NCBI RefSeq assembly: GCF_026015985.1
Contig: NZ_CP110389.1
Location: 2,698,001 to 2,762,000 of the forward strand
Direction of reading: 5' to 3'
DNA: 64,000 bases
DNA from: Rhodopseudomonas sp. P2A-2r
GTDB lineage: Bacteria > Pseudomonadota > Alphaproteobacteria > Rhizobiales > Xanthobacteraceae
Below the pieces are notes generated by a model. That model was not told the DNA's origin. It did no database searches and worked only from the letters and a program-made list of their open reading frames with translations. This document shows, one piece after another, positions 1-64,000 of this stretch (positions within the stretch are counted from its first letter, which is position 1; each line of letters begins with the position of its first letter). A program made the position numbers and the translations under genes.

Positions 1-1130
1 CAGGAGCGCGAGATCCTTGGTCATGTAGCCGGCCTCGACGGTCTCGACGCAGACCTTCTCCAGCGTCTTGGCGAACTTGGCGAGCTCGGCATTGTCGTCG
101 AGCTTGGCGCGGTGCGCGAGGCCCTGGGTCCAGGCGAAGATCGACGCGATCGAGTTGGTCGAGGTCTCCTTGCCCTTCTGGTGCTCGCGGTAGTGACGCG
201 TCACCGTGCCGTGGGCGGCTTCGGCTTCCACCACCGAACCGTCCGGGGTCAGCAGCACCGAGGTCATCAGGCCGAGCGAACCGTAGCCCTGCGCCACGGT
301 GTCGGACTGCACGTCGCCGTCGTAGTTCTTGCAGGCCCAGACGTAGCCGCCGGACCACTTCATGGCAGCGGCGACCATGTCGTCGATCAGCCGGTGCTCG
401 TAGGTGATCTTGGCGGCGGCGAACTTGTCCTTGAACTCGGCGTCGAAGATCTCCTGGAAGATGTCCTTGAAGCGGCCGTCATAGACCTTGAGGATGGTGT
501 TCTTGGTCGACAGATACACCGGCACGCCGCGCGACAGGCCGTAGTTCAGGGAGGCGCGGGCGAAATCGCGGATCGAATCGTCGAGGTTGTACATGGCCAG
601 CGCCACGCCTGCGCCGGGCGACTTGAACACTTCGCGCTCGATCACTTCGCCGTCGTCGCCGACGAACTTCATGGTCAGGGTGCCCTTGCCGGGGAACTTG
701 AAATCGGTGGCACGGTACTGGTCGCCGAAGGCGTGGCGGCCGATGATGATCGGCTTGGTCCAGCCGGGGACCAGGCGCGGCACGTTCTTGCAGATGATCG
801 GCTCGCGGAAGATCACGCCGCCGAGGATGTTGCGGATGGTGCCGTTCGGCGACTTCCACATCTGCTTGAGGCCGAATTCCTTCACGCGGGCTTCGTCCGG
901 GGTGATGGTCGCGCACTTGACGCCGACGCCGACCTTCTTGATGGCGTTGGCAGCGTCGATGGTGACCTGGTCGTCGGTCTTGTCGCGGTATTCCATCCCG
1001 AGGTCGTAATATTGCAGGTCGATCTCAAGGAAGGGGTTGATCAGCTTGTCCTTGATGTACTTCCAGATGATCCGGGTCATCTCGTCGCCATCGAGTTCGA
1101 CGACGGGATTTTTACCTTGATTTTTGCCAT
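1..1130 (-). CDS. icd: NADP-dependent isocitrate dehydrogenase, 3' end outside window
   Basis: Oxidative decarboxylation of isocitrate to 2-oxoglutarate in the TCA cycle, cytosolic. Reading from 1130 gives [20 protein letters not shown], the usual start of the alphaproteobacterial/eukaryote-like IDH. It continues through the substrate and NADP regions (for example TSVLLTPDG and [11 protein letters not shown]) for about 376 residues before leaving the window; the family is about 404-406 residues, so some 30 are missing. No good ribosome-binding site is visible, but this ATG fits the family start exactly. It is alone on its strand, and its promoter should lie in 1131-1246. Confidence 0.95.
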
Positions 1131-1246
1131 GAAATATCGGGCCTTTATCGCGTTGCGGAGGGGCAGGGTGGTGATGGGGCGGCTATAGCACCGCGGCCGC
1201 CCTGGCGGAAGCCAAGGCGTTATGCAGTTTCAGCCCATTTTTTGGC

Positions 1247-2977
1247 TCAGAACGCAGCCTGGGTCGCGGTGCCCGCCACCAAGTACCAGGTCACCAGTCC
1301 GGCGCAGATCAGCGCGCCCGGCAGGCTGGAGCCGGTGCGCCTGAAGGTGAAGGTGGCGATGACGGCCACGATGGCCAGCAGCGGCACGAACTGGATCGCC
1401 ACGATGGTGTTCAGCGCCATGGAGGTCAGCACCGCCGGCGCCGGATCGATCAGCTGGCCGCCCAGCCACAGCGCGCCATATTGCACCCCGAGCAGCACCA
1501 CGAAACCGCCCGCCAGCGCCACGACGTTGGTCAGGTAGACCGCGCTCCGGCCGGCGCTGAGGGTGCTGAAATTGCGATGCATGACGTTCAGCGCGATGAC
1601 GAAGAAGGCGGTCACCGGCAGCACGTAGATCAGGCCCATCAGCGCCTGCTTGCCGCTCATCAGCTTGAGCGCCACGATCCAGAAGCGGAAGTCGGTCTTG
1701 AAGATCAGGTCGGACAGCCACAATGCGGCATAGCCGGCGACCAGGGTCGCCAGCGCGATGCCGATCGACAGGCCGACGATGCCATGGCGGCGTGCCCGCT
1801 TCGGCGCCAGCGGCATCAGGGCCAGCGCGATCAGCGCATTGATCACCGCCCACAGCACGACCTGGTTGGTGACGCCCTGCGGCAGCCACGGCTGCGGCTT
1901 GAGCCAGGCGCCGGCCAGCGAGAAGGCCGGGTAGTAGGTGATCGCCGGCAGCAGCGCCGACAGCACCAGCGCGACCAGCCAGCGGCTGCGGTCGACCGGG
2001 GCTTCCGTCGCCACCGCCCCGCCGACCGGGGCGGGCAGCATCAGCCGCGAGAACATTCTGGCTTCGAGCAGGCCGTCGAACATGCCGATCAGGAAGGCGA
2101 CGAAGCCGAGCAAGGCGATGCCGGTGCCGATCTCCTTGCGAAACCAGATCTGGTCGGACGCGGGAAGCGGCGTGCCGCCCTGCAGGGTCTTGCCGAACCA
2201 GTCCAGCGCGTAGCCGATCGCCTCATGCGAAATGTGCTCGGCAGGGTGGGTCATCGCCGGGGTGTAGAGCACCCGGGCGGTGCCGGCCTGGATGTCGCCG
2301 TACACCTTGCCGGGCTCGACCTTGGCTGACGCGCCGAACAGCGCCCACAGCTTCGGGCTGGAGACCACATCCTTGGCGTTGGGCACGCCCCACATCAGGG
2401 TCGAAAATTCCTCGTATTGCGCGAACACCAGCGCGAGGTTGCGCGGCCAGGTGGGCGTGCCGTCGGCGGCGAACGGCTTGCCGGTGGAGGAGCCTTCCAG
2501 CACCATGGCCTTGTAGGCGTCGGGCATGGCGGTGGCCGCCGCGAGAACGGTCCAGCCGCCCATGGAGTGGCCCTCGAGGCCGATATTCGCCTTGTCGACA
2601 TTGGCGAGGCTGCGCAGATAGGTCAGGCCGTCCGGGCCGCCGAAGCCGTTCGAGAAGGCCGGGCCGTCGCTGTAGCCGTGGCCGGTCTGGTCGATGGCCA
2701 GCACCACATAGCCGCGGCGGGCGAACTCGATGGCAAAGCCGTCCTGGGTCTCGCGCGAATTGATGTAGCCGTGAACGGCGAGGATGCCGGGGGCGGGCGT
2801 CTGCGCGGTGGCATTCGGCGGCGTGTAGAGCAGGGCGCTCATCGTATTGCCCTTGGCGCCGGTGAAGCGGGTGTCCTGGATCTTGATGCCGCCCGCGGTC
2901 TGGGTCAGGTGCGCCAGCAGGCCGCCGGCCAGCATCAAGACCGCTCCAACAATTGCCAGTGTCCAGCGTGAACGCAT
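1247..2977 (-). CDS. alpha/beta hydrolase with C-terminal polytopic membrane domain
   Basis: A 576-residue protein. Residues 1-25 form an N-terminal membrane anchor or uncleaved signal. Residues 40-270 are an alpha/beta-hydrolase fold (dienelactone hydrolase/acetyl-xylan-esterase like) with the nucleophile motif GHSMGG (Ser about 138) and the oxyanion-side motif AVHGY. The second half (about 285-576) is a run of hydrophobic segments, probably seven or so transmembrane helices. The hydrolase is therefore predicted to be tethered to the inner membrane, facing the periplasm. The substrate is unknown. It sits between icd (same strand) and the divergent TrmJ-like gene. Family assignment is confident; the role is not. 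Confidence 0.8.
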
Positions 2978-3186
2978 CGTCGATCCTCCTCGGCCCGCGC
3001 CGGGTGTCCGGCTTTGGGTTCGTTTTGATTGTGGTTTGGACTCCTATTCGAAAGAAGAACGAAAGCAAACAGCGAGTGAGGCCCGGCCGGCCCAATTCGG
3101 GGAAATCTCGGTGAACCGGAACAACCCTATCAATTTGCTTGATAAAATGCCCGGAATGGAGGAACAGGCAGCGACCATCTGAGGCG

Positions 3187-3249
3187 TTGAATCAAAATCT
3201 TCGAAGGTTGATTCAACATCTTCAGGCATTGAATCAGAAGGTGAAGTGC
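3187..3249 (+). repeat. three 21-bp tandem units abutting the TrmJ-like start
   Basis: Units 3187-3207, 3208-3228 and 3229-3249 begin TTGAATCA, TTGATTCA and TTGAATCA. Units 1 and 2 also share ATCTTC at the same offset. The 8-bp core occurs at 3187 and 3229 in direct and at 3209 in inverted orientation. The period is exactly 21 bp, two helical turns or seven codons, and the last unit ends at the ATG of the following gene. Two readings are possible: a stacked operator, or seven-residue repeats if translation starts upstream (LNQNLRR, LIQHLQA, LNQKVKC). Confidence 0.6.
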
Positions 3250-4464
3250 ATGTCCGGTTCAGGCACCGACCATACCAAGGCGCACAGCGAGCTGACCGGT
3301 CCGGTGGTGGTGCTGGTCGAGCCGCAGCTCGGCGAGAACATCGGCATGTGCGCGCGCGCCATGGGCAATTTCGGGCTGACCCGGCTGCGCCTGGTCAAGC
3401 CGCGCGACGGCTGGCCCAACGTCCATGCCCGCCGCGCTGCCTCCGGCGCCGACCACATCCTCGACAAGGTCGAGCTGTTCGACACCGTGGAAGCCGCGGT
3501 GGCCGACTGCACCCTGCTGTTCGCCACCACCGCCCGCGCCCACGACCAGGCCAAGCCGGTGGTCGCCCCGGAAGCGGCGGCGCGCGAGACCGTCGCCCAC
3601 GTAGCAACCGGCGCCACCGCCGGCATCCTGTTTGGCCGAGAGCGCTATGGCCTGAAGAACGAGGAAGTGGCGCTGGCCAACCGCATCATCACCTTCCCGG
3701 TCAATCCCGCCTTCGCCTCGCTGAATCTCGCCCAGGCCGTGCTGCTGTGCGGCTATGAATGGTTCAAGCTGGCGACGTCCAATGCGCTGCCTTACGCCAT
3801 GCCGGAGCGCTCCGAGCCGGCGTCGCAGCACCAGATGCAGGCGTTCTTCGACAACCTGGTGCGCGAGCTCGACGCCGTCGAATTCCTGCGCCCGGCCGAG
3901 AAGCGCGACACCATGCTGGTCAACCTGCGCAACATCTTCACCCGCATGGAGCCGACCAAGCAGGACATGCACACTTTGCACGGCGTGGTGATGGCTATCG
4001 CCGAGGGCCGCAAGGGCCCGGCCAAGGGCGGCGTGCTCGACGGCGAGCAGGCGACAAAACTGCGCGCCCTGCTGGCCGAGCACGGCCAGGGCGCGCTGCC
4101 GCATGAGAGCGGCACCGTGCGCGGTCTCGCCCGCTTGTTGCGGCGAAACCCCACCGACGCCGAGCGGCTGTTGTGGGAAGCCCTGCGCACCGACCGCCGC
4201 TTCGCCGGCACCTTCAAGCGCCAGACCCCGGTCGGCCGCCACATCCCGGACTTCGTCTCGTTCCCGCGCCGCTTCGCCATCGAGCTGGTCAATGCCGACG
4301 AGACCGAGGTGATCGTGCAGGATCGCGCCGCCCGCCAGGCCTGGCTGGAGGCGCGCCACTACCGCGTGGTGGCAGTCACCGCCGACGACATCGTCAGGGA
4401 TATCGGCCCGGTGCTGGCGCGGCTGGAGACGGCGCTGGCGGGCGGGATGCCGGGCGAGGCATAG
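3250..4464 (+). CDS. TrmJ-family RNA 2'-O-methyltransferase fused to a DUF559 domain
   Basis: A 404-residue protein. Residues 15-170 are a SPOUT methyltransferase of the TrmJ/LasT type: VVLVEPQLGENIGMCARAM at the front and LFGRERYGLKNEEV plus SLNLAQAV in the knotted cofactor site. TrmJ methylates the ribose of position 32 in tRNA using S-adenosylmethionine. A helical TrmJ C-terminal extension follows. From about residue 290 there is a second module resembling DUF559 (Vsr/PD-(D/E)XK fold): NPTDAERLLWEALR, then HIPDFV, then IELVNADE. The usual VELDGxxH signature is altered, so nuclease activity is doubtful. ATG 3250 is preferred because it matches family starts and follows GAAGGTGAAG; in-frame TTG codons upstream remain possible. 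Confidence 0.85.
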   Translation: MSGSGTDHTKAHSELTGPVVVLVEPQLGENIGMCARAMGNFGLTRLRLVKPRDGWPNVHARRAASGADHILDKVELFDTVEAAVADCTLLFATTARAHDQAKPVVAPEAAARETVAHVATGATAGILFGRERYGLKNEEVALANRIITFPVNPAFASLNLAQAVLLCGYEWFKLATSNALPYAMPERSEPASQHQMQAFFDNLVRELDAVEFLRPAEKRDTMLVNLRNIFTRMEPTKQDMHTLHGVVMAIAEGRKGPAKGGVLDGEQATKLRALLAEHGQGALPHESGTVRGLARLLRRNPTDAERLLWEALRTDRRFAGTFKRQTPVGRHIPDFVSFPRRFAIELVNADETEVIVQDRAARQAWLEARHYRVVAVTADDIVRDIGPVLARLETALAGGMPGEA

Positions 4465-4475
4465 CGCCTTTGTTT

Positions 4476-4616
4476 GTCCCGGGCGCGCTGCAGCACGACG
4501 TGCTGCTGCGCAGAACCGGGACCGCATCAAGCGCCGGCGTTCGTGACGGTCCCGGTTCTGCGCAGCAGCGTTGTCAGCGAAGCTTCGCTTCGCCTACGCT
4601 GCAGCGCGCCCGGGAC
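4476..4616. repeat. intergenic palindromic element, family A
   Basis: The outer arms 4476-4494 and 4598-4616 are perfect 19-bp inverse complements (GTCCCGGGCGCGCTGCAGC), with further nested complementarity inside (CGGTTCTGCGCAGCAGC and partner). The same architecture, with TCCCGG outer ends and GC-rich nested hairpins, recurs at 10798-10945 and 56605-56743 and as a half-size copy at 32981-33028. It is a REP-like extragenic palindrome and not a simple terminator, because no T-tract follows. Confidence 0.75.
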
Positions 4617-4660
4617 ACGCGCCCGACAACGAGACGCAAAAGCCAAACCGGAGGCCGTCG

Positions 4661-5490
4661 ATGACCATCTCCACCGCCGAGAAGCGCGCCAATTTCCGCA
4701 AGCTGCACGAAGCCGGTTGCTTCGTGATCCCCAATCCCTGGGACGTCGGCTCCGCGCGCTATCTCGCGCATGCCGGCTTCCAGGCGCTGGCCTCGACCTC
4801 GTCCGGCTATGCCTGGTCCACCGGCCGCGCCGACAACCACGTCAGCTGCGACGACGTCATCGACCACCTGACGACGCTGAGTGCGGCCACCGACCTGCCT
4901 GTGAATGCCGACTTCGAGGCCGGCTTCGCCGACGATCCCGACGGCGTCGCCGCCAACGTGGCGCGCGCGGTGGCGACCGGCATTGCCGGCCTGTCGATCG
5001 AGAATTCCACCGGCCGGCCGGCGCAGCCGCTGTATGAGGACGCCCTGGCCCTTGCACGCATCAAGGCCGCCCGCGCCGCCATCGACGCCACGGACCCCGC
5101 CATCATGCTGGTGGCGCGCTGCGAGGATTTTTGACCGGCGAGCGCGATCTCGCCAGGACCATCGCGCGCCTGGTCGCCTTCGCCGACGCCGGAGCCGACT
5201 GCCTCTATGCGCCGGGCATTGCTGCCCCCGACGACATCGCCGCGCTGGTCAGGGCGGTGCATCCAAAACCGGTCAACGTGCTGATCGTCCAGCCGTCGAT
5301 GACGGTGCAGGGCCTCGCCGCCCTCGGCGTCCGCCGCGTCAGCGTCGGCGGCACGCTGGCGCGGACGGCCTGGGCGGGGTTCATGGGCGCCGCGAAGGAG
5401 ATCGCGGAGCAGGGCACGTTCACTGCGTTCGCCGGAGCTGCGAAGGGCGCGGAGCTGAACGGGTTGTTTGGCAAGCAATCCGAAGGTTGA
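4661..5490 (+). pseudogene. isocitrate lyase/PEP mutase family protein, frameshifted
   Basis: Two adjacent frames make one protein of about 276 residues. Frame 1 (4661-5134) carries the N-terminal half: FRKLHEAGCFVIPNPWDVGSA, the YAWSTGRAD segment, LPVNADFEAGFA and SIENSTG, ending MLVARCEDF-stop. Frame 2 resumes at 5131 with TGERDLARTIARLVAFADAGADCLYAPG, which is the direct continuation in this family. The break lies in the T5 run at 5128-5132; a sixth T would restore EDFLTGERD. Known members are PEP-mutase-like carbon-carbon lyases using Mg2+. A TTG at 5131 overlapping the TGA could allow re-initiation, but a deletion or a sequencing error is simpler. Confidence 0.8.
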
Positions 5491-5565
5491 TCGCGTGAAA
5501 GTCGCAGCTCACTCCTAACAAAGTCGTGCGAACCATGCTGTTCGCCTCGACTTGGCTACGTTTCT

Positions 5566-5880
5566 CTAGATATCCCTTGTAATGCCCGGAGCTTTGTATG
5601 TGGTCATCATTACCTCGTGCTGTCGGGCTTCAATCTCTTTGAGCGCTGCCGGGTCGCGCGCTATATCTGGATCTTCTTTCTTGATTTGAAGAGCGCGTCC
5701 TTCCAACTGTAAGTCAAAGAAATCCTTTCTTTCGATTTTGGAAAGCAATCCAAGTGCTTCGGCCCAATCGCGCTGGTTGATGGCCCATCGCGCCTGAAGT
5801 TGCCAAGCGTCGTATTGGCGGCCTGCAGCTAGCGCTAATTCGACCGTTTCGGGCAGCAGTTCTGGGCTGCCGTTTTCTAT
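5566..5880 (-). pseudogene. 3' remnant of an unrecognised low-G+C gene
   Basis: On the minus strand an open frame runs from the MITE-like element at 5881 to the stop at 5566 without any ATG. It encodes about 104 residues with helical, repeat-like character (ELALAAGRQYDAWQLQARWA; WAEALGLLSKIERKDFF) ending TYKAPGITRDI. Base composition is clearly lower in G+C than the neighbours. The frame continues into the element (EFFSRL), so the native 5' end is missing. I do not recognise the family; it resembles a fragment of a TPR-type helical-repeat protein only in a general way. Confidence 0.45.
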
Positions 5881-5991
5881 CAGTCTGCTGAAAAACTCAA
5901 TTCCGCCGCAGTTCGATTCCGTTCCAGACTCTTTTAGATTCCGTTTTGTTCACGGTTTTGACGCCCGGCGCCGGAGTTTTTCAGCAGACTG
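5881..5991. mobile_element. 111-bp MITE-like element with 18-bp perfect inverted repeats
   Basis: Positions 5881-5898 (CAGTCTGCTGAAAAACTC) and 5974-5991 (GAGTTTTTCAGCAGACTG) are exact inverse complements. The element is bounded on both sides by CTAT (5877-5880 and 5992-5995), a plausible 4-bp target-site duplication. There is no room for a transposase. It supplies the last 19 codons of the gene on its right and interrupts the open frame on its left. CTGAAAAACTC-type ends are common in IS5/IS1182-like elements (from memory), so a parent IS elsewhere in the genome is expected. Confidence 0.75.
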
Positions 5992-6602
5992 CTATAGCTA
6001 TGGCACATTCCAGTAGAGCAATACTTAGGTGGCTTCTCCTTCAGCGCCTTCTTGATCGCGGTGTCGCGGTCGATCCAGTATTGCCCGGTGCGCGGCGTCG
6101 GATCGGGGCCGCGGCGCGGGCGGCGGTTGCCCATATATTCCAGCCGCGCCATTTTCAGCACCTGCATGGCCTGCAGCAGCCGGTCGAGATCGACCGTCTC
6201 GCTGCTCCACAACTCGCCGACGCAACGCTCGGCGAGCTGATGCAGCCTCTGCCCCAGCATGCGCAGCTTCAGCCTGCGGCCGGCGCGGGCGGTCGGTATC
6301 GTGTCGGAGGCGCGCGGCGCAAACGGGTGACGCTGCCAGCCGCCCTCGCGGGCCCAGCGCCCGACGGTGCTATGGGTGGCGCCGGTCCTGGCCGCAATCT
6401 GCTTGTAGCTCAGCGTGGTCTCTTCGATCAGCCGGCGCGCCAGGGCGACCGTGGCATTGGTGTGCAGCCGCTTGCAGCCCTTGGGGCGGCCGCCTGCCAC
6501 CGGCGGCGGTCCGTCCTCGATCGGGCCCGGCGTCAGCCGGACCACGGAGGAGTCGACGACGCGAAATTGCGGGGCAAAGAGCGGAACGAGAGGATAGGGC
6601 AT
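5934..6602 (-). CDS. helix-turn-helix protein, C-terminus replaced by the MITE-like element
   Basis: The reading is 222 residues from ATG 6602, which has GGGAG about 8 bases upstream; an earlier in-frame start at 6629 lacks such a site. Residues about 50-95 contain a resolvase/Mor-like helix-turn-helix (LSYKQIAARTGATHSTVGRWAREGGW), preceded by a basic stretch (GGRPKGCKR). The middle is alpha-helical and arginine-rich. The last 19 residues (SSLLKNSGAG onward) are encoded by the inserted element, so the native tail has been lost. It is probably a phage- or transposon-related DNA-binding protein (terminase-small-subunit/transposase-like HTH); function unproven. Confidence 0.6.
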   Translation of the reverse strand: MPYPLVPLFAPQFRVVDSSVVRLTPGPIEDGPPPVAGGRPKGCKRLHTNATVALARRLIEETTLSYKQIAARTGATHSTVGRWAREGGWQRHPFAPRASDTIPTARAGRRLKLRMLGQRLHQLAERCVGELWSSETVDLDRLLQAMQVLKMARLEYMGNRRPRRGPDPTPRTGQYWIDRDTAIKKALKEKPPKYCSTGMCHSYSSLLKNSGAGRQNREQNGI

Positions 6603-6787
6603 GCTGACTCCCGTTAAAGCGCGGTCCAATCAACTAAGGAATATATACCTATTACGGGAAAATGCAAGCGGGAGCCGGGGCGATCCCGACGTGCCCGGAG
6701 CCGCGTGGCGTGGGCCCCGGCGCGCGCCGCGCTGACCGCGCTGTTAGCGGACAACGCGGTCTCCGCGCCCGGCGGTCCGTCGCGGGT

Positions 6788-7066
6788 CTATGAGCTGATG
6801 CGGGCCGCGTCGAACGATCGGGACTGCGCGGCGTCGACCGCCGCGATGGCGCCGAGGTTCCGATAGTGATCGAGCACGAACAGCCGGATCGCGGACGAGA
6901 GATTGCCCTGGCTGCGATTGGCATCGATGCCGCCGACCAGCTCTGACAGAGTGGCTTTGCGACTGGACGCGATTTCCTTCATGCCGCTCCAGAACGCAGC
7001 CTCAAGGCTGACGCTGGTCTTGTGGCCGCCGACGACGACGGAACGTTTTTCCACGGGTGATTTCAC
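6788..7066 (-). CDS. ribbon-helix-helix domain protein
   Basis: A 92-residue protein of the RHH_4 type (Pfam PF13467 as I recall it). SVVVGGHKTSVSLEAAFWSGMKEIA gives the ribbon strand and first helix, and TLSELVGGID with SSAIRLFVLDHYR gives the second helix and tail. These are small alphaproteobacterial DNA-binding proteins, usually monocistronic. The start is GTG 7066, preceded at a good distance by a very strong AGGAGG. Its target is unknown. About 250 bp without a recognisable gene separate it from the sigma-54 activator. Confidence 0.85.
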   Translation of the reverse strand: MKSPVEKRSVVVGGHKTSVSLEAAFWSGMKEIASSRKATLSELVGGIDANRSQGNLSSAIRLFVLDHYRNLGAIAAVDAAQSRSFDAARISS

Positions 7067-7314
7067 AATGGGCCTCCTGCTATCAATGATATGAAAGTTT
7101 CGTCGTGATCGCGGACGTCGCTGTCCGATGTCGATTCCGCGAGGCGCCTGCTCTGCACGAAGACGCCGGAAATTGGCATCAAGCGCGCGTTGCGACTCTC
7201 AGGCTTTCATGCCGACCAGAATCCCGCGTGCAGCGAATAACCGCAAGATCGTAAGACTACGGGATGTGGTGCGCCTGCGGCCACAGAACCGGGCGCCGGC
7301 CCTGCGGATCGCGG

Positions 7315-9237
7315 TCAGCCAGCCGCCTGTCCGGAACGCGCACCCGCAATGCCCAACACCTTCATGCGCGACGCCAGCGTGGTCGGCTTGAGGTCGAGCA
7401 GTTCGGCGGCGCCGCCGGGGCCGAACACCTTGCCGTTGCAGGCGAGGAGCGCCGCCTGGATGTTGCTGCGCTCGAGGTCGCGCAATTCCGCCGAGGTCAT
7501 CACCGCCGGTCTGGCGTCGGCCCTGGCGCGGCCGGGCGAAGCCGCCGCCACATGCGGGCCCGGCGCGTCCGGCAGGTCGATGCGCAGCCGGCCGTTCTGC
7601 GCCAGGATCACCGCGCGCTCGATGACGTTCTGTAGTTCGCGGACATTGCCCGGCCAGTCGTAGCGCGCGAGTTTTCGCGCATCGCCCTCCGAGAGACGCA
7701 AGTCGGATCGCAATTTCTCGCTCATCAGGAAGTGCTGCGCGAGCAGCGGAATGTCCTCGCGGCGCTCGCGCAGCGGCACCGACTCCACCGGAAACACGTT
7801 GAGCCGGAAATACAGGTCCTCGCGAAATTTTCCGCGCGCCACTTCCTGCTTGAGGTTGCGGTTGGTGGCGGCGATGACGCGGACGTCGACGGCGCGGGTG
7901 CGTTCCTCGCCGACGCGTTCGAAATTGCCCTCCTGCAGCACGCGCAGCAGCTTGCCCTGCAGCTCCAGCGGGATCTCGCCGACCTCGTCGAGAAACAGCG
8001 TGCCGCCGGAGGCGAGCTCGAAGCGGCCGATGCGGTCGCGCACCGCGCCGGTGAAGGCGCCGCGCACATGGCCGAAGAATTCGCTCTCGAACAGTTCGCG
8101 CGGGATAGCCGCACAATTGACCCGGATCAGCGGCCGGTCGCGGCGCGCGCTGGCCTCATGAATCGCGCGGGCGATCAACTCCTTGCCGGTGCCGGACTCG
8201 CCGGTGATCATCACCGCGGCTGTGGTCGGCGCCACCAGCTTGACCTGGCGCAAGGTCTGCTGGATAGCCTGGCTCTGCCCTATGATGCCGCGCGGATTGG
8301 TCTCGATGCGGATTTCCTCCTGCAGATAGGCGTTCTCCAGCTCCAGCCGTTCGCGCAACCGGTCGACTTCGGCGAGCGCAGCGTGCAGCTTCTCGTCGGC
8401 GGCGCGGCGCGCGCTGACGTCGCGAAATACGATCACCGCGCCGATCACCATGCTGCGGTCGCGGATCGGCGTGGAGGTGTATTCGACCCAGACCTTGCTG
8501 CCGTCCTTGCGCCAGAACACCTCGTTGTCGACATTGTGCACGGCGCCGTCGCGGAACGCGGCATAGATCGGGCAGTCGTGATCGGGGTAATGGCTGCCGT
8601 CGGCATGGCTGTGGTGCATGATCGGGTGAATGGCCTTGCCCACCAGCTCTTCCGCGCTCCAGCCGAGCATGCGCTCGGCAGCGGGATTGACGAAGGTGGT
8701 CTTGCCCTCGGCATTGACGCCATAAATGCCTTCGCCCGCGGCGCGCAGGATCAACTGGTTTTCCCTCTCAATATCCTGGAACACGCGCTCGACGCGCTGC
8801 CAGGCGGCGAGTCCGCTGCGCATGTGATCCTCGGCGGCGCCATCGACGCCGCGGCGGCGCCGCGCGTCGAGGTCGCTCATGGTCAGCAGCAGCAGCGCGC
8901 GCTCGCCCTGCGGCACCGCAGAGCCGGCATATTCCAGCCGCAGCGTCTCGCCGGTGGCGTGGCGCGGCGTCAGCGTCGGCGTCCACCAGGCGCCCTTGTC
9001 GAGCACCGCCTGGGTGAACACGATCAGCGCCGGCACCTGGCCCGGATGCAGCGCGCTGATCCTGGTCTGCCGCAGCAGCACGCGGTCATAGCCGAGCAGG
9101 GCGCAGGCCGCCGGATTGGCATCGACGATCTGGTCGGCGTCGGGATCGAGCAGCAGGGTCGGCTCGACGGCGTAGTCGAAGCTGACGGTGCGCAGGTCGG
9201 CGTCGCGGGAGGCGAGCTGATAAGGCTGGGAATCCAT
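7315..9237 (-). CDS. PAS-domain sigma-54-dependent transcriptional activator
   Basis: A 640-residue bacterial enhancer-binding protein. An N-terminal PAS-like domain (about 15-110) and a second PAS domain (about 155-270, [26 protein letters not shown]) are followed by a short coiled coil. Then comes the AAA+ domain with Walker A GESGTGKE (about 342) and the sigma-54-contacting GAFTGA (about 390). A Fis-type HTH lies at the C-terminus ([15 protein letters not shown]). No receiver domain is present, so a ligand or redox cue sensed by the PAS domains is expected. ATG 9237 has CGGAG 9 bases upstream. It is divergent from the cyanate operon, whose promoter is of the -24/-12 type, so it is the obvious activator. 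Confidence 0.9.
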
Positions 9238-9267
9238 CGCGGCCAACTCCGAAAAATCGTGATCCGG

Positions 9268-9300
9268 TTACGAAATATCGGATATCACGAATTTTCGTAA
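9268..9300. promoter_or_regulatory. candidate activator-binding inverted repeat (UAS)
   Basis: TTACGAAA at 9268-9275 and TTTCGTAA at 9293-9300 are perfect 8-bp inverse complements, with GATATC near the centre. The site sits about 57-90 bp upstream of the -24 element and about 30-60 bp upstream of the activator's own start. This is where an enhancer-binding protein site that also autoregulates would be expected. Binding is inferred only. Confidence 0.55.
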
Positions 9301-9356
9301 TCGGCAATTTGCGCTTCCGACGTTGCGGCAATGCGACTTCTGCGCGGCGCCGGCGC

Positions 9357-9371
9357 TGGCACACTCCTTGC
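9357..9371 (+). promoter_or_regulatory. sigma-54 (-24/-12) promoter of the cyanate operon
   Basis: TGGCAC (9357-9362), five bases, TTGC (9368-9371). The invariant GG and GC are separated by 10 bases, the canonical sigma-54 spacing, and every core consensus position matches. It lies 33 bases upstream of the cynA start. The divergent gene encodes a GAFTGA-type activator, which independently supports sigma-54 use. Confidence 0.85.
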
Positions 9372-9403
9372 GTAGCGATAGCCAACGCCACGCAGGAGGT
9401 CCC

Positions 9404-10786
9404 ATGTCCACGTTCGACAATCCGTTCGATCCCGCTCGCCGTCTGCGCTCCGGCTGCCCGTGCGGCCAGCATGCCAGCGGCGCCGAGCATGACGCCAGCC
9501 TGCAGCTCGCTTGCGCAGCGCCCGAGGATGAGGCCAAGCGTTATGAGGGCGTGGTCGCCTCCGCGGTGATGCGCGCGGTGTTTCCGAAAGAGGTGGCGCG
9601 GCGCGCCTTCCTGAAATCGGTCGGCGCCTCCGCCGCACTCGGCGTGCTCTCGCAGTTCTTCCCGATCAAGATGGCCACCGAAGTGTTCGCACAAGGCGTG
9701 GGCAAGCTGGAGAAGACCGATCTCAAGGTCGGCTTCATCCCGATCACCTGCGCCACGCCGATCATCATGGCCGACCCGCTCGGCTTCTACGCCAAGCAGG
9801 GCCTCAAGGTGGATGTGGTGAAGACCGCGGGCTGGGCCGTGATCCGCGACAAGACCATCAACAAGGAATATGACGCCGCGCATATGCTGGCACCGATGCC
9901 GATCGCGATCTCGCTGGGGCTCGGCTCGCAGCCGATCCCCTATACCGTGCCGGCGATCGAGAACATCAATGGCCAGGGCATCACGCTGGCCATGAAGCAC
10001 AAGGACAAGCGCGACCCCAAGGACTGGAAGGGTTTCAAGCTCGCTGTCCCCTTCGACTACTCGATGCACAACTACCTGCTGCGCTACTATCTCGCCGAGC
10101 ACGGCATCGACCCCGACACCGACATCCAGATCCGCTCGGTGCCGCCGCCGGAGATGGTCGCCAACCTCCGCGCCGACAATATCGACGGCTTCCTGGCGCC
10201 CGACAATATCTGCCAGCGCGCGATCTATGACGGCGTCGGCTTCATGCACCTGCTGTCCAAGGAAATCTGGGACGGTCATCCGTGCTGCAGCTTCGCCGCC
10301 AGCCGCGAATTCATCACGACGTCGCCGAACTCGTTCGCAGCATTGACCCGCGCCATTGTCGACGCCACCGCCTATGCCTCGAAGGCCGAGAACCGCAAGT
10401 CGATCGCCGAGGCCATCGCGCCCGCGGCCTATCTCAACGCGCCGCCGGTGGTGCTGGAGCAGGTGCTGACCGGGACCTATGCCGACGGCCTCGGAGGCAT
10501 CAAGGTGGATCCCAAGCGCGTCGATTTCGATCCGTTCCCGTGGCAGTCGTTCGCTGTGTGGATGATGACGCAGATGCAGCGGTGGGGCCAGATCAAGGGC
10601 GACGTCGACTACAAGGGCGTGGCCGAACAGGTGTTCCTCGCCGCCGACACCGGAAAGGTGATGAAGGAAATGGGCCTGACGCCGCCGGCGAGCGCCTACA
10701 AATCGTTCCAGGTGATGGGCAAGACCTTCGATCCGGAGAAGCCGAAGGAATATCTGGCGAGCTTCAAGATCAAGAAGGCGACGTGA
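9404..10786 (+). CDS. cynA: cyanate/nitrate-type ABC transporter substrate-binding protein
   Basis: A 460-residue periplasmic receptor of the NrtA/CmpA/CynA family. The mature domain begins near KTDLKVGFIPITCATPIIMAD, and family landmarks such as DYSMHNYLLRYYLAEHGIDP and GFLAPDNICQRA are present. Export is probably by the Tat route (ARRAFLKSVGASAALGVL), but the twin arginine lies about 65 residues from the start, after a Cys-containing segment (SGCPCGQHAS). ATG 9404 follows a strong CAGGAGGT. It is first in an operon with permease, ATPase and cyanase, so cyanate is the likely ligand; nitrate/bicarbonate receptors are close relatives. Confidence 0.85.
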   Translation: MSTFDNPFDPARRLRSGCPCGQHASGAEHDASLQLACAAPEDEAKRYEGVVASAVMRAVFPKEVARRAFLKSVGASAALGVLSQFFPIKMATEVFAQGVGKLEKTDLKVGFIPITCATPIIMADPLGFYAKQGLKVDVVKTAGWAVIRDKTINKEYDAAHMLAPMPIAISLGLGSQPIPYTVPAIENINGQGITLAMKHKDKRDPKDWKGFKLAVPFDYSMHNYLLRYYLAEHGIDPDTDIQIRSVPPPEMVANLRADNIDGFLAPDNICQRAIYDGVGFMHLLSKEIWDGHPCCSFAASREFITTSPNSFAALTRAIVDATAYASKAENRKSIAEAIAPAAYLNAPPVVLEQVLTGTYADGLGGIKVDPKRVDFDPFPWQSFAVWMMTQMQRWGQIKGDVDYKGVAEQVFLAADTGKVMKEMGLTPPASAYKSFQVMGKTFDPEKPKEYLASFKIKKAT

Positions 10787-10797
10787 TGAACAGTCTC

Positions 10798-10945
10798 GTG
10801 TCCCGGACGCGATGCGGCGCAGCGCACGAAGTGCGGTGTGCTGCTTCGCAGATCCGGGATCCATTCATGCATCGCGCAACGCATGGGTCCCGGGTCTGCG
10901 GCGCATCACGTCGCTGCGCGACGTACTGCACCGCGCCCGGGACAC
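10798..10945. repeat. family A palindrome inside the cyn operon
   Basis: An imperfect long palindrome from GTGTCCCGG (10798) to CCGGGACAC (10945), with nested hairpins (TGCGGCGCAGC, GATCCGGGATC), lies in the gap between the binding-protein and permease genes. It has no T-tract, so it need not terminate transcription. In other operons such elements protect upstream mRNA, and here that would favour expression of the binding protein over the membrane subunits. Confidence 0.7.
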
Positions 10946-10958
10946 GGACCGCAACGCC

Positions 10959-11798
10959 ATGACCTTCTCCCTCCGCTTTCGCGCGGCGATCGTGTCGCTT
11001 GTCATCCTCGCGGCGTTCCTCGGTGTCTGGCACCTCGCGACGCGTGGCACCGGCACTGCTGCGACGATGTCGCCGGAATACGCAAAACTGATGGGGCTCA
11101 CCGCCACCGCCGGCAAATCGGCGATGCCCGGGCCGCTCGATGTCGGTGCCAAATTGTGGGAGCACCTCAAGCATCCGTTCTACGACAACGGTCCCAACGA
11201 CAAGGGCCTCGGCATCCAGCTCGCTTACTCCATCGGCCGGGTCGGGCTCGGCTATTTCCTCGCGGTGATCGTGGCGATCCCGCTCGGCTTCCTGATCGGC
11301 ATGTCGCCGCTGATGAGCAAGGCGCTGGATCCTTTCATCCAGATCCTGAAGCCGATCTCGCCGCTGGCGTGGATGCCGCTGGCGCTCTACACCATCAAGG
11401 ATTCCAGCCTGTCGGCCATCTTCGTGATCTTCATCTGCTCGGTATGGCCGATGCTGCTCAACACCGCCTTCGGTGTCGCCGCCGTGCGTCGCGAATGGAT
11501 CAACGTCGCGCGTACGCTGGAAGTGGGCAGTCTACGCCGCGCCTTCACAATCATCCTGCCGGCCGCCGCGCCGACCATCCTCACCGGCATGCGGATCTCG
11601 ATCGGCATCGCCTGGCTGGTGATCGTCGCCGCCGAAATGCTGGTCGGCGGAACGGGGATTGGTTACTTCGTCTGGAACGAATGGAATAATTTATCGATCA
11701 CGAATGTGATCATTGCGATCCTGATGATCGGCGTGATCGGCATGCTGCTCGATCAGATATTAGCGCGCTTCACCCGCATGGTCACCTTTCCGGAGTGA
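10959..11798 (+). CDS. cynB: cyanate/nitrate-type ABC transporter permease
   Basis: A 279-residue inner-membrane subunit of the NrtB/SsuC/TauC group. An N-terminal transmembrane helix (VSLVILAAFLGVWHLAT) is followed by a periplasmic insert and about five further helices. The ATPase-contact EAA-like loop is RREWINVARTLEVGSLRRAFTIILPAAAPTIL. ATG 10959 is the first start after the palindromic spacer and fits the family. Its stop overlaps the next start by one base (TGATG at 11796-11800), so translation is probably coupled. Confidence 0.9.
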   Translation: MTFSLRFRAAIVSLVILAAFLGVWHLATRGTGTAATMSPEYAKLMGLTATAGKSAMPGPLDVGAKLWEHLKHPFYDNGPNDKGLGIQLAYSIGRVGLGYFLAVIVAIPLGFLIGMSPLMSKALDPFIQILKPISPLAWMPLALYTIKDSSLSAIFVIFICSVWPMLLNTAFGVAAVRREWINVARTLEVGSLRRAFTIILPAAAPTILTGMRISIGIAWLVIVAAEMLVGGTGIGYFVWNEWNNLSITNVIIAILMIGVIGMLLDQILARFTRMVTFPE

Positions 11799-12694
11799 TG
11801 CAGCACATGACCGATAAATTCATTTCCATCGAGGGCATTTCGAAACGCTATCCGGCGGCGGGTGGCGGCAGTACGGCGGTGTTCGAGAATCTGTGGCTGT
11901 CGGTGCCGCGGGGTGAGTTCGGCTGTGTGATCGGGCATTCCGGTTGCGGCAAGACCACGGTGCTCAACATCCTCGCCGGGCTGGATGAACCCAGCGCCGG
12001 CACGGTGATCGTCGACGGCCAGGAGATCTCGGGCACCTCGCTCGATCGCGCGGTGATCTTCCAGAGCCACGCGCTGCTGCCATGGCGCACGGTGATGGGC
12101 AATGTCGCTTATGCTGTAACCTCGAAGTGGCGCGGCTGGGATAAGGCCAAGGTCAAGGCCCACGCGCAGACCTTCATCGATCTGGTCGGTCTCACCGGCA
12201 GCGAGCACAAGCGGCCCTCCGAACTGTCCGGCGGCATGAAGCAGCGCGTCGGCATCGCCCGTGCGCTGTCGATCACGCCAAAGATCATGCTGATGGACGA
12301 GCCGTTCTCGGCGCTGGACGCGCTGACCCGCGGCACGCTGCAGGATGAAGTTCGCCGCGTGTGCACCGACACCGGCCAGACCACCTTCATGATCACCCAC
12401 GATGTCGACGAAGCGATGTATCTCGCCGACAAGATTTTTCTGATGACCAACGGCCCCGGTGCGGTGCTGGCCGAAGTGGTCGAGAATCCGCTGCCGAAGG
12501 ACCGCTCGCGGCTCGATCTGCACAAGCACCCGCACTACTACGGGCTGCGCAATCACATCATCGATTTCCTGGTGACCCGCAGCAAGACCTTCACCCAGAC
12601 CACGCCGGACTTCGACCCGCGCCGCGTGCCGGTGGTGCGGCCGGCGTTGGCCGAGCCTGCGCTGGTGCCGCCCGCTCACAGCATCGCCCGCTAA
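11798..12694 (+). CDS. cynD: cyanate/nitrate-type ABC transporter ATP-binding protein
   Basis: A 298-residue cytoplasmic ATPase of the NrtD/SsuB/TauB type. Walker A is GHSGCGKTT, the Q-loop region VIFQSHALLPW, the signature LSGGMKQRVGIARAL, Walker B IMLMDEP, and the switch is MITHDVDEA. It energises import through the preceding permease. ATG 11798 overlaps the permease TGA; ATG 11807 (MTDKFIS) is an alternative. The C-terminal 45 residues after the ABC core are variable and proline-rich. Cyanase follows after 18 bases. Confidence 0.9.
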   Translation: MQHMTDKFISIEGISKRYPAAGGGSTAVFENLWLSVPRGEFGCVIGHSGCGKTTVLNILAGLDEPSAGTVIVDGQEISGTSLDRAVIFQSHALLPWRTVMGNVAYAVTSKWRGWDKAKVKAHAQTFIDLVGLTGSEHKRPSELSGGMKQRVGIARALSITPKIMLMDEPFSALDALTRGTLQDEVRRVCTDTGQTTFMITHDVDEAMYLADKIFLMTNGPGAVLAEVVENPLPKDRSRLDLHKHPHYYGLRNHIIDFLVTRSKTFTQTTPDFDPRRVPVVRPALAEPALVPPAHSIAR

Positions 12695-12712
12695 CAATCA
12701 TAGGAGAGACCC

Positions 12713-13201
12713 ATGATCCGTTCCGACCTCACCGAAAAACTGCTCGACATCAAGCGCGACAATGCATGGAGCTGGAAGTACATCTGCGAGAAGATCGGCG
12801 GCCATTCCGAGGTGCTGATCGTCGGGGCCATTCTCGGCAACATGAAATTGACAAAACCGCAGGCCGCCGCCGCCGGCGAGCTGTTCGGTCTCAGCAAGAG
12901 CGAGATCGCCATGCTCAACGAGGTGCCGATGCGCGCCGAGAACGTGCAGATGCCGCCGACCGATCCGCTGATCTATCGCTTCTACGAGATGGTGATGGTC
13001 AACGGCCCGGCGTGGAAGGTGCTGATCGAGGAGGAATTCGGCGACGGCATCATGTCGGCGATCGACTTCGACATGGTGATGAACCGCGTCGCCAATCCCA
13101 AGGGCGACCGCGTGCAGATCACCATGTCAGGCAAGTTCCTGCCGTACAAATATTACGGCGCCACCGGCAACAACCAGGAATACGGCTTCAAGGAGGAGTA
13201 G
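12713..13201 (+). CDS. cynS: cyanase (cyanate hydratase)
   Basis: It converts cyanate plus bicarbonate to ammonia and CO2 via carbamate, detoxifying cyanate and releasing nitrogen; a cytosolic decamer. The protein has 162 residues. The catalytic triad of the E. coli enzyme (Arg96, Glu99, Ser122) is present as Arg89, Glu92 (PTDPLIYRFYEM) and Ser115 (GDGIMSAIDF). The C-terminal dimerisation part (GKFLPYKYYG) is intact. AGGAGAG lies 6 bases upstream of ATG 12713. As the last gene of the operon it identifies the transporter's substrate. Confidence 0.97.
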   Translation: MIRSDLTEKLLDIKRDNAWSWKYICEKIGGHSEVLIVGAILGNMKLTKPQAAAAGELFGLSKSEIAMLNEVPMRAENVQMPPTDPLIYRFYEMVMVNGPAWKVLIEEEFGDGIMSAIDFDMVMNRVANPKGDRVQITMSGKFLPYKYYGATGNNQEYGFKEE

Positions 13202-13278
13202 GCGCGCGCCGTCGCCACGGCGCGCCGTGACGTCACGCCGCTCGGCGAGCTCGAATCTCTCCCGCCACGAGTCGTGAA

Positions 13279-13311
13279 AAATCCGCCGCGCCGCGATGGC
13301 GCGGCGGATTT
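13279..13311. terminator. bidirectional terminator between cynS and the small secreted-protein gene
   Basis: A perfect 14-bp stem, AAATCCGCCGCGCC (13279-13292) with GGCGCGGCGGATTT (13298-13311), and a 5-base loop. There is an A-run on the left and a T-run on the right, so it can work for cynS (+) and for the convergent gene (-). It is one of the few hairpins in the window with terminator features on both strands. Confidence 0.8.
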
Positions 13312-13320
13312 GTGTTGCCG

Positions 13321-13608
13321 TTACCTGGACATGCCGCCGTCGTAGGGGCCGCGGTTGGACATGCCGGCGGTGCCATAGTCAGACGGGCTCTGATAGAGGA
13401 TCCCGCGCTGCATTCTTGCGTCTTCCCGCGGCTGGTTGGAATCAGGGCGGTCGACGGCGACGCCGGTCGAGGTGGTGCCGGGAATATTGACGCCAAGACC
13501 GTCCGAACTCGGCTGCGGCGCATTCGGATTGGCCTGCGCAAGAGCGGCGCCGGATATCATGGTGGCAAGTGCAGTCGCGATGATCATCGTCTTCGTCTTC
13601 GTGTTCAT
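13321..13608 (-). CDS. small secreted protein of unknown function
   Basis: A 95-residue protein. Residues 1-25 are a typical Sec signal (MNTKTKTMIIATALATMISG, then AALA|Q). The mature part is about 70 residues, low-complexity, rich in Pro/Ser/Gly/Asn, without cysteines. GGAGTTTC lies just upstream of ATG 13608. I know of no function; small proteins of this look are common in Bradyrhizobium-type genomes. It is convergent with cynS, sharing the terminator. Confidence 0.7.
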   Translation of the reverse strand: MNTKTKTMIIATALATMISGAALAQANPNAPQPSSDGLGVNIPGTTSTGVAVDRPDSNQPREDARMQRGILYQSPSDYGTAGMSNRGPYDGGMSR

Positions 13609-13806
13609 TTGAAACTCCGTTGGTTATCCCCGCCAGACAATGACGTGAACGGAGTCGCGTTCCGTCACAGTCCGTCGATCAGGCCGTGAACAGCGCTCCC
13701 GGTTCGGTGAATGCGACTTGATGTTGCCGTCGCGCTATTCAGGTCATGGTGGAGCGCAACGCGCCGATCGGGAATGCGTCGGCGCCATCACCATCCGGTG
13801 AAGTCG

Positions 13807-13875
13807 ATGCTGCCCACCGGCCCATTGATCGATCGCTTCCCGGAGATGGCGATGGTCAACGGTCCGGCATGGAGG
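13807..13875 (+). pseudogene. decayed cyanase gene fragment
   Basis: Twenty-three codons read MLPTGPLIDRFPEMAMVNGPAW plus one residue; 17 of 23 match cynS residues 80-102, and 55 of 69 bases match 12949-13017. The active-site Arg and Glu positions are retained, but the rest of the gene is gone or unrecognisable. It ends about 10 bases before the stop of the VOC-protein gene on the other strand. It looks like the residue of a second cyanase copy or of a partial duplication. Confidence 0.75.
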
Positions 13876-13884
13876 GCGCCGCGC

Positions 13885-14253
13885 CTAATCGCGGTCCGGG
13901 GCGCAGACGCGCAGGCGGTGGCCGTCGGGATCGGCGGCGACAAAGGTGCGGCCGAAATCCAGCGTGGTCAGATCCTGCACCATGGGCAGGCCGCGCGAGG
14001 TCCAGTCGGCGTAGCAGGCCTCGACTGCGGCGCGGCTCTCCAGCGCGAACACGATCTCAATGCCGCCCACAGGCGTGGCGGCGGGCAACACGGCATGGCG
14101 CGCCCACAGCGCCAGGATCGGGCCGGTGTCGCCGACGAACATCACGAAAGTGTCGGAGGTCTCGACCGGCGCGCGGCCGAGCAGGGTGGCGTAGAAGCCG
14201 GCGCTGGCTTTGGGGCTGTCGACATAGAGCAGGGTGAAGGCGGGTGTGAGCAT
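13885..14253 (-). CDS. VOC/glyoxalase-fold protein
   Basis: A 122-residue single-domain vicinal-oxygen-chelate protein (glyoxalase/bleomycin-resistance/dioxygenase superfamily). MLTPAFTLLYVDSPKASAGFYATLLG, EIVFALESRAAVEACYADW and TFVAADPDGHRLRVCAP give the two beta-alpha-beta-beta-beta units. The usual metal ligands are only partly apparent, so the activity cannot be named. ATG 14253 is the family-typical start. It lies 84 bases downstream of the WYL regulator on the same strand and may be co-transcribed with it; regulator-VOC pairs of this kind are common. Confidence 0.8.
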   Translation of the reverse strand: MLTPAFTLLYVDSPKASAGFYATLLGRAPVETSDTFVMFVGDTGPILALWARHAVLPAATPVGGIEIVFALESRAAVEACYADWTSRGLPMVQDLTTLDFGRTFVAADPDGHRLRVCAPDRD

Positions 14254-14336
14254 CTGTTCGGTCCTGTAACGCCGCGGGGTGCGGCGGCCACCGTGTGCGC
14301 TCCGGCGCTGACAGTTTCTGTCAGCAGCGCACAGGC

Positions 14337-15026
14337 TCAGATCTGCTCGGGGATGGCGTGGCGCGCGCGCCACTCGGCCAGCAGCGTGCGCCGCCGCCGG
14401 CCGTAGCGTTCGCCGGGGGTGACCGAGGCCAGCCGGTCGATGCGGAAATGGCGGAAATCGTTCTGCCGCTCGCACCACGCCACCAGCACCTGCGCGTGGT
14501 CGAAGAAGCCGAGCGCCAGCGGCCATACCGTGCGCGCGGTGCGGGCGCCGCTGGCATCGACATAGTCGATGGCCAGCCGCCGTTCGCGCACGATGGCCTG
14601 GCGCAGCGCGGCGACGTCCACGGCGACGGCCGGCGCGGTGGCGCTGGGCCCGGCGAGCAGGGCGCTGGCCTCGGCGCGGGCACGCAGCTCCGCCGGCAGC
14701 ACGCCGGAGATCTTCGCTAGCGCATCGGCGGCGGCGGCGCGCAACGCGCGGTCGCCGCGCTGCGTCACCATGCGCAGCCCCAGCACCAGCGCGTCGATCT
14801 CGTCCTCGACGAACATCAGTGGCGGCAGCACGAAGCCGGGATGCAGCACATAGCCGAGGCCGGCGGCGCCCTCGATCGGCGCGCCCTGCGCCATCAGGGT
14901 GGCGATGTCGCGGTAGATGGTGCGCTCGGAGACCTCGAGTTCCACGGCCAGCACTGCCGCCGTCACCGGACGGCGGCGGCGGCGGAGCGCCTGGATCAGG
15001 CTGAGGAGGCGCGTGGCACGGGACAT
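14337..15026 (-). CDS. YafY-type transcriptional regulator (HTH + WYL)
   Basis: A 229-residue protein. An N-terminal winged HTH of the HTH_11/DeoR type (TRLLSLIQALRRRRRPVTAAVLAVELEVSERTIYRDI, about 3-60) is followed by a WYL domain (about 125-215; LAIDYVDASGARTARTVWPLALGFF, WCERQNDFRHFRIDRL). WYL regulators respond to nucleic-acid or nucleotide ligands in several studied cases; the ligand here is unknown. ATG 15026 begins the conserved MSRATRLL. The neighbouring VOC gene is the most probable target. Confidence 0.85.
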   Translation of the reverse strand: MSRATRLLSLIQALRRRRRPVTAAVLAVELEVSERTIYRDIATLMAQGAPIEGAAGLGYVLHPGFVLPPLMFVEDEIDALVLGLRMVTQRGDRALRAAAADALAKISGVLPAELRARAEASALLAGPSATAPAVAVDVAALRQAIVRERRLAIDYVDASGARTARTVWPLALGFFDHAQVLVAWCERQNDFRHFRIDRLASVTPGERYGRRRRTLLAEWRARHAIPEQI

Positions 15027-15341
15027 GGTGCAGTATAGCGCATTGGGGAGCCATGGGGAGGGCGGGCCGAAGCGTAGAACGGGGGTGTCTCTTGAAGCGA
15101 GCGTAGCCCGCGCGAGCGGAGCGACACGCGGGTCTTGTTGCCAATGACGCTCCCGCATATCAGCATGCGCTGATGCGGCCTATTTGCTAGGGATCCGCCC
15201 TTGAGTGGCGCTCGTCAAGGCGCCGCCAACGATCCTGCGATTGGAAACCCTGGGTTTCCGCGACTGCCCCTGTTGCCAGGGGAATACAGGCCTAGATAGG
15301 GAGCACGAACCCGCCGCATCCCATCCCCCGAGTCCCCCCAC
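15027..15341. other. gene-free divergent interval with a short palindrome
   Basis: This 315-base gap separates the WYL regulator from the luciferase-like gene. It should carry promoters for both, but no clear -35/-10 pair was recognised. 15095-15134 holds a compact GC-rich palindrome (GTAGCCCGCGCGAGCGGAGC) related to the family D element at 52080. The rest shows no ORF, RNA gene or repeat that I can support. Confidence 0.4.
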
Positions 15342-16364
15342 ATGAAACACATCGGCTTTCTCTCCTTCGGCCACTGGACGCCGTCGTCGCAATCGCTCGT
15401 GCGGTCGGCGTCCGACGCGCTGCTGCAATCCATCGATCTGGCGGTCGCGGCCGAGCAGCTCGGCGCCGACGGGGCGTATTTTCGCGTGCATCATTTTGCC
15501 CGGCAGCTGGCCTCGCCGTTTCCGCTGCTGGCCGCGGTCGGTGCGCGCACCTCAAAGATCGAGATCGGCACCGGCGTGATCGACATGCGCTACGAAAACC
15601 CGCTGTACATGGCGGAGGATGCAGGCAGTGCCGATCTGATCGCGCGCGGCCGGCTGCAGCTCGGCATCAGCCGGGGCTCGCCGGAGCAGGTGATCGAGGG
15701 CTACCGGCATTTCGGCTATGCGCCGCCGGAAGGCCAGACCGATGCCGACATGGCGCGGCACCACACCGAGGTGTTTCTCGATGTGATAAGGGGCAAGGGA
15801 TTTGCCCAGCCCAATCCTTCGCCGATGTTTCCCAATCCGCCCGGGTTGCTGCGGCTCGAGCCGTTCTCCGAAGGGCTGCGCGAGCGCATCTGGTGGGGCG
15901 CCTCGACCAATGCCACCGCGCAGTGGGCAGCCAAACTCGGCATGAACCTGCAGAGCTCGACGCTGAAGATCGACGAGAGCGGCAAGCCGTTTCATGTCCA
16001 GCAGGCCGAGCAGATCCGGCTGTTCAAGGCGGCCTGGACAGAGGCCGGGCATGCGCGGGCGCCGCGGGTGTCGGTGTCGCGCAGCATCTTTGCGCTCATG
16101 AATGACATGGACCGCGCCTATTTCGGCCGCGACGGCAAGGACAGCGACAAGGTCGGCTATCTCGGCGGCACCGAGCGCGCGATCTTCGGCCGCAGCTATG
16201 CGGCGGAGCCGGACGTGCTGATCAAGCAGCTGGCGGAGGACGAAGCCATCGCCGAGGCCGACACGCTGCTGCTGACGGTGCCCAATCAGCTCGGCGTCGA
16301 CTACAACGCCCATGCGATCGAGGCGATTTTGACGCACGTCGCGCCGGGGCTGGGCTGGCGGTAG
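15342..16364 (+). CDS. LLM-class flavin-dependent oxidoreductase
   Basis: A 340-residue bacterial-luciferase-like monooxygenase (TIM barrel, FMN/F420-type). MKHIGFLSFGHWTP opens strand 1. RVHHFARQLASPFPLLAAVGART and IEIGTGVIDMRYENPLYMAEDAGSADLI cover the flavin/substrate face, and GRLQLGISRGSPEQVIEGYRHFG follows as usual. The substrate is not deducible. It is a single gene, flanked downstream by a large palindromic repeat. FMN probably has to be supplied by a separate reductase. Confidence 0.85.
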   Translation: MKHIGFLSFGHWTPSSQSLVRSASDALLQSIDLAVAAEQLGADGAYFRVHHFARQLASPFPLLAAVGARTSKIEIGTGVIDMRYENPLYMAEDAGSADLIARGRLQLGISRGSPEQVIEGYRHFGYAPPEGQTDADMARHHTEVFLDVIRGKGFAQPNPSPMFPNPPGLLRLEPFSEGLRERIWWGASTNATAQWAAKLGMNLQSSTLKIDESGKPFHVQQAEQIRLFKAAWTEAGHARAPRVSVSRSIFALMNDMDRAYFGRDGKDSDKVGYLGGTERAIFGRSYAAEPDVLIKQLAEDEAIAEADTLLLTVPNQLGVDYNAHAIEAILTHVAPGLGWR

Positions 16365-16370
16365 GGGCGC

Positions 16371-16563
16371 TTGCTTACCCTCCCCTGGCGCGGCGCAGCC
16401 GCGCGGGCGGGGAGGGTGGCACATCGTGAGCGAAGCGAAAGATGTGCCGGGTGGGGGCGCCACAAACTCTCCTGAGCGTGGTGCCGCCCCCACCCCGGCT
16501 CACTTCGTTCGCCGACCCTCCCCGCCACGCACAGCTTCGCTGTGCTTCGGGGAGGGTAAGCAA
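16371..16563. repeat. 193-bp palindromic element, family C
   Basis: The outer arms TTGCTTACCCTCCCC (16371-16385) and GGGGAGGGTAAGCAA (16549-16563) are perfect complements. Nested hairpins lie inside (GGCGCGGCGCAGCCGCGC; CACAGCTTCGCTGTG). Elements with CTCTCCCC-type ends recur at 48271-48418 and 55583-55782. It fills the gap between two convergent genes. Confidence 0.75.
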
Positions 16564-16571
16564 ACCGCGCC

Positions 16572-16895
16572 TTACGTCCCGGCCTTCACCTGCATCACCG
16601 CCTGGGCGAAGAATTCGTCCATCTTGACGCGCAGCTGCGGCTCGGTGAGGGCGACGCCCTTTGCGGTGAGGTCGGCCAGCACCTTGCGCACCACGTCGGC
16701 GTCGCCGGCTTCCTCGAAATCGGCGGCGACGACGTCCTTGGCATAGGCAGCGGCGGCGTCGCCGGTGATGCCGAGCTGTTCGGCGACCCACAGGCCGAGC
16801 AGCTTGTTGCGGCGCGCCTCGGCCTTGAACTTCTGCTCCTCGTCGAGGGCAAATTTCCGCTCGAAGCCGTCTTCGCGCTTGTCAAAAGTGGTCAT
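16572..16895 (-). CDS. DUF1476 protein, zeta-type inhibitor of F1-ATPase
   Basis: A 107-residue soluble helical protein. MTTFDKREDGFERKFALDEEQKFKAEARRNKLLGLW is the conserved N-terminus which, in the Paracoccus zeta subunit, inserts into F1 and blocks ATP hydrolysis. The remaining four-helix part (ADFEEAGDADVVRKVLADL, EPQLRVKMDEFFAQA) matches the family. Length agrees with the known 104-107 residues. It is monocistronic and divergent from purC. A unidirectional brake on ATP hydrolysis is the expected role, though inhibitory strength varies among species. Confidence 0.88.
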   Translation of the reverse strand: MTTFDKREDGFERKFALDEEQKFKAEARRNKLLGLWVAEQLGITGDAAAAYAKDVVAADFEEAGDADVVRKVLADLTAKGVALTEPQLRVKMDEFFAQAVMQVKAGT

Positions 16896-17213
16896 GATTC
16901 GGGGCTCCGGATGGTGGCTCTGTCGATGCCTGGAAGGTGATGAAGGCGCGGTTGTGGTCCCGGCCAGGAACCCTAGATAACCACCAAGGGCCGATGAAAC
17001 AACGGTCCGAAGGTCGCAGGGACGGGGTAAAACTTAACCCAACGGGACCGGATCGATTGTGCTTGTCATGTCAATCGGCTAGGTTGCCCAAAGGCCGGGT
17101 TCTCGTTCTGTTTCCTCCCGTACCTGGCTACACGGCAGCTCCGTCGTGGGTCGCACCTGTCATTCGCGGAGCATACCTATCCCATGGATTTCAACAACAC
17201 ACGGTACATCCCC
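16896..17213. other. divergent promoter interval, DUF1476 gene / purC
   Basis: These 318 bases are without a supported gene. An in-frame ATG at 17184 would add ten residues to PurC but does not match the family. The interval is less G+C-rich than its surroundings around 17020-17090 and should hold both promoters. No convincing consensus, riboswitch or PurR-type box was recognised. Confidence 0.4.
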
Positions 17214-17981
17214 ATGAGCCGTCGACGTCGCATTTATGAAGGCAAGGCCAAGGTTCTTTATGAAGGACCGGAGCCCGGAACCCTGATTCAGCACTTCAAG
17301 GACGATGCGACCGCGTTCAACGCGAAGAAGCACCAGATCATCGAGGGCAAGGGTGTCCTCAACAACCGGATCTCGGAATACCTGTTTCAGCATCTGAACG
17401 ACATCGGGGTGCCCACCCACTTCATCCGCCGCCTCAACATGCGCGAGCAATTGATTCGCGAAGTCGAGATCGTGCCGCTGGAAGTGGTGGTGCGGAACGT
17501 GGCCGCGGGATCGCTGTCGCAGCGCCTCGGCATCGAGGAAGGCACCCAGCTGCCGCGCTCGATCATCGAGTTCTATTACAAGAACGACCAGCTCAACGAC
17601 CCGATGGTCTCGGAAGAGCACATCACCGCGTTCGGCTGGGCCACGCCGCAGGAAATCGATGACATCATGGCGCTGGCCATCCGCGTCAACGACTTCCTCA
17701 CCGGGCTGTTCCTGGGCATCGGCATCCGCCTCGTCGACTTCAAGATGGAGTGCGGCCGGCTGTTCGAGAACGACATGATGCGCATCATCGTCGCCGACGA
17801 GATCTCGCCGGATTCCTGCCGGTTGTGGGACATCAAGTCGAACGAGAAGCTCGACAAGGACCGCTTTCGCCGGGATCTCGGCGGCGTGCTGGAAGCGTAC
17901 ACCGAAGTGGCAAAACGCCTCGGCATTCTCGCCGAGAACGAGCGCCCGATGGGCACCGGCCCGGTGCTGGTGAAGAGCTGA
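17214..17981 (+). CDS. purC: phosphoribosylaminoimidazole-succinocarboxamide synthase
   Basis: It joins CAIR and aspartate using ATP to make SAICAR in purine synthesis. The protein has 255 residues. Landmarks are [12 protein letters not shown] (ATP-binding), [34 protein letters not shown], and [12 protein letters not shown] with [15 protein letters not shown] (substrate/Mg2+ site). ATG 17214 (MSRRRR) gives the usual length in related genera; ATG 17184 is upstream in frame. It heads the purC-purS-purQ cluster. Confidence 0.97.
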
Positions 17982-17984
17982 GCT

Positions 17985-18083
17985 TTCCTCATGGTTCGAG
18001 ACGCGTCGCTGTGCGACGCGCCTCGCTATGAGGGACCTTCATCCTGAGGAGCGGGCGAAGCCCGCGTCTCGAAGGATGAGGAT
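17985..18083. repeat. double palindrome, family E, between purC and purS
   Basis: Two adjoining hairpins: 17988-18034 (CCTCATGGTTCGAGACGCG paired with CGCGCCTCGCTATGAGG) and 18040-18078 (CATCCTGAGGAGCGGGC paired with GCCCGCGTCTCGAAGGATG). The CCTCATCCTGAGGAGC...TCTCGAAGGATGAGG type is a very common extragenic repeat in Bradyrhizobium relatives (from memory). It sits within a likely transcription unit. Confidence 0.7.
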
Positions 18084-18134
18084 GTTGCGGTGTATTCTCC
18101 CGCGTCAGGCGGGGACAAACAGGTTAAGTCGACC

Positions 18135-18377
18135 ATGAAAGCGCGCGTTACCGTCACACTGAAAAACGGCATCCTGGATCCGCAGGGCAAGGCCATCGAG
18201 GGCGCATTGAAGTCGCTCGGCGTCGAGGGCATCGCCTCCGTGCGCCAGGGCAAGGTGTTCGACATCGAAATCCCCGGCGGAGACAAGGCCAAGGCCGAGG
18301 CGGCCCTCAAGGCCGCCGCCGACAAGCTGTTGGCGAACACCGTGATCGAGAATTATGCTATCGAGGTGCAGGGGTAG
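18135..18377 (+). CDS. purS: FGAM synthase small subunit PurS
   Basis: An 80-residue protein that dimerises and bridges PurQ to PurL in the three-part formylglycinamidine ribonucleotide synthase. MKARVTVTLKNGILDPQGKAIEGALKSLGVEGI and VRQGKVFDIEI are diagnostic. It carries the ferredoxin-like beta-alpha-beta fold with normal family length. ATG 18135 is taken because it starts the conserved sequence. It is followed by two small coiled-coil genes rather than directly by purQ. Confidence 0.95.
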   Translation: MKARVTVTLKNGILDPQGKAIEGALKSLGVEGIASVRQGKVFDIEIPGGDKAKAEAALKAAADKLLANTVIENYAIEVQG

Positions 18378-18395
18378 ACTTCCGGAGATCGGGTC

Positions 18396-18656
18396 ATGGC
18401 TGAGATCAGCAGTGAGTTGATTTATGAAGTACCGAAGTCGTTGCAGCGCGACGTCTCGCAAGTCAGAAGCGAGATCGGCGAGGTCAAGCAGCAGGTGCAT
18501 GCGTTACAGCTGTCTCAGAACGCCATTCGCCAGGAAGTAGTCGGTGTCCATACCGAGCTGGCTGGGATTCACGCCACCCTTGTTCGTCATGAACATCAGC
18601 TCGATCGCATCGAACGGCGCCTTGAACTGAACGATACTCCGTCCATGACGGCGTGA
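18396..18656 (+). CDS. small coiled-coil protein in the pur cluster
   Basis: An 86-residue protein with no recognised family. Residues about 17-78 are a continuous heptad pattern (LQRDVSQVRSEIGEVKQQVHALQ, then HATLVRHEHQLDRIERRLEL), predicting a long coiled coil. There is no signal or membrane segment. It starts 18 bases after purS with CGGAGATCG upstream, and its stop overlaps the next start (GTGA). Placement between purS and purQ suggests co-expression with the FGAM synthase, but a functional link is only inference. Confidence 0.7.
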   Translation: MAEISSELIYEVPKSLQRDVSQVRSEIGEVKQQVHALQLSQNAIRQEVVGVHTELAGIHATLVRHEHQLDRIERRLELNDTPSMTA

Positions 18657-18853
18657 CAGCCGTCATGGACGAGATTTCGAAACAGCAAATTCTCGAAATG
18701 TTGTACGAGATTCATGATGGCATGGACCGAATGGACGCCAAGCTGCACGAAAATCTCGTCCTGTTGAGAACGATCAATTACGAAATGGAACTGGGCCTGC
18801 AGCAGATAGCCCAAGCCAGGTCCAGCTATTCTGAAAGAGTCGCTTCATCATGA
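18653..18853 (+). CDS. second small helical protein in the pur cluster
   Basis: A 66-residue protein. Heptad-like segments ([45 protein letters not shown]) predict a helical hairpin or coiled coil, with many Met and no Cys. GTG 18653 overlaps the upstream stop; ATG 18665 (MDEISKQQ) is an equally good start. Its own stop overlaps purQ's ATG (ATGA at 18850-18853). The double overlap argues for translational coupling of the pair with purQ. Function unknown. Confidence 0.65.
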
Positions 18854-19551
18854 AATCCGCCGTCCTCGTCTTCCCCGGCATCAACCGCGAGCGCGACATG
18901 GCGCGCGCCCTGAAACTGGCATCCGGCCAGGACGCCACCATGGTGTGGCATGCCGACACCGCGCTACCTGCGGGCACCGACCTTGTCGTGGTGCCCGGCG
19001 GCTTCTCCTATGGCGACTATCTGCGCTGCGGCGCCATTGCGGCGCGTTCGCCGGTCATGGATGCGGTGCGCGCCTTTGCGGCCGATGGTGGCCTGGTGCT
19101 CGGCGTCTGCAACGGCTTCCAGATCCTGTGCGAGTCGGGATTGCTGCCGGGCATCTTGATGCGCAACGCCAGGCTGAAATTCATTTGCCATGACGTGCAC
19201 CTGCGCGTCGAGCGCTCCGACACCGCCTTCACCCGCGGCTACAATGCCGGCCAGGTGATCCGCGTGCCGATCGCCCATGGCGAGGGCAACTACACCGCCG
19301 ACGCTGAGACCCTGAAGCGTCTCGAGGGCGATGGCCGCGTGCTGTACCGCTATTGCAGCCCGGCCGGCGAAGTCGGTGACCTGCATAATATCAACGGCGC
19401 CGCGCAGTCCATCGCCGGCATCGTCAACGAAAAAGGCAATGTGCTCGGTATGATGCCGCATCCGGAAAACCACGTTGAAGACATCATGGGCTGCACCGAC
19501 GGGCGCGGGCTGTTCGCTGGCCTCGTCGCGCAGCTGGAGCGCGCGGCGTGA
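18850..19551 (+). CDS. purQ: FGAM synthase glutaminase subunit PurQ
   Basis: It releases ammonia from glutamine for PurL in the fourth step of purine synthesis. The protein has 233 residues with a class I glutamine amidotransferase fold: nucleophile Cys87 in GVCNGFQ, and the His/Glu pair in [29 protein letters not shown] is typical. It starts at ATG 18850, four bases into the overlap with the upstream small gene, and its stop overlaps GTG 19548 of the next gene (GTGA). Confidence 0.97.
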
Positions 19552-20513
19552 ACGCAATCGTGTTGAAGATCGTCGCCGCCGCGGCCGTCGCCGCCTTCAC
19601 CGCGGTGACCGCGCAGGCGCAGGACTTCCCCAAGCGCGCCATTACCATGATCGTGCCGTTCGCGGCCGGCGGCACCTCCGACGTGATCGCCCGCGTCGTC
19701 GCCGAGCAGATGGCCCGCAATCTCGGCCAGCCGATCATTCTGGAGAACGTGGTTGGCGCCGGCGGCTCCACCGCGCTGGCCCGCGCCGCGCGCGCCGAGC
19801 CCGACGGCTACACCATCGCCATCGGCAATGCCGGCACCTCTGCGGCCACCTACACCATCTATCCCAAGCTGCCGTTCACGCCGGACTCGTTCGTGCCGAT
19901 CGGCATGGTGGCCAAGACGTTCGGCATCGTCGCGCTGCGCAAGGATTTCCCGGCGGCGACGCTGAAGGATTTCATCGCTTACGCCAAGGCCAATCCCGGC
20001 AAGGTCAACCTCGGCCACGCCGGCGTCGGCTCGTCGAACTACCTGATCTGCAAGAGTTTTGTCGCAGCTGCCGGCATCGACGTGACCTTGGTCGGCTATC
20101 GCGGCGCGGCGCCGGCGCTGACCGACGCCATCGGCGGCCAGATCGACGGTGTCTGCGACAGCGCCGCTTCGGTCTCGCAGGCCATCGACGACAAATTGGT
20201 GCGCGGCATCGTGGTCGGCTCGACCGTGCGGCTCGGCTCGCTGCCGGATCTGCCGACTTCGGCGGAAGCCGGTCTGCCGGAGTTCGAGGCCCAGGGCTGG
20301 AACGGGCTGTTCGCGCCGAAGGGCACGCCGCCGGAGATCGTCGCCAAGCTCAACGCGTCGGCGCGCAACGCGGTGGAAAGCGACGCCGTGAAGAAGCGCT
20401 TCGTCGATCTGTCCACCGTGGCGCCTGACGTCAACGAGCACACGCCCGAGGTACTGCAGCAACTGGTGACGCGCGATGTCGCCAAGTATCGCGAGATGCT
20501 GAAAGAGAAGTAG
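19548..20513 (+). CDS. Bug-family (tripartite tricarboxylate) periplasmic binding protein
   Basis: A 321-residue receptor. The signal peptide is residues 1-24 (cleavage near AQA|QD). [48 protein letters not shown] is the family hallmark, and residues such as [19 protein letters not shown] line the ligand cleft. These proteins bind small carboxylates or nicotinate-like compounds. No TctA/TctB membrane partners are nearby, so it is an orphan receptor. GTG 19548 overlaps the purQ stop, which makes it an unusual tail to a purine operon. Confidence 0.85.
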
Positions 20514-20613
20514 GGCGCAGCGCGCTCCCGTGTCTCGGGCGCGCCGCAGCTGCCTCCTGCTGGCCTGAAACTTGCTGGTTTCTCCCCGCCATTTCCCCAG
20601 CGCCGGAGAGACC

Positions 20614-22212
20614 ATGCTCATTCGTCATGCTGCCAAAGCCATCGCCATCACCGCCGTGCTGCTCGCGCAACCAGCGCTTGCGAAAACCACGCTGCGCATC
20701 GCCATGACCGCCGCCGACGTGCCCACCGCCACCGGCCTGCCCAATAACGGTTTCGAGGGCATGCGCTTCATGGGCTACCCGATCTTCGAGGGGCTGGTGC
20801 TGTGGGACCTCAGCAGGACGGACCAGCTCGCCGGATTGCGGCCGGGGCTGGCGGAAACATGGGAGCAGGACCCAGCCGACAAGAAGACCTGGATTTTCCA
20901 TTTGCGCAAAGGCGTGAAATTCCATGACGGCAGCGATTTCAACGCCGACGCCGTGATCTGGAATCTGGACCGTTATTTCAAGAACGACAGCCCGCAATTC
21001 GAGGTCGCGGCGTCGGCCATGTCGCGGGCCCGCGTGCCCTTGATGGGCGCCTACAGGAAGATCGACGATAGCACTGTGGCAATCTCGACCACGACTGCGG
21101 CGTCGTATTTCCCCTACATGGCGGTGTACCTGCTGTTCACCTCGCCTGCGTCTTTCGCCAAGGCCGGCGACTGGGCCAAGGTCGCGACATTGCCGGCGGC
21201 GGGCACCGGTCCGTTCAAGATCACCAAAGTGGTGCCGCGCGAGCGCGTCGAGCTCGCCCGCAACGACGGCTACTGGGACGCACAGAAGAAGGCCAAGGTC
21301 GACAACGTCGTGCTGATGCCCATCCCGGAATCCAATGCGCGGCTCGCGGCGTTGCGATCCGGCCAGGTCGACTGGATCGAGGTGCCGCCGCCGGACGGCA
21401 TTGCCTCGTTGAAGTCGGCCGGCTTCACCATCACCACCGGCTCCTATCCGCATGTCTGGCCGTGGTTCTACAACATCGGCGCCGCTAACAGCCCGTTCAA
21501 GGATGTGAAAGTCAGGCAGGCGCTGAACTACTGCGTTGACCGCGAAGGCCTGGTGTCGCTGCTGTCAGGCACCGCTGAACCGTCGGCGGGGTGGCTGAAG
21601 GCCAGCGATCCCAACTTCGGCAGCCCCGTGAACCGCTACAGGTTCGATCCGGCCAAGGGCAAGGCTCTGCTCGCGGAGGCCGGATTCACCGCCGCCAAGC
21701 CGCTCTCGTTCAAGGTGCAGGTCTCGTCGTCCGGCTCCGGCCAGATGCTGCCGCTGCCGATGAACGAATTCCTGCAGCAGAACCTCAAGGACGCCTGCAA
21801 TGTCACGGTCGAGTTCGACGTCATCGAATGGAATGTGCTGCTTGGCAATGCCCGCGCTACGCCTGAGGCACCGGCGCTGAAAGGCGCCATGGCGCTCAAC
21901 ATCTCGTCGCCGTCGTCCGACGTCGGCATCATGGCGCGCTATTTTGCCGCCGCCAACTTCTCGCCCAACGGCTTCAATTTCGAGCAGTGGAAGGACGACG
22001 AATTCGAGGCCGCGCTCAAGACCATGGCCGAGGCGACGGACCCCACGGTGATCGCTGCCAACACGCGCAAGGCGCATGAGCGGCTGGTCGACAATCCGCC
22101 GTGGCTGTACATCGTCCACGACCTCAACCCGCGCGCCATGAGCACCAAGGTGAAGGGCTTCGTCTCGCCGCAGTCGTGGTTCGTCGACCTGACGCTGGTG
22201 AGCGTGCAGTAG
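20614..22212 (+). CDS. peptide/nickel-type ABC transporter substrate-binding protein (SBP_bac_5)
   Basis: A 532-residue DppA/OppA-like receptor. The signal peptide is about 1-21 (AQPALA|K). YPIFEGLVLWDLSRTDQLAGLRPGLAETWEQDPADKKTWIFHLRKGVKFHDGSDFNADAV is diagnostic (abridged here: LRPGLAETWE, FHLRKGVKFHDG). Permease and ATPase genes are absent, so this is an orphan receptor or works with a system elsewhere. CGGAGAG precedes ATG 20614. The ligand could be a peptide, opine or metal chelate and is not deducible. Confidence 0.85.
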   Translation: MLIRHAAKAIAITAVLLAQPALAKTTLRIAMTAADVPTATGLPNNGFEGMRFMGYPIFEGLVLWDLSRTDQLAGLRPGLAETWEQDPADKKTWIFHLRKGVKFHDGSDFNADAVIWNLDRYFKNDSPQFEVAASAMSRARVPLMGAYRKIDDSTVAISTTTAASYFPYMAVYLLFTSPASFAKAGDWAKVATLPAAGTGPFKITKVVPRERVELARNDGYWDAQKKAKVDNVVLMPIPESNARLAALRSGQVDWIEVPPPDGIASLKSAGFTITTGSYPHVWPWFYNIGAANSPFKDVKVRQALNYCVDREGLVSLLSGTAEPSAGWLKASDPNFGSPVNRYRFDPAKGKALLAEAGFTAAKPLSFKVQVSSSGSGQMLPLPMNEFLQQNLKDACNVTVEFDVIEWNVLLGNARATPEAPALKGAMALNISSPSSDVGIMARYFAAANFSPNGFNFEQWKDDEFEAALKTMAEATDPTVIAANTRKAHERLVDNPPWLYIVHDLNPRAMSTKVKGFVSPQSWFVDLTLVSVQ

Positions 22213-22294
22213 CAAGCGGCGCTTCCGCCTGTCCCCGCATCCGGCACAAAACCGGCCCCACCGCGTTGCCTTCCGGATATACGGGGGCAACCAT

Positions 22295-23071
22295 TTGAAT
22301 TCAGTCGGACGAATTGCACAGATCTGGCGGCATCCGGTGAGTTCGCTCGGCGGAGAGCGGGTGACGAGCACCATCGTCAGCGTGGACGGTATCGTCAACG
22401 ACCGCCGCTTCACGCTGATCGATGCTGAGACCGGTGCGCCGGCCGCGCCGGAAAAGCATGTCCGATGGCGCAAGGCCCTGCATCTGGGGGCGCGCTGGGA
22501 TGCCGGAAAAATGCCAACGATCGCCTTTCCGGACGGCACGTGTTTCGCGGTCAACGACGGCGCGCTCAATGCAACGTTATCGGATTACTTCGAATTCGCG
22601 GTCGCGGTCGCGGCGCACGGGCCGGTCGAGGGGCATCCGGATTTTCCGCAGACCGAATACCGGCACGCGCATTTTCCCATGCACGTGCTGACCACGGCAT
22701 CGCTGCAGCGCCTCGCGGAATTGCGCCAGATCGAAGCCGTCGATGTCCGGCGTTTCCGCCCGACGGTGCTGATCGACACCGGCGATATCAGCGGTTTCGT
22801 GGAGAAACAATGGGTCGGCCGGAACATGCGGGTCGGCGCAGTCGCGGTGCAGGCTATCGAAGAAACGACGCGTTGCGGCATGACCTTTGTCGCGCAGCCG
22901 GGCGTCGAGGACGATCCGGAAATCCTTCGCAGCATCCTTCGCAACAACAAGCGCCACCTCGGCATCAACTGTAACGTCGGTGGCGCCGGCTTCCTTCATG
23001 AAGGCGACGAGGTGTTTGTCGGGGGAGCGCCTGATCATGCGTCGTCGAGCATCAGCGCCGGTTCGCGCTGA
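22295..23071 (+). CDS. MOSC domain protein (YcbX-like)
   Basis: A 258-residue protein. An N-terminal MOSC beta-barrel (VGRIAQIWRHPVSSLGGERV, VDGIVNDRRFTLID) is followed by a MOSC core (RFRPTVLIDTG, FVEKQWVGRNMRVGAVAVQ, TRCGMTFVAQPGVEDDPEILRSI). The cysteine in the RCGMT motif corresponds to the conserved MOSC cysteine, which can coordinate molybdenum cofactor in mARC/YcbX-type N-hydroxylamine reductases. No ferredoxin domain is attached. The start is TTG 22295; no in-frame ATG fits. Its 3' end overlaps the convergent FAD-protein gene by 37 bases. Confidence 0.8.
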   Translation: MNSVGRIAQIWRHPVSSLGGERVTSTIVSVDGIVNDRRFTLIDAETGAPAAPEKHVRWRKALHLGARWDAGKMPTIAFPDGTCFAVNDGALNATLSDYFEFAVAVAAHGPVEGHPDFPQTEYRHAHFPMHVLTTASLQRLAELRQIEAVDVRRFRPTVLIDTGDISGFVEKQWVGRNMRVGAVAVQAIEETTRCGMTFVAQPGVEDDPEILRSILRNNKRHLGINCNVGGAGFLHEGDEVFVGGAPDHASSSISAGSR

Positions 23072-24729
23072 TCGGCTGAGACATCGTCGAGGATCGCCTT
23101 TGACACCACTTCACCGATCTCGTGGGCGCTGGTGATGCCCTGCACGAACGGCAGCTTGTGCAGCAGGAACGAGATCGCCGCACAGTACAACCGGTTGCAC
23201 AGGTTGGCCGCGAATTTCGGGCGGAAGGCCGCATCGAGATCGATGCCGCCGGTGCGGGTGAACGCGGCTTCGTCGGACTCGTCGAGGATCAGCACGCCCT
23301 CGGGCGTCGCCGCCTGCTTGATCACGCCCTGTTCGATCAGACCCGGAAACGGCATGTCCCGCGCCGACATGGACGCCTGGCCGGTGGCATCGATGAAGGC
23401 GTCGAAGGCGACGCGCCTGCCGTCGAAATGCACCGCGGCGCCCCGGGCGACGCCGTCGGCATCGAGCTTGTAGTCGCGGCCGAGCTTCAGGATCTCCAGT
23501 CTGCCGGCGCGGCGCAGCGCCAGCAGCCGCTGGATCGACTGGTGCGGCACCGTGGCGTAGTCGTCGACGAACACGCTCTTGAACTTGCCGTGGAATCGCT
23601 TGAGATCGTCCTGGTCGAGATGCGGCACCGCGCGCGCGATGATCTCGTGCATGCGCAGGATCGCATACCGCCATGGCACCGTATAATGATCGCGCTTGTT
23701 CTGCTCGGCCTCGGCGAGGTTGGCAGCGGCCCAGGTGAACGGATCGGCGGCCTCGCGTTCGGCGAAATAGGCATCGGCAAGGGTGTCGACGGTGACCAGC
23801 GCCAGTCCGATCTTCGCGGCATAGTCCGGGTCGCAGGCCACCAGTTCAGCCCTGAACAACTCGAACACATCGTCGAGCAGGTTGGCGCAGCCGCGCTCGA
23901 TCAGCGCGTTGACAGCCTCGGGGGTACAAACCTGCAGCGGCGTGTAAGGATATTCGCAATAGAAGTCGGCCTCGGGCAGCAGGCCCTTGCGCGACATCAG
24001 CGCAGCGTGAAAGCCCTCGCCGTCGGCGGAAGCCTGGTACTGCAGCTGGCCGCCAGCGTCGAGGTAGAACACCCCGTGCGCCGTGGCCACGGTGATCAGC
24101 GCATCGATGGCGCTGAGCGAGGTGCCGAGAATGCCGACGTGACACGGCCCGATGGTCTTCAGCGCCGGCGCCGGCCACGGTGACATGAAATAGCCGGGCC
24201 TAATCTCGGTGCTCTCCGGCCAGTTGTGGCCGGTCGCCATGACCACGTGGTCGAAGGCGTAATCCTTGCGGGCGCCGTCCGGCATGGTCACTTCGAGCTG
24301 GATATCGGCTTCGCGCAGCCGGATGTCGACGACGCGGTGACGCGACTTGACGTCGATGCTGTGGCCGCGAGCGATGCCGATTTCGATCAGTTGCTGGAAT
24401 TGCGACTGCAGGAATTCGCCGAGCACCACGCGCGGATAGAATTCGCGCTCCCGGATGTTGGCACTCGCTACGTTGAGCCGCTGCAGCTCAGCGTCCGGTT
24501 GGCGACGCAGCCATTCCACCAGGGTCTCGCAGATCGGCGGCAGCTCGATGCTGGCGATGTTGGCCAGCATCGCCTGGTCGTTGATGTCGGGATGGTACGG
24601 CGTGCCCTTGCCGGCATCCGCCTCGACCTCGAAGATTGTGATGGACAACGGCACGGCGGAGCGCACGAGTCCGTGGAGGGTATAGATGCCGGTCGGACCC
24701 GAGCCGATGATGGCGACTTTGGTCGTCAT
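23035..24729 (-). CDS. FAD/NAD(P)-binding protein (FAD_NAD_binding_9 type)
   Basis: A 564-residue flavoprotein. The Rossmann dinucleotide site is at the extreme N-terminus (MTTKVAIIGSGPTGIYTLHGL), with a second nucleotide motif at about 220 (VGILGTSLSAIDALI). HVVMATGHNWPE and FIDATGQASMSARDMPFPGLIEQGV are typical of the YdhS/HcaD-like group, whose members include putative N-hydroxylases and oxidoreductases of unknown substrate. ATG 24729 is the clear family start. It is convergent with and overlaps the MOSC gene. Confidence 0.82.
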   Translation of the reverse strand: MTTKVAIIGSGPTGIYTLHGLVRSAVPLSITIFEVEADAGKGTPYHPDINDQAMLANIASIELPPICETLVEWLRRQPDAELQRLNVASANIREREFYPRVVLGEFLQSQFQQLIEIGIARGHSIDVKSRHRVVDIRLREADIQLEVTMPDGARKDYAFDHVVMATGHNWPESTEIRPGYFMSPWPAPALKTIGPCHVGILGTSLSAIDALITVATAHGVFYLDAGGQLQYQASADGEGFHAALMSRKGLLPEADFYCEYPYTPLQVCTPEAVNALIERGCANLLDDVFELFRAELVACDPDYAAKIGLALVTVDTLADAYFAEREAADPFTWAAANLAEAEQNKRDHYTVPWRYAILRMHEIIARAVPHLDQDDLKRFHGKFKSVFVDDYATVPHQSIQRLLALRRAGRLEILKLGRDYKLDADGVARGAAVHFDGRRVAFDAFIDATGQASMSARDMPFPGLIEQGVIKQAATPEGVLILDESDEAAFTRTGGIDLDAAFRPKFAANLCNRLYCAAISFLLHKLPFVQGITSAHEIGEVVSKAILDDVSADQREPALMLDDA

Positions 24730-24905
24730 GCCACCCGGCTCCGGGCATCCGAAAATATGCGAAGCTTGAACATTGAAATGAATATCCTGGACTGCCGCTG
24801 CGCCCAATCCAGCGCGCGGACTGTTCAGAATAGGGGACGAATAAAGGGCGAATTGGTTCCACCGCGCCCGATGACCGCCTCGGTGCGCCGGTACGGGCCG
24901 CCCCG

Positions 24906-25379
24906 CTATACCGCCGGCCTGTCCTTCTTCTTCACCCGCTTGATGGTGCCGGAAAACGAGAACAGCCTGCGCTCGCCCGAACGCAGCATGCCGCGCAAAA
25001 AGATCAGCGAGCCGCCGATCCGGGTCATTTCGCCATCGCATTCGATCAACTCGCCGAGCTTCGCCGCATCGAGGAATTCGCAGGCGAACGACACGGTGAT
25101 GCCCGGGCCGCGCAATTCGCGCGAGGCCAGCGCGAACAGGCAGTAATCGGCGAAGGTCATGTAGCAGCCGCCGTGCACGTTCCTCATGCCATTGAGGTGC
25201 TTGGCCTCGACCCGGAACGCGCAGTTGACCCGGCCGTCGGCCTCGACCTTGTGCCAGAACGGCCCGGACACTGATTCGAAGGAATCCCGCTTCCAGGTGG
25301 TCCAGCCGGCGAATTCGCCCTCGGTGGCGGTATAGGCGTCGGCGTGGAACGGGATGGTGGCGTCGACAGGCACATTCAC
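24906..25379 (-). CDS. PaaI-like hotdog-fold thioesterase
   Basis: A 157-residue protein. The hotdog signature is NGMRNVHGGCYMTFADYCLFALAS (nucleophile or base in the central helix), followed by ITVSFACEFLDAAKLGELIECDGEMTRIGGSLIFLRGML. Such proteins hydrolyse acyl-CoA or aryl-CoA thioesters, usually as tetramers. The N-terminal 40 residues (FAGWTTWKRDSFESVSGPFWHK) are common in the alphaproteobacterial branch. It lies on the opposite strand just upstream of purL. Substrate unknown. Confidence 0.85.
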   Translation of the reverse strand: MNVPVDATIPFHADAYTATEGEFAGWTTWKRDSFESVSGPFWHKVEADGRVNCAFRVEAKHLNGMRNVHGGCYMTFADYCLFALASRELRGPGITVSFACEFLDAAKLGELIECDGEMTRIGGSLIFLRGMLRSGERRLFSFSGTIKRVKKKDRPAV

Positions 25380-25559
25380 GGTCTGAACTCCTTGGATTGG
25401 CAGCGAAAAGTGTTAAATCCGGTTCCTAGGCCGGGCGCAAATGCCGGTTTCGCAAGCTGAATCCGTAAAGCCTTGGACTGGGCGGAGGAGAGGGGTAAAA
25501 GCCCTTTTTCCGCTGTTCCCTTCTGCCTCCGAAGAAGCCTCACAAGCGCAAGAGTCCCA

Positions 25560-27776
25560 ATGAATCAGCCCAAAATCTCCCCGGAGATCACCCCCGAACT
25601 CGTCGCCTCCCACGGCCTCAAGCCCGACGAGTACGCGCGCATCCTCAAGCTGATCGGACGGGTGCCGTCGTTCACCGAACTCGGCATCTTCTCGGCCATG
25701 TGGAACGAGCACTGCTCGTACAAGTCCTCGCGCATCCATCTCAAGGGGCTGCCGACCAAGGCGCCGTGGGTGCTGCAGGGGCCGGGCGAGAATGCCGGCG
25801 TCATCGACATCGGCGACAACCAGGCCATCGTGTTCAAGATGGAGAGCCACAACCACCCGAGCTACATCGAGCCCTACCAGGGCGCGACCACCGGGGTCGG
25901 CGGCATCCTGCGCGACGTGTTCACCATGGGCGCGCGGCCGATCGCCTGCTTGAACGCGCTGTCGTTCGGCGCGCCGGAGCATCCGAAGACGAAGCATCTG
26001 GTATCGGGCGTGGTGGCCGGCGTCGGCGGCTACGGCAATTCGTTCGGCGTCCCCACCGTGGGCGGCCAGATGCGCTTCCACACCCGCTACGACGGCAACA
26101 ATCTCGTCAACGCCATGGCCGTCGGCCTCGCCGATGCCGACAAGATCTTTCTGGCGGCGGCGTCCGGCGTCAACATGCCGATCGTCTATCTGGGCTCGAA
26201 GACCGGCCGCGACGGCATCCACGGCGCCTCGATGGCCTCAGCGGAATTCGATGAGGACTCGGCCGAGAAGCGCCCGACGGTGCAGGTCGGCGATCCCTTC
26301 GCCGAAAAGCTGCTGCTGGAAGCCTGCCTGGAGATCATGGCGGCGGATTGCGTCATCGCGATCCAGGACATGGGCGCCGCGGGCCTGACCTGCTCGGCCG
26401 TCGAGATGGGCGCCAAGGGCGACCTCGGCGTCGAGCTCAATCTCGACACCGTGCCGACGCGCGAGCGCGGCATGAGCGCCTATGAGATGATGCTGTCGGA
26501 GAGCCAGGAGCGCATGCTCATGGTGCTGAAGCCAGAGAAAGAGAAAGAGGCCGAGGCGATTTTCCGCAAGTGGGGCCTCGACTTCGCCATCGTCGGCTAC
26601 ACCACGCCGACCATGCGCTTCGTGGTCAAGCATGGCGGCGAGACCATGGTCGACCTGCCGATCAAGGAGCTCGGCGACGAGGCGCCTTTGTACGATCGCC
26701 CGCACGTGCCGACGCCGGCGCTGCCGGTGATTCATGCGCGCGACGTCACGGCGCCGCTGTCGATCGCCGACGCTTTGGAAAAGCTCATTGGCACGCCCGA
26801 ACTGTGCAGCAAGCGCTGGGTGTGGGAGCAGTACGATCACGTCATCGGCGGCAACACCGTGCAGCGCCCCGGCGGCGACGCCGCGGTGGTGCGCATCGAA
26901 GACGGCCCGAAGGGGCTGGCGATGACCGTCGACGTCACGCCGCGCTATTGCGAGGCCGATCCGGTCGAAGGCGGCAAGCAGGCGGTGGCGGAAGCCTGGC
27001 GCAACATCACCGCGGTCGGCGGCAAGCCGATGGCGATCACCGACAACCTCAACTTCGGCAATCCCGAGCGACCGGAGATCATGGGCCAGCTGGTCGGCTG
27101 CCTGAAGGGCATTGCGGAAGCCTGCATCGCGCTCGACTTCCCGATCGTGTCCGGCAACGTCTCGCTCTACAACGAGACCAACGGCCGCGGCATCCTGCCG
27201 ACCCCGTCGATCGGCGGCGTCGGCGTGCTCGACGACTTCACCAAGTCGGCGACGCTGGCGTTCAAATCGCAGGGCGAAGCGATCCTCCTGATCGGTGCGA
27301 CCGAAGGCTGGCTCGGCCAGTCTGTCTATCTGCGCGACATCTGCGGCCGCGAAGAGGGCGCGCCGCCTCCGGTGGATCTGGCGACCGAGAAGCGCAACGG
27401 CGACGTGGTGCGCGGCATGATTCACGCCGGCACTGCCACGGCGGTGCATGACGTCTCCGACGGCGGGTTGCTGATCGCGCTGGCCGAGATGGCCATCGCC
27501 TCGGGCGTCGGTGCCAAGCTCGATGCAGCACCGGCTGCGACCGTGCCGCACGCCTGGTGGTTCGGCGAAGACCAGGCGCGCTACATCGTCACCGTGCCGG
27601 AAGAGCATCTGCTCAGCGTGCTCACCAAGCTGAAGACGGTGGAGGTGCCCTGCATGCAGATCGGCGTCACCGGCGGCGTCGAACTCGCCATCGCCAATGA
27701 ACGCGCCCTGCATATCAAGGCGCTCGAGCACGCCCATGAAAGCTGGCTGCCGAACTACATGGGCGCGACGGCGTAA
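25560..27776 (+). CDS. purL: FGAM synthase large subunit PurL
   Basis: ATP-dependent amidation of FGAR to FGAM using ammonia from PurQ, docked through PurS. The protein has 738 residues, the small-PurL form with duplicated AIRS-like halves. [35 protein letters not shown] (active site) and [18 protein letters not shown] are visible in the first half; [16 protein letters not shown] and [11 protein letters not shown] in the second. ATG 25560 fits. It is separated from purQ by five unrelated genes. Confidence 0.97.
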
Positions 27777-27791
27777 GCCTGAAACTCCGGC

Positions 27792-27890
27792 TGTCATCCC
27801 CGCGCATGCGGGGATCCAGTATACGACGGCCGGTGTGTACTGGATCGCCCGGTCCAAGCGCGCAAGTGCGCGCCAGGCCGGGCGATGACA
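27792..27890. repeat. palindromic element, family B (copy 1)
   Basis: Begins TGTCATCCCCGC and ends GGCGATGACA, with internal pairs GGATCCAGTA/TACTGGATCG and GCGCGCAAGTGCGCGC. It is the shortest of four copies in the window (others at 33847, 39683 and 40958). It lies between purL and a convergent gene. Confidence 0.8.
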
Positions 27891-27929
27891 GGGAGTGTGG
27901 CGCGGGCGCGCCGGCCCCAACGACCCCGA

Positions 27930-28718
27930 TCAGTCGCGGTAGTCGGGCTCACTGCGGTCGAGCACGCGCTTGACGCTTTCCAGATGCAGGCGTGCCGATT
28001 CCGGATCGCCCTCGCGCATCTGCCGATAGGCGGCTTCGGCAATCGTGGGATCGACGGGAAGCATCTTCCGGCCGGTGGAGAGCGCGAGGACCTGCACCTG
28101 GCAGGCGCGCTCGAGATAGTACAGATCGTCCCAGGCCTCGGCGATCGTCGGTCCCAGCACCATGACCCCGTGATTGCGCATGAACACGATGTCCGCGTCG
28201 CCGATCGCCCCGGCGATGCGGTCGCCCTCGCGTTCGTCGAGCGCCAGGCCGTTGTAGTCGCGGTCGAGTGTGGTGCGGCCGTAGAATTTCAGCGCCGTCT
28301 GGCCGGCGAAGACGAGAGGATCGCTCTCGGTCATGGTCAAAGCGGTGGCGTAGGGCATGTGGGTATGGAACGCGACCTTCACGCGCAGCAGCCGCTTGTG
28401 GACGCGGGCGTGGATATAGAACGCCGTCGCTTCCGGGCGGCCCTCGCCTTCGATCACGCGACCGTCGAGGTCACAGACCAGCAGGCTGGACGCGGTGATC
28501 TCGGCAAAGGCCAAGCCGTAGGGATTGACCAGAAACAGGTCGTCGCGGCCAGGAACGAGGGCGGAGAAGTGATTGCAGATGCCTTCTTCCATGCCGAGTC
28601 GGGCCGCCATGCGAAAACAGGCGGCGAGGTCGGTGCGGGCGGCCTGGAGAGCGTCGCGATCGATCTCTCCCCCATTTGTCAGGGCGGGGCCTTCGGTCAC
28701 GCGCAGTTCGTGGGCCAT
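27930..28718 (-). CDS. class II aldolase/adducin family protein
   Basis: A 262-residue protein. The zinc-binding histidines of the fold appear in VKVAFHTHMPYATAL and IVFMRNHGVMVLG. The front (LAACFRMAARLGMEEGICNHFSALVPG) and FLVNPYGLAFAEITASSLLVCDLDG are typical of the branch annotated as class II aldolase/adducin domain proteins. Aldolases of this fold cleave sugar phosphates, but this branch lacks a known substrate. It is convergent with purL and divergent from the MOSC/reductase gene. Confidence 0.85.
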   Translation of the reverse strand: MAHELRVTEGPALTNGGEIDRDALQAARTDLAACFRMAARLGMEEGICNHFSALVPGRDDLFLVNPYGLAFAEITASSLLVCDLDGRVIEGEGRPEATAFYIHARVHKRLLRVKVAFHTHMPYATALTMTESDPLVFAGQTALKFYGRTTLDRDYNGLALDEREGDRIAGAIGDADIVFMRNHGVMVLGPTIAEAWDDLYYLERACQVQVLALSTGRKMLPVDPTIAEAAYRQMREGDPESARLHLESVKRVLDRSEPDYRD

Positions 28719-28884
28719 CGGGGAGCACTCCAGTCAGGTTCAGAGCCAGACGGCGTTCTGCAACACATCGGGAACGCCGTCCAGTATGGCTCGCACTCGC
28801 CGCGTCTCCGGCACGGCGCTGCGTATGTTCTCGATACCTCGACGATGCTAGGCTGTCGCCGGCATCGCAGCGGAGGACGACGTC

Positions 28885-30644
28885 ATGGCGCGCTTGCTGT
28901 CGGTCAATGTGGGACTGCCGCGCGACATCGCGTGGCAGGGCAAGACGGTTCACACGTCCGTCTGGAAAACGTCGGTGCAAGGCCCGCGCATGGTGCGCCG
29001 GCTCAACATCGATGGTGACGGGCAGGGCGATCTCGCCGGCCACGGCGGCGAGCACCGCGCCGTGCTGGTCTATCAGCTGGACTCCTACCGCTACTGGCAG
29101 AGCGAACTCGGCCGCGACGATTTCAGCCACGGCCAGTTCGGCGAGAATTTCACCGTCGACGGCCTGCCGGACCACGAGGTGTGCATCGGCGACCGCTACA
29201 GGATCGGCCGCGCCGTGTTCGAGGTGACGCAGCCGCGCGTGACCTGCTACCGCGTCGGCATCCGCATGAACGAGCCGCAGATGGCGGCGCTGCTGGTGGC
29301 GCGCGGCAGGCCCGGCTTCTATCTGCGGGTGATCCAGGAGGGCGAGGTCGAGGCCGGCGACGAGATTGTCCAGGTCGGCAGCGGTGCCGAGCGCATGAGC
29401 GTCGCAGAGATCGACGCGCTGCTTTACAGGCCCGGCCATTCCCGCAGCGGACTCGAACGCGCGCTGCGCATCCCGGCGGTGAGCGACGGTTGGCGCGCGT
29501 CGTTTCAATCGCTGTTGGCGCAGGAGCAAAGCGGGGTGGCGACGGGAAATGCCGGGCTGGCGCCTTCGTCCGGACCGCCCCGGCCTGGACCGGATTCCGC
29601 CCGCTGCGGGTGTCGCGCAAGGTGCGGGAGAGCGATAGCGTGATGTCGCTGGTGCTCGAGCCCACGGATGGGCTTCCCCTCAGCGCGGCGCTTCCCGGCC
29701 AGTTTGTCGTGCTGCGGCTGACGCCGGTGCCGGGCACCCCCGCGCTGCTGCGCAGCTATTCGTTGTCCGGTGAGCCCGGCGAGCGCTGCTATCGCATCAG
29801 CGTGAAGCGGGAAGCGCATGGCGCGGCAGGCGCCTATCTCGACGACAGGGTGGAGGTGGGCGACGTGCTGGACGTCAGCGCGCCGCGCGGCAGCTTCACG
29901 CTTGGACCGGGCGACGGTCCCGTCATCCTGCTGAGCGCGGGGGTGGGTGCCACGCCGGTGCTGGCGATGCTCCATGCACTGGCGGCGCAGGCGTCGCCGC
30001 GTGCCGTGTGGTGGCTGCACGGCGCCCGCAACGGCCGTGAGCATCCCTTTGCCAGCGAGGCGGCGTCGCTGATATCAGCGCTGGCGCATGGCCGCCGCCT
30101 GGTCCGCTACAGCGTGCCGGATCCCGATGACAGGCCTGGCATCGATTACGATGCGCGCGGCCGTCTGGACATGGCGGCACTTCGCGAACTCGACGTGCCG
30201 CGCGATGCCGATTTCTACATCTGCGGGCCATCGGCCTTCATGAGCGAACTAACTGCAGGTCTGGCTGCCTGGGGCGTCGCCAGGAACCGGATTCACACCG
30301 AGCTGTTCGGCGCCGGGCCGTCGAGCACGCCCGGCATCGCTGCGGCGCCGCAGACGCCGCCGCATCAGCCGTCGGGGCACGCGGGCACGGGACCGCTGGT
30401 GTCGTTCGCGCGCAGCGGCCTCAGCGTGCACTGGGATCCGTCGTTCCAGAGCCTGCTCGAACTCGCCGAAGCCTGCGATGTGCCGGTGCGCTGGTCGTGC
30501 CGCACCGGTGTCTGTCACAACTGCGAAAGCGGGCTTGTGGCCGGGACGGTGACGTACCGGCCCGATCCGATCGATCCGCCGGCGGCGGGCAACCTGCTGA
30601 TCTGCTGCGCGCAGCCGCAGGGCGACATCGTCGTCGATCTCTGA
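28885..30644 (+). pseudogene. MOSC - flavin reductase - 2Fe-2S ferredoxin fusion, frameshifted
   Basis: Frame 1 (28885-29643) gives an N-terminal MOSC domain (HGGEHRAVLVYQLDSYRYW, FGENFTVDGL, TQPRVTCYRVGIRM) with a 3-alpha segment. Near 29560-29590 the frame must change by one base. The other frame then gives PAWTGFRPLRV, a ferredoxin-reductase FAD domain (RSYSLSGEPGERCYRISVKRE), an NAD domain (VILLSAGVGATPVLAML) and a C-terminal plant-type 2Fe-2S domain (SCRTGVCHNC, then ICC). Intact homologues are a single chain of about 580 residues, a self-contained YiiM-like reductase. A missing C in the CCGCCCC run at 29576-29582 would explain it. ATG 28885 has CGGAGGA upstream. Confidence 0.8.
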
Positions 30645-30674
30645 GCGATGCCGCATCGCGTCCGGGACGTGGGC

Positions 30675-31616
30675 TCAATAGCTTTGCGTGCGATCCACCA
30701 CATGCAGCAGCGGCGCGCCGGATTGCGAGCGCGCGATATTGTCGGCGATCGCCTCGGCCGCCGTGCCGACGCGCGTGGCGGCGGCGACATGCGGCGAGAT
30801 CGTCACCCCCGGATGCGACCAGAACGGATGATCGGCCGGCAGCGGCTCGGTGCGGAACACGTCGAGCGTTGCGTTTGCCACCTGTCCGCGATCGAGCGCC
30901 GCAATGAGCGCGGTGTCGTCGATCAGCGAACCCCTGCCGGCATTGAGGATGCAACTGCCCGGCGGCAGCAGCGCCAGCCGTTTGGCATCGAGCAGATTGA
31001 TGGTGTCGGGAGTCTCGGGCAGGATTGCCACGAGGATCTCCGCTGTAGCGAGCGCCTCGGGCAGGCGGTCCGCGCCGGCGAGGCAGCGCACGCCGGCGAT
31101 CTCGCGGGCGTGGCGCGCCCAGCCGGTGACGCGGAAGCCGAGCCCGGCCAGCGTCGTTGCGGCCGCCGATCCCAGTTCGCCCAGGCCCAGCACCGTGACC
31201 GACCGATCGGTGGCAAGCGGCGGCACGTGCTGCGTCCATGTGACCGGCTTTTCGCGGACGTAGCGATCCGTGCCGAGATGCGCGCGCAGCGTGTGCGCCA
31301 CCACCCATTCCACCATGCCCTGGCGCAGGCCGCTCTCGACCATGCGGCACAGCGGCTGGGTCAGCGTCCTGTTGCCGACGATCTTCTCGACGCCGGCCCA
31401 CAGGCTCAGCACGGCACGCGCGCGGGTGAACACGCCGAAGTCCGTGACCGGCCCGCCGGTGGCATGAATGATGTAGTCCACCGCCTCGGGCGCGATGTCG
31501 CCGGGCAGGCCTGCCTCGGCGGGCAGGTCGCGGCGTCGCAGCGCGTCAAGGATGGGCGCGCGATACTGCGCGTAGAGGTCGGGAGCGACGTTGAAAAGAA
31601 GCCTGATCACCTTCAC
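30675..31616 (-). CDS. D-2-hydroxyacid dehydrogenase, glyoxylate/hydroxypyruvate reductase A type
   Basis: A 313-residue protein. The NAD(P)-binding motif VLGLGELGSAAATTLAGLGF lies in the middle. The catalytic Arg is in LNAGRGSLIDDTALI, and the His in SPHVAAATRVGTAAEAIADNI. The N-terminal substrate domain (LFNVAPDLYAQYRAPI, LWAGVEKIVG) matches GhrA-like enzymes that reduce glyoxylate and hydroxypyruvate. The start is GTG 31616. It is convergent with the reductase gene and followed upstream by the acyltransferase on the same strand. Confidence 0.87.
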   Translation of the reverse strand: MKVIRLLFNVAPDLYAQYRAPILDALRRRDLPAEAGLPGDIAPEAVDYIIHATGGPVTDFGVFTRARAVLSLWAGVEKIVGNRTLTQPLCRMVESGLRQGMVEWVVAHTLRAHLGTDRYVREKPVTWTQHVPPLATDRSVTVLGLGELGSAAATTLAGLGFRVTGWARHAREIAGVRCLAGADRLPEALATAEILVAILPETPDTINLLDAKRLALLPPGSCILNAGRGSLIDDTALIAALDRGQVANATLDVFRTEPLPADHPFWSHPGVTISPHVAAATRVGTAAEAIADNIARSQSGAPLLHVVDRTQSY

Positions 31617-31656
31617 CTGTCCATTCGACCGGCGAATCTCTGCGCCGGATGTCGCA

Positions 31657-32832
31657 TTACAGCACGCGCCGGGCGCCGGGTATCCTGCGCAGCATCACCG
31701 TCACGCCCCAACTGATCGCCAGCGTGCCGGCAAAGACGATCAGCGCTTTCGGGATCGCGCCGAGCGCGGTCACGTCGAGCAGGGCGTATTGCAGCCACAG
31801 CACCGGGATGTAATGTACCACATAGATGCCGTAGGCGTCGTCGCGGAGGGGATCGAAGATGCTCTTGTCGCGCTGGCCGAAGCGCAGGAACAGCGCCAGC
31901 ACGGCGACGCAGATCAGCGAGCAGGCCACCGCATAGATCACGCCGTAGCTCGACTGCCACCAGAATGGGGGCGCGCCCGCGAGGTTGGCGAGCTTCATGC
32001 GCCGGAAATCGATCAGCCAGGCCAGTGCGCCGAACGCTACCGCGGCGGCGATGAGCCACACCCACCAGCGCCGCGCCAGCGCGCCGGTGCCGGCCAGCAG
32101 GCCGCGGTCGAGATGCGCGGCGCCGATCCCCATGCCGGCGAAGAAGAACACGCCATAGAGAACGGTGCGGCTGAGCTGCACCTGCAGCGGCCCCCAGTTG
32201 AACCAGCGGACGGCGCCGACCTCGAACAGCATCGGGACATAAGCCACGATCGAGACCAGCGCGAGAACGCCTGCGAAGCGCACTGGGCGCTGGAACGAGG
32301 CCAGCGACAGCCGGTTGATGGCGTCGATCACGCCTGGCGCGAAATAGAACACCGGAATTGCCACGAGGTCGAGGAACAGCAGGTACCAGATGAACCAGCC
32401 AGGCCCGTCGAACCAGATGCCCTGCTTGAAGTTGCCGAGCCAGAACTCCACAAATCCGGCCTTGTTGCTGGAGAGCTTGAACGAGGCGTAATAGGCGATC
32501 GGCATCAGCACGAAGATCATCGCCAGGAACGGCAGGCCGAGCCGCAGCGCGCGGTCGCGCAAGAAGTTGCCGACGCCCTTGCGCGCCAGCGAGCCCGCGA
32601 CGAACAGGCCCGACAGCAGGAACATCAGGCACATGAAGAACGCGTCGTTGAACAGCGTCAGGACGTTGAAGCCGAACCAGCGCTGGCTGTCGACGATCGG
32701 CGCGGTCGACCACAGATAGTGGTTGGGATAATAGCGCCCGAAGGCGGTGTAGGCGACCACCGCGTGGTTCGCCAGCACCAGCAGCGTGATGAAGGTGCGG
32801 GCGCGGTCCAGCGCTGCGTTGCGGTCTGACAT
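31657..32832 (-). CDS. membrane acyltransferase family 3 protein
   Basis: A 391-residue protein with about ten predicted transmembrane helices. MSDRNAALDRARTFITLLVLANHA (with the catalytic His after the first helix), FFMCLMFLLSGLFV and FLRDRALRLGLPFL are characteristic of the Acyl_transf_3/OpgC-like family, which O-acylates glycans and lipids using acyl-CoA. The acceptor is unknown. No polysaccharide genes are nearby. It lies 40 bases upstream of the hydroxyacid dehydrogenase on the same strand, so they may be co-transcribed. Confidence 0.85.
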   Translation of the reverse strand: MSDRNAALDRARTFITLLVLANHAVVAYTAFGRYYPNHYLWSTAPIVDSQRWFGFNVLTLFNDAFFMCLMFLLSGLFVAGSLARKGVGNFLRDRALRLGLPFLAMIFVLMPIAYYASFKLSSNKAGFVEFWLGNFKQGIWFDGPGWFIWYLLFLDLVAIPVFYFAPGVIDAINRLSLASFQRPVRFAGVLALVSIVAYVPMLFEVGAVRWFNWGPLQVQLSRTVLYGVFFFAGMGIGAAHLDRGLLAGTGALARRWWVWLIAAAVAFGALAWLIDFRRMKLANLAGAPPFWWQSSYGVIYAVACSLICVAVLALFLRFGQRDKSIFDPLRDDAYGIYVVHYIPVLWLQYALLDVTALGAIPKALIVFAGTLAISWGVTVMLRRIPGARRVL

Positions 32833-32980
32833 GTGATCGATTGCCCCGATGTGTCGCGAACCTGATTATGGCAAATCAGGCATGCCATGTCATGCCGGGG
32901 CGCGAGGCGCGAGGCGCGAGCGAACCTCAGCAGCTCCAATCGGAGTGCGGGGAATCCCTGGATGTTCAAAACAATTCGAG

Positions 32981-33028
32981 ATCCCGGGTCTGCGCCATCC
33001 GGCTTCGCCGGCTGTCGCAGCCCGGGAT
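32981..33028. repeat. short palindrome related to family A
   Basis: ATCCCGGGTCTGCG pairs with CGCAGCCCGGGAT, with an inner hairpin CCGGCTTCGCCGG. It is half the size of the family A elements but has the same ends. It lies in the 230-base gap between the acyltransferase and DUF427 genes; nothing else is recognisable there. Confidence 0.65.
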
Positions 33029-33064
33029 GGCGGGCTGAAGGCCGTCATTCTTCGAACGACGACT

Positions 33065-33427
33065 TCAGCCCGCCACTTCCTCGATGGTCACTTTGTCGGG
33101 ATAGAAGGCGAGGTGGCCGGCGATTTCGGCCATGGCCGGAAACGGCGTTTCATAGGTCCAGATCGCGTTCTCCATCGTCTTGCCGCCGGCACTGACGCTG
33201 TAATAATTGGCGTCGCCCTTGTAGGGGCAATGGGTGACGCGGTCGGTCCGCGCCAGCAGCGCCATGTCGGCGTCGGCGCGGGGGATGTACTGGACCGCCG
33301 GGTAGCTTGCCTCTTTCAGCGTCAGCGCATGGTTCGTTTCGGCGATCACCACGCCGCCGGCGGTGACCCGGACGCGCTTGGGATTGGCGGTGATGGCGAT
33401 GGGATGGTCGGGGCCGGGCAATTTCAT
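33065..33427 (-). CDS. DUF427 domain protein
   Basis: A 120-residue protein. KLPGPDHPIAITANPKRVRVTAGGVVIAETNHALTLKEASYPAVQYIPRADADMALL and THCPYKGDANYYSVSAGG are the conserved DUF427 features (abridged: PDHPIAI, YIPRADAD, HCPYKGDA). It is a small beta-rich cytosolic protein of unknown activity. ATG 33427 fits the family. It is divergent from bolA with about 170 bases between. Confidence 0.9.
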   Translation of the reverse strand: MKLPGPDHPIAITANPKRVRVTAGGVVIAETNHALTLKEASYPAVQYIPRADADMALLARTDRVTHCPYKGDANYYSVSAGGKTMENAIWTYETPFPAMAEIAGHLAFYPDKVTIEEVAG

Positions 33428-33601
33428 GGGGTCTGCTCCTGCGGTCGGTCGATCGGATCGGGTCGGCGGCACCGTTTTCGGCGCGCCGGAACCTTCGATA
33501 TAGTATCTGAATGGGTGACGCAGAAGGGCGTCCGCGTTAAGTTCGACACCCGGCGCGGCGATCGCCTGCCGCGAGATCGGACCGTGCTGGAGACGACCTG
33601 A

Positions 33602-33835
33602 ATGCCGATGGATGCCCACGATATCGAGGCCATGATCAAGGCCGCGCTGCCCGACGCCGAGGTGACGATCCGCGACCTTGCCGGCGACGGCGACCATTAC
33701 GCGGCCACCGTGATCTCCGAATCCTTCCGCGGCAAGTCGCGGGTGGCGCAGCACCAGATCGTCTACCAGTCGCTGAAGGGCCAGATGGGCGGCGTGCTGC
33801 ATGCGCTGGCGCTGCAGACAGGTGTGCCGGAGTAA
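33602..33835 (+). CDS. BolA-family protein
   Basis: A 77-residue protein. IEAMIKAALPDAEVTIRDLAGDGDHYAATVISESFRGKSRVAQHQIVYQSLKGQMGG shows the class II KH-like fold with the conserved loop and the invariant His (RVAQHQIVY). BolA proteins pair with CGFS monothiol glutaredoxins to hold or deliver 2Fe-2S clusters. The partner glutaredoxin gene is 2.7 kb downstream at 36591, separated by egtD-egtB on the other strand; in related genomes the two are usually adjacent (from memory). Confidence 0.92.
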   Translation: MPMDAHDIEAMIKAALPDAEVTIRDLAGDGDHYAATVISESFRGKSRVAQHQIVYQSLKGQMGGVLHALALQTGVPE

Positions 33836-33846
33836 ATCCGCTCGAT

Positions 33847-33968
33847 TGTCGTCACCCGCGAAGGCGGGTGACCCAGTAAACATCGGCTGACGTGACGATC
33901 ACCGGCGCCGGTGTTTACTGGGTCGCCCGGTCCTGGCGCGCAATTGCGCGCCTGGCCGGGCGATGACA
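33847..33968. repeat. palindromic element, family B (copy 2)
   Basis: Begins TGTCGTCACCCGCG and ends GGCGATGACA. Inner pairs are GGGTGACCCAGTAAAC/GTTTACTGGGTCGCCC and GGCGCGCAATTGCGCGCC. It sits between convergent bolA and egtD. Confidence 0.85.
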
Positions 33969-33992
33969 GCCCAGCGCGATGCGCGCGCTTTC

Positions 33993-34961
33993 TTAGTTCT
34001 CCGCCACCAATGCATGCACCGAGAACATCTTGGCGTCGTCGGTCCATGATGTCTTCGGGGTCCAGCCGGAGCCGCGCGCCAGGGCTGTGAAGCGGTCGAG
34101 GCTGTATTTGTAGCTGCTTTCGGTGTGGATGCTTTCGCCGGCGCGGAACGAGAAGCTGTGGCCGAGCACGCGCACGGTCTGCGGATTCTTGGCGATCAGG
34201 TGCATCTCGATGCGGTGGCGTTCGCGGTTGTAGATCGCCCGGTGCGTAAAGCCCGACAGGTCGAAATTGCCGCCGAGCTCGCGGTTGATGCGCACCAGCA
34301 GGTTCTTGTTGAACGCACCGGTGACGCCGGCGGCGTCGTTATAGGCGGCGTGCAGCAGGCGCTCGTCCTTCTCCAGATCGATGCCGATCACCAGCAGCGC
34401 GCCGGGTCCGAGAATCTCGCGGGCACTACGCAGAAAGGCGCAAGCCTCGTGCGGTTCGAAATTGCCCAGCGTCGATCCCGGGAAAAATCCGACCTTCGGC
34501 ATCGCGCTGACGGCGTCGGGCAGCGCAAACGGGGCGGTGAAGTCCGCGGTAACCGGATAGACGTCGAGATCGGGAAAATCCGCGCGCAGCTCGGCGGCCT
34601 GGGCGTTGAGGAAGTCGCCGGAGATGTCCACCGGCACATAGGCGGCGAATTCGCACTGGTCGAGCAGCAGCCGCACCTTGGTCGTGGCGCCGGCGCCGAA
34701 TTCCACCAGCGCCGCGCCCCTGGGAATGATGCCGTGAATATCGGCGCCGCGCGCACGCAGGATCGCCAGCTCGGTGCGGGTCGGGTAATATTCCGGCAGT
34801 TTGGTGATCTGCTCGAACAGCTCGGAGCCGGCGGCGTCGTAGAAATATTTCGGCGACAGCTTCTTCGGACTTTGCGACAGCGCCTGGATCAGGTCGGATG
34901 CGAAAGCCGACGTATTCTCATCGTGCTGATGCGGCGTTGCCAGTGGGGCATGCACATTCAT
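33993..34961 (-). CDS. egtD: L-histidine N-alpha-methyltransferase
   Basis: It trimethylates histidine to hercynine with S-adenosylmethionine, the first step of ergothioneine synthesis. The protein has 322 residues. SPKYFYDAAGSELFEQITKLPEYYPTRTE is the conserved front, VEFGAGATTKVRLLLD the cofactor loop, FFPGSTLGNFEP the substrate segment, and RIEMHLIAK with FRAGESIHTESSYKY the C-terminal histidine-binding part. It lies 42 bases downstream of egtB in a two-gene operon. Confidence 0.95.
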   Translation of the reverse strand: MNVHAPLATPHQHDENTSAFASDLIQALSQSPKKLSPKYFYDAAGSELFEQITKLPEYYPTRTELAILRARGADIHGIIPRGAALVEFGAGATTKVRLLLDQCEFAAYVPVDISGDFLNAQAAELRADFPDLDVYPVTADFTAPFALPDAVSAMPKVGFFPGSTLGNFEPHEACAFLRSAREILGPGALLVIGIDLEKDERLLHAAYNDAAGVTGAFNKNLLVRINRELGGNFDLSGFTHRAIYNRERHRIEMHLIAKNPQTVRVLGHSFSFRAGESIHTESSYKYSLDRFTALARGSGWTPKTSWTDDAKMFSVHALVAEN

Positions 34962-35003
34962 GACGGTCTCCTGAACGCGTTCAACGCGCCGTTAAGTTGA
35001 GTA

Positions 35004-36296
35004 TCAGCCGACGTAGTCGGCGAGGCGAAGTCCGGTGAATTGCCAGCGGTGGTGGGGATAGAAGAAATTGCGATAGGACAGACGGCTGTGGCCGTCCGGC
35101 GTGGCCAGCGATGAACCGCGCAGGACTAGTTGATTGACCATGAACTTGCCGTTGTATTCGCCGAGCGCGCCCTCGATGGCGCGGTAGCCGGGATAGGGCG
35201 AATAGGAACTGCGCGTCCATTGCCAGACCAGCCCGAAGGCATCGTTGAGCCCGCCGGCGCGAGCGGCGACCTCCCATTCCATCTCGGTCGGAAGATGCTT
35301 GCCGCTCCAGCGGGCAAAGGCGTCGGCCTCGTAATAGCTGACGTGGCAGACCGGCGCGTGGGGATCGATCGGCTGCAGCCCGGCCAGCGTCATGATCCGC
35401 CATTCGCCGTCGATCTTGCGCCAGTGACCGGGCGCCTGCCATTCCTCGCGCGCGGCGGCAGCAAAGCCGTCCATCAGCCACAGCGTTGCGGTGTCGTAAC
35501 CGCCGGCCTTCATGAACTGCAGCCACTCGCCGTTGGTGACGAGGTTGCGTGCGAGCTTGACCGGCCCGACCAGCGCGCGATGCGCCGGCTTTTCGTTGTC
35601 GAAATGAAATGTCTCGCTCTGATGCCCGATGGTGTGGATGCCTTCGGTCAGCGTCAGCCAGGGATCCCCTGAGGTCGTTGAAACCGGGAATTGCCAGGCG
35701 GCATCGTAGGCCGGCGGGATCGGGTTCTGCGCGAAGGCATGCAGGATGTCGGTCAGCATCAGTTCCTGGTGCTGCTGCTCGTGGTTGAGGCCAACCTCCA
35801 GCAGCGGCACCAGCGAGGCCAGCTTGGCGTCGTCGGTCGTGTCGAAGAACCTGATGACGGCCGCGTCGACGTGCCGGCGATACGCCGTCACTTCATCGGC
35901 ACCGGGGCGAGTGAGGTGGCCACGCTGGGCGCGGGCGTGACGCGGGCCTGCGGAGACGTAATAGGAGTTGAACAGGTAGGCGTAGTCGGGATGGCACGGC
36001 TTGTAGCCCGGGCTGTGCTCGCCGAGCAGAAACTGCTCCCAGAACCAGGTGACATGGGCACGGTGCCATTTCGCCGGGCTGGCGTCGGGCATGGACTGCA
36101 CCAGCTGGTCCTCAGGGGACAGCGGCGCGGCGCGGCGTTCGGTTTCGTTGCGGACGGCGAGAAAGGCTTCGCCCAGTCGCCGGGCCAGCGAACCAGATCC
36201 GGAAGACAATGACGCGGCCGGGGCGGCCAGCGCGGCCGCGGCTGAAGCTGGATTCGTCACGAAAATCTCCGGTTTCGTAGAGAACGTTGCTTTCAC
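35004..36296 (-). CDS. egtB: ergothioneine biosynthesis sulfoxide synthase
   Basis: An iron(II) enzyme that couples hercynine and a thiol (gamma-glutamylcysteine or cysteine) to a sulfoxide using O2. The protein has 430 residues. The N-terminal DinB-like domain carries iron ligands in WHRAHVTWFWEQF and LNHEQQHQELMLTD. The C-terminal FGE-sulfatase/C-type-lectin-like domain includes HLPTEMEWEVAARAGG, WQWTRSSYSPYPGY and VLRGSS. The start is GTG 36296. egtC and egtE are not present, so later steps must be supplied elsewhere. Confidence 0.95.
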   Translation of the reverse strand: MKATFSTKPEIFVTNPASAAAALAAPAASLSSGSGSLARRLGEAFLAVRNETERRAAPLSPEDQLVQSMPDASPAKWHRAHVTWFWEQFLLGEHSPGYKPCHPDYAYLFNSYYVSAGPRHARAQRGHLTRPGADEVTAYRRHVDAAVIRFFDTTDDAKLASLVPLLEVGLNHEQQHQELMLTDILHAFAQNPIPPAYDAAWQFPVSTTSGDPWLTLTEGIHTIGHQSETFHFDNEKPAHRALVGPVKLARNLVTNGEWLQFMKAGGYDTATLWLMDGFAAAAREEWQAPGHWRKIDGEWRIMTLAGLQPIDPHAPVCHVSYYEADAFARWSGKHLPTEMEWEVAARAGGLNDAFGLVWQWTRSSYSPYPGYRAIEGALGEYNGKFMVNQLVLRGSSLATPDGHSRLSYRNFFYPHHRWQFTGLRLADYVG

Positions 36297-36318
36297 GCAA
36301 GGGTTCCGCGGTCGGCCT

Positions 36319-36332
36319 GTCCTAAATAGGAC
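36319..36332. promoter_or_regulatory. 14-bp inverted repeat upstream of egtB
   Basis: GTCCTAAATAGGAC has perfect 6-bp arms around AA, centred about 30 bases upstream of the egtB start in an interval that also serves grxD. Its AT-rich core stands out from the G+C-rich surroundings. Operator function is a guess from symmetry and position. Confidence 0.35.
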
Positions 36333-36590
36333 GTCCGGCGCGTTATAAAAGGCTCGCGGTCATATGATTGATCGGGCCGGCCGGGGGCCAAGGCCCGCGT
36401 CGGCGGAATGCGCGGGAGCCCGCCCGGGCAGCCCGGCTCTCTATCATTTGCCCCCCCCGGCGCGGCTATCCCTTGGTTTTGCTCCGGTTTCCGGGCATTT
36501 TCCTTGGGATGCACAAATCTTTGGGCTACCTATATGACATGACAGGTGGGCCGAGCCGCCCGGTGGCTGGGCCGCAACGAGGACGCGATC

Positions 36591-36923
36591 ATGAGCATTG
36601 ACCAATTCATCGACAATGAAGTGAAGACCAACGACGTGGTGCTGTTCATGAAGGGCACGCCGCAGTTTCCGCAGTGCGGCTTTTCCGGCCAGGTGGTGCA
36701 GATCCTCGATCACGTCGGCGTCGGCTACAAGGGCCTCAACGTGCTCGAATCGGCCGACCTGCGCGACGGCATCAAGACCTATTCGAACTGGCCGACGATT
36801 CCGCAGCTTTACGTCAAGGGCGAGTTCGTCGGCGGCTGCGACATCATCCGCGAGATGTTCCAGGCCGGCGAGTTGCAGGCCCTGCTGGCCGAAAAAGGCG
36901 TGATCAGCGCGCCGGCAACCTGA
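36591..36923 (+). CDS. grxD: monothiol glutaredoxin, CGFS type
   Basis: A 110-residue Grx4-type protein. DVVLFMKGTPQFPQCGFSG holds the CGFS site (Cys29). WPTIPQLYVKGEFVGGCDIIREM is the glutathione and cluster-binding segment. It binds a bridging 2Fe-2S cluster as a homodimer or with BolA and acts in Fe-S delivery and iron sensing. ATG 36591 is the family start. The 290 bases upstream are shared with divergent egtB. Confidence 0.95.
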   Translation: MSIDQFIDNEVKTNDVVLFMKGTPQFPQCGFSGQVVQILDHVGVGYKGLNVLESADLRDGIKTYSNWPTIPQLYVKGEFVGGCDIIREMFQAGELQALLAEKGVISAPAT

Positions 36924-37100
36924 GCCTGACCGGTCGCGGGTTCGGCGCGACGCAACTCGGCGTCGCCGCCGCCGGTATCACTACGCTGCTTAGCGCTGAT
37001 GCTGTCGTCGTGCCCCTCCAATGGTCGCTGGCGTTTGTGACACCCCTTGTCTGAGCGGGCGCGGGCGTTACAATTCCGTCATCTGATGGAAAGCCTGGTG

Positions 37101-38387
37101 ATGAATTTGCGGCGTGCAACGCGCTCCCTGCTGTGCGGAGCGCTGTTGCTGGTTGCGCCGGCATCCGCGACCCGGGCCGAAGGTCTTTTCGAAATTCCGC
37201 CCGGCGCGCGGTTCTCGCAGGAGAAGCTGGCACGGATCGGCGAGTTCTTCCGCAACGAGATCGACCACGCCCGCATACCCGGCGCGGTGATCCTGATCCA
37301 GCAGCACGGCAAGCCGGTGTACACGCAGGCGTTCGGCATGCGCGACCTGGCGTCCGACCTGCCGATGACGCAAGACACCATCTTTCGTCTGCATTCGATG
37401 ACCAAGCCGATCACCTCGGTGGCGGCCATGATGCTGGTCGACCAGGGCCGGCTGAAGCTCGACGATCCCGTCTCGAAATACATCCCGTCCTTTGCCGACG
37501 CCAAGGTCGGCGTCGAGAAGACGGTCGAGGAAGGCGAGAAGGCGCTGGCGATCGAGCCGCTGACGCGGCCGATCACCGTGCGCGACCTGATGCTGCATAC
37601 GTCCGGCATTACCTACGGCTTCTACGGCCAGGGCATGGTCCGCCGCGTCTATGGCAATGCCAGCATCTATGACGGCGATTTCGACAACGCCGAATTCGCC
37701 GAGCGCATCGCCGACCTGCCGCTGCAGGAGCAGCCCGGCACGCTGTGGGACTACGGCCACTCCACCGACGTGCTCGGCCGCGTCATCGAGGTGGTCTCAG
37801 GCAAGTCGCTGCTCAAATTCGAGCAGGAGGCGTTGCTCGGCCCGCTCGGGATGACCGACACCGGGTTCTTCATCGCCGATCGCGCCAAGCGCTTCATGAT
37901 GGCGCAGCCGATGCCGTGGGACACCGACTTCCGCGTCGGCTTCGACAGCGGACCCGATCGCTTCATGAAATGGGAATCCGGCGGCGGTGGCATGCACACC
38001 ACCGTGGGCGACTTCGCCCGCTTCGCGCAAATGATCCTGAACGGCGGTACGCTGGACGGCCGGCGTTATCTCAGTCCCGAAGCCTTCAAGGAAATGACCT
38101 CCGATCACATCGGCAAGGAGTCCGGCGTCAAGCGCGACGTGCTGTATTTCCCCGGCGACGGCTTCGGCTTCGGCTACGGCTTCGGCGTGCGTACCGATCC
38201 CGGCAATGCCAGGCCGCCGCCGCCGGGTTCGCTGGGCGAACTGAAATGGGATGGCGCCAGCGGCTGCTATTTCGTCATCGATCGCAAGCAGGATTTCTTC
38301 TTCGTGCTGCTGGAGCAGACGCCCTCGGAGCGCCAGCGCATCCAGGCGACGGTCAAACGGTTGATCTATGAAGCGCTGGAGAATTAG
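37101..38387 (+). CDS. serine hydrolase, class C beta-lactamase fold (tandem copy 1)
   Basis: A 428-residue exported protein. The signal peptide is about 1-26 (ASATRA|EG). The catalytic SxxK is SMTK (Ser99) and YxN is represented by YGHS. FGFGYGFGV near the C-terminus is typical of the EstB/beta-lactamase-like esterase group. It may hydrolyse esters or D-amino peptides; true beta-lactamase activity is unlikely. ATG 37101 has GGAAAG 7 bases upstream; ATG 37086 is an alternative. Its end overlaps the start of the next paralogue by 20 bases. Confidence 0.87.
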   Translation: MNLRRATRSLLCGALLLVAPASATRAEGLFEIPPGARFSQEKLARIGEFFRNEIDHARIPGAVILIQQHGKPVYTQAFGMRDLASDLPMTQDTIFRLHSMTKPITSVAAMMLVDQGRLKLDDPVSKYIPSFADAKVGVEKTVEEGEKALAIEPLTRPITVRDLMLHTSGITYGFYGQGMVRRVYGNASIYDGDFDNAEFAERIADLPLQEQPGTLWDYGHSTDVLGRVIEVVSGKSLLKFEQEALLGPLGMTDTGFFIADRAKRFMMAQPMPWDTDFRVGFDSGPDRFMKWESGGGGMHTTVGDFARFAQMILNGGTLDGRRYLSPEAFKEMTSDHIGKESGVKRDVLYFPGDGFGFGYGFGVRTDPGNARPPPPGSLGELKWDGASGCYFVIDRKQDFFFVLLEQTPSERQRIQATVKRLIYEALEN

Positions 38388-39641
38388 CGCCGCGCGCCTC
38401 GCCGCGGCGTTGGCCGTCGGGCTGACGCTGCTCGCCGCCGCATCGCTGCGCACGGCGTGGGCCGAAGCGCCGGCGCGCACGTTGTCGACGGCCAGGCTCG
38501 CCGCGCTCAACGACTATTTCGGTAACGAGATCGGCAGCGGCAAGATTCCCGGCGCCGTGGTGCTGGTGCAGCAGCACGGCAAGGCGGTCTATGCGGAGTC
38601 GTTCGGCAAGCGCGATGGCGCCAACCCGATGACGCCGGACAGCATCTTCCGGCTGTATTCCATGTCGAAACCGGTCACCTCGGTGGCCGCGATGATGCTG
38701 GTGGAAGAGGGCGGGCTGAAGCTCGACGATCCCGTGTCGAAGTTCATTCCGGCCTTTGCCGACGCAAAGGTCGGCATCGACCGCAAGGGCGGCGACGAGC
38801 ATGCTACGTCGGCCGTCGTGCCGCTGCGCCGTCCGATCACGATCGCGGACCTGCTGCGCCACACTTCCGGCATCACCTATGGCTTCTACGGCGACGATGC
38901 GGCGCGGCGGCGCTATGCGCAGATCGGTCTGTTCCAGCGCGATTTCGACAATGCCGAACTGGCCGACCGCATCGCGAAGCTTCCGCTGGCCGAGCAGCCA
39001 GGCACGCTGTGGGACTACGGCCACTCCACCGACGTGCTCGGCCGCGTCATCGAGGGGTGTCGGGACAGAGCCTGTACGTTTTCCTGAAGACGCGGCTGCT
39101 CGACCCGCTGGGGATGGTCGATACGTCATTCTACGTCACCGATGAAGCCAAGCGCGGGCGCATCGCCGAGCCGTTTCCGGGCGATCGGATGATCGGACCG
39201 GTGATCGGCATGCATGACCCGCTGGACGTCCGGCGCTGGCAGGCCGGCGGTTCCGGCCTGGTCGGCACGCTCGGCGACTATGCGCGCTTCGCACAGATGC
39301 TGCTCGATGGCGGCGTCTATGAGGGCCGGCGCTATCTGCGCGCCGAGACGGTCGCGCTGATGACCGCGGACCATGTCGGCCCGGGCAGCGGCGTCAAGCG
39401 CGACTACTACTACTTCCCCGGCAACGGCAGCGGTTTCGGCTATGGCTTCGCGGTACGAACCAAGGAACTGCCGAGCGAGCCCGGCCCGGTCGGCGAGTAT
39501 CGCTGGGACGGCGTCGGCGGCACTTTCTTCTGGATCGATCCGCGCGACGACATGTTCGTTGTCGTGATGATGCAGGCGCCGTCGCAGCGTGTGCGCATCG
39601 AGGCGGACGTGCGGAAGATTGTGTATGGGGCAGTGGAGTAG
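38368..39641 (+). pseudogene. serine hydrolase paralogue (tandem copy 2), frameshifted
   Basis: Frame 1 (38368-39087) starts with a signal peptide and includes SMSK and YGHS, then fails after RVIEG. The adjacent frame continues VSGQSLYVFLKTRLLDPLGMVDTSFYV to FGYGFAVRTKE, the rest of the family. Comparison with copy 1 (GAGGTGGT) shows one T missing in GAGGGGT at 39052-39058. The break sits exactly at the edge of a 55-base block identical to copy 1 (37737-37791 and 39001-39055). It is either inactivated or an assembly or base error. Confidence 0.8.
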
Positions 39642-39682
39642 GGCAGCCACCTCTGCGTCGCTTCCGTCACCAAACACTCCGT

Positions 39683-39805
39683 TGTCATCACCCGCGAAAG
39701 CGGGTGATCCAGTAGACGCTGTCGACGCGGATTGATCGCCGACGGCGGTGTCTACTGGGTCGCCCGGTCCAGGCGCGCAATTGCGCGCCCGGCCGGACGA
39801 TGACA
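39683..39805. repeat. palindromic element, family B (copy 3)
   Basis: Begins TGTCATCACCCGCGAAAG and ends GGACGATGACA. Inner pairs are GGGTGATCCAGTAGA/TCTACTGGGTCGCCC and GGCGCGCAATTGCGCGCC. Flanking similarity with copy 4 extends left for about 15 bases (CGTCACCA-ACTCCGT). It lies between convergent genes. Confidence 0.85.
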
Positions 39806-39826
39806 GTTGAGTGTTTGGCGGCGAGG

Positions 39827-40894
39827 TTACGCCGTCCTGACGATCTCGCGCACCAGCCCCAGCGTCTCCTCGATCATCTCCTGTGTCACATCCAGATGCG
39901 TACACGCGCGGATGCGGCCGTCCATGGTGGCGAGCAGCACGCCGCGCGCGCGCAAGGCGGCGACCATGGCCGCGCCCGTGACGCCGGCGCCTGCAGGATC
40001 AAAGAACACCAGATTGGTCTCCGGCTGCTGCACTACAATGCCGGGGATTTGCGACAGGCCGCCGGCCAGTGCGCGGGCGTTGGCGTGGTCGTCTGCGAGC
40101 CGCTCGACGTGGTGATCGAGCGAATACAGGCAGCCCGCAGCACTGATGCCGGCCTGGCGCATCGCGCCGCCCAGCCGCTGCTTCCAGCGCCAGACCTCGT
40201 CGATGAAGTCGCGCGAGCCGGCCATTGCGGCGCCCAGGGGCGCGCCGAGGCCTTTGGTGAAATCGAGCCACACCGAGTCCCAGCCGTCCGACATCTCGCG
40301 CGCGCTGATGCCAGTGGCGACGCAGGCATTCAACAGCCGCGCGCCATCCATATGGGTGGCCATGCCGTGCTCGCGGGCGATCGTCGTGACCGCGTCGAGC
40401 GCGGTCTTCTTCCAGACCGTGCCGCCGCCGATGTTGGCGGTCTGCTCGACGCTGACCAGGGTCTGCGGCGGCTCGTAGCGGCTGCGCGGGTGCAGCGCAC
40501 CGCGCAGCGCCTCGGGCGTGAACTGGCCGTCGGCGCCGGGTACGGCAGTGACCTGGAAGCCGCCGAGCGCGGCATGGGCGCCGCCCTCGCGGCTGATCAG
40601 ATGCGCGGTGGGGTGCGCCAGGATCTCGTCGCCGCGCCGGCAATGCACCAGGGTTGCGGCAACATTGCACATGGTGCCCGACGGCATGAACACCGCAGCC
40701 TCCTTGCCGAGCAGTTCGGCAACGCGCGCGCACAGCGCGTTGACCGTGGGGTCGTCGCCGATCTGCTCGTCGCCGACCTCGGCGCGGGCCATCGCGTCGC
40801 GCATCGCAGCGGTCGGGCGGGTCTGGGTGTCCGATAGGAGATTGATGCGGACCGGCGTGGCGTTCGGGTCCGTCGGCGTCGGCGTGTAGGTCAT
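39827..40894 (-). CDS. threonine aldolase / beta-eliminating lyase family, PLP-dependent
   Basis: A 355-residue protein. NLLSDTQTRPTAAMRDAMARAEVGDEQIGDDPTVNALCARVAELLGKEAAVFMPSGTMCN is the classic low-specificity threonine aldolase front (abridged: VGDEQIGDDPTVN, FMPSGTMCN). The PLP lysine is Lys214 in VWLDFTKGLGAP, and MDGARLLNA binds the cofactor ring. It cleaves L-threonine or allo-threonine to glycine and acetaldehyde; some relatives act on other beta-hydroxy amino acids. ATG 40894 is chosen over upstream in-frame codons. Confidence 0.9.
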   Translation of the reverse strand: MTYTPTPTDPNATPVRINLLSDTQTRPTAAMRDAMARAEVGDEQIGDDPTVNALCARVAELLGKEAAVFMPSGTMCNVAATLVHCRRGDEILAHPTAHLISREGGAHAALGGFQVTAVPGADGQFTPEALRGALHPRSRYEPPQTLVSVEQTANIGGGTVWKKTALDAVTTIAREHGMATHMDGARLLNACVATGISAREMSDGWDSVWLDFTKGLGAPLGAAMAGSRDFIDEVWRWKQRLGGAMRQAGISAAGCLYSLDHHVERLADDHANARALAGGLSQIPGIVVQQPETNLVFFDPAGAGVTGAAMVAALRARGVLLATMDGRIRACTHLDVTQEMIEETLGLVREIVRTA

Positions 40895-40957
40895 GGGGGT
40901 TCTCGGTCTTGCATATCGAAGCGACGTGAGAGCCGCCTGCGTCACCACATACTCCGT

Positions 40958-41080
40958 TGTCATCACCCGCGAAAGCGGGGGATCCAGTGGACGGCGGTGG
41001 TGCGGCGCCATCGCTGGCGCCTGCGTTTACTGGATCGCCCGGTCCTGGCGCGCAATTGCGCGCCTGGCCGGGCGATGACA
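40958..41080. repeat. palindromic element, family B (copy 4)
   Basis: Begins TGTCATCACCCGCGAAAG and ends GGCGATGACA. Inner pairs are GGATCCAGTGGACG with TTTACTGGATCGCCC (imperfect) and GGCGCGCAATTGCGCGCC. It lies in the promoter side of the threonine aldolase gene, just beyond the rpsD terminator. Confidence 0.85.
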
Positions 41081-41126
41081 GTGGAGGATGTGGCGCGGAC
41101 GACGGAAGATCATTGGCCCAACAAAA

Positions 41127-41151
41127 AAGGCCCCGGAAAATCCGGGGCCTT
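41127..41151 (-). terminator. rpsD intrinsic terminator
   Basis: Read on the minus strand: AAGGCCCCGGA, loop TTT-, TCCGGGGCCTT followed directly by a T-run (TTTTTT, the A-run 41123-41128 on the plus strand). The stem is a perfect 11 bp, 24 bases past the rpsD stop. This is a strong rho-independent terminator. Confidence 0.9.
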
Positions 41152-41174
41152 GATCTCGTGATCGCTGCTGAAAC

Positions 41175-41792
41175 TTAGCGCGAATAGAATTCGACGATCA
41201 GATGCGGTTCCATCTGCACGGCGAACGGAACGTCCGACAGCACCGGGATGCGGATGAACTTGGCGGTCATCTTGCCGTGGTCGGTTTCGACGTAGTCCGG
41301 GGTGTCGCGCTCGCCGAGGGTCGAGGCTTCGAGCACGAAAGCGAGCTGCTTCGAGGATTCCTTGACCTCGATGAGGTCGCCGACCTTGACCTTGTAGGAA
41401 GCGATGTTGACGCGCTTGCCGTTCACCTTGATGTGGCCGTGGTTGATGAACTGACGGGCCGCGAACATGGTGGCGACGAACTTGGCGCGATACACTACGG
41501 TGTCGAGGCGGCGCTCGAGCAGGCCGATCAGGTTTTCACCGGTGTCGCCCTTCATGCGGCCGGCTTCCACGTAGATGGAGTGGAACTGGCGCTCGGAGAT
41601 GTTGGCGTAATAGCCCTTCAGCTTCTGCTTGGCGCGCAGCTGCACGCCGAAGTCTGAGAGCTTGCCCTTGCGGCGCTGGCCATGCTGGCCGGGGCCGTAT
41701 TCGCGCTTGTTGACCGGAGATTTGGGACGACCCCAAATGTTCTGGCCCATGCGGCGGTCGATTTTGTATTTAGCTTCACTACGCTTGGTCAT
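41175..41792 (-). CDS. rpsD: 30S ribosomal protein S4
   Basis: A primary 16S rRNA-binding protein that nucleates 30S assembly. The protein has 205 residues. [26 protein letters not shown] is the alphaproteobacterial start, and [28 protein letters not shown] follows. The S4 RNA-binding domain covers [36 protein letters not shown]. It is monocistronic, with a clear promoter, a structured leader and a terminator, so autogenous control through the leader is possible. Confidence 0.98.
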
Positions 41793-41931
41793 CGCGTCCT
41801 CGATGTTGAGAGAGAATGAGGAGACGCGCCCTCCTGTGTACCGGAGAATTCCGGTACCGACAGGTTCATCCTCAAGCTGAGGGAGAACCACGGGTGCGAA
41901 ACGCAACGCGGGCCGAAAACGGCCCGCGAGC
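41793..41931 (-). promoter_or_regulatory. structured rpsD 5' leader
   Basis: About 139 nt lie between the predicted transcription start and the rpsD ATG. It holds three hairpins: a perfect 9-bp stem with tetraloop at 41907-41928 (CGCGGGCCG/CGGCCCGCG), a 5-bp stem at 41870-41882, and a perfect 8-bp stem at 41838-41857 (GTACCGGA/TCCGGTAC). S4 represses its own mRNA in other bacteria by binding leader structure; no known S4-leader consensus was recognised here. Confidence 0.5.
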
Positions 41932-41937
41932 AAGCGG

Positions 41938-41966
41938 GTTCTAGGAACAACGGCCCGATATGTCAA
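41938..41966 (-). promoter_or_regulatory. sigma-70 type promoter of rpsD
   Basis: On the minus strand TTGACA (41966-41961), 17 bases, TAGAAC (41943-41938). The -35 box is perfect, the spacer optimal, and the -10 matches 4 of 6 positions. This is the clearest housekeeping promoter in the window, as expected for a ribosomal protein gene. Confidence 0.75.
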
Positions 41967-42041
41967 TTGAAAGACGGGCGCGGGAAGCCGGAAAACGGCC
42001 GTCCGGGATGTTCGGCCGGGCCATTCTGACGCTTTTGGGCC

Positions 42042-42818
42042 CTAAAAGGCCACCGCCCGGACCGATTTCGTGGCCGGAGGGTAATCGGCCAGCACTTCGT
42101 CGGCAATTTCGGTATTCAGCACCTGTTCCAGCCGACTCAGGGCCTGCGCGATGATCGCGGCGTCGGTAACCCGGTGGTCCCAGCGGATCACCACTTCCAT
42201 GGTCCCGTCCGGCTCCAGCGCGCCATAGCTGAGGAGGAACGGGCCGGGGCTGATCGCATCGAGATTGCCGGGGCCGAAGGCGGCCACCGAGGTGATGCCG
42301 AAATTGCCGCAGAAATTGGCGCGCTGCCGGCCGATGGCGAAGCAGCCCGCCCACAGCAGCCGGCGCAGCGGCAGCGGCAGCCGCGTCACCCGCATCAGCT
42401 TGCGGAACATCGGCACCTTCTCGATCGGCGCCGTCATGGCGTGGCGGATCAGCGCATCGATCTCGGCCAGCGTCATCGCCTCGCCGCCGCACACGCGTTG
42501 CGGCAGTACACATGGCTCGCCGCCTTCGTTGCGCGCGATGGCGATCATGCCGACGCTGCGCGGTAGTTCGTAGAAGTGCGGCCACGGCCCGCCGATAAAC
42601 ATCGTGCGCAGCACCGGCTCGTCCTTCGCCACGAGGCAGAATGCCTTGGTGAAGATGGCGGTCCAGCCCGGCGGATGCGCCGATCCGGCGCGGGCCGCAG
42701 CGAGCGCATCGAGTGCCAGCCGCCGCCGCAGCGCGACAAACGGCACGCGCGTCGACGCGTGCATCAGATCCATGATCAGACGGCGCGGCATTGATACTTT
42801 GCGAATCGTTCCGCGCAT
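42042..42818 (-). CDS. E2-type (2-oxoacid dehydrogenase) acyltransferase-domain protein without lipoyl domain
   Basis: A 258-residue protein equivalent to the catalytic core of dihydrolipoyl acyltransferases. MPRRLIMDLMHASTRVPFVALRRRL corresponds to the core's first helix and strand. VVIRWDHRVTDAAIIAQALSRLEQVL carries the catalytic His/Asp of DHRVxDG, with Gly changed to Ala. No lipoyl or E1/E3-binding domain precedes it, so it cannot be a normal complex subunit. A chloramphenicol-acetyltransferase-like acyl transfer is conceivable. ATG 42818 is chosen for family fit; 42872 is an upstream alternative. Confidence 0.75.
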   Translation of the reverse strand: MRGTIRKVSMPRRLIMDLMHASTRVPFVALRRRLALDALAAARAGSAHPPGWTAIFTKAFCLVAKDEPVLRTMFIGGPWPHFYELPRSVGMIAIARNEGGEPCVLPQRVCGGEAMTLAEIDALIRHAMTAPIEKVPMFRKLMRVTRLPLPLRRLLWAGCFAIGRQRANFCGNFGITSVAAFGPGNLDAISPGPFLLSYGALEPDGTMEVVIRWDHRVTDAAIIAQALSRLEQVLNTEIADEVLADYPPATKSVRAVAF

Positions 42819-42939
42819 CTGCTGTGAAGCCCCGCCCAGGACGGCCGGGTCGTTGCCCGGCCAGCCTGTCATGTAGCATATTCAGGAGGGTTATACAGCC
42901 GCTAGTTGCGCAATCGCGATCCAGAACCGGGGCGCGGCC

Positions 42940-43710
42940 TTATCGCTGGATTCCTGCAAACGCCGCGGCAATACCGCGCTGGACCAGCGACCAGTCGAAA
43001 CCGAGCGCCAGCGCCACATAGCCGCGCGCGATCATCGCATTGGCCTGTTCGGCCGAGCGCGCGGCGCCGCCGATCGGCACGCCGCTTTTGAGGATGCCGG
43101 TCTCGGCGCGGGCCACCAGCGCCAGCACCTCGGGATCGTCGAGCTGGCCGCGCTTGCCGATCGAGGTGGCGAGGTCGCCGATCCCGATCACTGCAACATC
43201 GATGCCCGGGACCGCCATGATCTCGTCGATGCGGTTCACAGCGTCGACATGCTCGATAGTGACCATGCAGATCATGTCGTCATCGGCGGTGGCCATGTAG
43301 TCGGGCATCGACACGTTCCAGCGGAACGGGGCATGAAACGGTCCCCACAGCCGCTCGCCGGCGGGCGGATAACGCAGGCTGCGCACGGCTTTCTCCGCAT
43401 CCGCCGCGCTTGATATCATCGGAAAGTTGAGGCCCATGGCGCCGATGTCCATCGGCGCCTTCGCCAGCCACGGCTCGTTGGCGGCGATGCGCACAAGCGG
43501 CAGGCACGGCGTGCCCGCGGTCGCCATGATCATGCCGTGTGCGGTGCCGAGATCGATCGGGCCATGCTCGAGATCGACGATGATCCAGTCGAGCGACTGC
43601 GCCATGATCCGCGCCAGTTGGATGCTCGGGATGGTGGCAATGGCCCCGAAGGTCGGACGCCCCTCGCGCCATTGCTGCTTGAGGCGATGAAGCGGCGCGG
43701 GAGGCGTCAT
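42940..43710 (-). CDS. HpcH/HpaI aldolase family protein
   Basis: A 256-residue TIM-barrel class II pyruvate aldolase. FGAIATIPSIQLARIMAQSLDWIIVDLEHGPIDLGTAHGMI holds the metal/substrate site, with further conserved parts at MGLNFPMISSAADAEKAVRSLRYPPAGERLWGP and MVTIEHVDAVNRIDEIMAVPGIDVAVIGIGDLATSIG (abridged: VDLEHGP, RYPPAGERLWG, IEHVDAV). Relatives cleave 4-hydroxy-2-oxo acids. No aromatic-degradation genes are nearby. It precedes the E2-like gene on the same strand. Confidence 0.87.
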   Translation of the reverse strand: MTPPAPLHRLKQQWREGRPTFGAIATIPSIQLARIMAQSLDWIIVDLEHGPIDLGTAHGMIMATAGTPCLPLVRIAANEPWLAKAPMDIGAMGLNFPMISSAADAEKAVRSLRYPPAGERLWGPFHAPFRWNVSMPDYMATADDDMICMVTIEHVDAVNRIDEIMAVPGIDVAVIGIGDLATSIGKRGQLDDPEVLALVARAETGILKSGVPIGGAARSAEQANAMIARGYVALALGFDWSLVQRGIAAAFAGIQR

Positions 43711-43728
43711 TCCGTATCCTGTATCCAG

Positions 43729-44130
43729 TTATTTCGGCGCCGGGGTGGCCACCGGCTTGCCGTCCTCGACGACGTAGACGGCCATCAGCTTCAATCCCTT
43801 GTCACCGGTCTTGACGTCGTGCGGCACGCCGGCAGGGACCGCGTAGGAATCGCCGGCCTTCATCATCTTGTCGGGCTGGCCTTCGACCAGCAAGGTCGCC
43901 TCGCCATCCAGTACATAGCCGGTATCCACGCCGGGATGGGTGTGCCGGCCGGCGAGCTGGTTCGGCCCGATCTCGGCGACAACGGTCACGATGTGATAGC
44001 CAGCGGGGAATTTCACGTCCTGCAGCGGCGTCCGCTTGATACCGCCCGCCGGAGCAGCGGTCTGCGCCGCCGCAGCGCCGGCGGTCACGACGATAATCGA
44101 AAGTCCGATCAAAAGGTTCCTGAGCATCAT
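43729..44130 (-). CDS. exported cupin-domain protein
   Basis: A 133-residue protein. The signal peptide is about 1-22 (AGAAAA|Q). A single cupin barrel has metal-type motif residues in AGRHTHPGVDTGYVLDGEATLLVEG and GDSYAVPAGVPHDVKTG (His-x-His, Glu position replaced by Gly/Tyr region, distal His). Periplasmic cupins of this sort are common and mostly uncharacterised. ATG 44130 follows AGGGAGAG; ATG 44127 is one codon further in. It lies 18 bases upstream of the HpcH aldolase gene and is probably co-transcribed with it. Confidence 0.82.
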   Translation of the reverse strand: MMLRNLLIGLSIIVVTAGAAAAQTAAPAGGIKRTPLQDVKFPAGYHIVTVVAEIGPNQLAGRHTHPGVDTGYVLDGEATLLVEGQPDKMMKAGDSYAVPAGVPHDVKTGDKGLKLMAVYVVEDGKPVATPAPK

Positions 44131-44207
44131 GGTCTCTCCCTGGCCGTTCTCTTCATGGAACGGATTGAGAGCAGGCTAGCAGTCCGCGATTGCGCGCGGA
44201 AGCTGGA

Positions 44208-45002
44208 TCACGCCGGAACGGGGCTGCCGAAAAGCGGCACCAGCGCCTTGGCCAGTTGCAACGACGGCGCGCGTCCGGATGTGTAGACGAAGCTGGTGGT
44301 GGTGGTCGGCGCATTTGGCAGGGCCGGCCCGAGCAGGTCGACCACCCGCCGCGCGATTGCCGGCGCCGGATCGATCCACGCCACCGGCCACGGCGCCAGC
44401 GCGATCATGCGGTCCAGCAGCAGCGGGTAGTGCGTGCAGGCCAGCACCACGGCATCGGTGCGGAGGCCGCCGTCGTCGACGAAGCAGGGCGCGATCTCGG
44501 CCAGAATAGCGTCGTTGCCGATGGCCTCGCCGTTCAGCTCCGCCTCCGCCAGAGAGGCGAGGATGGGCGAGCCGACCAGTGTTACCGTGCAGGCCTGGGC
44601 ATGGTCGCGGATCAGCGCCTTGGTATATTCGCGCTTCACGGTGGCCCGGGTGCCGAGCACCGAGACGCGCTTGGTGGTGGAGGCGGCGCAGGCTGGCTTG
44701 ATCGCCGGGACGGTGCCGACGAAGGGCACGGCATAGGCGGCGCGCAGCGGCGCCATCACCGACACCGACATGGTGTTGCAGGCGATCACCACCAGGTCCG
44801 GGCGATGCGCCGCGATCAGCTCGCCCATCAGCGGCACCACCCGGGCGACGATCTCGTCCTCGCTGTGGTGGCCGTAGGGGAAGAACACGTCGTCGGCGAC
44901 ATAGACATAGCGCGCGTCAGGGCGCGCGCGGACGATCTCGCGCAGCACCGTGAGGCCGCCGAGGCCGGAATCGATCACCAGGATGGTTGGTTGGGTGGAC
45001 AC
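44208..45002 (-). CDS. murI: glutamate racemase
   Basis: It interconverts L- and D-glutamate for peptidoglycan synthesis. The protein has 264 residues. The two catalytic cysteines are Cys75 (VIACNTMS) and Cys189 (LACTHYP). VIDSGLGGLTVLREI and DDVFFPYGHHSEDEI are diagnostic. GTG 45002 has AAGGA at proper distance; a second GTG at 45008 is too close to it. It is monocistronic, divergent from the DUF2235 gene. Confidence 0.95.
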   Translation of the reverse strand: MSTQPTILVIDSGLGGLTVLREIVRARPDARYVYVADDVFFPYGHHSEDEIVARVVPLMGELIAAHRPDLVVIACNTMSVSVMAPLRAAYAVPFVGTVPAIKPACAASTTKRVSVLGTRATVKREYTKALIRDHAQACTVTLVGSPILASLAEAELNGEAIGNDAILAEIAPCFVDDGGLRTDAVVLACTHYPLLLDRMIALAPWPVAWIDPAPAIARRVVDLLGPALPNAPTTTTSFVYTSGRAPSLQLAKALVPLFGSPVPA

Positions 45003-45272
45003 GGACACATCCTTGCCGAAGGTGGTTACTTTTGGGTTGCCGGACCATGACGCCTGCCGCGGATCCGATGCAATATGAACTCTTGTTCCGGGGCCGTCGC
45101 GGACGACAGCGCCTGATACGGTCCGGCTCTGCGAGGAGGCAAGAGATGCGGCACCGCGCCTTGGCTTCGGCGCGGAATGAACTGGAGCGCAGTCAGGTTG
45201 CGCGATTGTATCTTGTCGATGATGCAATTTCTGCTCATCATGCCTCGGCATTGACGCGCGGGGGGCACGGCG

Positions 45273-47696
45273 ATGGCTGGAAAAAATATCGTCCTGTTGT
45301 CGGACGGCACGGGCAACAGCTCGGCCAAACTGTTTCGCACCAATGTCTGGCGGCTGTATCAGGCGCTTAATCTGTCAGATCCCTCGGCGCAGATCGCCTA
45401 TTACGACGACGGTGTCGGCACCTCGTCGTTCAAGCCGCTGGCCATCCTCGGCGGCGTGTTCGGCGTCGGGCTGAAGCGCAACGTCATCGACATCTACAGT
45501 TTCTGCTGTCGCAACTATCAACCGGGCGATCGCATTTACGGCTTCGGCTTCAGCCGCGGCGCCTTCACCATCCGCGTGGTCGCCGGCCTGATCGCCCGCA
45601 TCGGTCTCGTGCGCTACGACGGCAACGATGCGCAGCTGGCGCGCGATGCGGAGATTGCCTATCGCGAATATCGCAAGGTCCGCAATTACAAATCGGCGCT
45701 CACGGCGTTGATCAAGCCGCTATGGGCGCTGTGCGACTGGCTTGGTCGTGTCGTTCTGCACAAGCCGGCATTTGCCGACCTGGTCCGCACCGAAATCGAG
45801 AAGATCGATTTCATCGGCGTGTGGGACACCGTCGATGCCTATGGCGGTCCGATCGAGGAGATCACCCGGGCCATCGACTACTGGTACTGGCCGCTGACCA
45901 TGCCGGACCAGTTCATGAACCACAAGATCGCCCGGGCCTGCCATGCGCTGGCGCTGGAGGAGGAGCGCGACGCGTTCCGCCCGGTGTTGTGGGACGACCG
46001 CTATGTGCGCGACGGCAAGAAGCTTTATCCGGTGGAGCAGGGCTGGGAGCCGGCGCCGCTGCCGGCGGAACGGCCGTTAGCCGAGATCGACCGCGAGCGC
46101 ATCAGCCAGGTGTGGTTCGTCGGCGTGCATTCCGACATCGGCGGCGGCTATTCGCGCGACGGCCTGTCCTATACGACGCTGCGCTGGATGATGCAGCGCG
46201 CCGAGGTCCACGGGCTGCGCTATCTGCAGGTGCAGCAGACCTGGCTCGACAGCTTCGTCGATCCCTTCGACAAGCTCAACGACTCCCGTCACGGCCTCGC
46301 CGGCTACTATCGCTACCGGCCGCGCAAGCTGGTCGATATCTACAGCCAGCCGCCCTACAAGCTGAAGCTGGCCGAGGACCTGCGCCACATGCTCAACATT
46401 CTGGCGGACCGGACGGACTCCGAGCATGAAGTCAGGGCCGAACTCGCCGCGCCGGAGACGTATCGGCCGCGGCCGGCGCCAAAAATCCATCACACCGTGT
46501 TCGACCGCATCGCGCGCGGCACCGATGGCTACAGCCCGATCGTGCTGCCGGCCAGCTATGCGGTGGTGACCGACAGCGGCGCCATCATCGCCGAGAGCGG
46601 CGTCGGCGCCGCGCAGGCGCAGGCGCGCGCCGTCCGCCAGGAACGGGTGTGGGACTGGGTCTGGGCGCGGCGCGTCACCTACTTTGCCACGGTGGCTGCC
46701 TCGCTCTATCTGGCAGCGCTGCCGCTGATCAATGCCTGGCGTCCGCCGCGCGGGCCGGCCAGTCCCGCCGAGGTGGTCGTGCCGCTGATCGACATGGTCG
46801 GCGCGCTGCTGCCGGCCTTCGTCGCGCCGTGGCTGGAGGCCTTCCGCCACGCGCCCGGGCGGTTTTTGATCGGTGTCGTCGCGGTGCTTCTGCTGCTCGA
46901 TCTGGGCGGCAGGATGCAGGGACGGATCCGCGACCTGATGCGGACCATCTGGCGCAGCCCGAGCAGCACGTCTCCGCCACAGCCGGCCAGCGCGGTCTAC
47001 CGGCTGCGCAATGCCGGGGCCTATCGCGCGTTCTTCTATTTGCTCAAGCATTGGCTGCTGCCGACGTTCTTCGCCGCAGTGATTTTCGTGGTGCTGACCT
47101 TCGCGGTGTTCAACGTCGTCAATCGCCTGTCTTTCCTCGCCTTCGACGCGGCGGGGTCGGTCTGCACCCCCGGCGTGACGACCACCGCCGTGACGGCGAC
47201 GCCGGCGACCAGACCGTTCGCGACGAAGACCTTGTGCACGGCGACCGGCCTCGCCGTGCAGGCGCAGCGCTCCTATCGGGTCACGCTGGTGGTCACCGAT
47301 CCCTGGCAGGACGGCTACAAGTTCGACGAGCCCGATCCGGACAAAGCCCGCGGCATCGCCACCGGGCCGGAGGGATTCGGCCGCGACCGGATGCGGCCAC
47401 TGATGTGGCTCGGCCTGCCAAGCCGGCGGCTGCTGGGCTCGAACTGGTTTGCGCCGGTGCTGCGCGTCGGCATCCGCAGTTTCGGCGAGGTGGTGCCGGC
47501 CTTCGTGCGCGAGGATCCGCCGGCGTGCCAGTGCCCGGCGACGACGCGCTACACCGCAACCTTCCGGGCGCCGAAATCCGGCGAACTGTTCGTCTATGTC
47601 AACGATACGGTGATCGGGATGCCCCGCCTGTTCGACTTGTTCTACCGCAGCAACAACAAGGGCCGCGCCGATCTGACGCTGCAGTTGGTGGAGTAG
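45273..47696 (+). CDS. DUF2235 alpha/beta-hydrolase-like protein with C-terminal membrane region
   Basis: An 807-residue protein. Residues 1-370 are a DUF2235 domain: MAGKNIVLLSDGTGNSSAKLF, then YGFGFSRGAFTIRVVAGLI with the GxSxG-like nucleophile (Ser in GFSRGA) and FIGVWDTVDAYG, then GVHSDIGGGY carrying the acidic and His positions. Fungal and T6SS Tle1 phospholipases share this fold. From about 465 on there are three or more hydrophobic helices and a final beta-rich soluble part with Cys pairs (PPACQCP). No VgrG or immunity gene is adjacent, so an effector role is not supported; a membrane-bound lipase is more likely. Confidence 0.8.
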   Translation: MAGKNIVLLSDGTGNSSAKLFRTNVWRLYQALNLSDPSAQIAYYDDGVGTSSFKPLAILGGVFGVGLKRNVIDIYSFCCRNYQPGDRIYGFGFSRGAFTIRVVAGLIARIGLVRYDGNDAQLARDAEIAYREYRKVRNYKSALTALIKPLWALCDWLGRVVLHKPAFADLVRTEIEKIDFIGVWDTVDAYGGPIEEITRAIDYWYWPLTMPDQFMNHKIARACHALALEEERDAFRPVLWDDRYVRDGKKLYPVEQGWEPAPLPAERPLAEIDRERISQVWFVGVHSDIGGGYSRDGLSYTTLRWMMQRAEVHGLRYLQVQQTWLDSFVDPFDKLNDSRHGLAGYYRYRPRKLVDIYSQPPYKLKLAEDLRHMLNILADRTDSEHEVRAELAAPETYRPRPAPKIHHTVFDRIARGTDGYSPIVLPASYAVVTDSGAIIAESGVGAAQAQARAVRQERVWDWVWARRVTYFATVAASLYLAALPLINAWRPPRGPASPAEVVVPLIDMVGALLPAFVAPWLEAFRHAPGRFLIGVVAVLLLLDLGGRMQGRIRDLMRTIWRSPSSTSPPQPASAVYRLRNAGAYRAFFYLLKHWLLPTFFAAVIFVVLTFAVFNVVNRLSFLAFDAAGSVCTPGVTTTAVTATPATRPFATKTLCTATGLAVQAQRSYRVTLVVTDPWQDGYKFDEPDPDKARGIATGPEGFGRDRMRPLMWLGLPSRRLLGSNWFAPVLRVGIRSFGEVVPAFVREDPPACQCPATTRYTATFRAPKSGELFVYVNDTVIGMPRLFDLFYRSNNKGRADLTLQLVE

Positions 47697-47700
47697 CTGC

Positions 47701-48306
47701 CTACACCGGCAGCAATGGCCGGTGCGCGCCTGCGGGCGGCTCGATACGGATCGGGTCGCCGGGCCGCACGTCGCCGGCTGACAGCACAATGCTCATGACG
47801 CCGGACTTGCGGATCAGCTTGCCCTCGGCGTCCTTGTCCAGCACGGCCTTCAGCAGTCCCTTCCGGAAGGCGTCGATCTGGCCGCAGGGGTGACGCAGGC
47901 CGGTGATCTCGATCACCGCCTGATCGCCGAGATGGAGTTTCGTGCCGGTGGACAGGCCGAGCAGGTCGATGCCCCCGGTAGTGATGTTCTCGCCGAGATC
48001 GCCGGGCGCGATGTCGAAGCCTTTGGTGCGCAGCTCGTCGAACAGTTCGCGGTGCATCAGATGCACCTGGCGCAGGTTCGGCGCCTCGGGATCTTTGCGC
48101 GCGAGGTAGAGGTGCGTGACCTTGGCGCCGGCATGGGCATCGCCCTCGACGCCGAGGCCCGGCAACAGGCGGACGCTGAGCGCCGGCGCCTTGCTGAAAT
48201 GATGGCCGCGGCGCAGGCAGACGGCGAGGATAGCGGGCGCAAATTCTATCAGGGGTTCGGACCTTTCTTCACCTCTCCCCGCTTGCGGGGAGAGGTCGGC
48301 ATTCAC
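47701..48306 (-). CDS. stand-alone MOSC domain protein
   Basis: A 201-residue protein. The MOSC core features are GLGVEGDAHAGAKVTHLYLARKDPEAPNLRQVHLMH, LRTKGFDIAPGDLGENITTGGIDL and ITGLRHPCGQIDAF with the conserved Cys (abridged: GVEGDAHAG, DLGENITTGGIDLL, GLRHPCGQID). Such proteins may carry sulfur or molybdenum cofactor. The only ATG (48306) and the first 17 codons lie in the palindromic repeat 48271-48418; no internal start is obvious, so the repeat appears to supply the N-terminus. Confidence 0.82.
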   Translation of the reverse strand: MNADLSPQAGRGEERSEPLIEFAPAILAVCLRRGHHFSKAPALSVRLLPGLGVEGDAHAGAKVTHLYLARKDPEAPNLRQVHLMHRELFDELRTKGFDIAPGDLGENITTGGIDLLGLSTGTKLHLGDQAVIEITGLRHPCGQIDAFRKGLLKAVLDKDAEGKLIRKSGVMSIVLSAGDVRPGDPIRIEPPAGAHRPLLPV

Positions 48307-48418
48307 GCGAAGCGTGGATGCCGGGTGAGGGGACTCTCGAGTGAAACGCGGAATCCCCTCACCCGGAGCCCCTCGCTCCGCTCAGGACTCCGACCTCTCC
48401 CCGCAGGCGGGGAGAGGT
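48271..48418. repeat. palindromic element, family C (copy 2)
   Basis: ACCTCTCCCCGC at the left end pairs with GCGGGGAGAGGT at the right (48407-48418). Inner copies of the same hairpin (CCTCTCCCCGCTTGCGGGG) and CCTCACCCGG/CCGGGTGAGGG pairs make a nested structure. It fills the gap between the MOSC gene and convergent-side purB end and overlaps the first codons of the MOSC gene. Confidence 0.8.
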
Positions 48419-48431
48419 TAAGAACCGGCGA

Positions 48432-49739
<1,308 letters not shown>

Positions 49740-49917
49740 GGAGGACTCGTGCTGTTGGGGGTTACGCCGCGCTTTAGCAGATCGGGAGGGGGAGGGAACA
49801 AGCGGATCGCCCGCCAGCGGGTTTTACCGTAAGCAGGGAGCCAGCCGGTGCGGCACCGTTTGATGTCGGTCAAACCGACCGGCCGGCTGGCCGTTATCAT
49901 GCGGCAAGGGAGAAAAT

Positions 49918-50658
49918 GTGCTGCTGGCGATCTTTGCGGATATCCATGGCAACCGGGAGGCGTTCGAGGCCTGCCTCGCTGCGGCGCGTGCGCGCGGCGC
50001 GGAGCGCATGGTGCTGCTCGGCGATTTCGTTGGCTACGGCGCCGATCCGGAATGGGTGGTCGATACCGTGATGGAACTGGTCGCGGCCGGCGCCGTGGCC
50101 GTGCAAGGCAACCACGATTATGCCGTCGGCACGCCCTCCGAGACCATGAATGCCGAGGCCCAGGCCGCCATCGAATGGACCCGCGGCCGGCTCGGCGCCG
50201 AACAGCGGCGCTTTCTCGCCGACCTGCCGCTGACCGTCGAGGATGGCGAGCGTCTCTATGTGCATTCCGAGGCCAGCCAGCCGGCCCGGTGGCGCTATGT
50301 GACCGATGTCTCCGACGCTGCGCGCTGCCTGATCGCGACCCAGGCGCATGTCACTTTCTGCGGCCACATCCACAAGCCGGCGCTGTATTCCATGTCGGTG
50401 ACGGCGAAGATGACCAGCTTCGTGCCGAGCGCGGACGTCGCCGTGCCGCTGCTGCAGGGGCGGCGCTGGCTGGCGGTGATGGGCTCGGTCGGCCAGCCGC
50501 GCGACGGCAATCCGGCGGCGGCCTTCGCGCTGCTCGATACCATCAGCCGCGAGATCACCTATTGCCGCGTGCCCTACGATGTCGAGGCAGCGGCGAAGCG
50601 CATTCGCGACAATGGCCTGCCGGTCTGGCTGGCCGACCGGCTGCTGGTGGGGAGGTGA
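49918..50658 (+). CDS. calcineurin-like metallophosphoesterase
   Basis: A 246-residue protein of the YfcE/diadenosine-tetraphosphatase-like group. Metal ligands appear in order: FADIHGN, GDFVGYGADP, GNHD and HIHKPALY (GHIH). It hydrolyses phosphodiester or phosphoanhydride bonds with two metal ions; the substrate is unknown. The start is GTG 49918 behind AAGGGAG. It ends only 3 bases before the kinase-Usp gene, so the two are almost certainly an operon. Confidence 0.87.
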   Translation: MLLAIFADIHGNREAFEACLAAARARGAERMVLLGDFVGYGADPEWVVDTVMELVAAGAVAVQGNHDYAVGTPSETMNAEAQAAIEWTRGRLGAEQRRFLADLPLTVEDGERLYVHSEASQPARWRYVTDVSDAARCLIATQAHVTFCGHIHKPALYSMSVTAKMTSFVPSADVAVPLLQGRRWLAVMGSVGQPRDGNPAAAFALLDTISREITYCRVPYDVEAAAKRIRDNGLPVWLADRLLVGR

Positions 50659-50661
50659 GCC

Positions 50662-52077
50662 ATGGGGCGGCATCTGGTTGAGCCCGGCGCGGTGATCGAC
50701 GGTTTTGTCGTCGGCGAATGCGTGCATCGCGGCGGTATGGCGACGCTGTGGAGTGTGACCCGGCCGGACATCGCCATGCCGCTGCTGATGAAGATCCCGC
50801 GCATTTCCGAGGGCGACGATCCCGCCGCCATCGTCGGCTTCGAGATGGAGCAGATGATCGTGCCGCGGCTGTCCGGCGTGCACGTCCCGAAATGTTTCGG
50901 TGCCGGCGATTTTGCGAAGCAGCCTTATGTGGTGATCGAGCGCATTCCCGGCGCGACGCTCTATGCGCGACTGCCGGAATTGCCGCTGCCCTATGACGAA
51001 GCCGTGGCGATCGTCGGCAAGGTGGCGGTGGCGCTGGACGAATTGCACCGGCAGAACGTCATTCATCACGACATCAAACCGAGCAGCGTGATGTTTCGCG
51101 ACAGCGGTGAGGCGGTGCTGATCGATTTCGGCCTGTCGCATCACAACCAGCTGCCGGACCTGCTGCAGGAGGAATTCCGGCTGCCCTACGGCACCGCGCC
51201 CTATATGGCGCCGGAGCGGCTGCTCGGCGTGCGCGACGATCCGCGCAGCGACCTGTTTTCGCTCGGCGTGCTCTTGTACTTCTTCACCACCGGCGAACGG
51301 CCCTTTGGCGAAAGCGAAACCCTGCGCGGCATGAAGCGGCGGCTGTGGCGCGATCCGGTGCCACCGCGCAAACTGCGCGCCGACTATCCGCCCTGGCTGC
51401 AGGAGATCGTGCTGCGCTGCCTGGAGACCGAGCCCAAGTGGCGGCATCCCACCGCGGCGCAGCTGGCCTTCGATCTCGGCCATCCCGACCAGGTCAAACT
51501 CACCGCGCGTTCGGAGCGGCTCAAGCGCGATCCGCTCAGCACCGTGTGGCGCCGCCGTTTCAACGGCAATATCTCGCAGCCCAGGGCCAAGGCCGATCTC
51601 GCCGCCCAGCTCGACGCCTCGCCCATCGTGGCCATCGCGCTGGACACCACCGAAGGCGCTCCGGAGCTGAACGCGGCGCTGCGCGTCACCGCCGGCCGGA
51701 TTCTCGCGACATTGCCGGCGGCGCGGCTGGCCTGTCTCAACGTGCTCAGGCTCAATCGCCTCGCCGTCGACCACACGCTTGACGAGAACCAGAGCAACAA
51801 GCACGTCGATCGCCTGGTCATGCTGAAGCACTGGGCGCAGCCGCTGAAGCTCGATCCCAACCGGCTGTCGACCCATGTGCTGGAGGCGATCGATCCGGCC
51901 GCGGCGATCCTGCAATTCGCCGACTCCAACAAGGTCGACCACATCATCATCGGCGCGCGACAGAATTCCAGGCTGCGCAGCCTGCTCGGCAGCGTGTCGG
52001 CGAAAGTCGCCGCCGAAGCCAATTGCAGCGTCACCGTGGTGCGTCCGGCCCGCGCGGCGACGCGGGACGGAGTATAG
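50662..52077 (+). CDS. Ser/Thr protein kinase fused to a universal stress protein domain
   Basis: A 471-residue cytosolic protein. The kinase covers about 12-275: glycine loop GECVHRGGMATLW, Lys44 (LLMKIPR), catalytic loop HHDIKPSSV (Asp137; the usual Asn is Ser), DFG at 155-157, YMAPE, SDLFSLGVLLY. A linker follows. A Usp domain (about 320-465) ends with the ATP-type loop GARQNSRLRSLLGSVSAKVAAEANCSVTVVRP (G-x2-G-x9-G-like pattern, relaxed). No membrane segment or sensor domain is present, so the Usp part may sense ATP or stress. It is paired with the upstream phosphoesterase. Confidence 0.87.
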   Translation: MGRHLVEPGAVIDGFVVGECVHRGGMATLWSVTRPDIAMPLLMKIPRISEGDDPAAIVGFEMEQMIVPRLSGVHVPKCFGAGDFAKQPYVVIERIPGATLYARLPELPLPYDEAVAIVGKVAVALDELHRQNVIHHDIKPSSVMFRDSGEAVLIDFGLSHHNQLPDLLQEEFRLPYGTAPYMAPERLLGVRDDPRSDLFSLGVLLYFFTTGERPFGESETLRGMKRRLWRDPVPPRKLRADYPPWLQEIVLRCLETEPKWRHPTAAQLAFDLGHPDQVKLTARSERLKRDPLSTVWRRRFNGNISQPRAKADLAAQLDASPIVAIALDTTEGAPELNAALRVTAGRILATLPAARLACLNVLRLNRLAVDHTLDENQSNKHVDRLVMLKHWAQPLKLDPNRLSTHVLEAIDPAAAILQFADSNKVDHIIIGARQNSRLRSLLGSVSAKVAAEANCSVTVVRPARAATRDGV

Positions 52078-52079
52078 TT

Positions 52080-52155
52080 GTAGCCCGCATGAGCGCAGCG
52101 AGATGCGGGAATTATGGAGCGCTGCCCCGCATGTCGCTGCGCTCATGCGGGCTAC
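52080..52155. repeat. 76-bp palindrome, family D
   Basis: GTAGCCCGCATGAGCGCAGC at the left pairs with GCTGCGCTCATGCGGGCTAC at the right, and ATGCGGG/CCCGCAT continues inward. It has no T-tract. It directly follows the kinase-Usp stop and could serve as an mRNA 3' stabiliser. Confidence 0.8.
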
Positions 52156-52214
52156 TTGCCAATTGCGCGAGTTGTTGTGCTTAGTGTTCTCATGCAACGT
52201 GTAAGGATGATTTA

Positions 52215-52517
52215 TTGTCAGAGCTCGGACCAAAAGAAACTGAGATTATGAGCTTCCTAGAGGAGCGAATTTTCAACCCAATACTTGATTCAGGTACAGC
52301 CTCGGCAAGGCTAAAACAAGGAATTCGCTTCACCATTATGCGAATGAAGGAGCGGGATGCAGCTGGGATGATTCAGTATTACTGGTCCGCGATTATTGGG
52401 ACAGAGCGAAGCGTCGGATTTGCCGCCCTCATGCGTCAGGAAGGATTTGGTCGTTTCGAGGAAGCTATCGACGAATTTCGGCTTCGTTTTAATGATCAGT
52501 TTCTTCGGCGACCGTGA
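52215..52517 (+). CDS. hypothetical protein, low G+C
   Basis: A 100-residue protein of unrecognised family. It is helical and charged (LEERIFNPILDSGTASARLKQGIRFTIMRMKERDAAGMIQYYWSAIIG), with no signal peptide or Cys. The start is TTG 52215 behind AAGGATG. Codon use and G+C content (below 50%) differ strongly from the neighbours, suggesting recent acquisition. It lies between a family D repeat and the convergent rpe gene. Confidence 0.55.
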   Translation: MSELGPKETEIMSFLEERIFNPILDSGTASARLKQGIRFTIMRMKERDAAGMIQYYWSAIIGTERSVGFAALMRQEGFGRFEEAIDEFRLRFNDQFLRRP

Positions 52518-52587
52518 GGATAGGCGCGACGGAATTCCTACCCAGAGCCTCCTGCAGCAACGCATTCTCGCATTGAAGACTCCGCGC

Positions 52588-53289
52588 CTAAACCATCTCC
52601 CCGCGCGCATTCGCCGCGGCGCCGCGGATGCCGTCGATGTTCGCCTTGTAGCTCGCCACCGTGCCGCCCTTGAACACCGCGGAGCCGGCGACGAACGCAT
52701 TGGCGCCGGCGGCGGCCAGTTGGCCGGACACCGCGGCGGAGACGCCGCCGTCGACCTCGATGTCGATCGGGCGGCCCGCGGTCATGGCGCGCAGATCGCT
52801 GATCTTGCCGAGCGCGGACGTAATAAAGGCCTGGCCGCCGAAGCCGGGGTTGACCGACATCACCAGGATCAGGTCGACCATGTCGATGACGTATTCGATG
52901 GCCGAGAGCGGCGTGCCGGGGTTGAGCGAGACGCCGGCCTTCTTGCCGAGCGCGCGGATCGCCTGCAGCGAACGGTGCAGATGCGGGCCGGCCTCGGCAT
53001 GCACGGTGATGTGGTCGCAGCCGGCCTTGGCGAAGGCTTCGAGGTAGGGATCGCAGGGCGCGATCATCAGATGCGCGTCGAAGATCTTCTTGGTGTGCGG
53101 GCGCATCGCCTTGATGACATCGGGCCCGTAGGAAATGTTCGGCACGAAATGGCCGTCCATGACGTCGAGATGCAGCCAGTCGGCGCCGGCTTCGTCCACC
53201 GCGCGGACTTCCTCGCCGAGCCTGGAGAAATCGGCAGCCAGGATCGACGGTGCGATGACCAGCGGGCGGGGCGCGAAGGACTGTGACAT
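52588..53289 (-). CDS. rpe: ribulose-phosphate 3-epimerase
   Basis: It interconverts ribulose 5-phosphate and xylulose 5-phosphate in the pentose-phosphate and Calvin pathways. The protein has 233 residues and a TIM barrel. [47 protein letters not shown] covers the metal ligands, with [13 protein letters not shown] and IEVDGGVS the phosphate site (abridged: [23 protein letters not shown]). ATG 53289 has AGGAA 6 bases upstream; ATG 53295 is too close to that site. Confidence 0.96.
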
Positions 53290-53539
53290 CGGCATTTCCT
53301 GATGGTTGGAGAGGGCTTCCGGGTACCATGCAGCCGGCCGAGCGGCAATGCGGGCCAGCGCAGCGTCCGGCCGTTTGCGGCGCGGCAGTTTCTGCCGCAA
53401 CGGCACGATTTGCCGGGAGCGCCATCGTCGCTGCTCCCTGAAGGTCATTGTTATCACGAGGTTTTTTCGATGGCACGGCGCTTGCTGACCATTGGCTCAG
53501 GGAATTCACGCCGCGTGCGGCTTGAGCAGGAGTCTCAAT

Positions 53540-54328
53540 ATGCTGGCAGCTCTTACGGCCGCGACGACGGCACTCGACGCCCTGCAGGCGCTGACCTCGA
53601 AGAAGGGCTCGACGTCATCGGCGACCGCCAAGACCGGCGTCACGCAGAACGCTGCCTCGATCTTCGATGCCGACAGCAAGGCCTCCGGCGACACCACCGC
53701 CGCCAAGCCGGTGATCCACAGCTCCGCAAGCACCGGCACGCTGTCGACGAGCACCATGAGCGCGCTGCTCGCGGCACAGGGCCAGGCAACGACCGCGTCG
53801 ACCGGCTCGGCCGATAGTACTTCGGTGGCGTCAGCCAGTTCCACGGCGACCAAGAGCCGTTCGGCGGCGCTGAAGGATCTGTTCGCACAGCTCGACAGCG
53901 ATGGCGACGGCAAGGTCAGCAAGGCCGAATTCGAGGACAAGCTCGGCGCCGGCGGCACCAACACCGCCAATGCCGACAAGGTGTTCGCCAAGCTCGACAA
54001 GAACGGCGACGGCTCGGTGAGCCTCGACGAAATGTCCTCCGCCCTGAAGGGCCATGGCGGCGGGCACCATCACACTGCGAAGAGCGGCGGCTCCAGCAAC
54101 GGTTCGGATGCGACGGGGGCCACCAGCACCACCACGCTGAATGCCGACAGCACCACCACCACGTCGACCACCTATGCCGACGGCTCCAAGGTGTCGATGA
54201 CCTCGGCGCCGACCAACGCCGCATCGTCCAGCGCCACCAAGTCGTATAATTTCATCGAGCAGATGATCCAGAAGCAGGCCCAGGCAATCTCGAATTCAGG
54301 CGCGTCGTCGGTGTCGGTCAGCGCCTGA
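53540..54328 (+). CDS. EF-hand protein with Ser/Thr/Ala-rich flanks
   Basis: A 262-residue protein. Two canonical EF-hand loops, DSDGDGKVSKAEF and DKNGDGSVSLDEM (about 116-165), form one calcium-binding pair. The flanks are low-complexity Ser/Thr/Ala, with a His cluster (GGGHHHTAK) after the second loop. No signal peptide is clear. ATG 53540 follows CAGGAGT. Similar calmodulin-like proteins of unknown role occur in rhizobia. Its 3' end overlaps the convergent KTSC gene by 33 bases. Confidence 0.8.
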   Translation: MLAALTAATTALDALQALTSKKGSTSSATAKTGVTQNAASIFDADSKASGDTTAAKPVIHSSASTGTLSTSTMSALLAAQGQATTASTGSADSTSVASASSTATKSRSAALKDLFAQLDSDGDGKVSKAEFEDKLGAGGTNTANADKVFAKLDKNGDGSVSLDEMSSALKGHGGGHHHTAKSGGSSNGSDATGATSTTTLNADSTTTTSTTYADGSKVSMTSAPTNAASSSATKSYNFIEQMIQKQAQAISNSGASSVSVSA

Positions 54329-54529
54329 TCCCGGCGTCACCTCGCGATACGCATAGCGGTCGCGGACCTCGCGATTGAAGAACGCGCCGCGTGACGGCGC
54401 ATGACTGAACGCCGTGAACAGCTCCGGCCCGACATCCTCATAGCGATAGCGCCGGCCGCTGGTGAAGATTGCCAGCAGTTCGCGGCTGGCCGCGTCATAG
54501 GCGAGATGGCTGATCGCTGTGGATGGCAT
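54296..54529 (-). CDS. KTSC-domain protein
   Basis: A 77-residue protein. STAISHLAYDAASRELLAIFTSGRRYRYEDVGPELFTAFSHAPSRGAFFNREVRDRYAYREV is a full KTSC domain (abridged: YRYEDVGPELF, SRGAFFNREVRDRY). The domain is found alone or fused to lysyl-tRNA synthetase; its role is undetermined. ATG 54529 starts the domain. The last residues (GSGADRHRRRA) lie in the overlap with the EF-hand gene and may be non-conserved tail. Confidence 0.8.
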   Translation of the reverse strand: MPSTAISHLAYDAASRELLAIFTSGRRYRYEDVGPELFTAFSHAPSRGAFFNREVRDRYAYREVTPGSGADRHRRRA

Positions 54530-54583
54530 GGCGTCAGCGGCTCCTCGATCATGCAACGCCGGCGGCCGGCTTTTGTTGCCCGG

Positions 54584-55576
54584 TCAGAAACGGTCCTTCC
54601 ACGCCGGCAGCGCGTCCGGGAACGGCAGCGCTTTCGCCGCGAAAACGCCGCGCGCGATCGCCCGCGCCATCGCGTTGCCGGCCAGCATGCCCAGTTCCGT
54701 CAGCCCGACCAGCGGATCGACCGGCTTTTCGCAGGTCGCGGCGGCGAACACGATGTCGCCATCGAGCGGTGCGTGCACCGGATAGATGGCGCGGGCAAAG
54801 CCGGTCTGCGCCATCATGGCCAGACGTTTGGCCTGCGACTTGGTCAGGATGGCGTCGGTGACCACGACGGCCAGCGTGGTATTCTCCACTGCGGTCGCTG
54901 CAGGGCCGCCCTTGATGCGCATCGCATGCATGGACGGCGTGAAGGCCTCCGGCCAGCCGCGGCTGCCGAACTCGCCGTCGACCTCGAACGGCGCCGCCCA
55001 GAACCACGGCCCGTCGCCGACGGTGACGCTGCCGACGGCATTGACCACGGCGAGTGCCGCGACCTTGACGCCGTCCGGCGTGATCGCCGAGGCCGAGCCG
55101 ACGCCGCCCTTGAAATTCGCCGTGGTGGCGCCGAGCCCGGCGCCGACGCTGCCCAGCGCGAAGCTGGTGCTGGCGGCGGCGGCGGCGACATAGCCGAGCT
55201 CGCGATAGGGGGCGTAGCGGCCCCAGTTCTTGTCGCCGCCGTTGAGCAGGTCGAAGCAGATCGCGCCGGGCACGATGGGAATAACGGCGTCGCGTATCCT
55301 GAAACCGCGGCCGTGCTCGGCGAGCCAGGCCTGGACGCCGCCGCCGGCCTCCAGCCCGAAGGCGGAGCCGCCGGCCAGCGCGATGGCGTCGATCCGCTCC
55401 ACGGTGTTGACGGGATCGAGCAGGGCGCTTTCGCGGGTGCCCGGGCCGCCGCCGCGGATGTCCATCGCTGCCACCGCCGGGGTATCGAACAGGATCGCGG
55501 TGACCCCGGAGGCGACGGTGGCGTCGTCGGCGTGGCCGACGCGGACGCCGGCGATATCGGTGAGGAGATTCTTCAT
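54584..55576 (-). CDS. P1 family (DmpA/BapA-like) peptidase
   Basis: A 330-residue Ntn-hydrolase-type aminopeptidase of MEROPS family S58/P1. NLLTDIAGVRVGHADD opens the family; DIRGGGPGTRESALLDP, ALAGGSAFGLEAGGGVQAWL and GLGATTANFKGGVGSAS surround the self-cleavage region. Members release N-terminal D- or beta-amino acids from peptides. ATG 55576 fits. A long palindrome follows its 5' side. Confidence 0.88.
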   Translation of the reverse strand: MKNLLTDIAGVRVGHADDATVASGVTAILFDTPAVAAMDIRGGGPGTRESALLDPVNTVERIDAIALAGGSAFGLEAGGGVQAWLAEHGRGFRIRDAVIPIVPGAICFDLLNGGDKNWGRYAPYRELGYVAAAAASTSFALGSVGAGLGATTANFKGGVGSASAITPDGVKVAALAVVNAVGSVTVGDGPWFWAAPFEVDGEFGSRGWPEAFTPSMHAMRIKGGPAATAVENTTLAVVVTDAILTKSQAKRLAMMAQTGFARAIYPVHAPLDGDIVFAAATCEKPVDPLVGLTELGMLAGNAMARAIARGVFAAKALPFPDALPAWKDRF

Positions 55577-55582
55577 GGGACG

Positions 55583-55782
55583 CTCTTTCTTCCCCTCTCC
55601 CCAGCGCAGCGAAGCTGCGCGCCGCGGGAGAGGGTGCCTTCGCGAAGCGAAGGCGGGAGAGGGCATCTTCGACACGGTTGTTGTTTGTGCAACCCCTCTC
55701 CCGTCTCGAACCCGCTTCGCGCGTTCGATCCACCCTCTCCCGCGGCGCGAAGCTTCGCTTCGCTGGGGGAGAGGGAAAGAGG
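55583..55782. repeat. 200-bp palindromic element, family C (copy 3)
   Basis: CTCTTTCTTCCCCTCTCCCC near the left end pairs imperfectly with GGGGGAGAGGGAAAGAG at the right. Repeated inner motifs (AGCGAAGC, CGCGGGAGAGGGTG, CACCCTCTCCCGCG) are nested. It separates the P1 peptidase and ccdA start regions (divergent), so both promoters must be close to or inside it. Confidence 0.8.
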
Positions 55783-55861
55783 ACCGATCACGCCCGATCA
55801 CATCCGCAGGAGGCCCGCCACGGGCCTTGCATCGGGGCACGCGGGCGGTGCATCTAGCCGC

Positions 55862-56596
55862 ATGATTCACGATGTCACCATTCCGGCGGCGCTGCTCGCC
55901 GGCCTCGTCAGCTTCCTGTCGCCCTGCGTGCTGCCGCTGGTGCCGCCCTATCTGATCTATCTGACCGGCGCCACCATCGAGCACGTCGCCGCCGACGAAC
56001 CCGACGCGACCTCGAAGCGGGCGGTGATGATCTCCGCGCTGATGTTCGTGCTGGGTTTTTCCACGGTCTTCGTGGCGCTCGGCGCCAGCGCCAGCCTGGT
56101 CGGCAGCGTGATCCGCGCATATTCCGCCGAACTGTCGATCGTCGCCGGCGTGGTCATCATCCTGATGGGCCTGCACTTTCTCGGCCTGACCCGGATCGGC
56201 CTGCTGATGCGCGAGGGCCGCCTGGCGATGGCCAAGCCCGTCGGCCTGTGGGGCGCCTATGCGATGGGGCTGGCCTTCGCCTTCGGTTGGACGCCGTGCA
56301 TCGGGCCGATCCTCGCGGCCATCCTGTCGGTGGCTGCGGCGGAGGCGACCGTGACCAAGGGCGCGGGCCTGCTGGCGGTGTATTCCGCCGGGCTCGGCAT
56401 TCCCTTCCTGCTGGCGGCGCTGATGGTCGAGCAGTTCTCCAGCCTGTTCGCGCGGATGAAGCGCCACCTCGCCACGGTCGAACGGGTCATGGGCGTGCTG
56501 ATGGTCATCACCGGCATCGGCTTCCTCACCGGCGCGGTGAGCAATGTCAGCATCTGGCTGCTGGAGACGTTTCCGGCGCTGCAGAATTTCGGGTGA
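55862..56596 (+). CDS. ccdA: cytochrome c biogenesis protein CcdA
   Basis: A 244-residue inner-membrane protein with six predicted helices. It moves reducing equivalents from cytosolic thioredoxin to the periplasm for cytochrome c maturation. The redox cysteines are Cys22 (LSPCVLPLVPPYL) and Cys146 (WTPCIGPIL). Length is typical of the compact CcdA rather than DsbD. ATG 55862 (MIHDVTIPAALLAG) is the family start. No other ccm genes are in the window. Confidence 0.93.
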   Translation: MIHDVTIPAALLAGLVSFLSPCVLPLVPPYLIYLTGATIEHVAADEPDATSKRAVMISALMFVLGFSTVFVALGASASLVGSVIRAYSAELSIVAGVVIILMGLHFLGLTRIGLLMREGRLAMAKPVGLWGAYAMGLAFAFGWTPCIGPILAAILSVAAAEATVTKGAGLLAVYSAGLGIPFLLAALMVEQFSSLFARMKRHLATVERVMGVLMVITGIGFLTGAVSNVSIWLLETFPALQNFG

Positions 56597-56604
56597 AGCT
56601 GATT

Positions 56605-56743
56605 GTTTCCCGCGCGCGGCGCGGCATTCTTATGCCGCTCCGCAGATGCGGGATCCCGATTGTTTAAAGAACCTGGGCCGGATCTGCGAAGCAACACTTC
56701 CGCGCGAAGCTTCGCTTCGCTAGGTTGCATCGCGTCCGGGGAA
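56605..56743. repeat. family A palindrome (decayed copy)
   Basis: Starts GTTTCCCGCG and ends CGTCCGGGGAAC. Inner parts (GATGCGGGATCC, CCGGATCTGCGAAGC, GCGAAGCTTCGC) match the other family A elements, with mismatches. It is located between the convergent ccdA and binding-protein genes. Confidence 0.6.
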
Positions 56744-56766
56744 CGAGATCTGCGAGACGACTCCGC

Positions 56767-57882
56767 TCACGTCCCCTTGGGATTGATCTCGGTGTAGTTG
56801 CCCTTGGCGTCCCACTTGTAGACGACATAGTCGATCGCCTTGATGTCGCCCTTGGCGTCGAAGGCCATCTTGCCGAGAACGGTGTCCCATTCGCCGGCCT
56901 TGATGACGTCCATCACCTTCTTCGGATCGGTCGAGCCGGCCTTGGCCGCGGCCTGCGACCACACCTGGAATGCCGCGTAGGTGTACAATGTGTAGCCTTC
57001 GGGATCGATGTTCTTGGCCTTGAACTTCTCGACGATGGCCTTGGCGGTCGGCTTGTAGCGCGGGTCCGGCCCGAAGGTGAACAGGGTGCCTTCGGCGGCG
57101 GGGCCGGTGATCGAGGCGAACTCCTTGTCGTTCATGGCGTCGCCGGCCATCAGGATGGTCTTCAGGCCCTGGTCGCGCATCTGGCGCAGGATCAGGCCGG
57201 CTTCCTGGTGATAGCCGCCGACATAGACCAGATCGATGTTGTCGCGCTTCAGCCGCGAGACGATAGAATTGAAGTCCTTGTCGCCCTTGTTGTAGCTCTC
57301 GAACATTTTTTCGGTGAAGCCGGCCTTGTTGAGCGCCTTCTTGGTCTCGTCGGCCAGTCCCTTGCCGTAGGTGGTCTTGTCGTTGAGGATTGCGACATTC
57401 TTGCCGGCAAAGTTCTTGGCGATGTAGTCCGCCGCGACCAGGCCCTGCTGGTCGTCGCGGCCGCAGACGCGCAGCACGTTCCACAGCTTGCGCTCGGTGA
57501 ACAGCGGATTGGTCGAAGCCGGGGTGATCTGCAGCACGTTGGCGTCGGCATAGGCTTCCGAGGCGGGGATCGACGACGACGAGCAGAAGTGCCCGGCCAC
57601 GAACGGCACCTTGGAGCTGCCGAGCTTCTCGGCAACCGAACGCGCCTGCTTGGGGTCGCAGGCATCGTCGGCGACCTCCAGTGCCAGCTTCTTGCCGAGC
57701 ACGCCGCCGGCGGCATTGAGATCGGTCACCGCCTGTTCGGCGCCGTTCTTCATCTGCCTGCCAAAGGCGGATTCGCCGCCGGTCATCGGACCGGCCACAG
57801 CCACGTTGATGTCCTGGGCGAAGGCCGCCGTCGATAGCAGCGTTGCTGCGAAGGCCAGGCCGATCAGTCGGAACGGTTTCAT
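56767..57882 (-). CDS. branched-chain amino acid ABC transporter binding protein (copy 2 of tandem)
   Basis: A 371-residue LivJ/LivK-like receptor. The signal peptide is about 1-22 (AAFA|QD). INVAVAGPMTGGESAFGRQMKNGAEQAVTDLNAAGG opens lobe 1; PFVAGHFCSSSSIPASEAYADANVLQITPASTNPLFTE is the ligand-binding stretch (abridged: CSSSSIPASEAYA). ATG 57882 follows GAGGATC. It is the last gene of the liv operon, 232 bases after its paralogue. Identity to the paralogue is highest in the centre, even at silent sites. Confidence 0.9.
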   Translation of the reverse strand: MKPFRLIGLAFAATLLSTAAFAQDINVAVAGPMTGGESAFGRQMKNGAEQAVTDLNAAGGVLGKKLALEVADDACDPKQARSVAEKLGSSKVPFVAGHFCSSSSIPASEAYADANVLQITPASTNPLFTERKLWNVLRVCGRDDQQGLVAADYIAKNFAGKNVAILNDKTTYGKGLADETKKALNKAGFTEKMFESYNKGDKDFNSIVSRLKRDNIDLVYVGGYHQEAGLILRQMRDQGLKTILMAGDAMNDKEFASITGPAAEGTLFTFGPDPRYKPTAKAIVEKFKAKNIDPEGYTLYTYAAFQVWSQAAAKAGSTDPKKVMDVIKAGEWDTVLGKMAFDAKGDIKAIDYVVYKWDAKGNYTEINPKGT

Positions 57883-58114
57883 GAAATGATCCTCGCAAAG
57901 GGTTTTCCCGCCGCGAGCCATCCAGCGGTCGGAAGCGAGGATCAGTCTCACCCTATTTCGATGTCAAGTCACCGGCAATTTACAGGCACGCGCGGCCCGC
58001 CGTAGTGTCTCGCTGCGGCAGGTCGTCGCAAGACTGTCGGGGGCGGGCCTCATTCGTGGCCGAAACAACCGGACACGCAGAACGTGCCGGTCGTTTCGCT
58101 GGCGGGAGCGGCCG

Positions 58115-59227
58115 TTACATCGGCTTCAGTTCGGCGTAGTCGCCCTTGGCATCCCATTTGTAGACGACGTAATCGAGCGCCTTGATATCGCCCTTGGCAT
58201 CGAAGGCCAGCTTGCCGAGGACGGTGTCCCACTCGCCGGCCTTGATGGCCTCGATCACCTTCTTCGGGTCGGTCGAATTGACCTTCTTCACCGCCTGCGA
58301 CCACACCTGGAACGCGGCGTAGGTGTACAGCGTGTAGCCTTCGGGATCGATGTTCTTGGCCTTGAAGCGGTCGACGATGGCCTTGGCGGTCGGCTTGTTG
58401 CGCGGGTCGGGGCCGAAGGTGAACAGGGTGCCTTCGGCAGCCGGGCCGGTGATCGAGGCGAATTCCTTGTCGTTGATGGCGTCGCCCGCCATCAGCACGG
58501 TCTTCAGTCCCTGGTCGCGCATCTGGCGCAGGATCAGGCCGGCTTCCTGATGATAGCCGCCGATATAGACCAGATCGATGTTGTCGCGCTTCAGCCGCGA
58601 GACGATGGAGTTGAAGTCCTTGTCGCCCTTGTTGTAGCTCTCGAACATCTTCTCGGTGAAGCCGACCTTGTTAAGCGCCTTCTTGGTCTCGTCGGCCAGT
58701 CCCTTGCCGTAGGTGGTCTTGTCGTTGAGGATGGCGACGTTCTTGCCCTTGTAATTCTTGGCGATGTACTCGGCGGCAACCAGACCCTGCTGGTCGTCGC
58801 GACCGCAGACGCGCAGCACGTTCCACAGCTTGCGCTCGGTGAACAACGGATTGGTCGAGCCCGGGGAGATCTGCAGCACGTTGCCGTCCGCATAGGCTTC
58901 CGACGCCGGGATCGACGACGACGAACAATAGTGACCGGCGACGAACGGGATCCCGGAGCTGGCGAACTTCTCGGCGATCGAACGGGCCTGCTTGGGATCG
59001 CAGGCATCGTCGCCGACTTCCAGCGCGAGCTTCTTGTTGAGCAGGCCACCGGCGGCATTGATGTCGGCAACCGCGAGTTCGGCACCATTCTTGAACTGGC
59101 GGCCGAAGGCGGCTTCGCCGCCGGTCATCGACGAGGCGACACCGACGCGAATGTCCTGCGCCAGCACGGCGGACGATAGCGCGACAGACGCGCCCAGCGT
59201 GAGGCCGATGAGTTTGATCAGTTTCAT
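58115..59227 (-). CDS. branched-chain amino acid ABC transporter binding protein (copy 1 of tandem)
   Basis: A 370-residue receptor, signal peptide about 1-23 (SAVLA|QD). The same landmarks as the next gene are present: MTGGEAAFGRQFKNGAELAV, CSSSSIPASEAYADGNVLQISPGSTNPLF, KLWNVLRVCGRDDQQG. Differences cluster in the first 150 residues, which line the ligand cleft, so the two receptors may differ in specificity while sharing LivHMGF. It lies 176 bases downstream of livF. Confidence 0.9.
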   Translation of the reverse strand: MKLIKLIGLTLGASVALSSAVLAQDIRVGVASSMTGGEAAFGRQFKNGAELAVADINAAGGLLNKKLALEVGDDACDPKQARSIAEKFASSGIPFVAGHYCSSSSIPASEAYADGNVLQISPGSTNPLFTERKLWNVLRVCGRDDQQGLVAAEYIAKNYKGKNVAILNDKTTYGKGLADETKKALNKVGFTEKMFESYNKGDKDFNSIVSRLKRDNIDLVYIGGYHQEAGLILRQMRDQGLKTVLMAGDAINDKEFASITGPAAEGTLFTFGPDPRNKPTAKAIVDRFKAKNIDPEGYTLYTYAAFQVWSQAVKKVNSTDPKKVIEAIKAGEWDTVLGKLAFDAKGDIKALDYVVYKWDAKGDYAELKPM

Positions 59228-59403
59228 ATGGAAGTCTCCAGGGCCGGCTTGAAGTTGTCGATGGTGAAGTAGGTATCTTTAAACCGTGGCGAATGTCAGA
59301 TAATTATCGTGAGGCATCGGCGAATTTCTCTTGGTTGAAGCGGTCGCGGTGTCTTGCTTCTGTCACGGACGTTGATGGCAGGAGGCATCCGGTTCGCCCT
59401 TGG

Positions 59404-60144
59404 TCACGCGTGCCTTCCACCTTCGAGATAGGCAGAGCGGATTTCCGGCGCCTTGAGCAGGTCCGCGCCAGTGCCGGTCAGCGTGATCAGCCCGTTGACC
59501 ATGACGTAGCCGCGATGGGCGAGGCGCAGCGCGTGATTGGCGTTCTGCTCGACGATCAGCACGGTGAGGCCGTCCTGCCGGTTGAGGACGCGGATGGCGT
59601 CGAAAATCTGTTTGGCGATCAATGGCGCGAGGCCCAGCGAGGGCTCGTCGAGCAGCAGCAGCCGCGGCCGGCTCATCAGCGCGCGGCCGATCGCCAGCAT
59701 CTGCTGCTCGCCACCGGACAGCGTGCCGCCGCGCTGGGTCATGCGCTCCTTCAGCCGCGGAAACAGCGCCAGTACCTTGTCGAGGCCGGCCGCGCGGTCC
59801 GCCGGGCTGGTGTCGGTGGCGTCGGCGCCCATCTGCAGGTTTTCCGCGACGCTCATGCGCGGAAAGATGCGGCGGCCTTCCGGCGACTGGGCGATGCGCA
59901 TGCGCGCGATCTCGTGGGTCGGCACGCCGGTGATGTCCGTGCCGTCGTAGACGATGGTCCCGGACCTGGCGCGCGGCCTGCCGAAGATCGTCATCATCAG
60001 CGTCGACTTGCCGGCGCCATTGGCGCCGATCAATGCCACGATTTCACCGCGGGCGATGGTGACGTCGACGCCGCGCAACGCTTCGATCTTGCCGTAGGAC
60101 GCGCGAAGATTCTGGATGGCGAGCATGGGGGTGGAAGAGTTCAT
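59404..60144 (-). CDS. livF: branched-chain amino acid ABC transporter ATP-binding protein LivF
   Basis: A 246-residue protein. Walker A is GANGAGKST, the signature TLSGGEQQMLAIGRALM, Walker B LLLLDEPSLGLAP. MLAIQNLRASYGKIEALRGVDVTIARGE is the LivF-type front. It pairs with LivG to power LivH-LivM. ATG 60144 is used; ATG 60126 (MLAIQN) is possible. A 100-bp palindrome separates it from livG. Confidence 0.95.
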   Translation of the reverse strand: MNSSTPMLAIQNLRASYGKIEALRGVDVTIARGEIVALIGANGAGKSTLMMTIFGRPRARSGTIVYDGTDITGVPTHEIARMRIAQSPEGRRIFPRMSVAENLQMGADATDTSPADRAAGLDKVLALFPRLKERMTQRGGTLSGGEQQMLAIGRALMSRPRLLLLDEPSLGLAPLIAKQIFDAIRVLNRQDGLTVLIVEQNANHALRLAHRGYVMVNGLITLTGTGADLLKAPEIRSAYLEGGRHA

Positions 60145-60153
60145 CGCATGACC

Positions 60154-60253
60154 TCTCCGCCGTCATGGCCGGCCTTGTGCCGGCTATCCACGCAACCATG
60201 TGCGCCGGCGCCTGCGGGCGTGGATGGCCGGGACAGGCCCGGCCATGACGGAG
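60154..60253. repeat. 100-bp palindrome (family F) between livG and livF
   Basis: CTCCGCCGTCATGGCCGG pairs with CCGGCCATGACGGAG. Inner GCCGGCTATCCACGC pairs with GCGTGGATGGCC. It has no T-tract. It is placed inside the liv operon, like the family A element inside cyn. Confidence 0.75.
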
Positions 60254-60268
60254 TGTGTGGCAATGACC

Positions 60269-61099
60269 TCACAGCCCCAACTCCGCTTCGATGGTTTCGA
60301 CTTCGTCTTCCTCGGCGCCGAGATAGGCCGCGATCACCTTGGGATTATCGCGGATCGACTGCGGGGTGCCGTCGGCGATCTTGACGCCGTAGTCCAGCAC
60401 AACGATGTGGTCGGAGATTTCCATCACCACGCTCATGTCGTGCTCGATCAGCAGGATCGAGGTGCCCCAGTCGTCGCGGATCTTCAGCAAGAGCTCGCTC
60501 AGGCTGGCGCTCTCGCGCTCGTTCAGGCCTGCGGCGGGCTCATCGAGGCAGAGCAGGGCCGGTTCAGTGCACATGGCACGCGCGATCTCGAGGCGGCGCT
60601 GGTCGCCATAGGGCAGTTCGCCGGCCGCATCGTCGGCGCGGCCGAGCAGGCCGATCCGGTCGAGCCAGTTGCGCGCCAGATCCATCGCGCGCTTCTCGGC
60701 GGCGCGATAGGATGGCACGCCGAACAGGCCCAGGAACGTATAGCCCGACGCCTTCATCAGCGCGTTGTGCTGCGCCACCATCAGGTTTTCCAGCGCCGTC
60801 ATGCCCGGAAACAGCCGGATGTTCTGGAATGTGCGCGCGACCTTTGCGACCTTGGAAATCCGGAAGTCGTTGAGGCGTTCGAGTCTGAATTCGGCGCCGT
60901 CGTGACTGAGCCGGATGCTGCCGCCGCTCGGCTTGTAGAAGCCGGTAATGCAATTGAACACCGTGGTCTTGCCGGCGCCGTTGGGGCCGATCAGGGCGGT
61001 GATCTTGCCGCGCTCGGCGGCGAACGACAGTTCGTTGACGGCGACGATGCCGCCGAAGCGCATCGACAGATTTTCCACGCTGAGGATCCGGTCGCTCAC
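60269..61099 (-). CDS. livG: branched-chain amino acid ABC transporter ATP-binding protein LivG
   Basis: A 276-residue protein. Walker A is GPNGAGKTT. The LivG-type insert is FRISKVAKVARTFQNIRLFPGMTALENLMVAQHN, the signature region ELPYGDQRRLEIARAM, Walker B LLCLDEPAAGLNE. The start is GTG 61099, overlapping the livM stop (GTGA), so the two are translationally coupled. Confidence 0.95.
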   Translation of the reverse strand: MSDRILSVENLSMRFGGIVAVNELSFAAERGKITALIGPNGAGKTTVFNCITGFYKPSGGSIRLSHDGAEFRLERLNDFRISKVAKVARTFQNIRLFPGMTALENLMVAQHNALMKASGYTFLGLFGVPSYRAAEKRAMDLARNWLDRIGLLGRADDAAGELPYGDQRRLEIARAMCTEPALLCLDEPAAGLNERESASLSELLLKIRDDWGTSILLIEHDMSVVMEISDHIVVLDYGVKIADGTPQSIRDNPKVIAAYLGAEEDEVETIEAELGL

Positions 61100-62424
61100 T
61101 GGCGGGCTTCCTCGACGATATCAGCGGAGATCGTGGTCTGGTGATTCAGGAACACGGTCGGCGCGCGGTGGCCGATCAATCCGCGCGGCCGCCAGATCAT
61201 CAGCAGCACCATGGCGAAGCCGAACACCAGCATGCGGTACTGCTCGAGGCCGCGGAACAGTTCGAAGCCGCCGATCATGGTCAGCGCCGCCAGCGCCACG
61301 CCGAGCTGCGAGCCCAATCCGCCGAGCACGACAATGGCCAGCACCAGCGCCGATTCCTGGAAAGTAAAGGATTCCGGGCTGATGAAGCCCTGTCGCGTGG
61401 CGAAGAACGAGCCGGCAAAGCCGGCGAACATGGCGCCGGTCGCGAAGGCGGTGAGTTTCGTCGTGGTGGTGTTGATGCCGAGCGCGCGGCAGGCGACCTC
61501 GTCCTCGCGGAGCGCTTCCCAGGCGCGGCCGATCGGCAGCGCGCGCAGCCGGATGGTGACCCAGTTGGTCAGCAGCGCCAATGCCAGGATCAGGTAGAAC
61601 AGGAACACGATGCGATGGGTGGGCGAGAATTCGATGCCGAGCCGCGCCGCGAGGCCGTCGTCGCCCGGCGACAGCGGAATGCCGAAGAAGGTCGGGCGCG
61701 GGATGCCCGATACGCCGTTGGGGCCGCCGGTGAGATCCTGCCAGTTGATGATGACGAGGCGGATGATTTCGCCGAACGCCAGCGTGACGATGGCGAGATA
61801 ATCGCCGCGCAGCCGCAGCACCGGGAAGCCGAGCAGCACGCCGAAGAACGCCGCCAGGATGCCGGCGAGCGGCAGGCAGATCCAGAACGACAGGCCGAAA
61901 TTGGTCGCCAGCAGCGCGTAGGAATAGGCGCCGACCGCGTAGAAGGCGACGTAGCCGAGGTCGAGCAGGCCGGCGAGGCCGACCACCACGTTAAGCCCCC
62001 AACCGAGCATCACATAGGTCAGCACAAGGATGCCGAGATCGAGGATGTAGCGCTGGTCGTAGAAGATCACCGGCACCAGAAACGTGAAGATCAGCAGCAC
62101 CGGCGCGATGGCGCGGCGCGCCACGGCGAGCGCCTTCGTGGTCCCGGGCGTCACGATCCTGATGGTGTCGACCGGTCCCCACCAGGCGCGCAACAGCTCG
62201 ACCACGATACTGCCGCCGAACACCACGGCGACCATGATCGCGAGATCGCCGAACCGCGTCCAGTAAATCAGTTGGCCGCTGGGGCCGGCCTCGGTGCGCA
62301 CGCCGATCATCAGCGAGAACAGCACCAGGGCCACCAGCGCGGAGATCAGCGCCTTCTTGAAGGTGAACGCCAGATCCGGGCCGCGGGCGACTTTGGCGTG
62401 AGCGGCGTTGGCTGCCACGGCCAT
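61096..62424 (-). CDS. livM: branched-chain amino acid ABC transporter permease LivM
   Basis: A 442-residue inner-membrane subunit with about ten helices. An N-terminal extension (about 1-130, including two or three helices) precedes the conserved core LGWGLNVVVGLAGLLDLGYVAFYAVGAYSYALL. The ATPase-contact loop follows RAWEALREDEVACRALGIN. ATG 62424 overlaps the livH stop by one base (ATGA). The C-terminus is RPRGLIGHRAPTVFLN. Confidence 0.95.
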   Translation of the reverse strand: MAVAANAAHAKVARGPDLAFTFKKALISALVALVLFSLMIGVRTEAGPSGQLIYWTRFGDLAIMVAVVFGGSIVVELLRAWWGPVDTIRIVTPGTTKALAVARRAIAPVLLIFTFLVPVIFYDQRYILDLGILVLTYVMLGWGLNVVVGLAGLLDLGYVAFYAVGAYSYALLATNFGLSFWICLPLAGILAAFFGVLLGFPVLRLRGDYLAIVTLAFGEIIRLVIINWQDLTGGPNGVSGIPRPTFFGIPLSPGDDGLAARLGIEFSPTHRIVFLFYLILALALLTNWVTIRLRALPIGRAWEALREDEVACRALGINTTTTKLTAFATGAMFAGFAGSFFATRQGFISPESFTFQESALVLAIVVLGGLGSQLGVALAALTMIGGFELFRGLEQYRMLVFGFAMVLLMIWRPRGLIGHRAPTVFLNHQTTISADIVEEARQ

Positions 62425-63341
62425 CAAACTTTTTCGACTTCCGGCCGGCCGAGCAGGCCGGTCGGCAGGAAGATCAGCACGACGATCAGGATCGAGAACG
62501 CCGCGACATCCTTGTACTCGGTCGAGAAATACGCCGCCCACAGGGTCTCGATCAGGCCGATCAGCAGGCCGCCGAGCATCGCGCCGGGCAGAGAGCCGAT
62601 GCCGCCGAGCACGGCGGCGGTAAACGCCTTGATGCCGGCGACGAAGCCCATGAAGAAGTCGACCAGGCCGTAATACAGCAGGTACATCATGCCGGCGACC
62701 GCGGCGAGCGCGGCGCCGATCACGAAGGTCATGGAGATGGTGCGATCGACGTCGACGCCGAGCAGGGACGCCATGGTCTGGTCCTGCTCGCAGGCGCGCA
62801 TGTCGCGGCCGAACCGGGTGCGCGCGACGAGGTAGGTGAAGATCGCCAGCAGTACGATGGTGGTGATCACGACGATGATCTGCACATTGGACAGCCGCAC
62901 GGCAAAGCCACCGGCACCTTCATGCAGCGTGTAGCCGCCGGTGATGATCGGCGGCACCGGCTTGACCCGCGCGCCCTGGGCGACCTGCGAGTAATTGGTG
63001 AGCACGAAGGACATGCCGATCGCCGACAGCATCGGCGCGAGGCGGAACGAGTGCCGCAACGGCCGGTAGGCGATGCGTTCGATGGTCCAGCCATACAGGG
63101 CCGTAACCGCCATCGACACCAGCAGCACGATCAGCAGGATCACCGGTACTACGGTGAGGCCGATGGAGACCAGGATCAGGAAGGTGATCAGCGCGATGAA
63201 ACCGCCGATCATGAAGATGTCGCCATGAGCGAAGTTGATCATGCCGACGATGCCGTAGACCATCGTGTAGCCGATGGCGATCAGGCCGTAGATCGAGCCG
63301 AGCACGAGTCCGTTGATCAACTGCTGGGCGAAATAGTCCAT
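62424..63341 (-). CDS. livH: branched-chain amino acid ABC transporter permease LivH
   Basis: A 305-residue inner-membrane subunit. MDYFAQQLINGLVLGSIYGLIAIGYTMVYGIVGMINFAHGDIFMIGGF is the family start (abridged: MINFAHGDIFM). RFGRDMRACEQDQTMASLLGVDVDRTISMTFVIGAALAAVAG is the coupling-loop region (abridged: RACEQDQTMASLLG). It is first gene of the operon livH-livM-livG-livF-two binding proteins. The promoter is expected upstream of 63341. Confidence 0.95.
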   Translation of the reverse strand: MDYFAQQLINGLVLGSIYGLIAIGYTMVYGIVGMINFAHGDIFMIGGFIALITFLILVSIGLTVVPVILLIVLLVSMAVTALYGWTIERIAYRPLRHSFRLAPMLSAIGMSFVLTNYSQVAQGARVKPVPPIITGGYTLHEGAGGFAVRLSNVQIIVVITTIVLLAIFTYLVARTRFGRDMRACEQDQTMASLLGVDVDRTISMTFVIGAALAAVAGMMYLLYYGLVDFFMGFVAGIKAFTAAVLGGIGSLPGAMLGGLLIGLIETLWAAYFSTEYKDVAAFSILIVVLIFLPTGLLGRPEVEKV

Positions 63342-63419
63342 GCGCTGTCGTGTCTGCCGTGAAAGACGCGGGCGACATCCCGGCAGCCGGAACATCGTCG
63401 GTCATCGTTTTCTAACAGC

Positions 63420-63447
63420 GTGCACAAGGCGCCGCAACCGTGTGCAC
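63420..63447. promoter_or_regulatory. paired GTGCAC sites upstream of livH
   Basis: Two identical 6-bp palindromes, GTGCAC at 63420-63425 and 63442-63447, lie 22 bp apart (two helical turns), 79-106 bases upstream of livH. They are followed by AT-rich DNA and a third related palindrome (CTGCAGTGCAG near 63490). A dimer-of-dimers operator is plausible, for example for an Lrp/LysR-type regulator; no regulator gene is adjacent. Confidence 0.35.
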
Positions 63448-63614
63448 TGCGACTAAAGTGAGCTGCACATGGCGTATTTTTTATCGCACTGCAGTGCAGT
63501 TCCGGACTCCATGCTGTCATTAAATCGCCGCGCAATGATCACCCGGGAACAGAAACCAATTTCCTGGGCGCCAGTTGTCTATGCGTTGAATGGTTCAACA
63601 AGGGAGATTGCAGA

Positions 63615-63902
63615 ATGTCCAATCAGAACCAGAATCCGGGCCAGCAGAATCAGAGCCCAGGTCAGAAGCCCGGCCAGCAGGGCGGCGGCCAGAAGCCCGG
63701 ACAGCAGCAGCAGGATCCGAACCGCCAGGGCGGTCAGCAACAGGGCGGCCAGCAGCCGGGTGGCGGGCAGGGCGAGCGCCAGCAGCGCAGCCGGCCGAAC
63801 AGTGGAAACAGGGAGGCCCCGCCGGAAGGCGGGGCTTTTTCATTTGGCAAGCGAGAACGACCGCCGGTGGCGGTTATCCCGTCCTCGCTGAAATTAAGGT
63901 AA
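63615..63902 (+). CDS. Gln/Gly/Pro-rich low-complexity small protein
   Basis: An open frame of 95 residues starting MSNQNQNPGQQNQSPGQKPGQ and built of NPGQ/GQKPGQQ-like repeats up to about residue 60; hydrophilic and likely disordered. GGGAGATTG precedes ATG 63615. A strong terminator hairpin lies inside the last third of the frame, and composition changes there (APPEGGAFSFGKRERPPVAVIPSSLKLR), so the true protein may end near 63810. Related short proteins occur in Rhodopseudomonas/Bradyrhizobium (from memory); no function is known. Confidence 0.5.
   Translation: MSNQNQNPGQQNQSPGQKPGQQGGGQKPGQQQQDPNRQGGQQQGGQQPGGGQGERQQRSRPNSGNREAPPEGGAFSFGKRERPPVAVIPSSLKLR
63813..63840 (+). terminator. intrinsic terminator overlapping the 3' part of the Gln/Gly-rich ORF
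   Basis: GCCCCGCC (63816-63823), tetraloop GGAA, GGCGGGGC (63828-63835), then TTTTT. The stem is perfect and can extend by A-U and G-U pairs at its base. It is a textbook rho-independent terminator, which makes translation through it unexpected. Confidence 0.8.
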
Positions 63903-63950
63903 ATAAAGGGTTACCGTTGCCTGCCCGGGCTAGCGAAGGTTACCTCGCCG

Positions 63951-64000
63951 ATGTCGGGCTCGACTCGGGTTGCGGGCGACAGTGTTGGCGGAACGGGCAA
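63951..64000 (+). CDS. possible start of a gene running off the window
   Basis: ATG 63951 opens a frame MSGSTRVAGDSVGGTG that is still open at the last base. GAAGG lies about 13 bases upstream, a weak site. With only 16 codons no family can be named; it may be chance. Confidence 0.2.
   Translation, partial: MSGSTRVAGDSVGGTG

Follow-up and report, generated by a model that had tools for sequence, protein, structure and literature searches.

The cyn genes of Escherichia coli and of cyanobacteria are regulated without sigma-54, the former by the LysR-type protein CynR and the latter by NtcA, a protein of the CRP/FNR type. In Pseudomonas pseudoalcaligenes (oleovorans) CECT5344, the gene cynF lies 268 bp upstream of cynA and is read in the opposite direction, the cynABDS operon needs CynF and a putative sigma-54 promoter precedes cynA (PMC6627978). 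A cynF mutant of this strain showed zero cyanase activity, whatever nitrogen source was tested, and the Pseudomonas cyn genes are induced by cyanate and repressed by ammonium (PMC6627978). Similar cynF arrangements were described in the same report for alpha-, beta- and gammaproteobacteria. In Bradyrhizobium sp. DOA9, mutation of rpoN also lowered the expression of cynS (PMC13207237), and a 2025 survey of predicted sigma-54 promoters includes cyanate lyase as a target, enriched in alpha- and gammaproteobacteria (PMC12316311).

The DNA analyzed here, a stretch of 64,000 nucleotides from Rhodopseudomonas sp. P2A-2r called the window, carries a cynABDS operon on its plus strand. The first gene, cynA (9404..10786), encodes a CmpA/NrtA-like substrate-binding protein (NMT1_2 in Pfam) and is followed by cynB (10980..11798), an NtrB-like permease gene over the cut-off of TIGR01183 ntrB, and cynD (11810..12694), an ATPase gene just under that of TIGR01184, the start codons of both being approximate. 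The cyanase gene cynS (12713..13201) is the only one in the 6.7-Mb genome, which also has one rpoN over the family cut-off. Divergent from cynA, on the minus strand, is the gene of a CynF-type activator of 640 amino acids (7315..9237), and the two start codons are 166 bp apart (9238-9403). An earlier, sequence-only reading of this DNA had placed a full-consensus -24/-12 element before cynA, and a perfect TGGCAC-N5-TTGC match was indeed found at 9357..9371 on the plus strand (TGGCACACTCCTTGC), with 32 bases between it and the ATG at 9404. Judged from the position of this element, transcription of cynA would be expected to start near 9383. The second perfect match in the window, TGGCACGGCGCTTGC (53471-53485, plus strand), stands just 5' of an ORF (53492-54328) whose translation shows EF-hand-like repeats by eye. 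An EF-hand protein gene, which may or may not be the same one, is among those reduced in the Bradyrhizobium rpoN mutants (PMC13207237).

The divergent product had been read as a protein with GAFTGA, Walker A, a Fis-type HTH and PAS domains and with no receiver domain, a composition now confirmed from the sequence and by Pfam. Walker A (GESGTGKE) is at residue 346 and GAFTGA at residue 393, and Pfam matches Sigma54_activat at 318-484 together with AAA_lid_14. The Fis-like HTH_8 (585-626) scores 19.6 bits, below the cut-off of 22, and the region aligns with relatives. A first PAS region was matched at 15-55 (PAS1 extends over about residues 15-122) and PAS2 at about 160-279; the Pfam search found no receiver domain and, unlike CynR, the protein is not LysR-type. 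The AlphaFold model of residues 1-300 has two PAS folds with a long helix between them (mean pLDDT 82, pTM 0.47). Foldseek retrieved DosP, FixL, LOV-HK and NifL-NifA with whole-model TM values of about 0.35 or less; these matches show a generic PAS pair, and no heme assignment is drawn from them. Conserved residues of PAS2 are H204, H208, H209 and C222. A PAS2 specific for cyanate was ruled out, as a histidine kinase encoded close to the L318 cyn operon, like single-PAS regulators elsewhere, carries a close version of the domain. Since PAS2 is thus of a widespread kind, PAS1 is the likelier candidate for the family-specific part. Some cynABDS operons that lack CynF have in their vicinity a PAS-domain gene with 46-50% identity to CynF PAS2; in L318 it spans 11477-12745 and has the look of a histidine kinase, and partial matches are present in L313 and L315. 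The operons of this type have TGGCCCG-type sigma-54 matches.

In the intergenic region, an 8+8 bp inverted repeat at 9268-9300 had been pointed out at enhancer distance. The letters exist (TTACGAAA / TTTCGTAA), but their extent and number were misjudged: an alignment of 20 intergenic regions, including the window's own, together with the scoring of 142 loci described below, gave three tandem copies of a 12-bp palindrome with the consensus ACGANNNNTCGT. The predicted operator sites, to which no strand is assigned, are site 1, CCGAAAAATCGT, at 9249..9260 (7/8 consensus letters), site 2, ACGAAATATCGG, at 9270..9281 (7/8, 21 bp after site 1), and site 3, ACGAATTTTCGT, at 9287..9298 (8/8, 17 bp after site 2). 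The 8+8 repeat was rejected as a binding unit, as its two arms are the left half of site 2 and the right half of site 3, and a repeat search on the window gives other overlapping pairings besides it. Across relatives, the -24/-12 element is conserved, and the place of the 8+8 repeat is taken by the conserved three-palindrome array. The array occupies the stretch from 12 to 61 bp 5' of the cynF start codon, so that cynF would likely regulate itself. A plus-strand scan with the near-palindromic motif found no other array of at least 18/24 in the window, and the two-site pattern ACGANNNNTCG-N5-7-CGANNNNTCGT occurs a single time in the 6.7-Mb genome, at the cyn locus. This pattern was present in 29 of 121 genomes, in 16 of them at an already known regulator locus; four others have AT-rich matches of unverified kind and nine have it elsewhere only, one of these with 13 GC-richer copies. 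The same pattern read backwards, used as a control, matched in 6 of the 121.

To follow the array beyond this genome, 158 loci with a regulator match were collected (L001-L023, L031-L110, L137-L149, L157-L161 and L192-L228), with L024-L030, L111-L136, L150-L156 and L162-L191 left out as partly duplicate places and partly single-PAS relatives. Among the named genomes, the best regulator matches (the best 80 of 545 were kept) belong to Tardiphaga, Bradyrhizobium and Afipia, along with some other records. Setting aside 14 loci in which the match begins after residue 40 left 144 full-length regulators. The nearest tested divergent gene was cynA in 125 of these, cynS in seven, cynB in three and nitB in three; three of the six loci with none (L014, L054 and L060) are records short on that side. 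L014 and L060, at contig ends, were unscorable, which left 142 loci, including the window's own and some genomes twice, or 132 once identical operator regions were removed. The best three sites near each full-length regulator were scored to a maximum of 24, with spacings of 20-23 and 16-18 bp allowed. In all 142 loci the array beat the best of 30 dinucleotide shuffles of the same locus; 130 reached 22-24, against a shuffle mean of 14.5 and a highest single shuffle score of 19. Six of the 132 unique regions score only 17-19, a range that shuffles also attain overall. Spacing was 21+17 in 89 unique regions, 22+17 in 32, 23+17 in five, 22+18 in five and 23+18 in one. When no range was imposed and sites with 7 or 8 of 8 letters were taken from 133 unique regions, the distances were mostly 17 (121 pairs), 38 (89), 21 (88), 22 (30) and 39 (28). 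The consensus was drawn from the same loci that were later scored, so that the independent controls are the uniqueness of the pattern in the genome, given above, and the loci that have no regulator.

For the latter, 20 of 52 cynS places were picked, from genomes in which the regulator search listed no match (for G201, a second cynS copy), and the scan took in the 450 bp before cynA or cynS, L303 being cut by a contig end. None of the 20, all without a full-length regulator in the fetched stretch, has an array (13-16 of 24), and six of them have cynABD alongside. The array follows the regulator, not the target genes. In six loci (L142, L145, L146, L148, L149 and L207), a CynF-type regulator accompanies cynS with what appears by eye to be a formate/nitrite-type transporter in place of cynABD. 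Related PAS regulators with a KPTTLASR helix in L217-L219 (longer stretches, L330-L332) have two good ACGANNNNTCGT sites. The idea that they face thiocyanate genes was ruled out, their neighbors looking unrelated by eye. As these neighbors have no relation to cyn or nit either, the motif also occurs outside clusters of those two kinds.

The promoter was followed in the same 132 unique regions through the best-matching 15-mer at a distance of 20-200 bp beyond site 3. By raw counts, with no shuffle baseline, the match to TGGCAC-N5-TTGC was 10/10 in 41 regions, 9 in 79, 8 in 11 and 7 in one, and the GG/GC core is present in 126 of the candidates. In Loktanella L160, two good sites are found with no good sigma-54 core. 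The -12 TTGC reads TTGA in the relatives L009, L010, L011 and L013, which is unusual for a promoter so well conserved in its other letters. From the center of site 3 to the -24/-12 element, the distances fall at 61-66, 72-80, 85-89, 97 and 108 bp, and helical phasing is suggestive only, as the p values of 0.014 and 0.037 come from hand-picked representatives, with clusters chosen after the data were seen and kinship uncontrolled.

Taken together, the parts, their conservation and the tie between array and regulator make it very probable that this is a CynF-type one-component switch, in which the activator acts from the three palindromes on the sigma-54 promoter of cynABDS. Control of this kind by a divergent PAS-type activator was the core of the sequence-only reading, and both its conservation and the genetics published for other species support it well. 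The PAS-PAS-AAA+-Fis protein would bind the three ACGANNNNTCGT palindromes, 21 and 17 bp apart, probably with one dimer on each, and by analogy with NorR the dimers may nucleate one AAA+ hexamer. The hexamer would then contact sigma-54 RNA polymerase waiting at 9357-9371 and open the cynA promoter, so that cynABDS would be expressed in the presence of cyanate and under a demand for nitrogen. A PAS domain may read cyanate or something made from it.

An unlikely, though not negligible, alternative is that nitrogen limitation acts on the sigma-54 promoter through NtrC or some other activator, with the divergent protein and its palindromes serving mainly for self-control or having little effect. 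Ammonium represses the cyn genes of P. pseudoalcaligenes and the authors suggest a role of the Ntr system (PMC6627978), the closeness of the array to the cynF start codon fits self-control, and in L306 a sigma-54 match of the TGGCAT type is found at a cynABDS cluster that lacks the regulator. Yet the CECT5344 mutant lacks cyanase activity in any nitrogen source tested (PMC6627978), and array and regulator are present or absent together. There is a much smaller chance that the palindromes bind some other protein, such as a repressor or nucleoid protein, and lie beside the activator gene by accident; binding by the activator is deduced from the letters, and L217-L219 have such sites beside other genes. 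Against this, nit1C clusters carry the array only beside a CynF-type regulator, and regulators with an NPTT helix (L157, L161 and L215) go with sites of the ATGAAATTTCAT form. Chance sequence, finally, is hardly credible as the origin of the -24/-12 match and the repeats: the window holds two perfect matches against 0.19 expected, and at least two per window turn up in 4 of 100 shuffles, but sequence and position are conserved across relatives.

The array also occurs away from cyanate genes, at the nit1C clusters for cyanide and nitriles. In a search of 349 genomes, nitB was found in 13, all with a sigma-54-like match upstream, and the array was present only in the one with a CynF-type regulator. 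None of the 12 nit1C loci without a CynF-type regulator within 1.5 kb has an array (13-17 of 24), and with flanks of this length a more distant regulator would be missed. These 12 clusters (L260-L271) have a sigma-54-like element upstream of nitB, and in many of them ATTGAATGCAT-like repeats can be seen by eye, which hints at another activator and an operator of its own. A search of 83 genomes of family f65 gave four CynF-type regulators. Each of these is encoded divergently from nit1C and their arrays score 24, 24, 23 and 20; one of the four is the array-positive nitB locus of the larger search. Two Acinetobacter plasmids have a like layout of CynF-type regulator and nit1C, with variant sites such as ATGAAATTTCAT. 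In Loktanella salsilacus, a single regulator gene is flanked by a cyn operon on one side and a nit1C cluster on the other. No more than two good sites accompany it, and upstream of the nitB of this cluster the motif is absent.

In a tree of 52 rows, the six nit-type regulators, from the four f65 genomes and the two Acinetobacter plasmids, fall into one clade (100/100) nested in a cyn-type group, whose own support of 90/93 is below the tool's mark for firm branches, under a midpoint root. Most cyn- and nit-type rows have K/RPTT in the recognition helix, and NPTT is found in Acinetobacter (nit; L157 and L161) and L215 (cyn), whose sites include ATGAAATTTCAT; this apparent covariation involves few lineages. 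Some single-PAS paralogs with KPST or KAST have CACAAATTTGTG-like repeats by eye. We lean towards the view that the regulators of CynF type belong to one family with those that some bacteria have at nit1C, an interchangeable "cyano" switch that has its own three-palindrome enhancer and has moved between operons for cyanate (cynABDS, or cynS with another transporter) and for cyanide and nitriles (nit1C). In this view, a short recognition helix tells the operator letters apart, K/RPTT going with ACGA and NPTT with ATGA. If this is true, the pairing of helix and operator becomes a testable specificity code and a predictor of regulons. A fixed three-site enhancer common to bacteria of the Tardiphaga/Bradyrhizobium type and to more remote members of the phylum would allow target prediction for such regulators, as well as cyanate and cyanide biosensors. 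The question of what CynF senses also becomes approachable, because one type of regulator is found opposite cyanate genes or, in other genomes, opposite cyanide genes.

Among described regulators, NitA of the nit1C cluster of CECT5344 is also a divergent Fis-family sigma-54 regulator (PMC11049912, PMC5333837, PMC6368324). NitA targets nit1C and the window's regulator adjoins cyn, the likeness being one of description; no nitB match was found in the window's genome (E 1e-20), nor is the regulator next to nit1C genes. At norVW of Escherichia coli, three enhancer sites are essential for NorR and scaffold its hexamer (PMC2941729). Both NorR and the window's regulator are divergent one-component activators, but NorR senses NO through a GAF domain and the latter has two PAS domains, with no GAF domain found by Pfam and 362.6 bits against NCBIfam NorR, below the cut-off of 476. 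With CynF of CECT5344, the window shares the divergent Fis-like sigma-54 regulator, the cynABDS order and the sigma-54 promoter before cynA. The gap is 268 bp there and 166 bp here, and the likeness rests on gene layout rather than protein sequence: CECT5344 CynF is not among the best 120 of 7749 listed protein matches, which are close relatives, and no locus with the reported neighbors of its cynF was recognized in the genomes searched. A three-site operator like that of the window is not described for CECT5344 in the consulted passages of PMC6627978, and the literature search, which drew on passages of the openly available papers cited here, gave no account of one. The sequence-only reading had taken the circuit to be undescribed, a claim that has to be given up because CynF of P. 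pseudoalcaligenes has this arrangement (PMC6627978) and cyanate lyase already figures in the sigma-54 survey (PMC12316311). The circuit is thus known in kind and the window's genome is a further host of it. What looks new is the operator of three palindromes, which goes with the regulator and not with the target genes, and which is used again at nit1C clusters.
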